A stretch of DNA of 36,585 bases from Treponema sp. (GCA_009787695.1 WQSW01000011.1:1-36585); one strand, 5' to 3'; positions 1 to 36,585 are shown, counted from the first letter of the stretch. The notes: generated from the sequence alone by a model not told the origin. Translations and numbers: made by a program.

Positions 1-77
1 CCGGGAAGCAGCTGTTCGCTTAAATTTACCGCTATGAACTGCCCTTGCGTTACTTCGCTTTGTTTATATCTTGCCAT
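1..77 (-). mobile_element. IS1182-like transposase, N-terminal fragment cut by window edge
   Basis: The reverse strand from base 77 reads ATG then MARYKQSEVTQGQFIAVNLS followed by EQLLPG, with no stop before the window edge. From memory, a start of the form MA-[RK]-YK, then QGQFI, then QLLPG is characteristic of DDE transposases of the IS1182 type with a DUF772 domain. Only about 25 residues are visible, so catalytic residues cannot be checked. The gene runs leftward out of the window. No terminal inverted repeat or target duplication could be fixed in the AT-rich 78-428 stretch. It marks the left edge as mobile-element territory next to the HD/Hsp90-like gene. Confidence 0.72.
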
Positions 78-428
78 TATAGAATTATTTTATCATTTTT
101 TATTCTTTCTGTCGATCTTTTCTTTCTTTGTTAGGTGTCATTTTTTATTTTTTCGACATTTTCGTTATATGCCGTACCTGCGTACGCAACGCTCTCCTAT
201 TGTAGCAGATAAGCTTATATCGCTGAAGGCTTAAAATTTCGTAGTTATTATCCGCCCAATATCGTGCAAAAGTCATCGACATCCTAAAAGATCCTCGTTG
301 TAATGCCCTTGTTCATAATATCCTCTCCCGTTTTTTAGTAATTTTTTCTACATATCAACTATACAGGATTTGAGTTGTATCCAATGTTCCATCGAGCTTA
401 CATTAATTAACAGCAGTCTATAATTTTA
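78..428. other. AT-rich intergenic stretch between transposase and HD/Hsp90-like gene
   Basis: No gene is supported here. The 34-234 frame on the plus strand is low-complexity F/L-rich translation over the transposase start and is not credible. A stop-free stretch of about 40 codons ends near 410 but has no start codon and no recognisable motif. The end of the insertion sequence should lie in this stretch, but I could not define its terminal repeat without the other end. Confidence 0.4.
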
Positions 429-3400
429 CTAACTACGCAAAGCAATAACATAATCATAGATAAATTGCTTATATTCTTCTTTTATTTTCTCATGAGAACA
501 CGAAGAATGTTTTTGTACATTTTGCAGGTAAATATAATCTATAATATTATTTACTTGTTCACACTGCATAATTCCTGCCACCGCTTCTTCTTTATTATCT
601 GCTTCAGTTATATATTTTCTGCGAGGTTCTCCGCTTATATCTGTGGGTAGAATGAGTATTAAAACCCAATAAGGAACATCAATATTTATATTGTTTATAC
701 TATAACGTAACTCATCTGTGTGAGGTACTAGTATTTTTGCATATGACTCAAAACCGAGGCACAAGCCCCAATCCGTTTTTTTCCACCATTTTTGTATTAC
801 ATCATTACTTGCAGTTATTGATGTAGCCTCATTGTTATCTACCTTCCTTAAGGTTACATAAAACTCGTCTTCTCTCAATTCTAATTTAGTCCACCGCAAA
901 TTCCACAAAAATGGAAATTTATCATAAAGTTGACTTGATAAATTATTAACAGGGCATACAAGTTGATCAGCAGAAAATATATCTAATAGATTCTCGCATT
1001 TATCAAAATGATAACCATATTCATAATCGGGCAAAATTCTAAAATAATCACTGGCACTGTGTAGAAATGTATCTACTGGTAAATTAAAACGCAAGGAACT
1101 CCAAAGCACCCATGCCCAATTATCATTACTTAATAAATTTATACAAGATGCATGTGGTAAATTAATATAAAATATATTATGAATTATATCTAGATTAGGG
1201 TCAGCATTTTGTCTATGGGTAAACGAAATGCTATATGTCGTATCAAAAAAAATATCACCCAAAATATTAGCATAATGTTTTTGGTTTTTATATCTTTCGC
1301 CAGTGTTGATACTACTACAAAAAGCCTTGCCATATACACTTCTTGATACTTCAAATCCTCTAGCGAAGCCGATGCTAAATTCCTCACAAAAAGGCTCTCC
1401 AAATTCATTAATAAAGCTTCTAGTAAGCCTCTTTGTGTATCTATCTCTGTGTGTTAAACTAAAGAAATTTGTCTGAAGATCAGCGAGTATTAAACTCAAT
1501 TCATGCTCAATCATACGACAAATTTCATGACCAAGACCATAACCCAAGACTTCTGCAAATGAGAAATTAGTATCATTGCCTAAGACTTGATCGACATCAC
1601 GCACTAATTTCATTAGAAGACCTGTAATGTTATTTAAGAAATGGTTACTGGTCCAAAGATTGAAAAATGCTTTGAAAAAAACTTCTCTATCACTAGCAAG
1701 GGGTGTTATTATATTAAGAATTGCATCTAAATGTTTTCGAAAAGCACCTTGATTATTAGATATATAACATCTAAATATAAAGATAAAATACAGAAGCTGC
1801 TCAATAGGAGCTGGTTCATTTCCATTTAGAATATCTTTTAAGTTTTTAAAAATAGAAGATACACTATTAGAGGCAACATCAAGACTGTTAGCAACTTCCA
1901 TTGCCGAAGCAAAAAACCTTGATGTTATATCTGTATTCATGACAGTAGAGAATAACTTTTGCCCAAATAATGCCAAAAATTTATTAACTTTATTCAATTG
2001 CAAGCATATTTCTGAGATCTTGTCTTGTTTTAACCTCTTTCTGTTTGCAGTAACAAATTCTTTTCCGTTACCAGCCATAAAATCAACATGAAGTATATGT
2101 AATTGAGATAATGTATAAAAGGCTTTTAATTCTTGATCACATAAAGAAATCCCCATAAATGTAATATTTTTATATGGATACTTATCCCCTATCGGTGAAC
2201 TATTATATCTTCCAAATATCTCTGGTTGCAATACACACATCATCTGAAATGCGCGATCCCAAACAACGAAACGTAAAGGACGATGGCTGGTTATAGCGAC
2301 ATCATATCTTTCATCATGAAATTCCGAATATAAAGGTAATCCATCAAATAAAAAATTACGAATGTCCGAATCAAATAACTTGCCATATTCATCATGGTCG
2401 CATAGTTTACATGCGATTGGTTTTAATGAATCTTTCTCTAGTAATGCTATGTCTTTATCATATAAATAAACATCAAATAATGGACATATTACATTTTTTT
2501 TGATAAAATTGCTTAAAATATCTAAAACTGGATTGTCTAATTGTTTTTCGTAAGGCAAAGAGACTGATTTTTCTTTTTGTATTTTTTCTAAATCTATATC
2601 CAAAATAACACTGGTTCCTTCCTGTGTAATGTTTTTATCAGGGCGAGAAAAGACAAATCCATTTCCACGCCCTGAATGCAAGACTATAATATGGGACTCA
2701 TCTTTTGAACAAGTTTCTATGCGAAAGCTGTTAGCAACTGCGAAAACTGAGTGCAATCCAATACCAAAACTACCAGAAGGGCGAAGCCATGCGGGCATAG
2801 TTTCAAAACAATCTTGATATTTTCGACTTTGCCAGCTAGATCCAGTTTGTATAATTTTATTTTTAATATCCGCATAAGTAATACCGATACCATTATCGTA
2901 GAATGTTACTTCTGCCTTCTTTTTCTTCCTGTCATATTTTACTGAGATTTTTATACTATAATGATTGTATATTTCTTGACAATCAATAAAATCAAATGGC
3001 ATTAATGTAGCTTTGTTATCACGTTTTTCTTTTGGTATTAACTTTTCAAACCAACCGTTTTTCATATTTAGATCGTGCCACATTTTTAACTTTAACGCAT
3101 CTAAACTATTTTGTATTAATTCGCGGACGAAGGTTAATGGGTCATCATAGAGGCTATATCCCTCAATTAATTCAAACGCTTTTTCTCTTGAAAAATTAAA
3201 ACGAAGATCATCTAAAGTAATCTGAAGCTCTTTTCTATTCACATTTATACTAGGGGTAAATTCAGGAACATCTTTTTTTATATCCACAGGAAAAATCATA
3301 TCTCTGTATTGAGAGAATTTTGTTAGATCGGAATTCAGCATGTTATACCAGTTTACATGCTGGTATACAATTTGCTGACAAAAATCTTCTTTTTCTGTTT

Positions 3401-4313
3401 CTGTAAAATGATGTTCATTGGGTAAATTTTGTTTTATATCATCAAAATTAATTTTTGCCCGCATAATTATTTTTTCATTGTCAATCGATGGATCATCCAT
3501 TGTTTTATGCTTGTAGTAATGCTGTGCACTAAGTAAAGGTAACAAGCCAAACTGCGAGATTGACATCTCATTAAAACGACCTCTTTGCACATCGCATAGA
3601 TCACCCAGTCTAAGCAAGGCTGCCGCAAGACGCGGATGATAATCCCCATATGAAGGTATGGGGAATTTTTTGTGGTTAAGCTCCTTGTCAAATATGCAAT
3701 CAAAGTCGAGCGCATGCAACTCAACAATCTTTCCAACGCTTGACCATATATTTTGAAAAGAATCAGGAATCGTGACTGCGAATAGTTCAGATATTGATGA
3801 TTTTCCTTCAGCAATAATTCTCGAACGATTTGCATGACTTCTTCGGAAAAATTCCGCTGTTAATTGTATGACATAATATTTTATTAACAAGGGATCAACA
3901 TCTCTATAACTGTTTCCCACCATTTTTGAAGCTAAGCGCAAGTCTTCATCGTAGCCAGTTTCACACGACCTCAAAAAACTCTTAAATGCTTCTGATCTCC
4001 AGATTTCTTTTTCTTCCTGATGACTTATAAGCATACCTATATCGTGTAAATAAACAGAAACTAGTATCAACCAAATATCTCCGACGGATAATTTTGAAAT
4101 GCGCTCATCCCCTAGTATTCTTTCTATGTTATCAATTATATTTTGGATATGAGAATTGTCATGACGACTATAATGAGGAAAGGAGTTCGCTACAGCAGGA
4201 AGGTACTCACTTACTCGGCTCTTTATTGTGCTGAATATGCCATCTAATGTTGCTAAATTGGGATCTTTCCTTGTTAACTCAAGTAGCTTTTCTTCTAATT
4301 TCGACAAAGCCAA
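429..4313 (-). CDS. HD phosphohydrolase-Hsp90-like ATPase fusion, candidate conflict/defence protein
   Basis: About 1,295 residues. Numbering is from the GTG at 4322; I prefer the TTG at 4313 because an AGGGGG Shine-Dalgarno lies 8 bases before it and there is no in-frame ATG for 100 residues. Residues 45-330 form an HD domain: HYSRHDNSH (H54, H58), YLHDIG (H93-D94), H163 and RLGDLCD (D241). Residues about 385-580 form a GHKL/Hsp90-type ATPase: N-box RELIQNSLDAL (E401, N405, D408), G1 DNGIG (476-480) and G2 SGSFGIGLHS (from 516). The remaining 700 residues hold no domain I recognise, apart from a conserved-looking NRKRL near 770. From memory this resembles the HD-CE plus HATPase architecture predicted in bacterial conflict systems. 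It stands alone, beside a transposase, and looks more AT-rich than the downstream genes. Inferred role: an ATP-gated nucleotide hydrolase or phosphatase triggered by infection. Confidence 0.8.
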   Translation of the reverse strand: MALSKLEEKLLELTRKDPNLATLDGIFSTIKSRVSEYLPAVANSFPHYSRHDNSHIQNIIDNIERILGDERISKLSVGDIWLILVSVYLHDIGMLISHQEEKEIWRSEAFKSFLRSCETGYDEDLRLASKMVGNSYRDVDPLLIKYYVIQLTAEFFRRSHANRSRIIAEGKSSISELFAVTIPDSFQNIWSSVGKIVELHALDFDCIFDKELNHKKFPIPSYGDYHPRLAAALLRLGDLCDVQRGRFNEMSISQFGLLPLLSAQHYYKHKTMDDPSIDNEKIIMRAKINFDDIKQNLPNEHHFTETEKEDFCQQIVYQHVNWYNMLNSDLTKFSQYRDMIFPVDIKKDVPEFTPSINVNRKELQITLDDLRFNFSREKAFELIEGYSLYDDPLTFVRELIQNSLDALKLKMWHDLNMKNGWFEKLIPKEKRDNKATLMPFDFIDCQEIYNHYSIKISVKYDRKKKKAEVTFYDNGIGITYADIKNKIIQTGSSWQSRKYQDCFETMPAWLRPSGSFGIGLHSVFAVANSFRIETCSKDESHIIVLHSGRGNGFVFSRPDKNITQEGTSVILDIDLEKIQKEKSVSLPYEKQLDNPVLDILSNFIKKNVICPLFDVYLYDKDIALLEKDSLKPIACKLCDHDEYGKLFDSDIRNFLFDGLPLYSEFHDERYDVAITSHRPLRFVVWDRAFQMMCVLQPEIFGRYNSSPIGDKYPYKNITFMGISLCDQELKAFYTLSQLHILHVDFMAGNGKEFVTANRKRLKQDKISEICLQLNKVNKFLALFGQKLFSTVMNTDITSRFFASAMEVANSLDVASNSVSSIFKNLKDILNGNEPAPIEQLLYFIFIFRCYISNNQGAFRKHLDAILNIITPLASDREVFFKAFFNLWTSNHFLNNITGLLMKLVRDVDQVLGNDTNFSFAEVLGYGLGHEICRMIEHELSLILADLQTNFFSLTHRDRYTKRLTRSFINEFGEPFCEEFSIGFARGFEVSRSVYGKAFCSSINTGERYKNQKHYANILGDIFFDTTYSISFTHRQNADPNLDIIHNIFYINLPHASCINLLSNDNWAWVLWSSLRFNLPVDTFLHSASDYFRILPDYEYGYHFDKCENLLDIFSADQLVCPVNNLSSQLYDKFPFLWNLRWTKLELREDEFYVTLRKVDNNEATSITASNDVIQKWWKKTDWGLCLGFESYAKILVPHTDELRYSINNINIDVPYWVLILILPTDISGEPRRKYITEADNKEEAVAGIMQCEQVNNIIDYIYLQNVQKHSSCSHEKIKEEYKQFIYDYVIALRS

Positions 4314-4860
4314 AACAACCACCCCCTAAATACAACACCTACCGTAACATTATACAATATTTCTATTTCTTTGATCAACTAACCCTGCCCAGCATCCACG
4401 AAAATTAATTTCCGTTTGAAGGTTGACTCCAGTATCCTGCTTCTTGAAAACCAGTTGTTATCAACACGTAAAAATATACCAATGCATGGTTAAATGTACA
4501 AAAAATAGGTTGCCTAATGAGCAAACGAACAGGGATATACTTTGAAATGGAAAGATACATTTAGAAGGGCCTCATCCTGCTCTTTTGGTCAATTTTGCGT
4601 AGTGTTTTAACACACCCTAATCAGTTGTTTTATAAATTTAGCATAAACAATTTTGTGAAGACCCTCTGCGCAAACTACGGTTTTACGGAAGTCGAGCTTG
4701 CCGTAAGGCGGAGAAGCAGTTACCATATGTTGAAGTTGTAGAAAAAGTCATTTATTAACTATCATATTCCCTTAAAAAAATGTTACACGCCATTTAATAT
4801 TTTGTTTCATCAATTAATTTTTATTGCTCGTAACAGATGATTTTTAAATTATTACCTTCG
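4314..4860. other. AT-rich gap, no supported gene
   Basis: About 550 bases upstream of the HD/Hsp90-like gene and downstream of the HD-GYP gene. A plus-strand frame starts at ATG 4517, meets a stop at 4562-4564, then stays open to 4741, ending with a plausible but unrecognised basic tail. It may be the relic of a gene, but nothing identifies it. An imperfect hairpin (TTACGG-AAG, loop TCGAG, CTT-G-CCGTAA) lies at 4683-4706. It lacks a T-run and is not a convincing terminator. Confidence 0.35.
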
Positions 4861-5124
4861 TTATTTTCTTTCCCTTACCTCTAAACCGCAATCTTTTTCC
4901 TTTCCGCCCTGTTTATTTTCCCTATGTTATGCACTATGCAATATAGTTTCTACTGGATTTTCACTTTTATTCGCCCTCTCAGCGTAAAACGTGTTATTCC
5001 TTTTTTCAAGAGAAACAGAAGGAATGAAATCAGAAAAATATGAGTTAAGTTTTCCGAGCAAGACATTTGCGCCGAATTGTTTGTAAATGGCGGCTAACGC
5101 ATATTTTGAATTATGGTTGTTCAA
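4861..5124 (-). pseudogene. Small ORF interrupted by an in-frame stop, probable gene remnant
   Basis: Reading from a TTG at 5124, nine bases after the HD-GYP stop codon, gives 65 codons containing YKQFGANVLLGKLNSYFSDF and ERANKSENPVETILHSA. It then meets TAA at 4927-4929. The same frame stays open beyond that stop for about 20 more codons (ending DCGLEVRERK) to TAA at 4861. The amino acid composition is protein-like across the stop, which suggests a decayed reading frame. There is no Shine-Dalgarno at the TTG. I do not recognise the family. It could equally be chance open frame in AT-rich DNA. Confidence 0.3.
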
Positions 5125-5133
5125 TCAATCAAT

Positions 5134-6186
5134 TTAAATAAATTTATCTTTTATACCAAGAAATAAATCTGTTAAAACAGGATCAAAATGAATATTTTTT
5201 CCTTCTGAAATTATTTTAACCGCTTCTTCATGCGTAAACGCTTTTTTATACGGACGTTCAGAAACAAGAGCGTCATATACATCTATGATTGCCATTATTC
5301 TTCCTTCTAAGGGAATGTTGTTTCCTTTTAAGCCGTTCGGATAACCGCTTCCGTCCCACTTTTCATGATGATTTAATGCGAATATTTTCGCGTAATTTAA
5401 TAATTCACTTTCTCCCGAATTCTTTTCTATACGTTCAATTATATTAAAGCCTATCAGAGAATGTTTTTTCATTTCATCAAATTCTTCTTTTGTTAACGGA
5501 CCCGGTTTTTTTAATATTTGATCGCTAATTCCTATTTTTCCAATATCATGTAATTGCGCTGATTGTAACAGTATATTAATATCCCAATTATTCACTGTTT
5601 CACTAAAAAGCCCTTGTCTGTTTATTTCGTCTAACAATATTCTAACTCCGTTTTTTGTTCTTTCTATGTGCCCTCCTGTTATATCGTCTCTGAATTCAAC
5701 TAAATTGGACATGGTTATTAATATTGCATTTTGCAGTTTAACCACTTTTTCGGTTTTTTCATTAACAAGATTTTGTAAATTGTTTTTCATATATTCAAGT
5801 TCTTCTGTCATTGAATTAAAGTCATCAAACAGAACTTCTACCATATCTTTTTTTCCGTCTTTCCGCATTGAAGAAACCCGGATAGATAAATTTCCTTTTG
5901 ATATTTCTTTAGCAGCCGCGCCAAGTATTTTTATCGGTAATGTCCATGTAAAATGACGGAAGATGCCTATACTGGCTGTTACTAAAGCCGCAGAAAAGAA
6001 AACAAATGCGATAAGCAAGTTTATGCCAAGCTGGGTATTTTCTTCAAAAATTTTACTATGTTCAAGTGATTGATAAATCCACATATGAAATCCGTTAAAC
6101 GCAGCCAATACAATAAAAAGAATAAAAAATTCTTTAACGTATCCGAATTTCGTATTAATTCGATTATCTTTCTCTTTTTTATTCAT
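5134..6186 (-). CDS. Membrane-bound HD-GYP phosphodiesterase
   Basis: Predicted cyclic-di-GMP phosphodiesterase. Positions are from an upstream ATG at 6273; the likelier start is its Met30 at 6186, because the upstream ATG has no ribosome site. Two membrane spans (about 45-67 and 83-105) enclose a short loop too small for a large periplasmic sensor. A HAMP-like linker follows (about 106-160), then a coiled-coil stretch, then the HD-GYP domain. The domain carries HDIGK (242-246) and the intact signature HHEKWDGSGYP (302-312), so it should be catalytic. The family hydrolyses c-di-GMP to pGpG or GMP. It diverges from ftsH across an AT-rich promoter region and has no operon partner. Confidence 0.88.
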   Translation of the reverse strand: MNKKEKDNRINTKFGYVKEFFILFIVLAAFNGFHMWIYQSLEHSKIFEENTQLGINLLIAFVFFSAALVTASIGIFRHFTWTLPIKILGAAAKEISKGNLSIRVSSMRKDGKKDMVEVLFDDFNSMTEELEYMKNNLQNLVNEKTEKVVKLQNAILITMSNLVEFRDDITGGHIERTKNGVRILLDEINRQGLFSETVNNWDINILLQSAQLHDIGKIGISDQILKKPGPLTKEEFDEMKKHSLIGFNIIERIEKNSGESELLNYAKIFALNHHEKWDGSGYPNGLKGNNIPLEGRIMAIIDVYDALVSERPYKKAFTHEEAVKIISEGKNIHFDPVLTDLFLGIKDKFI

Positions 6187-6364
6187 TAAAACACCGTTTA
6201 TTTCCTTTTTTAATATACACAAATATCTTAATAAAAACACTCTGGTTTCTGATACACTCACATAAGTATACACATTACAGAACTTATTAAAATGCTGATA
6301 ATCCTTTACTTTCTCAATTGACTTTTAAAGGTTTGTAACTTAGATATTCTCTTTTTACCTTCAA

Positions 6365-6396
6365 TATATTATAATTTAATTATATTATAATTTAAT
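6365..6396. promoter_or_regulatory. 16-bp perfect tandem repeat carrying duplicated -10-like hexamers
   Basis: TATATTATAATTTAAT occurs twice head to tail (6365-6380 and 6381-6396), just before the ftsH ribosome site. Each copy has TATAAT (6370-6375 and 6386-6391). Because ATTATAAT is palindromic, each also has TATAAT on the minus strand, facing the HD-GYP gene. No convincing -35 box was found at standard spacing. A duplication of the core promoter is visible; its effect on expression is inferred. Confidence 0.5.
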
Positions 6397-6406
6397 TGAG
6401 GAATAA

Positions 6407-8362
6407 ATGAGCGATAATAATGATAATAACGACAATAAAGGTTTCTTTCCGTTCGGTCCAAACGGTCCAAAACTGCCCGATTTTAAGGGGTTTGGGGGTT
6501 GGAAAGCCCTTCTTATTTATATTGCTATCCTGTTTGTAGGGATTAGCCTTTTTAATTATGTTTTTCTAAGCAGGTTAAACCCCGCAATAGATTTTTCCGA
6601 ATTTAAAGCGCGGATTTCTTCCGGCGAAATTAAACGTGTAGAGCTTACAGATGCTTATTTTACCGGTTACACAAATGAGAGCAGGCAAACTTCAAAAAAC
6701 AATCGGGGGTCGATTGCCGCTCCGGGAAGAACCGTTACTGCTCAGGAAAGGGTTTACCGTACTGTATCAATATATGATCCTGAGTTTATAAAATTGCTTG
6801 ATGAGAAAAAAGTCGCTTACGGAGCGCCTCCGCGTGAAGGCAATGCCATCCTTAACTTTATTTTTACTTGGGTGCTGCCTATTGGTTTCTTTATTTTAAT
6901 TTGGCGTTTTGTAATTAAACGTATCGGCAATATGGGTAACAATGTTCTTTCTGTCGGACAGAACAGAGCTGTAATTGTTGCAGAAGGTGATGTTGTTACG
7001 CGCTTTAGCGATGTTGCAGGCGTTGATGAAGCAAAAGAAGAACTTGTCGAAGTTGTTGATTTTTTAAAGAACCCTCAAAAATATAAAGAAATCGGCGGCA
7101 AGATTCCTAAGGGCGTTCTTTTGGTGGGACCTCCGGGAACAGGAAAGACTCTTCTTGCAAGAGCGGTTGCAGGCGAAGCGGGTGTAGCGTTTTTCCGCAT
7201 GAGCGGTGCAGACTTCGTCGAGATGTTTGTCGGTGTTGGTGCGGCGCGTGTGCGCGATTTATTTAAACAGGCAAGAGCTAAAGCGCCTTGCATCATTTTT
7301 ATTGATGAGCTTGATGCTATTGGCAAGAGCAGAATTAATAGCATTTCAGGCGGCAATGATGAGCGTGAACAAACATTAAACCAGCTCCTTGTAGAAATGG
7401 ACGGTTTTGACGGAACAAGCGGTCTTATTCTTCTTGCAGCCACAAACCGACCCGATGTATTGGATCATGCGCTCCTTCGCCCCGGAAGATTTGATCGTCA
7501 GGTGCTTGTAGATAGACCCGACTTAAAAGGCAGAGAAGCGATTTTACAAATTCATTCTAAAAATGTAATACGCGATCCCTCCGTAGACCTTGAAGTTGTT
7601 GCGCGTGTAACCTCTGGTTTTTCCGGAGCAGACCTTGCCAACATAGTAAACGAAGCCGCTCTTTTGGCTGTCAGGGCGGGAAGAAAAATGGTAACTCAGA
7701 TCGATTTTAACGAAGCGATTGAAAAAACCGTTGCGGGTTTGCAGAAAAAAACACGCGTGCTTAAACCGGAAGAGAGAAAACTTACAGCTTACCATGAGAC
7801 AGGTCATGCCATTGTTGCAGCATTTACACCTAACGCTGATCCTGTACAAAAAATATCAATAATTCCCCGCGGTTTTGCGCTCGGTTATACTTTGCAGCTT
7901 CCTCTTGAAGATCGGTATAAAGTAACACAATCAGATCTTCTTGGAAGGATAGACATCTTGCTTGGCGGGCGCATAGCAGAAGAAATGATCTCAGGCGAAT
8001 ATTCAACAGGCGCTTCAAACGATATTACAAGAGCGACTGATATCGCCCGCAAGATGATCACCGATTACGGCATGAGCGACCGTTTCCGCAATGTAGCGCT
8101 GACATCGCGCGGAATGAGCATTGGCGGGCAGGAACAATCGTCAGAACCTTCTTTTCACCGCGAGTACGCAGAAAGTACGCAGCAATATGTTGATGAAGAG
8201 ATCGCCCGTATTATCGAAACAGAATATGCCAAAGTAAAACAGCTTCTCGAAGAAAAACGCGAAATTCTTGATACAGTTGCCGCCGCACTTTTAGAAAAGG
8301 AAACTCTGGACGAGAGGGAATTTAAAGCGCTTCTCGGCGAAGGTGTTTACATAGTCGCGTAA
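6407..8362 (+). CDS. ftsH: ATP-dependent zinc metalloprotease FtsH
   Basis: Hexameric AAA+ protease of the inner membrane that degrades misfolded membrane proteins and short-lived regulators. Length 651 is typical. The N-terminus is Asn/Asp-rich, with a first span at about 33-53, a periplasmic domain, and a second span at about 149-168. The AAA module has Walker A GPPGTGKT (241-248), Walker [10 protein letters not shown] (near 300) and the second region of homology ending RPGRFDR (near 363). The zinc site is HETGH (463-467) with the third ligand Asp539 in SNDITRAT. All catalytic residues are present. The start ATG is preceded by GAGG at good spacing. Transcription probably comes from the AT-rich repeat immediately upstream. 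The gene stands alone; the next gene is convergent. Confidence 0.97.
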
Positions 8363-8377
8363 AATTAAGTATCTGAT

Positions 8378-8719
8378 TTAAGGTTTCTCTCCGGAAAGAT
8401 ACTGCTGTGTAAGTTCGTTTACAACCTTCTGGAGTGAATCGTTAAAATCCCTGACATAAACCATAACCTCATTATTGGGTATATTCTCCGGAAGAAAAAA
8501 TTGATAAGGTTCGACATTCAAGGCGACAGCAAGTTTTGCCAGTGTTTTTGCTGATACTCCCTTTTTACAGTTTTCTATATCATTTATAAAGTTGTGTGTA
8601 AGTCCTGTAGTGCCGGCAAGCGTTAATTGTGAAATATTATTTAACGATCTAAGACGTTTAATGTTATTACTGATTAGCTTATAGATATACTGATCGTCAA
8701 TTTCATTTTTCTTTGCCAT
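8378..8719 (-). CDS. XRE-family helix-turn-helix regulator
   Basis: 113 residues. Residues about 13-70 form a Cro/C1-type HTH: IKRLRSLNNISQLTLAGTTG, then NFINDIENCKKGVSAKTLAKLAVAL, the usual pattern of helix 2-turn-helix 3 followed by the conserved LAKLAVAL. The C-terminal 40 residues are short and probably give dimer contacts; no ligand domain is seen. It converges on ftsH with a 15-base gap and is followed upstream by an M15-like lipoprotein gene on the same strand, 85 bases away. Its target is unknown. No phage or toxin partner sits beside it, so it looks like a stand-alone regulator. Confidence 0.85.
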   Translation of the reverse strand: MAKKNEIDDQYIYKLISNNIKRLRSLNNISQLTLAGTTGLTHNFINDIENCKKGVSAKTLAKLAVALNVEPYQFFLPENIPNNEVMVYVRDFNDSLQKVVNELTQQYLSGEKP

Positions 8720-8804
8720 AATCTTATTTTCATTTATTAAGAATTATTGGCAAATAACCATATGCGGATAAATTATCGCTATGGGTTGGATTATTGGTAT
8801 TGTA

Positions 8805-9758
8805 TTATAAATTAGACGGCGGTAATTCGTTTATTATCAATATTTCCGGTCGGTATTCAAAATGCATAGTATCGAAGAGATCCCATTTTCCGCCCCAGAT
8901 AAAACCGTAAGATTCAAACAAGCGTATAACAGCTGCAGGCGGGTGATACCGTTCGCTGTATGTGACGTTCCACCAGTCTTCCCTGTACTGCGAAGTCCAA
9001 AGCCAGTAGGTTTGTTTACCGTTTAAATTTGAAGGAAGAAAATCAATTGCGATTCCGTATGAATGATAAGATCGGGATTGGCTTTCGGCGATATTGCGCC
9101 AGTTGTATCCTTCAAAAATATCGATACTGTTTATCCATGCTTGAATTTGCCGATCGGCTCTTCCCATTGCTGCAATTTGTTTTTCTATTTGTTCTAACTT
9201 ATCTATTAGTGACTTATGCATTTTTACATATTTTCCGAAAAAAGAAATGTAATCCATTAATTTTTCAGTTTCAATTTGGTTGCTTGATACTTGCCAAAGA
9301 GCGTCAAGAAAAAAATTAGAACGGCGGGTTGTACTTTGGCTTCCCGCATTTGTTAAGTTTTTATATTCCTCTATTTCTTCCGGACTAAACGGTGTCCACT
9401 GCGGCAATTCATCGGGATAATCATAAAATTGATATGTTCTGTATTTTGCAGTATTTACAAATTCATTTTCCGGTAACATTTTTCCGTCTGAATAATAATA
9501 CCAAGTGCCTTTTAATAAAACCGCCCAATCATTATTTCTAAATTCCGCTTTTTCGATTTTGTCAGGATAAGCTTTTAAAATGGCTTTTATTACTATTTCT
9601 GCTCTTGTCGGGATATAAGGTTCCGAACCAAGCTGATCTTTATTATCAGCTTCTCCGAACAGATAGTTGTTAAAAGGTTTTGCAGCCGGCTTGCTGCCGC
9701 AAGAATATATCATTCCTATTATGATAATTAGTATTATGGCAGCGATTTTTTTGTTCAT
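8805..9758 (-). CDS. M15/VanY-like peptidase lipoprotein
   Basis: 317 residues with a lipoprotein signal: KK, a run of I/L, then IYSC with Cys20 as the predicted lipidated residue. Residues 225-305 match the LAS metallopeptidase fold of the VanY/M15 type: SYHSYGIAIDF supplies zinc ligands His232 and Asp239, and DTMHFEYRP supplies His299. Family members cleave D-Ala-D-Ala or related bonds in peptidoglycan, so a periplasmic cell-wall carboxypeptidase or endopeptidase role is likely. The first 120 residues are specific to this protein and unassigned. AAGGAGAG lies about 14 bases before the ATG, longer spacing than usual; no other in-frame start is available. It diverges from fliG1. Confidence 0.78.
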   Translation of the reverse strand: MNKKIAAIILIIIIGMIYSCGSKPAAKPFNNYLFGEADNKDQLGSEPYIPTRAEIVIKAILKAYPDKIEKAEFRNNDWAVLLKGTWYYYSDGKMLPENEFVNTAKYRTYQFYDYPDELPQWTPFSPEEIEEYKNLTNAGSQSTTRRSNFFLDALWQVSSNQIETEKLMDYISFFGKYVKMHKSLIDKLEQIEKQIAAMGRADRQIQAWINSIDIFEGYNWRNIAESQSRSYHSYGIAIDFLPSNLNGKQTYWLWTSQYREDWWNVTYSERYHPPAAVIRLFESYGFIWGGKWDLFDTMHFEYRPEILIINELPPSNL

Positions 9759-9778
9759 TAAATAAAACTCAACTCTCC

Positions 9779-9808
9779 TTGTTCTTTACTTATATATTAT
9801 ATTATAAT
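9779..9808 (+). promoter_or_regulatory. Promoter for fliG1-like gene
   Basis: TTGTTC (9779-9784), an 18-base spacer and a perfect TATAAT (9803-9808) lie in the short divergent gap. The ATG at 9817 is only 8 bases after the -10 and has no Shine-Dalgarno, so transcription may begin at or next to the start codon. The promoter is read from the sequence; its use is inferred. Confidence 0.5.
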
Positions 9809-9816
9809 ATTTGGAT

Positions 9817-10983
9817 ATGGGGAATATAATTCGGCACGGTGTCGATATGTATAAACAAACAATGAATTCGAATGATGCTGCACAGCAGCTGCCCCAAGAA
9901 CTAATAAGAACCGTACAAGAAACAAATGAATCTGAACTAAAAGAATCTAAATACCGCCGTGTAGCAAAATTCCTGATTATCATAGGCAGCGAACAAGCTG
10001 CGGGCATCCTTTCAGAACTTGATCCCGATCAGGTAAGCGCAATTTCAAAAGAAATAGCTCTTATTAAAACAATCAGCCCGGAAGAGCGAATCGAAGTTCT
10101 TGAAGAATTTAAAAATTTATTTGCCAGATTAAGTTCTGCACAAACCGGGTTTGTAAAAACGGGGTTTGCAGAAACAGGGTTTGCAGGTTCTTCGTCCGGA
10201 GGAATTGAAACAGCAAGACGGATTCTTTACGCCGCAAAGGGAGCTGAAAAAGGCGAAGCGCTTCTTAATAAAGCTGTTCCCGAATCAAAAGAAAGCGCCT
10301 TTAGTTTTCTTGAAGATTTTTCGCCTGAGCAAATTGTCATGCTTTTAAAAGGTGAATCCGATCAAACTGCAGCAATGATACTTACACGCCTTTCATCAAA
10401 ACTTTCTGCAGGGACATTGAGCAAACTTCCTCCTAAAAGCAAGCCGGAAGTTTTAAGGCGCATGGCACATCAAGGGGAAGTAATGCCGGAAGTGCTTCAG
10501 CAAGTGGCAGAGGCGTTTAAAGAAAAAGTAAGGCATGTTTCAGGCGGTGCGAAAGATGTAGAAATAGACGGAATGCAGCGTCTTGCGGCAATTTTAAAAC
10601 AGGGTGATTATTCTTTCGGCGACAGGCTTATCAACGAACTTGAAGCAGAAGATCCCAAAATAGGAAAGGATTTAAAAGAAAAACTTTATACTCTTGATGA
10701 CATTATCAATACGGTTGATCGTCCCATTCAAGAAAAATTAGCAATGATGTCTGAAAGCGAAATTGCAATTTTATTAAAAGGCAGAAGCAAAGAATTTTCC
10801 GAAAAAATTCTTTCTTGCGTATCAGCAGGAAGAAGACAAGTAATCCGCGAAGAGTTTGAAGTTTTGGGCGCAGTATCAAAGCGCGATTGCGATGCCGCCG
10901 CTAAGGAATTTCTTTCATGGTTCAGGCTTGCCCGCGAAAGAGGCGAAATTATACTTTATAGCGATGAGGATGTTGTTTTATGA
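9817..10983 (+). CDS. fliG1: Flagellar motor switch protein FliG paralogue (FliG1 type)
   Basis: About 388 residues with FliG architecture. The N-terminal part has YRRVAKFLIIIGSEQAAGIL and the ELDPDQVSAISKEIA helix seen in FliG N-domains. An FLEDFSPEQIVMLLKGESDQ segment matches the middle-domain EHPQ-type region. The C-terminal part has LYTLDDIINTVDRPIQEKLA, as in the FliG torque domain, but that domain lacks the full charged motif of the canonical motor FliG. Spirochaetes carry two FliG proteins, and the divergent one (FliG1) affects rotation of one filament end in Borrelia. A linker of three TGF-type repeats is encoded at 10144-10188. Start choice is uncertain: TTG 9811, ATG 9817 and ATG 9847 are all in frame. 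The stop overlaps the M16C gene's ATG. Confidence 0.82.
   Translation: MGNIIRHGVDMYKQTMNSNDAAQQLPQELIRTVQETNESELKESKYRRVAKFLIIIGSEQAAGILSELDPDQVSAISKEIALIKTISPEERIEVLEEFKNLFARLSSAQTGFVKTGFAETGFAGSSSGGIETARRILYAAKGAEKGEALLNKAVPESKESAFSFLEDFSPEQIVMLLKGESDQTAAMILTRLSSKLSAGTLSKLPPKSKPEVLRRMAHQGEVMPEVLQQVAEAFKEKVRHVSGGAKDVEIDGMQRLAAILKQGDYSFGDRLINELEAEDPKIGKDLKEKLYTLDDIINTVDRPIQEKLAMMSESEIAILLKGRSKEFSEKILSCVSAGRRQVIREEFEVLGAVSKRDCDAAAKEFLSWFRLARERGEIILYSDEDVVL
10144..10188 (+). repeat. 15-bp minisatellite inside fliG1 (three copies)
   Basis: Three consecutive 15-base units encode TGFVK, TGFAE and TGFAG. The units share the core GGGTTTG and differ at a few bases. They sit in the linker after the FliG N-domain. 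Because the unit is a multiple of three, copy-number change would keep the frame. Confidence 0.8.
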
Positions 10984-13900
10984 GCGAAAAATCAAATTTG
11001 CCCAAACAGAATTTGCAAAAAGGGCAAAAACTTGACAGCGGTTTTGTCATTTTAGATATAGTTAAATTAGAAGAATTAACAACCGGCTCTTCTTCGGAAC
11101 CGTACGGAATTTGGGCTAAACATGAAAAATGCGAAGCAGAAGTTTTTCATGTTTTAAATGATGACAGTGAAAATCTTTTTTCGTTTTCTTTTGCAACTTT
11201 TCCTGAGGATAATACCGGTGTTGCGCATATTCTTGAACACTCAGTTCTTTGCGGTTCAGAACGCTATCCTTTAAAAGATGCGTTTATTACACTTGCGCAG
11301 GGAAGTTTGCAAACTTTTTTAAATGCATTTACCTTTCCGGACAAAACAGTTTACCCTGCAAGTTCAACTAACGAACACGATTATTTTAACTTGATGTCCG
11401 TATACGGTGATGCGGTTTTTAATCCTTTAATTCCTGAGTGGACATTCATGCAGGAAGGTCACAGGTTGGAATACAACGAAGACGGCGAATTGTCTGTTAC
11501 AGGCGTTGTTTACAACGAAATGAAAGGCGCTTATTCTTCTATGGATTCTTATACCGCTCTTTGGGTTGAAAAATCTGTAATGCCGGACACACCTTATTCA
11601 TTTGAATCAGGAGGCGATCCGCTTGATATTCCGCAGTTGACTTGGGAGGGATTGAAAAAATTTCACAGGACACGCTATTCTCCTGCAAATTGTAAGATAT
11701 TCCTTGCAGGCAATATCCCCACAGAAAAGCAGCTTGCCTTTTTAAACGATGAATTTTTTTCCCGCATGAGCGCAGGTAAAGCCTGTAATCCTATCGGGAA
11801 AGCCGAACGCTGGAAAGAACCGAAAAAAATTCATATAAATTGTCCTGCAGGAAGTGAATTAAAACCTACAATCTATCTTTCATGGTTATGTTCCGACATT
11901 CTTGATGTCAACGAAAATATTGCATTATCAGTCCTTACTGAAATTCTTTTTGGGCATGACGGCTCTCCTTTAACAAGAGTTCTAACCGATTCAGGTTTCG
12001 GCGAAGATGTTGAATCAGGTTTGGACGTAGAAATAAGGGAAACAATTTTTATTGCCGGATTAAAAAATGTAAACATTCAAGAGAATAATATAGAAAAGAC
12101 GGGCGAAGCTGTTAAATCTCTTATTATGAATGAATTGCTCAGATTGGAAAAAGAAGGTATCCCGCCGCAAGAAATAGAAGCGGCTCTGTTGACAATAGAA
12201 TTTTCGCAGCGTGAAATACGCCGTTCAAACGGACCTTTTTCTCTTGTGTGGATGCGCCGCGCATTGCGTACGTGGCTTCACGGCAGTAAGCCATGGGAAG
12301 GTCTTTTAATAGAACCTGCTATTTCAAAAGTAAAAGAAAATCTTTTAAAAGATAATCGTTATTTTGAATCGCTGATTAAAAAATATTTATTAGATAACCC
12401 CCATTATGCGCTTGTTACAGTCGAACCAAAAGAAGGTTTTCTAACTCAGCAGGAAGAAACACTTTCTAAAAAACTTGCAAACATCGATAAAAATTTAAGC
12501 GAAGATGAACGCCGCTTAATAAAAGAAAAATCAGAAGAACTTGAAATAATACAAAGCGAACCTAATACACCGGAAGCGCTTGCATCAATACCTCATCTTT
12601 CGCGTAATGATCTTTCTTCCGAGATCGATTTGATTCATAGGAGGCACGAAGATTTAAACGGAGTGCCCGCTCTCTGTCATGATTTGCACACAAACGGAAT
12701 TACATATTTTGATCTTGCTTTCCCTGTTGATGTTATGAGCCTTGATGATTATCCATGGCTTACATTATTCAGCGGTGCGGTAATTTCTGTCGGTCTTCCG
12801 GGTATGGATTACGGCGAAGTGTCAAGTTTGATGGCGCGTACTGTCGGCGGATTTGATACGATTATAAATTCATCAACAGCTGTAAAAGGCACTCCCGCAT
12901 ATTTACAAACCGCATCAGGAAAATTTGATCTGTCGGGACGCGAGTGGCTTTTGTACAGAATAAAATGTCTTGATGAAAAAATCGCGCCGTCATTGGATTT
13001 GGCTCTTCGATTAATTCTTGAAGCGGATCTCAATGACAGCCGCCGTATAAACGATCTTATTTTAGAATTAAAAACCGAAACTTATTCCAGTTTTGCACAT
13101 GCCGGTCATCTTTATGCATCCGGCAGAGCGGGACGGGGATGTTCACGTTCCAAAAGAGCGGAAGAAAAATTGGAAGGAATTTCGCAGGTTGAATTTATAA
13201 GCCGTCTTGTAAAAATGGATACCGATCAAGTAATTGCCAAGCTGCTTGCGATACGGGAAAAGATTAATGGTGCGGGGTTAATTGTAAATATTACAGGAAG
13301 CTCCAATAAAAACGCTTGTTCGGAAGCGGCAAAAAGGTTTTCCCGATTCGGAGCGCCTGTGCCGCGTCTTTCTGTTACAGATGATGAACCAAAGAATACG
13401 GCGGAAGTTTTCGCCTCACAATCTCTTCAAGTGGGGTTTGCAGCTTTAGCGCTTAATGCCGCACCTTTTGATACCGTTGAACAGATGGCAGAAAGCGTGT
13501 TAACGCATCAGCTTTCCACAGGAGTGTTATGGGAAGATATACGCATGAAAGGCGGCGCTTACGGGGCTTCCATAAATAACGACAGTATTGAAAACTGTGT
13601 TTCTTTTGCAACTTACCGCGATCCCAATCCTCTGCGTTCGTTAGATGTAATTTCGGAAATTTTAAAAAACAACTGCGATAAATCGGAATATTGCGAATGT
13701 ACAGAAGATAACCTTGTTAAAAATATTATTGGCTGTTATTCGAAAGAGACAAAGCCGAAAACAAGCGCGAAAAAAGGCGTTTTAGATTTTATCCGGTTTT
13801 TATACGGTTATGAAGACTGCTTCCGCAAAAGAAAATTGGAACGCCTTATCAATCTTTCTGCTGATGATATTTCAAATGCGTTTACTTCGCTTTCTTCAAG

Positions 13901-13994
13901 AACACAGAAAGGACCTGTTATTATCGGCGGAACGAAAATCGCAGAGCAGGCGGCGGCGGCATTGGGAACAGAAGTTAAAATACTGCCTGTTTAA
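10980..13994 (+). CDS. M16C presequence-protease-like zinc peptidase
   Basis: 1,004 residues, the usual length of the M16C (PreP/Cym1) group, in which one polypeptide carries four homologous domains closing round a substrate chamber. The inverted zinc motif is HILEH (His83, Glu86, His87) with the third ligand Glu180 in VVYNEMKGAYSS. The C-terminal half has the RMKGGAYG-type signature (DIRMKGGAYGA) expected in these enzymes. It should degrade short unstructured peptides. No signal peptide is seen, so it is probably cytoplasmic. The ATG overlaps the fliG1 stop as ATGA, implying translational coupling; why a peptidase should be coupled to a flagellar gene is unclear. Its stop overlaps the stop of the convergent gene. 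Confidence 0.92.
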   Translation: MSEKSNLPKQNLQKGQKLDSGFVILDIVKLEELTTGSSSEPYGIWAKHEKCEAEVFHVLNDDSENLFSFSFATFPEDNTGVAHILEHSVLCGSERYPLKDAFITLAQGSLQTFLNAFTFPDKTVYPASSTNEHDYFNLMSVYGDAVFNPLIPEWTFMQEGHRLEYNEDGELSVTGVVYNEMKGAYSSMDSYTALWVEKSVMPDTPYSFESGGDPLDIPQLTWEGLKKFHRTRYSPANCKIFLAGNIPTEKQLAFLNDEFFSRMSAGKACNPIGKAERWKEPKKIHINCPAGSELKPTIYLSWLCSDILDVNENIALSVLTEILFGHDGSPLTRVLTDSGFGEDVESGLDVEIRETIFIAGLKNVNIQENNIEKTGEAVKSLIMNELLRLEKEGIPPQEIEAALLTIEFSQREIRRSNGPFSLVWMRRALRTWLHGSKPWEGLLIEPAISKVKENLLKDNRYFESLIKKYLLDNPHYALVTVEPKEGFLTQQEETLSKKLANIDKNLSEDERRLIKEKSEELEIIQSEPNTPEALASIPHLSRNDLSSEIDLIHRRHEDLNGVPALCHDLHTNGITYFDLAFPVDVMSLDDYPWLTLFSGAVISVGLPGMDYGEVSSLMARTVGGFDTIINSSTAVKGTPAYLQTASGKFDLSGREWLLYRIKCLDEKIAPSLDLALRLILEADLNDSRRINDLILELKTETYSSFAHAGHLYASGRAGRGCSRSKRAEEKLEGISQVEFISRLVKMDTDQVIAKLLAIREKINGAGLIVNITGSSNKNACSEAAKRFSRFGAPVPRLSVTDDEPKNTAEVFASQSLQVGFAALALNAAPFDTVEQMAESVLTHQLSTGVLWEDIRMKGGAYGASINNDSIENCVSFATYRDPNPLRSLDVISEILKNNCDKSEYCECTEDNLVKNIIGCYSKETKPKTSAKKGVLDFIRFLYGYEDCFRKRKLERLINLSADDISNAFTSLSSRTQKGPVIIGGTKIAEQAAAALGTEVKILPV

Positions 13995-16090
13995 GTTGCT
14001 GCAGGCGGAGAGTTATTGGATTTCTTTAAGGCATCTTTAAAAATTTGATCTGCATCTAATTTTTGATCCACACCGAACATCGGAACAATTCCTTCTTCTT
14101 TAATGCTTCTGAAAAGAGGTCCGGGGCGGTTTTGATATGCCCAGCTGTTTTCATTGTTTACAAGGTAGTCCAATAGCGTAACTGCCGACAGCGAGAAGAA
14201 AATTAATGTAGCGTTAATTCTTTTTTCTGCAGAAAGCATTAAATCAAGCCGTTTTGATACGGGATTAGGTACTTGGAAATTGTATGTTTCCCATGGGTTA
14301 TTAATTCCTATACACTGCGCTCTTGTTGCAGCTCCTCCGGCACGTATCCCTTGATTTATTCCGTTAGCTACACTTGTTAATGTTTTCCGCAATTTTCTGA
14401 TTTCACTGTAAACAGGGACAATATCTTTTTTAGAAAACGGCGGCGGCCCCAATGATTCAAATTTATAATATGGAAGAAAATAAAGTCTTTTGATCCAATG
14501 GAGTTCGTTTAATGTTCTTTTTGCATAAGGTGTCGATCTTGCGTCTCCTGAATTTTCCAGCATACGGCAGTACTCTGTCAATCGCGGGAGGTAATCTCTT
14601 GAGAAGCTGTCCTCGATAAAACTGCGCCAGCTGTTTAGTGTTTCGGTAATTTCATCTCCCACTCGTAAAGGATTTCCGTCAGCTCCTGTGATAATACTAA
14701 AGTTTACAGAGCGCAACCCTATAAAAAGATCATCCAATATGTTAAGCAGCACAGCAACCTGCTGAACAGGATCGGTTCTGGCGATTAATTCATATCCATG
14801 TCTCATGTTGTAAACATTGGCAAAATACGGATAAAGATCGGGGTATTCTTCCAGCTTTGTCCAACCTGCTTTTGGAAAGAGGCTTTCCAATGCACCGCTG
14901 CTTTGTTCCAGAGCTTTTTTCTGCGCTTTATCAAAATCTTCTTTTGCTTTTTTTTCATTTATTTCTTGTTCATTTTGATCATCTTCTTCTGTAAGAAGTT
15001 CTTCGTCTAATTCTTTATTATCTGTCGCTTCTTCTTCATTCAGCTCTTCTTCGCTGACTTCTTTCTGAATAGCTTCTGTGTCGATGGTTTCTAATTGCTG
15101 CGGGTTTAAATCTTCTGAGTTTAATTGATCTGTTTCATTAACATTTAAAAGAGCCATAAAGCGTCTGCGTCTTTCAATAAAGAAACGTTCATAAACTATA
15201 AAACGATCAGAAAGCAGTTTCATCAATAAAGGATATAAACCAAACTGAACATTTCTTCTTATATCGCCGAGATAAGAAATAATGTTGCGGATAATGTCCT
15301 GATATTTATCTTTTGCTTCCATAGGGCTTTCTATGTAAAGGATTTTATAAATTAATTTAAAAGCTGTTTTAATATTTTCTGTATTTAAATCGTCAAGAAT
15401 AAAGAGCGGTTTAAAAATACCTTTTAAAACATCAGTAAAATCTGAAAGTTTTACCGTACGCGGATGAGACTGTAATTCAGCGATGTTTTTTGCAAGCGTT
15501 TCTATGTCCCAGCTTCGCATGGTATCTAAAACTTTATAAACAAAGGGAGATGCTCTTTTTAATTGAACATTACGTTTTCTGTTACTTTTTGGAAAGAGAT
15601 TTCTTGCCGCTGTTACAAGTCTTTCTATCTTACGGTAATATTCATTCATGCGGACAGTTACAAAACGAGGGTTTATATAGTCTACGGGTTCTTTAAAAAA
15701 AGAAAAAATAGAAGCCAGAACCTGCATAGAATTTTTTATCTCGAACATAAGTTGTCCCGCGTATTGATCAATTTTTATCCTTTCTGAATAACTGAGTTTT
15801 ACAGGAGAGGTAGGATCGTCTCCGGGAAACGGTCCCATTTGTTTGGATTTTGTTCCTTTTTCTTCGTCCGGCGCTAAATCGATTCTGCGCCGTTTTTTTC
15901 CGCCTACAACGACATCGACAGTTTCTTTTCTGACAGGTGCGCTTCTTTCTGTACCTACTTCGCCGCCCAGAATTTGAGCCATCCGTTTTGCTTCTGCGTC
16001 ATCTGTTACGCCTAATTTATCCCGAACTTTTCCAAGTTCGCCGGGTGCGTAAATTGCATTTTTTGAAGATGCGTTGTTTTTCTTTGCCAT
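13991..16090 (-). CDS. Large uncharacterised cytoplasmic protein
   Basis: About 699 residues, unrecognised. I chose ATG 16090 over the GTG at 16096 because AAGG lies 8 bases before it. There is no signal peptide or membrane span. The N-terminal 90 residues are charged and contain KKRRRIDLAPDEE. Residues about 95-330 look helical, with YAGQLMFEIKNSMQVLASIF and many Arg/Lys. A Glu/Asp-rich low-complexity segment lies near 335-385 (DEELLTEEDDQNEQE). The last 300 residues are again helical, with a late hydrophobic stretch (NATLIFFSLSAVTLLDYLV). It follows the DUF2804 gene after a 2-base gap, so the two are almost certainly co-translated. It could be a spirochaete-specific scaffold or a regulator; function is not assigned. 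Confidence 0.8.
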   Translation of the reverse strand: MAKKNNASSKNAIYAPGELGKVRDKLGVTDDAEAKRMAQILGGEVGTERSAPVRKETVDVVVGGKKRRRIDLAPDEEKGTKSKQMGPFPGDDPTSPVKLSYSERIKIDQYAGQLMFEIKNSMQVLASIFSFFKEPVDYINPRFVTVRMNEYYRKIERLVTAARNLFPKSNRKRNVQLKRASPFVYKVLDTMRSWDIETLAKNIAELQSHPRTVKLSDFTDVLKGIFKPLFILDDLNTENIKTAFKLIYKILYIESPMEAKDKYQDIIRNIISYLGDIRRNVQFGLYPLLMKLLSDRFIVYERFFIERRRRFMALLNVNETDQLNSEDLNPQQLETIDTEAIQKEVSEEELNEEEATDNKELDEELLTEEDDQNEQEINEKKAKEDFDKAQKKALEQSSGALESLFPKAGWTKLEEYPDLYPYFANVYNMRHGYELIARTDPVQQVAVLLNILDDLFIGLRSVNFSIITGADGNPLRVGDEITETLNSWRSFIEDSFSRDYLPRLTEYCRMLENSGDARSTPYAKRTLNELHWIKRLYFLPYYKFESLGPPPFSKKDIVPVYSEIRKLRKTLTSVANGINQGIRAGGAATRAQCIGINNPWETYNFQVPNPVSKRLDLMLSAEKRINATLIFFSLSAVTLLDYLVNNENSWAYQNRPGPLFRSIKEEGIVPMFGVDQKLDADQIFKDALKKSNNSPPAAT

Positions 16091-16092
16091 AT

Positions 16093-17139
16093 TCACATCC
16101 TTAAAAAAAGTTTTTCTCCCATTCCAAAGAGATCCTTTATTTTTATTTTTTCACCTTCCGAATTAACCAACATTCCGTTGTAAGTTCCCACAGAGGCGAT
16201 AAAATCAGCTTTTGTAAAAAGCAAATTTGACACGCCTTTGTTTTGTTCAATAGGAGAAAATGTTAAATCAACCATACCCTCTATATCTTGGATATTCCAA
16301 TTTGACTCAGGACCGTTAGGCATTGTAATGAGTACAGGCGGTAATAGAGTTAATTTTCCATTTACCCATAAAGCGTTTTCGTTGTTTTTATTTGTCTCCT
16401 TAGTTTGATTTTCGGCAAGATGGAAACCAAAATGTTCTTTTTCTTCGTTTAAACTTGTTGCATTGCACATGGTTGTTTGCATATTATACGGGAAAAAACC
16501 TTTATAGTCACAGAAAAATCCGGAGCAAGTGTCTTGTTTAAATTCAATTTGATTTTCCTCAAAAACCATGCTGCCATGAACAGGAGTCAGCGTTTTAAAT
16601 GCATACATAGAACGGCGCTCGGAAAATCCGAGAGAAACTGTCATTGGGGTAGTCTCTTGCGTAACATTATATTCAAGATGCACAGTTAGCGAAGGATTTT
16701 TCCGTGTTGATTCTATATTTAAATAAAGTTTGACGGTATTTGTGTCCAGCCAATTATGAATTTGGAAAAAAAAGTTTGATGAACGGCTTTCTACAATAGA
16801 GTTTGACAAGCTTTGCGGAAGCTGCCAGCCGGAAAAAGATTTCTTTTTTATAAAAAGGTATTTCTTCTTGTTTTTCTTGTCATAAAGCAGAACTTGAACC
16901 ATTTGGTAAAGTTTTATATTACAAAAAAGCGCTTCCAGCAGATAGGAATCATTCTGAACGGTAAAACATTGCCATTCTTTAATTCTGCAATCTCTTAGCC
17001 AGCGCGGAAAGGGGTAATTGTAAGGCTTGCGTATTTCCAGTAAATCCGCTTTTTCAAAAGCTTTGTTCCATGTCCCAAAGACAGGTCTACCGTCTTTTAC
17101 AGGCGAGGCAATTGGGGATAGTATTTCCCTACTATACAT
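16093..17139 (-). CDS. DUF2804 domain-containing protein
   Basis: 348 residues. Length and pattern match DUF2804: an N-terminal DGRPVFGTWNKAF element, a W-rich start to the first domain (RWLRDCRIKEWQCFTVQND), repeated beta-rich segments, and a C-terminal WNIQDIEGMVDLTFSPIEQ stretch typical of the family. The family has no established biochemical role; its beta-sandwich prediction has led to comparison with lipid- or carotenoid-binding folds. No signal peptide is seen. It is the first gene of a two-gene unit with the large unknown protein, whose start follows its stop by 2 bases. A perfect inverted repeat sits just before the start codon and there is no clear Shine-Dalgarno. Confidence 0.65.
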   Translation of the reverse strand: MYSREILSPIASPVKDGRPVFGTWNKAFEKADLLEIRKPYNYPFPRWLRDCRIKEWQCFTVQNDSYLLEALFCNIKLYQMVQVLLYDKKNKKKYLFIKKKSFSGWQLPQSLSNSIVESRSSNFFFQIHNWLDTNTVKLYLNIESTRKNPSLTVHLEYNVTQETTPMTVSLGFSERRSMYAFKTLTPVHGSMVFEENQIEFKQDTCSGFFCDYKGFFPYNMQTTMCNATSLNEEKEHFGFHLAENQTKETNKNNENALWVNGKLTLLPPVLITMPNGPESNWNIQDIEGMVDLTFSPIEQNKGVSNLLFTKADFIASVGTYNGMLVNSEGEKIKIKDLFGMGEKLFLRM

Positions 17140-17141
17140 CA

Positions 17142-17155
17142 GCTAGAACTCTAGC
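17142..17155. promoter_or_regulatory. Perfect inverted repeat upstream of DUF2804 gene
   Basis: GCTAGA-AC-TCTAGC, a 6-base perfect inverted repeat with a 2-base centre, lies 3 bases before the ATG of the DUF2804 gene. It has the shape of an operator for a dimeric regulator or of a small mRNA hairpin over the ribosome site. Chance cannot be excluded for so short a site. Confidence 0.3.
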
Positions 17156-17205
17156 ATATTTAACAAACTTATGCGAATACCCCTATAATGTAAAAAATTC
17201 AGAGT

Positions 17206-18438
17206 TTAAGCGCTTTTTTTGGCAAATTCCTCTTCCCAGTTAATTTTTCCGGTTACCTGCATAAGAATGAACAAGGTAAGAACAGAGCAAATTGTTACTA
17301 TCATTCCCGTAATTCCGTCAAAAAAGAATGAGAAAGAGAAAATGATAAGATAAATAAATTGGATTGCAGGAGCATAAATAAACGCGATTTTTTTAGGTGT
17401 AAAAAACCGCATATAAGTGATAGTTAAAAACAACGATACAACCGCCGATATTGCAAAACTTAAATAAATATCCAGTTGATCAGAAAAATACGAAAACATT
17501 AAATGGAAAGAGAAGAAGGTTGCGGCAAGAAAGAAATAATGCATAGGATGAATTTTAACTTTTAAAATAACCGTAAACATTAACAGCACAACAAAGAAAA
17601 ATAAAAGCGAGACAGGAGCAAAAAATGAAACTCTTGTAATAATTTCGCCGGGGTTTAATTTATTGGGAATTACCAAACCTATATTTTTTCCTGTAATTGT
17701 TTTATTAAGCTCCCAAATTAATTCATTTTGATTTTCTTTTTTATTGATAACAGTAGGAGACATCATATTAGAGGGAAAATCATATAAATCAAAATCTGTT
17801 GATATAATAAGCTTAAAATTATTAATCTGCGCTATCGCATTTCTTTCCGGTGAAATAAGGTAATAAATGTCTTCCATACCTGTTGCATCATAAGAAACTG
17901 TTAGCAGAATAGTTTTATCGGCAAGAGGGATAACAGGAATTTCCTGCTTATTAATCAATGGTAAAACATTATCAATATCTTCGTTATTTATTTTTAAACT
18001 AAGATTGTTATAAATAGCGTCCGCAGAATTTAATGTTGAATAAATAAAAACATCCTCGTTAAATGATTCATCAATCTGAAAAATATATTTTCCTTCAAAA
18101 GCCGCTTTAAAAGTAGGAAACCACAAATTTCCTTTTTTCCGCTGATCAAGATAAACATTTAATTTTACATCGGATTTTATTAATTCATGATATTGATTCT
18201 CAAAATACTCAACAATTCTGGTTAAACCATTAACAGTTTCTTCTTTATGCTTTATTATCCTTGTAAAACATTTTGGAGATTCTATATTGAGTTTTCCGCC
18301 GTATAAATTCGCAACTTGTGTTTTAAGGGAATTAGATAATGTATTTGTTCTGACAGAATTCGTTCCGCCTAATATCATCCAGGCGATTGTTGTCATTATA
18401 AAAATAAAAATAATCGCTGTGATTCTTTTAATTGTCAT
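17206..18438 (-). CDS. CreD-like inner membrane protein
   Basis: 410 residues. One N-terminal span (about 7-24) is followed by a roughly 240-residue periplasmic domain and then a block of about five spans from residue 270 onward. The segment KIHPMHYFFLAATFFSFHLM matches the HP-hydrophobic signature at the start of the multi-span block of CreD, whose members read VHPVQY-like here. The Enterobacteriaceae CreD is a cell-envelope protein induced by CreBC, but no creB or creC lies nearby, so the role here is open. GAGG is placed 5 bases before the ATG. It diverges from the thioesterase gene across a 110-base AT-rich gap. Confidence 0.72.
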   Translation of the reverse strand: MTIKRITAIIFIFIMTTIAWMILGGTNSVRTNTLSNSLKTQVANLYGGKLNIESPKCFTRIIKHKEETVNGLTRIVEYFENQYHELIKSDVKLNVYLDQRKKGNLWFPTFKAAFEGKYIFQIDESFNEDVFIYSTLNSADAIYNNLSLKINNEDIDNVLPLINKQEIPVIPLADKTILLTVSYDATGMEDIYYLISPERNAIAQINNFKLIISTDFDLYDFPSNMMSPTVINKKENQNELIWELNKTITGKNIGLVIPNKLNPGEIITRVSFFAPVSLLFFFVVLLMFTVILKVKIHPMHYFFLAATFFSFHLMFSYFSDQLDIYLSFAISAVVSLFLTITYMRFFTPKKIAFIYAPAIQFIYLIIFSFSFFFDGITGMIVTICSVLTLFILMQVTGKINWEEEFAKKSA

Positions 18439-18548
18439 ATATACCTCTATAACTACAACATATAATCAATTTTTAAATTTATCAATGGAATTCATGACAT
18501 CTTGATAAATTTTGTCATATTTAATAATATTAAAAAAAGAGGTGAAAT

Positions 18549-19355
18549 ATGAATTGCACAAACGGAATTTGTGATGCGGCAAACCCAAAAGCAATAGATA
18601 AAGTTAATGTGTGGCAGGAAGATTTTCTTATACGCTTCGGCGCGATAGACAGATCGGACAGAATGACTTTAGACGCAGTGTTTGAGTTTTTTCAGGAAGC
18701 GGCAATCTGTCATGCGGAAAATCTCGGAGTTGGGCGCGAAGATATGGCGCAAACCGGTCAGGCATGGGTACTTTCGCGGATGTCGGTTGTAGTAGACAGG
18801 CGTCCTAAGTATACGGAGACAGTAACTGTCCGCAGCTGGCCCTGCAGTTATGAAAAATTATTTGCAATTCGCAATTATCAAATTGTTGATAAAGACGGCA
18901 AAGCTGTTGTCTCTGCACGCAGCGGCTGGCTAATCGTTGACATAGAAAAACGCCGCCCCTTAAGACCGCAGATTGTAATGGATAATATGCCTAAAAATGA
19001 AGGGCTTGATGCCCTCCCGCCTGAGGCAAACGGCGCGGCAGGTCTTGCAGAGCGTGATAACTTAAAAGAAGTTGCATGCAGAAAACCATGTTACACCGAT
19101 CTTGACTATAACAAGCATGTAAACAATGTACGTTATATTCAATGGATAGAAGACACGCTTGAACTTCAGCTTTTAGAAAAAGCTGACAAAATGCGGCTGG
19201 ATATAAATTACATGAATGAAATCGTAGAAGGTGAAACCATCGAAATCCTTTGCGCCCCTATTGAAGATGTTTCTGTTACTCATGCTTTCGCTTTTGAAGG
19301 CAGAGACAAAGAAAGTAAAAAAACCGCATTCCGTGCGGAGCTGAGATTGTGGTAG
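18549..19355 (+). CDS. Acyl-ACP thioesterase
   Basis: 268 residues with the double hot-dog fold of the acyl-ACP thioesterase family (plant FatA/FatB relatives). The first hot-dog contains FFQEAAICHAENLG and AWVLSRMSVVVDRRPKYTET. The second contains DLDYNKHVNNVRYIQWIED, carrying the conserved Asn/His catalytic region of the family. It releases free fatty acids from acyl-carrier protein, ending chain extension in the cytoplasm; chain length cannot be told from sequence. AGAGGTGAAAT gives a strong ribosome site before the ATG. It has no operon partner. Confidence 0.9.
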   Translation: MNCTNGICDAANPKAIDKVNVWQEDFLIRFGAIDRSDRMTLDAVFEFFQEAAICHAENLGVGREDMAQTGQAWVLSRMSVVVDRRPKYTETVTVRSWPCSYEKLFAIRNYQIVDKDGKAVVSARSGWLIVDIEKRRPLRPQIVMDNMPKNEGLDALPPEANGAAGLAERDNLKEVACRKPCYTDLDYNKHVNNVRYIQWIEDTLELQLLEKADKMRLDINYMNEIVEGETIEILCAPIEDVSVTHAFAFEGRDKESKKTAFRAELRLW

Positions 19356-19367
19356 AGGGGTTAACAG

Positions 19368-20129
19368 TTAAGGAACGATAATCTCACTCGCTGCCATGCC
19401 GTCAAAGCTGTATATCCTGCGGGGATTGAAGACGTCTGCATGACGTTTGCCGCGATGGAAAAAAACATATTGATATGTGCCCGAAGGTAATGGAATTGTA
19501 ATACTGTAAACGCCTTCCGGTCCTTCTTTTAATTCATACATAAAAGGATCCCATGCATTGAATGAACCGCCTATTGTAACAATTTCGCCGGGAGGTCCTC
19601 TGAATGTAAAGAGTAATCCATCGGGCAATCCATTAAGGGGATGTATTCGTGCTTCTCTGTCGGGGATGCGTAAAATAGACATGGATAACCCCGAAGCAGG
19701 GTTGCGGCGAATTTGAGGATTGATTGGATCAACTGTCCATAAACCGTTAATTATCAATCTGTATTCAAGTTCATTTAAATTTTCCGGGACTTGGTATACA
19801 TGGAATTGAACCCCCGAATCAATATACCGGCGCGGAACCTTCTCTCCGGGCAAAATGATAGAATTCGCACGGTCTTGGGAGACTAAAAGAGGTCTATACC
19901 AGTGAATAGTAGAGAAATTTTCATGAGCAAAGGCGATTCCTATCCTCCGCAAGCTGGAATCGGCGGAAAAAATTACAAAATTGTCATAAATTATAGGTGT
20001 GCTCGGTTCTCTGATGGTTAAAAGACGGTCAATCATTTCAAAAGTTTCCCAATCGTACCTTTCTTGCTGGGCAAGCAGGGTTAAAGAAGCGGAAAAAATT
20101 AAAATAATAAAAATGCTAATCCTTTTCAT
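19368..20129 (-). CDS. Exported protein with glycogen-binding (CBM48/AMPK-type) domain
   Basis: 253 residues. A signal peptide (MKRISIFIILIFSASLTLLA, likely cut after LLAQ) directs it to the periplasm or beyond. The C-terminal 80 residues form an early-set domain of the AMPK-beta/CBM48 type: VTIGGSFNAWDP, then the turn LPSGTYQYVFFHRGKRHAD and a closing strand. The central part (about 30-165) is beta-rich and unassigned, and may be a second related domain. No glycosidase catalytic domain is attached. It could bind polysaccharide or use the fold for protein contacts. It diverges from flcA across only 41 bases, so the two promoters must overlap. Confidence 0.78.
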   Translation of the reverse strand: MKRISIFIILIFSASLTLLAQQERYDWETFEMIDRLLTIREPSTPIIYDNFVIFSADSSLRRIGIAFAHENFSTIHWYRPLLVSQDRANSIILPGEKVPRRYIDSGVQFHVYQVPENLNELEYRLIINGLWTVDPINPQIRRNPASGLSMSILRIPDREARIHPLNGLPDGLLFTFRGPPGEIVTIGGSFNAWDPFMYELKEGPEGVYSITIPLPSGTYQYVFFHRGKRHADVFNPRRIYSFDGMAASEIIVP

Positions 20130-20155
20130 ACATTCTTTACAATTATCGGTCGATA

Positions 20156-20161
20156 TATAAT
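20156..20161 (+). promoter_or_regulatory. -10 hexamer close to flcA start
   Basis: TATAAT lies 9 bases before the flcA ATG, with no Shine-Dalgarno between them. The -35 at 17 bases (TTCTTT, 20133-20138) is poor. The position would give an almost leaderless transcript. Confidence 0.35.
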
Positions 20162-20170
20162 TATCTTAAT

Positions 20171-23100
20171 ATGCCATCATTAAACGAGCTAAAAGAATTT
20201 AAAGCCTCGTTCCACAACATTGCAAATGAAAGGAAAGATGTCATTTCCAGAAATTTGCCCTTTGATGACATGGCTCTCCCCGAAAAAGACGCGCCGTCCT
20301 TTGAATATTCGCGTAAAGATAATATGCCCGGCACTCCGATACCGTCTCTTACCAAAGACGAACCTTCGGCAGACGATTTAAGCAACGCTGATGCAAATAC
20401 AGAGGACGTTTCCAACGAACAGTTCGATTCTGACGAGCCTTTTGATTTTAGCGCATTACTTAACGATCCGGGAGAAGCAGCTCCCGTTGATGATATGTTC
20501 GATTCACAGACCGATACAGATTTAAATCAAACTGAGTTTGACCCAGACCCTGAATTAAACAGCTTTTTAAACGGTTTAGATCCAAGCGAAAACGATAAAC
20601 AAGCAGTAGAAGATGACGGCTCTTCATTTCTTGCCGATCTTTTAAATGATACTCCGCAGACAGAAAGCCAACCTCCGTCAAGTAAAGACGAGGATTTACC
20701 CGAAGATGACAGTTCTTTCCCAGAAGATTTGTTGTCAGGATTTTCCGAAGAAATGGAATCATCATCAGATGCAGATATCCCTGAGGAAGATCATCTTGAT
20801 GATTTTCCTGATGCGATAGATATGGGCGGTGAAAACCAGAGCGGCGATATGGATACATCTTTTAATATGCCGGATGATTTTCCTCTGCCGATGGACGAAT
20901 TTTCTGAAGATTCGTCTGTTGATGATCTTGACGGTGACAGTATCGACATGGGAGGCGAAACCCGTACAGGTGAATTTACGCAGTCAGATATAAGCGATGA
21001 TGACAGTTCCTCTCTGGACGGATTGGATTTTCCAAGTGATGACAGCAGTTTTCCAAGCAACGACAGTTTTGCAGATGACGGCGGAATTCCAAGTGACGGC
21101 GGCTTTCCCGCCGATAGCGGCAGTTTTTCAGATGATGATCCCTTATCGGGATTGGATTTTCCCGGCGGTGACTCTGACGAAGATCCGCTTTCCGGTTTGG
21201 ACTTTCCCACAGGAGATGATGATGCAAGCGGCGGTATGGACTTTCCCGCTCAAACAGCATCTGAAGATGATATTTTAGGCGATCTTGGTGATTTAGGCGG
21301 TGACTTTACATCAGATTCAATCGATTTAGATTTAGGGGATACATCAGTATTAGATGACACTCATGACAGCGGGAATGATGATTTTGTTATGCCCGAGCTT
21401 GATATGTTTCTTGATAAACCAAAAGACATAGCAATCGATGTTCCTGTTAAAAAAAGATTCTCTTTCGGGCGAAAGAAAAAACCTGCCGAAGAAGCTCCAA
21501 GTATCAGCGATGTAGAAGAAATTTCTTTAAGTCAAGATGATGTTAATAAATTACTGCAAACATTATCAGTGTATCCTTTAAATTTAAGAATTGCCTGCGA
21601 AGAAGCAATTGCAGAGCAGGTAATTTTACCTCAGCAATTATCTAAATTAATCAGATTTCTTGTTACAGGCGCTCCTGTAAAAGAAACTGCAGCGCTTGTA
21701 GAAGAGATAACCGGTAAGCCGATTGTTATTCCGAAAAGTTTTGAAAAAAGTACAGGCGCGGCATTTGAAGCGGAACAAGCAAGTTTTGCGTATATTTTTG
21801 TTCATAATTTTCTTCCTGTTTTTAGATTGGTCGCCGTTATTGTTGCTTTGGCAGCTTCGGTTGCTTATCTTTCGTATCGATTTATTTATATACCTCTTAA
21901 AGCGGAATCCTTGTATAAACGCGGTTATGAAAGAATTTTTGCAGGGGAATATCAAAGGGCAAACGATCTGTTTCATCAAGGTTTTACCTTGCATCGGAAT
22001 AAAAAATGGTTTTATGCCTACGCAGAAAATTTCAGAGATCATCGGCGTTATCTGCTTGCCGAAGGCAAATACGATGAACTTTTAAGATACTACCCCAGAG
22101 ATAAAAAAGGCGTTTTAGATTACGCCGATATGCAAACAAATTATTTATTAAATTACGATAAGGCAAATAATCTTCTTCAAAAAGAACTGCTTGATTATGC
22201 GCCTAATGATATGCAGGGTCTTCTTGCAGCAGGCGACAATTTTCTTGCATGGGCGGATTCTGATCCTGAAAGATTCGGTGACAGATACGAAGATGCCCGT
22301 TTCTCTTACGCAAGGGTGCTGGAAAATTACGGCTGGCAAGCTCCTGTTCTGGAACGTATGCTTAAATATTTTATCCGCACAGACAATTTAAAAGAAGTTC
22401 TTGAGCTAAGAGTGTGGTTTGAAAACGATGAAAAAAGACGCAAAATGACAACGGAATCTCTTGCAGAGCTTGGCGGTTATCTTTTAGACAAGCAAATGGA
22501 AAAACCGGTAGGAGTGCCGAACCCTTATATTGAAAGTATAGAAAGCGTTCGTGTCATGCTTTTAAAAGCCATTGCAGAAGACCGGTATCTGCCCGAATCT
22601 CATTATCATCTTGCGCGTTATCATAAAAATCTCGGCAACACTTACGAAGAAAGGCTTACTCTGGAAAACGCTATCCGCGCATTTGATTTAGCAAAAAAAG
22701 AAAATGTTAAACGCCGTCTTTACCGCGTCGATGCACATTATCGTTATTCGCAGCTGCTTGTTAACAACAAAGAATTCTTCCCTGCAGAAACTCAAATTGT
22801 ACGGGGCATAGAATTATACGAAGAATATCTTACTCGAAATTTGATACGCGGTTCTCCTCAACTCGGCCAGCTTTACGCCGCTAAAGGCGATTTAGAGTTT
22901 TACACCAAAACAGGTGACAAAACCGCTGCAACAACAGCGTTGAACGATTACCGTAATGCAGAAAGATACGGATATACGCCTCCTGATATGCAGTACCGAA
23001 TGGGAGCGGCATATTATCAGCTTGAAGATTGGGGGAACGCTCTTACATATCTTTTCAGGGCTTCTGCAGAAACGCCTTACAACAGACGGATGCTTTATGC

Positions 23101-23569
23101 ACTCGGCAATGCGGCTTATAAAAGAGGCGATTTTTATGTCGCGCAAGGTTATTTCAGCCGTCTTTTGGATATCCTTGAAAACCAGCGTATCAGGCTGCCT
23201 GTTCTTATGCCTAATGACAGCATTGAATTCCTCGAAGTTGGTGAACGCCTTATGATGGCGCGTAACAATGCAGGGGTTGTTTATGAAGCTCTTGCCGAGC
23301 AGACAGGAAACCGCGAATACCGCTCCAGAGCGATGGCGCTTTATGCGGAGTCTGCCCGTGCATGGGATGCAATTACCCGTAACCCTGTCACAATGACCCG
23401 TATGCGTCTTTCAGAAATACCCGGCGCGCCCGGTATCAATCTTGGCTATTTAAATGCTAACAACGCTCTGCGCCCAACCAGCAACTACAATCCCAGCATC
23501 TTTACCCGTATCGACAGAGACGGTTTAGAACCTTCGCATTGGGAACAAATCGCATCTTTTGGGAATTAA
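20171..23569 (+). CDS. flcA: Periplasmic flagellar collar protein FlcA candidate, TPR type
   Basis: 1,132 residues in three parts. Residues about 1-440 are cytoplasmic, disordered and very acidic, with repeated motifs: IDMGGE at about 214 and 255, and DPLSGLDFP twice near 325-345. Residues about 445-540 are a small ordered helical domain. One membrane span (about 548-573, VFRLVAVIVALAASVAYLSY) leads to a periplasmic TPR array of about 550 residues (for example LYKRGYERIFAGEYQRANDL). The same layout of one span plus a large periplasmic TPR domain belongs to BB0326/FlcA of Borrelia, needed for the motor collar and stator assembly; the assignment rests on memory of that family. fliG1 in the same window fits. 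No Shine-Dalgarno is seen before the ATG. Confidence 0.68.
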   Translation: MPSLNELKEFKASFHNIANERKDVISRNLPFDDMALPEKDAPSFEYSRKDNMPGTPIPSLTKDEPSADDLSNADANTEDVSNEQFDSDEPFDFSALLNDPGEAAPVDDMFDSQTDTDLNQTEFDPDPELNSFLNGLDPSENDKQAVEDDGSSFLADLLNDTPQTESQPPSSKDEDLPEDDSSFPEDLLSGFSEEMESSSDADIPEEDHLDDFPDAIDMGGENQSGDMDTSFNMPDDFPLPMDEFSEDSSVDDLDGDSIDMGGETRTGEFTQSDISDDDSSSLDGLDFPSDDSSFPSNDSFADDGGIPSDGGFPADSGSFSDDDPLSGLDFPGGDSDEDPLSGLDFPTGDDDASGGMDFPAQTASEDDILGDLGDLGGDFTSDSIDLDLGDTSVLDDTHDSGNDDFVMPELDMFLDKPKDIAIDVPVKKRFSFGRKKKPAEEAPSISDVEEISLSQDDVNKLLQTLSVYPLNLRIACEEAIAEQVILPQQLSKLIRFLVTGAPVKETAALVEEITGKPIVIPKSFEKSTGAAFEAEQASFAYIFVHNFLPVFRLVAVIVALAASVAYLSYRFIYIPLKAESLYKRGYERIFAGEYQRANDLFHQGFTLHRNKKWFYAYAENFRDHRRYLLAEGKYDELLRYYPRDKKGVLDYADMQTNYLLNYDKANNLLQKELLDYAPNDMQGLLAAGDNFLAWADSDPERFGDRYEDARFSYARVLENYGWQAPVLERMLKYFIRTDNLKEVLELRVWFENDEKRRKMTTESLAELGGYLLDKQMEKPVGVPNPYIESIESVRVMLLKAIAEDRYLPESHYHLARYHKNLGNTYEERLTLENAIRAFDLAKKENVKRRLYRVDAHYRYSQLLVNNKEFFPAETQIVRGIELYEEYLTRNLIRGSPQLGQLYAAKGDLEFYTKTGDKTAATTALNDYRNAERYGYTPPDMQYRMGAAYYQLEDWGNALTYLFRASAETPYNRRMLYALGNAAYKRGDFYVAQGYFSRLLDILENQRIRLPVLMPNDSIEFLEVGERLMMARNNAGVVYEALAEQTGNREYRSRAMALYAESARAWDAITRNPVTMTRMRLSEIPGAPGINLGYLNANNALRPTSNYNPSIFTRIDRDGLEPSHWEQIASFGN

Positions 23570-23577
23570 TGTAAGCC

Positions 23578-23606
23578 TTGAAGCTCAAACAAAAATACAT
23601 TAAATT
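23578..23606 (+). promoter_or_regulatory. Promoter for proAB, predicted leaderless
   Basis: TTGAAG (23578-23583), a 17-base spacer and TAAATT (23601-23606) are followed after 6 bases by the proA ATG. No Shine-Dalgarno lies between. The spacing equals that of the protease lipoprotein promoter at 33627-33655. Confidence 0.45.
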
Positions 23607-23612
23607 AAATCT

Positions 23613-24908
23613 ATGTCAGCTTCGTTAGAAACAATATTTATATCTCTCAAACAAGCGCAAACCAAACTTGCGGTGCAGAACCGTTCTGAAAAAGATCAAG
23701 CTCTTGCCGCCGCTGCCGCAGAAATTGATAAAAGCCGTGCCGCTATTCTTGAAGCCAATGTCCGTGACATGGAGCAAGCTCGCAAGAGCGGCATGAAAGA
23801 AAGCCTTGTTGACCGCCTGCTTCTTAACGATAAACGGATAGACGGCATTATAGAAGGAATAGAAATTGTAATAAGACAGGAAGACCCTATCGGTAAAGTG
23901 CAGGCAGGATGGACCTTGCCTAACGGTTTGCAAATTGAAAAAGTGACGGTGCCTCTTGGTACGGCGGCTATTATTTACGAATCGCGCCCCAATGTTACAG
24001 TTGACTGCGCCGCTCTTGCGTATAAAGCAGGCTGCTCGATTCTTTTAAGAGGCTCTTCCTCCGCTCTTGAATCAAACAAAGTGCTTGTGCGTGCCATCAA
24101 AGCAGGGCTTACCAATGGCGGCGGTATAGCGGACGCTGTCGAGCTTGCTCAATCCGGTAACAGAGACGAAATTGACGAAATACTTGTTGCGCGTGATTAT
24201 ATTGATGCAGTCCTTCCCCGCGGCGGGCATGAGCTGATACGGCGTGTTGTGGAAAATGCGCGTGTCCCTGTTATCGAAACAGGAGAAGGCAACTGCCACA
24301 TTTATGTTGAACTTCCGTTTCCGTATTTAGGAACGCCGGATATCAATAATGTAATAGATATAATTCTTAATGCAAAACTTCAAAAACCGGGCGTGTGCAA
24401 TGCGGTAGAAACCCTTCTTGTTCATAACGATTCTCTTAACTATCTCATGCCGGAACTGATAAAAAAAATCGCAGGCAAAACAGAATTGCGATGCGACAAG
24501 AAATCCAAAGAAGCTATGGGTATAGGGTTTGAAGGTCCGCCTGCAGGTTTAGTTGTAAAAGACGCAACCGAAGAAGATTGGGAAACAGAGTTTTTAGATT
24601 ATATACTCGCGGTAAAAACTGTCGGCTCCTGCGAAGAAGCGATTGCACACATCAACCGTTACGGGACAAAACATTCCGAAGCGATTATTACAGAAAATTT
24701 AAAATCTGCGGAAATGTTTAAGAAGCAGGTTGATGCAGCTTGCGTATACGTCAATGCATCGACACGTTTTACAGACGGCGGTCAGTTCGGGTTCGGCGCG
24801 GAGTTGGGAATCAGCACGCAAAAATTTCATGCAAGAGGACCGATGGGGCTTGATGCGCTCACTACAATAAAATATCTTATAACAGGCAGCGGACAGATAC
24901 GAGAATAA
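23613..24908 (+). CDS. proA: Glutamate-5-semialdehyde dehydrogenase
   Basis: 431 residues. Reduces gamma-glutamyl phosphate to glutamate 5-semialdehyde with NADPH, the second step of proline synthesis. It has the ALDH fold with PLGTAAIIYESRPNVTVDCA, the catalytic Cys262 in KPGVCNAVETLLVH, and a late FGFGAELGISTQKFHARGP segment typical of ProA. The length is normal. It precedes proB with a 2-base gap, the reverse of the proB-proA order in many bacteria. Transcription probably starts at the promoter immediately upstream, whose -10 is only 6 bases from the start codon. Confidence 0.96.
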   Translation: MSASLETIFISLKQAQTKLAVQNRSEKDQALAAAAAEIDKSRAAILEANVRDMEQARKSGMKESLVDRLLLNDKRIDGIIEGIEIVIRQEDPIGKVQAGWTLPNGLQIEKVTVPLGTAAIIYESRPNVTVDCAALAYKAGCSILLRGSSSALESNKVLVRAIKAGLTNGGGIADAVELAQSGNRDEIDEILVARDYIDAVLPRGGHELIRRVVENARVPVIETGEGNCHIYVELPFPYLGTPDINNVIDIILNAKLQKPGVCNAVETLLVHNDSLNYLMPELIKKIAGKTELRCDKKSKEAMGIGFEGPPAGLVVKDATEEDWETEFLDYILAVKTVGSCEEAIAHINRYGTKHSEAIITENLKSAEMFKKQVDAACVYVNASTRFTDGGQFGFGAELGISTQKFHARGPMGLDALTTIKYLITGSGQIRE

Positions 24909-24910
24909 TC

Positions 24911-25699
24911 ATGATACCAAAATTAATTAAAGATGCACGGAAAATAATTATCAAAATAGGTTCTAACACTCTTGCAGGCAAAGACGGAAAAATCAATTTT
25001 TCTTTTCTTGATGATCTTGCAGAACAAGCGGCAGAGCTGATGAAACAAGGCAAGCAAATTGTAATTGTTTCTTCCGGAGCGCAGGTTGCAGGTCTTTCTA
25101 CTATGGATAAATGGGCGCGTAAAAAAGATATTCACTACAGACAGGCATTGTGCGCTGTGGGACAGGTTCAGCTAATGAAAGCCTGGCGGCGCGCTTTTGA
25201 AAAGCACGATTTTTTTATCGCGCAAATTCTTTTAACACGCGAAGATTTTAACGACACCAACAGAACGCTTAATATGCGTAACACGCTCTTTACTCTGGTA
25301 GATGAGGGTATCATTCCGATCATCAACGAGAACGATACTGTCTCTGTCGAAGAAATAAAAATCGGCGATAACGATACACTGGCTGCGCGTTCTGCAATTT
25401 TATGGAGCGCCGATCTTTTAATTCTTTTCAGTGACATAGACGGTATTTATAATAAAAACCCGAAAGAATTTCCGGATGCAGTGTTAGTTGAAGAGGTACA
25501 CAATTTTGAAGAGACACGGAAAAATATCATCATAGGAGAAACCAATAATTTTGGGACAGGCGGTATCGCTACCAAACTTGATGCTGCAGAACTTGCTCTC
25601 TCTTATGGTATTCCTACAATTCTTGCAGACGGCAGTAAGCCGCGTTGTTTACAAGCGCTTGCGGCAGGCAATCAAAAAGGGACAGTGTTTTTAGCCTGA
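24911..25699 (+). CDS. proB: Glutamate 5-kinase, short form without PUA domain
   Basis: 262 residues. Phosphorylates glutamate to gamma-glutamyl phosphate, the first and usually proline-inhibited step. Amino-acid kinase fold motifs are present: IIIKIGSNTL, VSSGAQVAGL, INENDTVS, GDNDTLAARS, ILFSDIDGIY and FGTGGIATKLDAAE. The longer enterobacterial enzyme carries a C-terminal PUA domain of about 100 residues that is missing here; short forms are known in other bacteria. It follows proA after 2 bases and is likely translated by coupling. No proC lies in the window. Confidence 0.95.
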   Translation: MIPKLIKDARKIIIKIGSNTLAGKDGKINFSFLDDLAEQAAELMKQGKQIVIVSSGAQVAGLSTMDKWARKKDIHYRQALCAVGQVQLMKAWRRAFEKHDFFIAQILLTREDFNDTNRTLNMRNTLFTLVDEGIIPIINENDTVSVEEIKIGDNDTLAARSAILWSADLLILFSDIDGIYNKNPKEFPDAVLVEEVHNFEETRKNIIIGETNNFGTGGIATKLDAAELALSYGIPTILADGSKPRCLQALAAGNQKGTVFLA

Positions 25700-25722
25700 C
25701 ATGCTGTATCAGCGGCGACCTG

Positions 25723-25956
25723 TTAAGAATTATTGTTTTCTTTTTCTTCTTTCTTTGATTCTGTTCTGTCTTTGATATCAGCTATTCCAATAAAGACTGC
25801 AACAATTCCTAAAATAATTGCGATGACAGGAGCTCCGCCGCGAAGGAAGGTTAGCACGTCTCCTCCCCAGCCAAGTCCGAAACCGATAATGTCCGCTGGC
25901 AAAATAGCGAAAACAGCGGCGGCAAGAATTATAATTCCAATAATTACTGCTTTCAT
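25723..25956 (-). CDS. Small two-span membrane protein
   Basis: 77 residues, unrecognised. Two hydrophobic helices (about 2-22 and 42-62) are separated by a Gly-rich loop (GFGLGWGGDVLTFLRGG). The tail is charged (DRTESKKEEKENNNS) and probably cytoplasmic. AAGGAG lies 7 bases before the ATG, the strongest ribosome site in this part of the window, so the frame is real. It follows a second small membrane protein gene on the same strand after 29 bases; a hairpin fills part of that gap. Confidence 0.75.
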   Translation of the reverse strand: MKAVIIGIIILAAAVFAILPADIIGFGLGWGGDVLTFLRGGAPVIAIILGIVAVFIGIADIKDRTESKKEEKENNNS

Positions 25957-25978
25957 TTTAATTCTCCTTAACTTTAAC

Positions 25979-25996
25979 CGGCATATTATTGCCGGG
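25979..25996 (-). other. Intercistronic hairpin between two small membrane protein genes
   Basis: CCGGCA and TGCCGG (25979-25984 and 25991-25996) pair around a 6-base AT loop, extended by flanking A/T pairs. It covers the stop codon of the 99-residue gene and precedes the ribosome site of the 77-residue gene. There is no T-run, so it looks like an mRNA processing or stability element, not a terminator. Confidence 0.4.
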
Positions 25997-26285
25997 TTTG
26001 TCTGTAAATCATAATAATAAATGCGCTTATAAAAAAGAGCATCCTTATAGTTGGCAGTATAAACGATATCAACGGAATTGTATCAAAAATTAAAAAAGCG
26101 TCAGCGTTAATTCCAAATATCTTTAAAATAGAGTAAACAGTCTCGACATATGCAACAATGATTCCGAAAATAATTAACATCCATGCCGCATCTCTTATCT
26201 TAGGCCAGAGGAAAATTGCTAAAAAGGCAGCTACTGCACCAAGTAGCAGCTGGCTGGTTATGTAAATCGCCTGTCCTGCGTCCAT
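25986..26285 (-). CDS. Small multi-span membrane protein
   Basis: About 99 residues, unrecognised. The ATG at 26285 is preferred over the GTG at 26291; neither has a strong ribosome site. Three or four hydrophobic segments are visible: QLLLGAVAAFLAIFLWP, AWMLIIFGIIVAYVETVYSI, FDTIPLISFILP and MLFFISAFIIMIY. There are few charges and no motif. It is upstream of the 77-residue membrane protein on the same strand, so the two probably form a unit. The spacing to the divergent histidine kinase gene leaves room for promoters in both directions. Confidence 0.65.
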   Translation of the reverse strand: MDAGQAIYITSQLLLGAVAAFLAIFLWPKIRDAAWMLIIFGIIVAYVETVYSILKIFGINADAFLIFDTIPLISFILPTIRMLFFISAFIIMIYRQTRQ

Positions 26286-26403
26286 ATTCACAGTATCATC
26301 TGAAAAAGAAAAAATTTCAAGATAAAAACAAAAAGTGAACAGAAACTTTGAGTAAATTTATCTCTTTTTGTGTAAAAACTTGATGTTTTTTAAAAGGTAT
26401 CTA

Positions 26404-26432
26404 TTCTTAAGTTTTGATTAACATGATATAAT
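26404..26432 (+). promoter_or_regulatory. Possible promoter for hybrid histidine kinase
   Basis: TATAAT (26427-26432) lies 17 bases after a weak TTCTTA (26404-26409), upstream of the kinase ribosome site. The -10 is a perfect match; the -35 is poor. Confidence 0.35.
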
Positions 26433-26478
26433 TTCATTATATTTATTAGTGTACTGTTTTACTCTTCAGGATATGGAA

Positions 26479-29400
26479 ATGATAAAAGATGACATTAACA
26501 ATTTAAATATATCAGAACGCCGTGCCGCAATTGTTGACGCTTTAAATATAGCTGTAAATATTTTTACATCACATATCGAAAAAGAGTTTGATGATGTAAT
26601 TACAAAAGGTTTAAAATCAATCGCAGACGCAGTAAAGTTAGATCGTGTTTCCATTTACCGTAAAACGATTATTGATGATGAAACAAAATTTTGTGAGATT
26701 TACCGTTGGGATAAAGCTAAAGAAGGGCTTGTCTTTCTTGAACAAAAGCTTAGAATACTGCCTATTATTCCGGTAATTGAAAAATGGCTTGTAACTTTAT
26801 TAAAAGATGAATGTGTAAAAATAAAAAAAACCGATATGTCTGAAGATGAGTCGGCGTTTCTGACTGAGTTTAGAATTAAATCAATCCTGATAGTACCGAT
26901 TTTTTCTTACGGCGATTTTTGGGGTGCGGTTGCACTGCAGGATCATACTAACGACAATTATTTTGATGAAGGCTGTTTTGATTTGCTTTTATCGGCAGCA
27001 CGCTTATTCGCCAATGCGATTATAAGAGCGGAAATGTCAGATAACGTAAATAGAGCTGTCGAAGCGCTTGAGCGCCGCGAAAAAATGGCGAATATGCTGA
27101 ATAAAATGGCTGTTACCTTTTTATCAGAATGTAAAGAATCTTTTGAAGCGATGATGACAGATGGTGTAAGGCTTATCGCAGACATGATAAAGCTTGACAG
27201 ACTTTCTGTTTGGCGCAATTTAGAAAAACCTGACGGCTTGCATGCATCGCAAATTTACCGATGGGACAGAGAATCGGGAGGCACGACAGTTCCTACTGCG
27301 ATTCTAAGTGATGTAGCTTATTCCCAGCTTGCCCCGTCATGGGAATTTATTTTAAAAAGCGGAGAATCGATAAACAGTCCCGCGCGCTTGCTGCCGAAAC
27401 AGGAAGCGGAAATGTTAAAAATGTTCGGCGTTGTTTCTGTCTTTGTCTCTCCTGTTTTTTTAAACAATGCTTTTTGGGGTTTTGTTCTTTTTGAAGACCG
27501 CGAAGGAGAACATTTTTTTGAAGAGGATCAAACGGAAATAATGCGTTCTGCCGCTTTTCTTTGTACGAACACCGTTATGCGAACAGATATGGAACGAAAG
27601 ATTGCAAGTGTAAACGAATTTAACCGCGCCATTATTAACGCATCACGTATCGGGTTTATAGCCTTTGATGAAGATTTGTGTGTAGTGGATGTTAATGACG
27701 CAAACCTTGAATTATTCGGATGCGACAAACAATATTACATAGAACATTTTTATGAGTTCTCCCCTGAATATCAGCCAAACGGAGATAAATCTTATGAAAA
27801 GATGCTTGAAACAAGTAAACGTGCATTAAACGGCGAACAAATAACGGTTGAATGGACACACCGCACATGCCGCGGTGAACTGGTGCCGTTTGAAATTACT
27901 CTTACACGAACAAAATACAAAGGCAAGTATTTGCTTTTAAGTTATCAATATGATCTTCGCAACTTAAAAAAAATAACAGAAGAATTAAAAAATCAAAGCA
28001 AGCAATTAAAAGATCGTCTTGATCAGCAAGAATTGCTTTCTGATATTTCGCGCAGTTTTATTACATCGGGGGACACGCATACACTTGTAAATGAAGCGAT
28101 TGCAAAATTAGGAAATTATTATAAAGTATCCAGAGTTGTAATTTTTAAACAGGATTTTCAAAGTGACAATGCGGCAGTTTCATATATATGGACATCAGAT
28201 TATAACACGCCGCGCAGAGATAATTTTAATCCGGGAAAAATTGTAAAAGCAAGTTTTCCGGAAAGATTATACAACAGCGCTACAGTACCGATACTTTCAT
28301 GTCCTGACACAACTATAAGCAAGATTGATGATTTCCGCGCATTATTATTAGACAGCGTTAATGCATTTATCTGTGCACCGCTTTATGTTGAAGGACTTTT
28401 GTGGGGATTGCTTGCTGTGGAGCAGTGTAAAGTTTCGCGCTATTGGACAGATATAGAAAAAAGTTTTATCGCAATGACTGCAAGTACAATTGCAGGTGCA
28501 ATTATGCTGGATATTTACAATACAAAATTAAAAGACGCTGTAACAAAAGTTACGGCGGCAAGCAAGGCAAAGAGTGAGTTTTTATCAAACATGAGTCACG
28601 AAATGCGCACTCCTATGAATGCGATTATTAATATGACATTAATTGCAAAGAACACGGAAAGTCTTGAACGAAAAAATTACGCGCTTGATAAAATAGGAGA
28701 TGCATCAACTCATTTGTTAGGTGTAATTAATGATATTTTGGATATGTCTAAAATAGAAGCGAATAAATTTGAACTTTTCCCGGTAAGGTTTAATTTTGAG
28801 AAAATGCTTCATCGTGTTGTAAATGTTATCACTTTCCGGGTGGAAGAAAAACATCAAAGTTTGAATGTTCAAATTGATAAAGATATTCCCAAATTTTTAA
28901 TTTGCGATGATCAGCGTTTGTCGCAAATTATTGCAAACCTTTTAAGCAATGCAGTAAAATTTACACCGGAAAACGGTTTAATCAATCTTGATACATTATT
29001 AGTAAAAGAAAAAAAAGGCGTATGTACACTGCAAATTTCTGTAAAGGATACGGGAATCGGTATAAGCAAAGAACATCAGGCGCATTTATTTCAGGCGTTC
29101 CAGCAAGCGGAAACCAGCACAGCGCGCACTTACGGCGGTACAGGTTTAGGACTTTCCATATCCAAAAAATTTGTCGAAATGATGGGCGGAGTAATATGGG
29201 TAGAATCGGAAACCGGCAACGGGTCTACTTTTACTTTTACAGTTAAAGTAAAACGCGGAGAAGACGATGAAGAAAAAGACCATGAAAAAGATATTATAAA
29301 AACAAGTGATTTTTCCGGTCACAGGGTTTTGCTTGTAGAAGATATGGAAATAAACCGCGAAATTGTATTGATGCTTCTTGAAGAAACAAATTTGGAAATT

Positions 29401-29721
29401 GATTGTGCGGCAGACGGATTACAAGCTGTTGAAATGTTTGTAGAAGAACCTGAAAGATACGAAATGATCTTAATGGATGTTCATATGCCGGGAATGGACG
29501 GTTATGAAGCGACAAATCAAATTCGTTTGATAGAAGAAAAATTAAAAGAAAGATCAAGTTATAAAAAACGAGTTCCTATAATTGCTATGACTGCAAATGT
29601 TTTTAAAGAAGATATTGATCATTGCATTGCATCAGGAATGGACGATCATGTCGGGAAACCGCTGGATTTTGAAATTCTTATGGAAAAACTGCGGTATTAT
29701 ATACATTCAAAAGAAAGTTAA
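26479..29721 (+). CDS. Cytoplasmic hybrid histidine kinase, GAF-GAF-PAS-GAF-HisKA-HATPase-REC
   Basis: About 1,080 residues with no membrane span. The start at ATG 26479 has AGG 8 bases before it. Residue numbers below count from the GTG at 26449. Two tandem GAF domains (about 27-190 and 200-375) look like a duplication: each has a similar KLDR[VL]S[IV] element. A PAS domain (about 394-504) and a third GAF (530-690) follow. The HisKA box is SHEMRTPMN with His717. The ATPase has NLLSNAVKFT, DTGIGIS and GGTGLGLS. The receiver domain has VEDMEINRE, phospho-acceptor Asp1010 in LMDVHMPGMDG, and a VGKPLD end. It should sense a soluble cytoplasmic signal and pass phosphate onward through an Hpt protein elsewhere. 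It converges on the tetR gene with 4 bases between stops. Confidence 0.94.
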   Translation: MIKDDINNLNISERRAAIVDALNIAVNIFTSHIEKEFDDVITKGLKSIADAVKLDRVSIYRKTIIDDETKFCEIYRWDKAKEGLVFLEQKLRILPIIPVIEKWLVTLLKDECVKIKKTDMSEDESAFLTEFRIKSILIVPIFSYGDFWGAVALQDHTNDNYFDEGCFDLLLSAARLFANAIIRAEMSDNVNRAVEALERREKMANMLNKMAVTFLSECKESFEAMMTDGVRLIADMIKLDRLSVWRNLEKPDGLHASQIYRWDRESGGTTVPTAILSDVAYSQLAPSWEFILKSGESINSPARLLPKQEAEMLKMFGVVSVFVSPVFLNNAFWGFVLFEDREGEHFFEEDQTEIMRSAAFLCTNTVMRTDMERKIASVNEFNRAIINASRIGFIAFDEDLCVVDVNDANLELFGCDKQYYIEHFYEFSPEYQPNGDKSYEKMLETSKRALNGEQITVEWTHRTCRGELVPFEITLTRTKYKGKYLLLSYQYDLRNLKKITEELKNQSKQLKDRLDQQELLSDISRSFITSGDTHTLVNEAIAKLGNYYKVSRVVIFKQDFQSDNAAVSYIWTSDYNTPRRDNFNPGKIVKASFPERLYNSATVPILSCPDTTISKIDDFRALLLDSVNAFICAPLYVEGLLWGLLAVEQCKVSRYWTDIEKSFIAMTASTIAGAIMLDIYNTKLKDAVTKVTAASKAKSEFLSNMSHEMRTPMNAIINMTLIAKNTESLERKNYALDKIGDASTHLLGVINDILDMSKIEANKFELFPVRFNFEKMLHRVVNVITFRVEEKHQSLNVQIDKDIPKFLICDDQRLSQIIANLLSNAVKFTPENGLINLDTLLVKEKKGVCTLQISVKDTGIGISKEHQAHLFQAFQQAETSTARTYGGTGLGLSISKKFVEMMGGVIWVESETGNGSTFTFTVKVKRGEDDEEKDHEKDIIKTSDFSGHRVLLVEDMEINREIVLMLLEETNLEIDCAADGLQAVEMFVEEPERYEMILMDVHMPGMDGYEATNQIRLIEEKLKERSSYKKRVPIIAMTANVFKEDIDHCIASGMDDHVGKPLDFEILMEKLRYYIHSKES

Positions 29722-29725
29722 TTTG

Positions 29726-30325
29726 TTATTGATCTTTTTCTAAATGTTTTATGGCAAACTTAATTGTATTATTTAACTCGCTAAGATTTTCTCGTTTTAA
29801 AACAACTAATTGAAAAATAGCCGACTCTACAAAACTGTAAAGATAATCAGTAGAAATTTTAACATCAGTTTTTTTCAGTTCCTCTGATTTTATTCCTTCA
29901 ATTAACATTGTAGATAAAAAATGCCGCAGTTTCACGGTTCTGCGCCTTACAAGTTCTTCCGGGTTTGTGCCGCTCTTTGCAATATGCAAAAGATAATCAA
30001 GTACAACAGAAAGAAGCGGACGGTTTTTTTCAAGCAGGCTGAATATCACTAAAAAAACATTTGTAATTTTTTCTATGCTGCATAATGATTTATTAGAAAT
30101 TATTAATTTAATATTTTCTTCAACACTTAATAACAGCTGTTTTATACTGTAAGTGAAAATTTCTTTTTTATTTTTAAAATACAGATATAAAATCGTTCTG
30201 GTAATACCGCATCTGTCTGCTATTTTCTGAAATGTGGCGTTCTCAAAACCGTCATCCATAAAAACAGCAAGGGCTTTTTCCAGAATCTTTTTTCGCCTTT
30301 GATCATGTTCAACCGCGATTGCCAT
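29726..30325 (-). CDS. TetR-family transcriptional regulator
   Basis: About 199 residues. I chose ATG 30325, preceded by AGGGGTGAAA, over the GTG at 30331. The N-terminal HTH is clear: RKKILEKALAVFMDDGFENA, then FQKIADRCGITRTILYLYFKN with the classic YLYF-KNK end. The C-terminal ligand domain (about 60-199) is unassigned; it has hydrophobic helices (VFLVIFSLLEKNRPLLSVVL). It is downstream of the rRNA methyltransferase on the same strand after about 35 bases, so it may be in that transcript. TetR proteins often regulate a neighbour, but no transporter is adjacent. Confidence 0.9.
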   Translation of the reverse strand: MAIAVEHDQRRKKILEKALAVFMDDGFENATFQKIADRCGITRTILYLYFKNKKEIFTYSIKQLLLSVEENIKLIISNKSLCSIEKITNVFLVIFSLLEKNRPLLSVVLDYLLHIAKSGTNPEELVRRRTVKLRHFLSTMLIEGIKSEELKKTDVKISTDYLYSFVESAIFQLVVLKRENLSELNNTIKFAIKHLEKDQ

Positions 30326-30360
30326 TTTCACCCCTTTTTTATAAATGTCTTATATTATTA

Positions 30361-31599
30361 TCATACTTCATATTGAAAAAAATAGGAAGGAATTGCGCCG
30401 TTACTTATTTCCCGGCAGGTATCAGCTTTTCTGCCGAAGAAACTCTCAAACCCGCTATGGTCGGTTATTACGGCGATTTTCCAGCCGGGAAATCTTTGCT
30501 CCAAGCCTGCCATCTCTTTGTAAATTTGCTCCGCCTGTGACAGATCGCCAAGACGTTTCCCGTAAGGCGGGTTAGTGACTAAAAACCCTTCATTAAAAGG
30601 TGAGCTTGCATTCGACATAGGAACGGTTTTTAAATCAATTCCGGGATTCTTTTCGCCAACGCGAATTCCGCGCTGGGGTGAGCGGCCTTCGGCAATGTCA
30701 AGAAGACGGGTAGCATTGGAAGACGCGATAGAAACAGAGCGCAGGTCTTCATCGCTGCCTGCGATTCTGACAAGGCGGGAAAAATCTATTTTAGCGCGGA
30801 ATTCGTCACGCACATTTTGCTCGGTTTTTTTGTCGGCGATTAGCAGGTTTTCTATGGCGAAATTTCTTCCTAATCCGGGAGCGATGTCCCATGCATACAT
30901 TGCAGCTTCAATCAGGATAGTGCCTGAACCGCAGAACGGGTCGTAAAGAGGGAATTTCCGTTTCCAACCTGACAGTAACAAGATGGAAGCAGCTGTTGTT
31001 TCCCGCAAAGGCGCTGTGCCGCCTTCGCTGCGGTAACCGCGTTTAAAGAGCGGCTCTCCGCTTAAATCTAAAAGCAGGGATACTGTATCTTTTTCGATGT
31101 ATACCCGCACTTCTGCAACTTTAACCGCACAAACAGGGTTTGCCGTCCCGTTTTCTGATCTGGGAATTAACTTTGGTTCGGGAAGGCGGCTTACTTTGTA
31201 TTTTCCGCACAGACGCTGCGCCGCCGCTTTATGAACGATTGCTTGAATACTTGTTTCCGCATTTAATTGAGAGCGGTTAGTGCGTACTTTGGCGACTTTT
31301 AACCCCATCCCGTTCGGTACATATTTTTCCCATTCCGCTGCGGCAGTCCCTTCAAATAAAGCGTCAAAATCAACCGCTTTAAATTGGGCTATTTCCAAAA
31401 GAACTCTGTCTGCTGCGCGAAGCCCTATCAATGCCTGATAAAGACCTGTTGTATCGGTTTTAAAACGTACTCTGCCGTAAAGAGATTCATCAACCTTAAA
31501 ATTAAGTTTACGCAATTCATTTGATACAACTTTCTCCGCACCGACTGCACATAATGCGGCAACTGAAAAAACCGGGTTTGCGTTCTTGGGATTTTTCAT
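30361..31599 (-). CDS. THUMP-domain class I RNA methyltransferase (RlmL N-terminal/YpsC type)
   Basis: 412 residues. Predicted 23S rRNA guanine-N2 methyltransferase of the COG0116 group. An N-terminal ferredoxin-like/THUMP region (about 8-160) is followed by a Rossmann SAM-binding domain. Motif I reads DPFCGSGTILIEAA (near 222-235) and the catalytic motif IV reads NPPYGKRLG (near 345), as expected for N2-guanine methylation. It is shorter than the two-domain E. coli RlmL and matches the single-domain YpsC form. It follows the protease lipoprotein gene after 5 bases and has no Shine-Dalgarno of its own, suggesting coupling. Confidence 0.9.
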   Translation of the reverse strand: MKNPKNANPVFSVAALCAVGAEKVVSNELRKLNFKVDESLYGRVRFKTDTTGLYQALIGLRAADRVLLEIAQFKAVDFDALFEGTAAAEWEKYVPNGMGLKVAKVRTNRSQLNAETSIQAIVHKAAAQRLCGKYKVSRLPEPKLIPRSENGTANPVCAVKVAEVRVYIEKDTVSLLLDLSGEPLFKRGYRSEGGTAPLRETTAASILLLSGWKRKFPLYDPFCGSGTILIEAAMYAWDIAPGLGRNFAIENLLIADKKTEQNVRDEFRAKIDFSRLVRIAGSDEDLRSVSIASSNATRLLDIAEGRSPQRGIRVGEKNPGIDLKTVPMSNASSPFNEGFLVTNPPYGKRLGDLSQAEQIYKEMAGLEQRFPGWKIAVITDHSGFESFFGRKADTCREISNGAIPSYFFQYEV

Positions 31600-31604
31600 A
31601 AAAA

Positions 31605-33620
31605 TTATTCTTCAACAGAAATTGCTTGCATTAATGCGTTAAAACGCTGATTTAGATTATCTTCGTTCTGAGGATTTTCCATTGCAAAATAAAGAGAAAA
31701 AAGTGTATCCAGCCTCATGGGCTCTATCAATCTTGTTCCTGATACTCTCGGTTTTATGATACCGCCTACTGAACCTGTGTTTTCACGTACAGAGATAGCA
31801 GCAGTTCCGTCAAAAGGAAATTTTTCCTGTACAAGATCGTTCCAGCTTTCCATTGCTTTTGAACCAAGTCTTTGATCCGGCAAAAGGTTACGGTATACAA
31901 CAAAAAAATCATTGCCGCGCAGATCCCTGCTAATTGTTACTTTTCTTATTCCGTATTCAAGTTTTTCTTTATTTTTATACCATGTAGGAGCTATAAATAA
32001 TTCTGAGTCTCCCGTCCAATCAAAAACATTATTATCTGCATTAATTCTTATACCATGGCAATCAAAAGAAAAAGATTTACTTGCATCATTCCAATTAAAA
32101 TTCAAACCTTGTTTATGAGGCTCTTTGAAAAAACTTGGTATATATTTTTCCATAGAAAGATATTCAGTCCAGTTTTTAAAAGTAGCTAAAAATGCAACAA
32201 AGACATGATCGCATAATTTTTTTAAATCCCATTCAAAATCCTGAAGATAATTACTGTCTTGAATTGTGGTTAGTACGATAGGTCCGTCGGGTAGCGGTAA
32301 AATATACATGATCTGTACTTTGTCATCAAAAGTTATAACCCAATGCGCTTTTATCCATGTTCTTCCTAAATTATCTTGATGCTGTCCTATAGCGGCAGGT
32401 TCCCCGAAAGAAAGTATGCGGTATCTGTCGCTTCCCCAAAGAGTTCTGTCTATACGAATATTGTGAAGAATTAAATCCATTATGTATTTTGGATTTGTAC
32501 AAGCATTTTCAAGCGAAACATTGTTTGGTTTTTTTATCTTATAAAAATTGTAGCCTGAAATTCCTATGTGCGCTAACCTGCCGTCGTTTTCCAGTTGATA
32601 CGATCTTGAATTAAAATTAGAAAGTTTCCAGTTATCATCGTTAGGATCAATAAAACTTACTTCCGGGAAAGATGAAGAGAGAGTACTGTTTAAAAGATAA
32701 ACATTATTCGGACCTGTTAAATATTCAGGCGCTTCTTTAAAAAGAGAAGACATGGCAAAATCATAATTTTTTATATAATCTGCGCGAATTTTTTTTCTTA
32801 CTTCTGTGTATGTATTGGGAATCGGCACACTTGTTTCAAAAATATTATCAAATTTATTTGCCAATATCAGATGACCGAAACGGCCTCTTGCACGATACGT
32901 TAGAATTGTTCGGTCATCTTCAAAAAGAACATCTGTTGGAACGGAATAAAGTATATTATCACGCAGAGATGTAACCAGAGCTACCACTTTGCCGTTTGGA
33001 GTAACAAGAGGCCCTCCTGAGTTTCCGGGATTGCCGTCTGCAGAACTTTTTAAAAGAACCCATCGCCCGGAATCTTCTTCAGGAACTGTTCCCAAAACAA
33101 GACCGTTACGCACAACGATGCCTTCGCCTAGAGCGTTTCCAATACTTAAAACAGCGTCGCCTATTTTATAATTGCGTTCAAATTGAAAAAACTTAGTAAA
33201 AGTTCTGTCTTTAACGGTGAAAACAAGAAAGTCTTTTTCTCTGGAACCGCCTGTTATACGATCAATTTCAAAAACATCGCCTTTTGAATCACGTACAAAA
33301 TATTTATCGTAAACAATGCTTTCAAGACCAAGATTAATTACATGAAAAGCGGTTATTAATTCGTTTTTAGAAATGGCAAATGCAGTGCCTATGGAGTAAT
33401 ATTTATCATTTTTTATAACAAAAGGTACGTTGTCCCAATTTAATTCCCTGTCATAAACTGTTTTATCTGTAGTAGGTTTTTCTACAACAACTTCAAAAAC
33501 TGCATTTTGCACTAAATCGAGAGTTTTTGGAGACATAGAACCGGAATTTGAGGCGAAAGATGAACAAGATACAAAAAAACTCACTAAAATAGGGATAAAA
33601 ATTAATAATTTACTTTTCAT
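31605..33620 (-). CDS. Trypsin-like serine protease lipoprotein with large unassigned C-terminus
   Basis: 671 residues. The lipoprotein signal ends FFVSC with Cys19. Residues about 35-245 form a trypsin-like (HtrA-type S1C) domain with an apparently complete triad: His93 in ITAFHVI, Asp130 in KDFLVF, and Ser201 in GNPGNSGGPL. It lacks a visible PDZ domain. The remaining 420 residues hold no domain I recognise; they contain beta-rich stretches (for example WIKAHWVITFDDKVQIMYIL). It should act in the periplasm or at the outer face of a membrane. Predicted to be read from a promoter whose -10 lies 6 bases before the ATG. The rRNA methyltransferase follows 5 bases later. Confidence 0.85.
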   Translation of the reverse strand: MKSKLLIFIPILVSFFVSCSSFASNSGSMSPKTLDLVQNAVFEVVVEKPTTDKTVYDRELNWDNVPFVIKNDKYYSIGTAFAISKNELITAFHVINLGLESIVYDKYFVRDSKGDVFEIDRITGGSREKDFLVFTVKDRTFTKFFQFERNYKIGDAVLSIGNALGEGIVVRNGLVLGTVPEEDSGRWVLLKSSADGNPGNSGGPLVTPNGKVVALVTSLRDNILYSVPTDVLFEDDRTILTYRARGRFGHLILANKFDNIFETSVPIPNTYTEVRKKIRADYIKNYDFAMSSLFKEAPEYLTGPNNVYLLNSTLSSSFPEVSFIDPNDDNWKLSNFNSRSYQLENDGRLAHIGISGYNFYKIKKPNNVSLENACTNPKYIMDLILHNIRIDRTLWGSDRYRILSFGEPAAIGQHQDNLGRTWIKAHWVITFDDKVQIMYILPLPDGPIVLTTIQDSNYLQDFEWDLKKLCDHVFVAFLATFKNWTEYLSMEKYIPSFFKEPHKQGLNFNWNDASKSFSFDCHGIRINADNNVFDWTGDSELFIAPTWYKNKEKLEYGIRKVTISRDLRGNDFFVVYRNLLPDQRLGSKAMESWNDLVQEKFPFDGTAAISVRENTGSVGGIIKPRVSGTRLIEPMRLDTLFSLYFAMENPQNEDNLNQRFNALMQAISVEE

Positions 33621-33626
33621 ATTGTA

Positions 33627-33655
33627 ATTATATCTTCTTTTTTAATTTGAGACAA
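33627..33655 (-). promoter_or_regulatory. Promoter for protease lipoprotein, predicted leaderless
   Basis: On the minus strand TTGTCT (33655-33650), a 17-base spacer and a perfect TATAAT (33632-33627) are followed after 6 bases by the ATG at 33620. No Shine-Dalgarno fits in that gap. It overlaps the aroF promoter on the other strand. Confidence 0.6.
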
Positions 33656-33677
33656 GGAAGTCTTAATTTGATATAAT
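33647..33677 (+). promoter_or_regulatory. Promoter for aroF-tyrA
   Basis: TTGAGA (33647-33652), a 19-base spacer and TATAAT (33672-33677) precede the aroF ribosome site CAGGAG. The spacer is long. It shares bases with the divergent protease lipoprotein promoter. Confidence 0.5.
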
Positions 33678-33697
33678 CCAAAAATCAGGAGCAAGTT

Positions 33698-34720
33698 ATG
33701 ATAATAGCGTTAAAACCCGGTGTTAGCAAAGAAGAAATAGCAAAGTTAATAGCCGATCTGGAAGTTTTAGGTGTAAAAGTTGATTCTTCGCAAGGCGCTT
33801 CGCAAGTTGTACTGGGGCTTGTAGGCGACACCACAGTAATTAATGATGATGCGTTACGGGCAAATCGTTTTGTAGATAGGGTTATACGGGTACAAGAGCC
33901 TTACAAACGCGCAAACCGTTTATTTCATCCTTTGGATACGGTATTGGAATTTCAATCTAATGGAAAATCCGCTAAAATAGGCGGCGGTAATTTTGCCGTA
34001 ATTGCAGGTCCTTGCTCTGTGGAAAGCAGAGAACAGCTTGTATCAATTGCCGCAGATGTTAAAAAATCAGGGGCGGCATTTTTGCGCGGAGGCGCTTTTA
34101 AACCGCGTACCAGCCCTTACAGTTTTCAAGGAATGGGCTGCGAAGGAATTGATTTGCTTGTTGAGGCGAAAAAAGCAACAGGTCTTCCGATTGTTACAGA
34201 AGTAATGGAAATCAGTCAGATTAAATTATTTGACGAGGTTGACATTATTCAAGTTGGTGCGAGAAACATGCAGAACTTTAATCTTTTAAAAGAGTTAGGA
34301 CGCATTAAAAAACCGATACTTCTTAAACGCGGAATGGCATCTACAATGACAGAGCTTTTAATGGCAGCCGAATATGTCATGGCAGGAGGAAACAGTCAGA
34401 TTGTGTTATGCGAAAGAGGTATACGCGGTTTTGATAACTTTACACGTAACATTTTAGATATTGCAATTATTCCCGCATTAAAGAAAAAAACACATTTGCC
34501 TGTCATAGTTGATCCAAGCCATGCAACAGGTCTTTCATGGATGGTTCCAACCATGTCAAAAGCCGCAATCGCTGCAGGAGCAGACGGCATTATAGTAGAA
34601 GTTCACAATGATCCTGAGCATGCTCTTTGCGACGGCGAACAATCGCTGACACCTGAATTATTTGATAACCTTATGAACACACTGCGCAAATACGCCGCTT
34701 TGGAAGAAAAGGTGATTTAA
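33698..34720 (+). CDS. aroF: 3-deoxy-7-phosphoheptulonate synthase (DAHP synthase), type I-beta
   Basis: 340 residues. Condenses phosphoenolpyruvate with erythrose 4-phosphate to begin the shikimate pathway. An N-terminal ferredoxin-like regulatory domain (about 1-70) of the I-beta class is present. The barrel carries GPCSVESREQL, RGGAFKPRTSPYSFQG, IIQVGARNMQNFNLL, KPILLKRGM and VDPSHATG, which supply substrate and metal ligands. Length and motifs match the Thermotoga/Bacillus-type enzymes. AGGAGCAAGTT gives a good ribosome site. The stop directly abuts the tyrA start. Confidence 0.96.
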   Translation: MIIALKPGVSKEEIAKLIADLEVLGVKVDSSQGASQVVLGLVGDTTVINDDALRANRFVDRVIRVQEPYKRANRLFHPLDTVLEFQSNGKSAKIGGGNFAVIAGPCSVESREQLVSIAADVKKSGAAFLRGGAFKPRTSPYSFQGMGCEGIDLLVEAKKATGLPIVTEVMEISQIKLFDEVDIIQVGARNMQNFNLLKELGRIKKPILLKRGMASTMTELLMAAEYVMAGGNSQIVLCERGIRGFDNFTRNILDIAIIPALKKKTHLPVIVDPSHATGLSWMVPTMSKAAIAAGADGIIVEVHNDPEHALCDGEQSLTPELFDNLMNTLRKYAALEEKVI

Positions 34721-35605
34721 TTGCGGAGTACTTTCGGCATAGTCGGACTTGGATTGATGGGCGGCGCAATCGCCAAAGCTCTCCGCGAAAAAGTCTGCGT
34801 TAAACAAGAATGTCTTTTTGCCTGCGATAAAGACAGCGAAACTTTAAACGCTGCATCGCAAGCAGGATTAATCGGCAAGAGGTTTGATGCTGACAATGCG
34901 GGAGAAATGCTTACGTTATGCGACATTGTTTTTCTTTGCTTGAACCCTTCATCAATACTGCGTTTTCTTGAAAAATGGAAAGATTCTTTTAAAAGCGGCT
35001 GCCTTATTACGGATATAGCCGGAACGAAAGAAAGTATAGCCTCTGCGGCAGAAAAAATTTGCGAATACAGAAAAAAAGATAATATTGATTTTATTCCGGG
35101 TCATCCGATGGCAGGTGCGGAAAAAAGCGGGTTTAATAATTCAAGTCTTTGCAATTTTAATTTAAAAAATTATATACTTACTCCTATTGCGCATAACAAA
35201 AAAGAAAACCTTGATTTTTTACAAGAATTAATTTATAAAATGGGTTTTTCCCGCATTACCGAAGTTACCCCAAAAGAACATGACCGCAAAATCGCCTTTA
35301 CAAGCCAGTTGTGCCATGTAATTGCAGCCGCTCTAATCGACTGCGAAAGCGATACGGAAATAACGCGCTTCGGCGGCGGCAGTTTTGAAGACCTTACGCG
35401 TATCGCCATGCTTAATGCCCCCATGTGGACGGAGCTTTTTCTTGAAAACAGCGGCGCACTCTTAAACCGTATCGATCAGTTTGAAAAGAGCCTTGATGAT
35501 TTAAAAGCGCTTATTAAAAGCGATAAGGCACAGGAGTTAGAAAAGAGGCTTACCCTTGTCAGAGAGCGCAGAATCGCAATGAGTGATGGGGGAGGTAAAC
35601 TTTAG
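34721..35605 (+). CDS. tyrA: Prephenate dehydrogenase
   Basis: 294 residues. Oxidises prephenate to 4-hydroxyphenylpyruvate with NAD(P) on the way to tyrosine. The Rossmann motif is GIVGLGLMGG at the N-terminus, followed by FIPGHPMAGAEKSG with the conserved catalytic-region His-Pro and then TPKEHDRKIAFTSQLCHVIA, where the family has its conserved HD/H residues. The start is a TTG immediately after the aroF TAA, with AAGGTGA inside the end of aroF as ribosome site. No ACT domain is attached. It shares the aroF promoter. Confidence 0.93.
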   Translation: MRSTFGIVGLGLMGGAIAKALREKVCVKQECLFACDKDSETLNAASQAGLIGKRFDADNAGEMLTLCDIVFLCLNPSSILRFLEKWKDSFKSGCLITDIAGTKESIASAAEKICEYRKKDNIDFIPGHPMAGAEKSGFNNSSLCNFNLKNYILTPIAHNKKENLDFLQELIYKMGFSRITEVTPKEHDRKIAFTSQLCHVIAAALIDCESDTEITRFGGGSFEDLTRIAMLNAPMWTELFLENSGALLNRIDQFEKSLDDLKALIKSDKAQELEKRLTLVRERRIAMSDGGGKL

Positions 35606-35611
35606 CTTTCC

Positions 35612-36585
35612 ATGAATATAACCGAAAATAAAATAATAATGAGAAAAACTACCGTTTTGTGCAGGAAAGCTGTATTTTTAATTGCATTAATTTGCTGTTT
35701 TGTCATGCGCCTTTCAGCATCTTCAATGCCGGATATAAATATTATCAATAGTTACGCGCCTCTTTTTCCGCACATGCTTTTTACTGAAACATTCAATAAC
35801 TTGCTAAAAAACGATACTTCCAAGCCGTATTGGGTCTATTCTGCGGAAGAAATCGAGGAAATGAAAAAAAAGGCAGAGTATCAGGTTTCTATGCTTTTAA
35901 ATAACGATATTCTTGCCTATTACGGGCATCCCAATTCACGGAATATGGGCATTTTGGGGCGGCATTCAATCGAAGAGCTGGATCAACTGCTTACAGAGCT
36001 TGCAATAGAATACGAGGCTGTCAGCGGCGGTAAAAAAATACGCAAGGCGTTTTATCTGATTTACGGAACTGTTTGGCCCGAAGGTGAAATCGGTATTCTT
36101 AGGCATGATACTCTTATGAGATATATTAATTACGGTTTACAAAATGATATATTAATTTTTATCGATCATCAAATCGGGCGGTTCGATCCGATTGATTCGC
36201 TTCGCAAAATGTTACCGTATCTGCAATATCCAAATGTACATCTTGCACTCGATCCTGAATGGCGGACTCCAACGCCGATGGTTAATTTGGGTCATGTGAC
36301 AGGCGAAGAGATCAACATCGCACAGCAAGTGATGGAAAATTATCTAATCGAAAACAATCTGCCCGGCGAACGAATGTTAGTGTTTCATCAGTTTAATAAT
36401 GTAATGATAAGAGACAGAGCCGACGTAAGAAGCAATTTTAACAGGGTTAGGTTGATTCATTGCGCCGACGGCATCGGGTCTCCTTCTATGAAACGTGATT
36501 CATACGCCGCCAATGCAAGAGCGGCTAACATGCCTCTTAAAAGTTTTAAGCTGTTTTATGATTTTAAAATTCCCGGCGCAGGAGT
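35612..36585 (+). CDS. Secreted uncharacterised protein, C-terminus cut by window edge
   Basis: An open frame from ATG 35612 runs to the window end without a stop (over 320 residues). An in-frame ATG at 35639 is also possible. A signal peptide is clear: RKTTVLCRKAVFLIALICCF, then a likely cleavage after RLSAS. The mature part has YYGHPNSRNMGILGRH, IFIDHQIGRFDPID, HLALDPEWRTPTP, GHVTGEEINIAQQVM and LVFHQFNNVMIRDR. I recall similar patterns (GHP-S-MGILG, LDPEWR, LLHQF) in exported bacterial proteins of unknown function, where they suggest a TIM-barrel hydrolase-like fold. The function is not established. It starts 6 bases after tyrA and may be in the same transcript, though GGAGG lies 17 bases upstream of the first ATG. 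Confidence 0.75.
   Translation, partial: MNITENKIIMRKTTVLCRKAVFLIALICCFVMRLSASSMPDINIINSYAPLFPHMLFTETFNNLLKNDTSKPYWVYSAEEIEEMKKKAEYQVSMLLNNDILAYYGHPNSRNMGILGRHSIEELDQLLTELAIEYEAVSGGKKIRKAFYLIYGTVWPEGEIGILRHDTLMRYINYGLQNDILIFIDHQIGRFDPIDSLRKMLPYLQYPNVHLALDPEWRTPTPMVNLGHVTGEEINIAQQVMENYLIENNLPGERMLVFHQFNNVMIRDRADVRSNFNRVRLIHCADGIGSPSMKRDSYAANARAANMPLKSFKLFYDFKIPGAG

What the first reader, a model, noticed from the sequence alone, without database searches (positions are those of the whole stretch)
429..4313. HD phosphohydrolase fused to an Hsp90-like ATPase: candidate stand-alone defence protein
The sequence shows intact HD residues (H54, H93-D94, D241) and an intact Hsp90-type Bergerat ATP site (RELIQNSLDA, DNGIG, SGSFGIGLHS) in one 1,300-residue protein. 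Known HD enzymes in immunity act on nucleotides; Hsp90-like ATPases can gate effectors by ATP-driven movement. Linking the two, with a 700-residue unassigned C-terminus that could sense a trigger, and placing it beside a transposase in AT-rich DNA, suggests a single-gene conflict system. From memory the HD part resembles the domain called HD-CE in comparative studies of conflict systems. Its biochemical activity is, as far as I know, undescribed.
Basis: partly seen in the sequence, partly recalled or inferred. Interest (0 to 1): 0.75.

Follow-up and report, generated by a model that had tools for sequence, protein, structure and literature searches.

The report
HD hydrolase driven by Hsp90-like ATPase
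A Treponema-like bacterium carries, in a recently opened chromosomal gap, a rare horizontally moving gene for one large protein that joins a phosphodiesterase-like HD enzyme to an Hsp90-type ATP engine; relatives sit in phage-defence hotspots, so it is probably an uncharacterised anti-phage protein.

Summary
The N-terminus is Pfam HD-CE (E 2e-37). So about 200 of the "700 unassigned" residues are the Hsp90 middle domain; the last ~500 remain unassigned and diverge fast. HD and ATP-site residues are essentially invariant in about 75 homologues. The HD part is closest to class I cyclic-nucleotide phosphodiesterases (weak, E 1e-4). The gene is accessory: 7 of 200 family genomes have a strong HD-CE gene; it lies where relatives have polA next to ftsH; its nearest kin are Bacillota. 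Homologues overlap hsdS of type I R-M operons, sit in the gpA-Q defence hotspot of P2-like prophages, or adjoin DUF4231/SLATT 2TM genes. Most likely an ATP-gated HD hydrolase acting in phage defence, a new member of a known but apparently untested family. "Single-gene system" is unproven: the contig ends 428 bp downstream inside an IS1182-like fragment.

The parts
429..4322 (-). HD-CE/Hsp90-type ATPase fusion gene, 1,297 aa from GTG 4322 (or 1,294 aa from TTG 4313, which has an AGGGGGTGG ribosome-binding site)
3435..4181 (-). HD-CE phosphohydrolase domain (P0001 residues 45-293); conserved H51, H55, H90-D91, R157, H160, H200, D238, D241, R246
   Evidence: closest solved relatives are class I phosphodiesterases, residues 18-99
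2574..3236 (-). Hsp90-type N-terminal Bergerat ATPase domain (residues ~360-580): E398, N402, D405, D473-x-G475-x-G477, GxFGIG 514-519
1944..2573 (-). Hsp90-type middle domain (residues ~580-790) with conserved R758 aligned on the catalytic Arg motif of Hsp90
429..1943 (-). Fast-evolving C-terminal part (residues ~791-1294), no assignable fold; only the far C-terminal helices look shared with shorter homologues
1..77 (-). First 25 codons of an IS1182-like transposase gene, cut by the contig end; related decayed copies elsewhere in the genome
4323..5133 (.). 811-bp AT-rich stretch upstream of the gene, without gene-length ORF, tRNA or Rfam match
5134..6273 (-). HD-GYP-type protein (379 aa), not next to ftsH in five relatives; part of the variable segment, one of about 15 related genes in the genome
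6407..8362 (+). ftsH, right border of the variable segment; in three relatives polA lies directly upstream, here polA is at the start of contig C29

Best explanation
A mobile, accessory anti-phage (conflict) protein in which an Hsp90-type ATP-driven clamp controls an HD metal-dependent phosphodiesterase/phosphohydrolase. Shown by sequence and model: one chain with an intact HD active site, an intact Hsp90 N domain plus middle domain with the catalytic Arg, and a variable C-terminus. Inferred: the protein dimerises; infection is sensed through the variable C-terminus or the middle-domain cleft; ATP binding closes the N domains, as in Hsp90 and other GHKL enzymes, and that movement pairs or unmasks the HD domains; the HD domains then hydrolyse a nucleotide (a pool nucleotide or a signalling nucleotide) and so stop phage or cell. 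In the branch with DUF4231/SLATT partners the same switch probably feeds a membrane effector. Defence role about 0.75; HD as the ATP-gated catalytic output about 0.55.
For: HD ligands and ATP-site residues essentially invariant over about 75 homologues from at least eight phyla. Hsp90 N+M match to HtpG 10-362, E 6e-26, with R758 on the Hsp90 SRE motif; AF2 pLDDT 85, pTM 0.86; the 50 Foldseek hits listed are all Hsp90, about 450 columns. HD-only profile finds only class I phosphodiesterases in the PDB, with HDxxH on their HNxxH and HD on HD. Accessory: strong HD-CE (E below 1e-20) in 7 of 200 family genomes, while PreP is in 40 of 40 genus genomes. Polymorphic site: the polA-ftsH pair of L144, L147, L149 is split here. 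Transfer: tree puts it with Bacillota, SH-aLRT 99, while another Spirochaetota member (L002) sits with enterobacterial and prophage copies. Defence context: hsdS overlap in L044, L124, L125; type IIG methylase 17 bp away in L060; D12 methylase in L047; RloB/AAA_21 in L059; MNT-HEPN in L055; DUF4231/SLATT in L035, L049, L052, L062, L068; gpA-Q hotspot of P2-like prophages in L117, L118, a locus shown to hold anti-phage systems (PMC9122126). Near genes match 399 PADLOC families, genes six or more away 154. Precedents: VcSduA, a GHKL ATPase plus nuclease needing both sites (PMC12137116); Clover CloA, an HD dGTPase effector (PMC12265719).
Against: No experiment on any member was found. No defence gene is visible in this window; the 30 kb to the right look like housekeeping genes. 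PADLOC 2.0 has no model for it (only a weak GHKL match). The phosphodiesterase likeness is weak (E 1e-4, residues 18-99). The C-terminus has no assigned fold. The neighbourhood of homologues is diverse, so partners are suggestive only, and the near/far PADLOC comparison is crude. Active-site geometry and dimerisation were not examined.
Confidence: 0.55

Rival explanations
1. The HD domain is not the killer but a messenger eraser or ligand-sensing regulator: it degrades a cyclic or oligonucleotide that holds a partner effector in check or that activates it, and the output is a separate protein (a DUF4231/SLATT pore in some relatives; in this genome unseen beyond the contig end) or the C-terminal part.
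For: HD part nearest to cyclic-nucleotide phosphodiesterases; adjacent 2TM DUF4231/SLATT genes in five close relatives, some with overlapping or touching coding regions; a known 2TM effector is held inactive by a cyclic nucleotide (Panoptes, PMC12657230).
Against: Most relatives have no such partner; no DUF4231 match in this genome (although the control genomes also gave none); no nucleotide cyclase recognised next to the inspected genes.
Confidence: 0.25
2. A non-immune stress or signalling protein: an Hsp90-like chaperone module steering a phosphodiesterase in ordinary regulation, carried on an accessory segment by chance.
For: Next gene is an HD-GYP protein; two relatives lie behind a histidine kinase and a receiver-like gene (L051, L065); no defence gene in the window.
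Against: Very sporadic distribution and transfer, hsdS overlaps and P2 hotspot, fast-diverging C-terminus. HD-GYP relatives are many in this genome, so that neighbour says little.
Confidence: 0.15
3. A toxin or addiction module that serves the mobile segment itself rather than defence.
For: Borders carry IS1182-like repeats; relatives on plasmids and next to integrases or recombinases.
Against: No antitoxin-like partner in this window and none recurrent in relatives; strict conservation of two catalytic sites in a 1,000-1,300-residue protein is unusual for a simple toxin.
Confidence: 0.05

Closest known systems
Pfam HD-CE (PF24391) with HATPase_c_3, including members in other genomes of the host family (L124-L127)
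   Same: Same two domains in the same order; same catalytic residues
   Different: Those four are other HD-CE/HATPase forms (open frames of about 580-870 aa); the query belongs to the 1,250-1,300-residue branch with L034-L036; no function is tested for either as far as I could find
Hsp90/HtpG (N and middle domains)
   Same: Bergerat ATP site, middle domain, catalytic Arg motif; AF2 model matches the whole N+M span
   Different: Preceded by an HD enzyme; profile similarity stops before the Hsp90 C-terminal dimerisation domain; large inserts, 14-21% identity
VcSduA / Shedu type I-D (paraMORC3), PMC12137116
   Same: Single protein in which a GHKL ATPase is proposed to control a fused catalytic domain; both sites needed for defence there
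   Different: VcSduA has a C-terminal PD-(D/E)xK nuclease (DUF4263); here an N-terminal HD enzyme, no DUF4263 match
Clover CloA and defence dGTPases (PMC12265719)
   Same: HD metal-dependent hydrolase as immune effector
   Different: CloA is a dNTPase regulated by nucleotides and partnered by CloB; no ATPase module; the query gives no dGTPase-family match and is nearest to phosphodiesterases
Class I cyclic-nucleotide phosphodiesterases (e.g. 5vyd, PDEB1)
   Same: H-x3-H then HD motif in register
   Different: Only residues 18-99 align, E 1e-4; equivalence of the other ligands (H160, H200) not shown; different organisms and architecture

Membership tests
HD-CE (Pfam PF24391) | Match above the curated cut-off | tested here: met
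   129.6 bits against 27, E 2.3e-37
HD-CE (Pfam PF24391) | Intact HD metal-binding residues | tested here: met
   H51, H55, H90, D91, H160, H200, D238 conserved in the query and essentially all homologues
GHKL/Hsp90-type ATPase | Bergerat motifs (E/N/D, DxGxG, GxFGxG) | tested here: met
   E398, N402, D405, D473, G475, G477, G517, G519
Hsp90 family, N plus middle domains | Middle domain with catalytic Arg | tested here: met
   Profile alignment to HtpG/Grp94 through the SRE motif; R758 in 73 of 76 rows with the segment; fold match
Hsp90 chaperone (HtpG) | C-terminal dimerisation domain and whole-protein match | tested here: not met
   NCBIfam 53 bits against cut-off 371; match ends before the C domain
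Shedu (DUF4263) | DUF4263 PD-(D/E)xK nuclease domain | tested here: not met
   No such Pfam or PADLOC match
dGTPase/Clover CloA | dNTPase family match | tested here: not met
   No dGTPase-family match; HD profile finds phosphodiesterases instead
Class I cyclic-nucleotide phosphodiesterase | Full catalytic-domain similarity (PDEase_I) | tested here: not met
   Partial weak match only, residues 18-99, E 1e-4; no Pfam PDEase_I match
Anti-phage defence system | Residence in defence or mobile loci across relatives | tested here: met
   P2 gpA-Q hotspot, R-M operons, SLATT and others in a substantial minority of relatives; own window shows none; enrichment against matched random genes not tested
Anti-phage defence system | Measured protection | not testable with these tools
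   Needs phage challenge

The most novel reading that the evidence does not exclude
An immune enzyme of a new mechanistic type: an Hsp90-style ATP clamp that switches on a fused phosphodiesterase-like HD domain, with an exchangeable C-terminal sensor and, in some lineages, a membrane 2TM partner under the control of the nucleotide it cleaves.
Probability: 0.3. Interest if true: 0.75.

Novelty: new member of a known kind. Interest (0 to 1): 0.5.

Why it matters
The HD-CE domain and its fusion to an Hsp90-like ATPase exist as a Pfam domain and as unnamed database proteins, but I found no tested function. The present work gives the full engine (N and middle domains with catalytic Arg), a phosphodiesterase lead for the enzyme, a list of relatives in validated defence hotspots, and exact residues to mutate, so the function becomes directly testable. 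If the mechanism holds, it would show the Hsp90 ATP cycle used as a switch for a fused immune hydrolase, parallel to GHKL control of the Shedu nuclease.

Tried and rejected
E. coli carrier sought in 5,426 genomes with two gammaproteobacterial-type members, by DNA: no match. Structure of residues 576-1294: pLDDT 46, unusable. Search of C-terminal 515 residues for homologues among the collected frames: none beyond the query. DUF4231/SLATT in the own genome: no match, but the control rang nowhere either, so absence is not shown. A second HD-CE copy in the genome: none. RNA families, tRNAs and repeats around the gene: none of note. HD-GYP gene as synteny marker: rejected, about 15 relatives in the genome. 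Confirmation of the transposase start by plasmid search: no match; it rests on decayed copies in the same genome. Weak HD-CE matches in about 44 of the 200 family genomes are mostly ~510-540-aa frames that I take for RNase Y-like proteins and not as members (inference). Literature searches for HD-CE in conflict systems found nothing in the held library; the 2020 J. Bacteriol. paper I remember as a likely source of the 'CE' names is not held, so priority could not be checked.

Full report
WHAT IS THERE. The window is the left end of contig C11 of a 2.82-Mb genome whose gene content looks Treponema-like. The open frame lies on the minus strand, 4322..429, 1,297 aa from a GTG, or 1,294 aa from a TTG at 4313 that follows a good ribosome-binding site. 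It has no internal stop. Pfam finds HD-CE at residues 45-293 (E 2.3e-37) and HATPase_c_3 at 396-541 (E 2.5e-7). The gene is single in its genome.

HOW REAL THE ACTIVE SITES ARE. I collected homologues from GTDB genomes, viral contigs, plasmids and phage records and aligned 81. In every row that has the segment, H51, H55, H90, D91, R157, H200, D238 and R246 of the HD part, and E398, N402, D405, D473 and G477 of the ATP site, are identical; H160, D241, G475, G517 and G519 vary in at most three rows. Both sites are therefore under selection across at least eight phyla.

THE ATPASE IS A FULL HSP90 ENGINE (N PLUS MIDDLE DOMAIN). A profile of 51 members aligns with E. coli HtpG 10-362 and with Grp94 through the N and middle domains (E about 1e-26). 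The conserved motif with R758 (73 of 76 rows) lies on the Hsp90 SRE motif, whose Arg takes part in ATP hydrolysis (established knowledge for Hsp82 R380 and HtpG R336). An AlphaFold model of residues 1-790 has pLDDT 85 and pTM 0.86; the 50 best PDB matches listed are all Hsp90, over about 450 columns. Among viral models it also resembles phage rIIA proteins. That remainder diverges too fast for sequence search and gave no usable model (pLDDT 46).

THE HD PART. A profile of the HD part alone finds only class I cyclic-nucleotide phosphodiesterases among solved structures (best E 1.3e-4), with H51-x3-H55 on the HNxxH motif and H90-D91 on HD. This is a lead to substrate type, not a proof; the match covers residues 18-99 only.

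ACCESSORY AND TRANSFERRED. In 200 genomes of the same family, strong HD-CE matches (E below 1e-20) occur in seven, with different sizes; four of the other six also carry an HATPase match. By contrast the neighbouring PreP gene is in 40 of 40 genomes of the genus. In relatives L144, L147 and L149 polA lies directly next to ftsH; in this genome polA is at the very start of contig C29 and ftsH is preceded by the HD-GYP gene and the gene studied here. Both broken ends carry related dispersed repeats, and the C11 end is the start of an IS1182-like transposase gene whose other copies are decayed. In the tree the gene groups with L034, L035 and L036 (SH-aLRT 99) inside a largely Bacillota branch, whereas another Spirochaetota member (L002) groups with enterobacterial, plasmid and prophage copies. 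More than one label change is no proof of transfer by itself, but the pattern and the polymorphic site agree.

NEIGHBOURHOODS OF RELATIVES. Confirmed by Pfam or PHROGs: hsdS overlapping the gene in L044 (with hsdM), L124 and L125; a type IIG methylase 17 bp away in L060; a D12 methylase 11 bp away in L047; AAA_21 plus RloB 3 bp away in L059; MNT-HEPN in L055 and an HNH protein in L115; DUF4231/SLATT 2TM proteins in L035, L049, L052, L062 and L068, of which L035 is one of the nearest relatives of the query. [quoted passage not shown] Genes within two places of the homologues match 399 PADLOC families, an equal number of genes six or more places away 154; the second set is still in the same regions, so this is a crude comparison. 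In this window itself no defence gene is seen, and the right-hand 30 kb look like housekeeping genes.

HOW IT MOST LIKELY WORKS. Shown: one chain, two intact catalytic sites, Hsp90 N and M domains. Inferred from Hsp90 and GHKL biology: ATP binding closes the dimer and this movement unmasks or pairs the HD domains. Inferred from context: the trigger is an invader. Inferred from the phosphodiesterase likeness: the output is cleavage of a nucleotide. The nearest tested parallel is VcSduA, in which a GHKL ATPase and a fused nuclease are both needed for phage defence (PMC12137116); the nearest tested HD effector is CloA (PMC12265719). The main rival is that the HD domain trims a signal that controls a separate membrane effector, as loss of a cyclic nucleotide does in Panoptes (PMC12657230).

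MEMBERSHIP AND NOVELTY. It is an HD-CE protein and an Hsp90-type ATPase by tested features. It is not a Shedu system, not a CloA-type dNTPase, not a canonical HtpG and not a full class I phosphodiesterase (see table). HD-CE and the entry iHD-CE are already in Pfam, so the fusion is a new member of a known, apparently untested kind. I could not read the comparative-genomics paper in which I believe the name was coined; that point is from memory.

LIMITS. No experiment; assembly gap just downstream; single-gene status open; C-terminus unassigned; active-site geometry not examined; some neighbour names (Fic in L057 and L066, IS3, IS110, response-regulator-like, phosphoribosyltransferase-like, dynamin-like, HerA-like) were given by eye from the sequences.

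Noticed in passing
L051 7137-9860; L065 6639-9625: A histidine-kinase-like gene and a receiver-like gene lie directly upstream of an HD-CE/Hsp90 gene, a three-gene arrangement that suggests two-component input to the switch.
   Followed up: partly
L072 3627-6281; L043 7284-9823; L042 7305-9813: A phosphoribosyltransferase-like protein and a ~210-aa protein of unknown type precede an HD-CE/Hsp90 gene in a well-supported sub-branch (tree support 100).
   Followed up: partly
L035 519-3413 and 3510-7265: Two HD-CE/HATPase genes from different branches of the family lie head to head, 96 bp apart, followed by a SLATT gene, a dynamin-like GTPase and a HerA-like ATPase.
   Followed up: partly
L043 9905-13286: The C-terminal module seems to be split off as a separate overlapping frame (12654-13286), which suggests that it is an independent module.
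   Followed up: no
L128, L129 (own family): HD-CE without an HATPase match; in L128 it is followed by what looks by eye like a P-loop NTPase, so the HD part may be paired with different ATP engines.
   Followed up: partly
window 9811-10983 and 13991-16096: A FliG-like protein directly before PreP, and a 701-aa protein without Pfam match; both outside the finding.
   Followed up: no
window 20171-23569: An 1,132-aa frame without any Pfam match.
   Followed up: no
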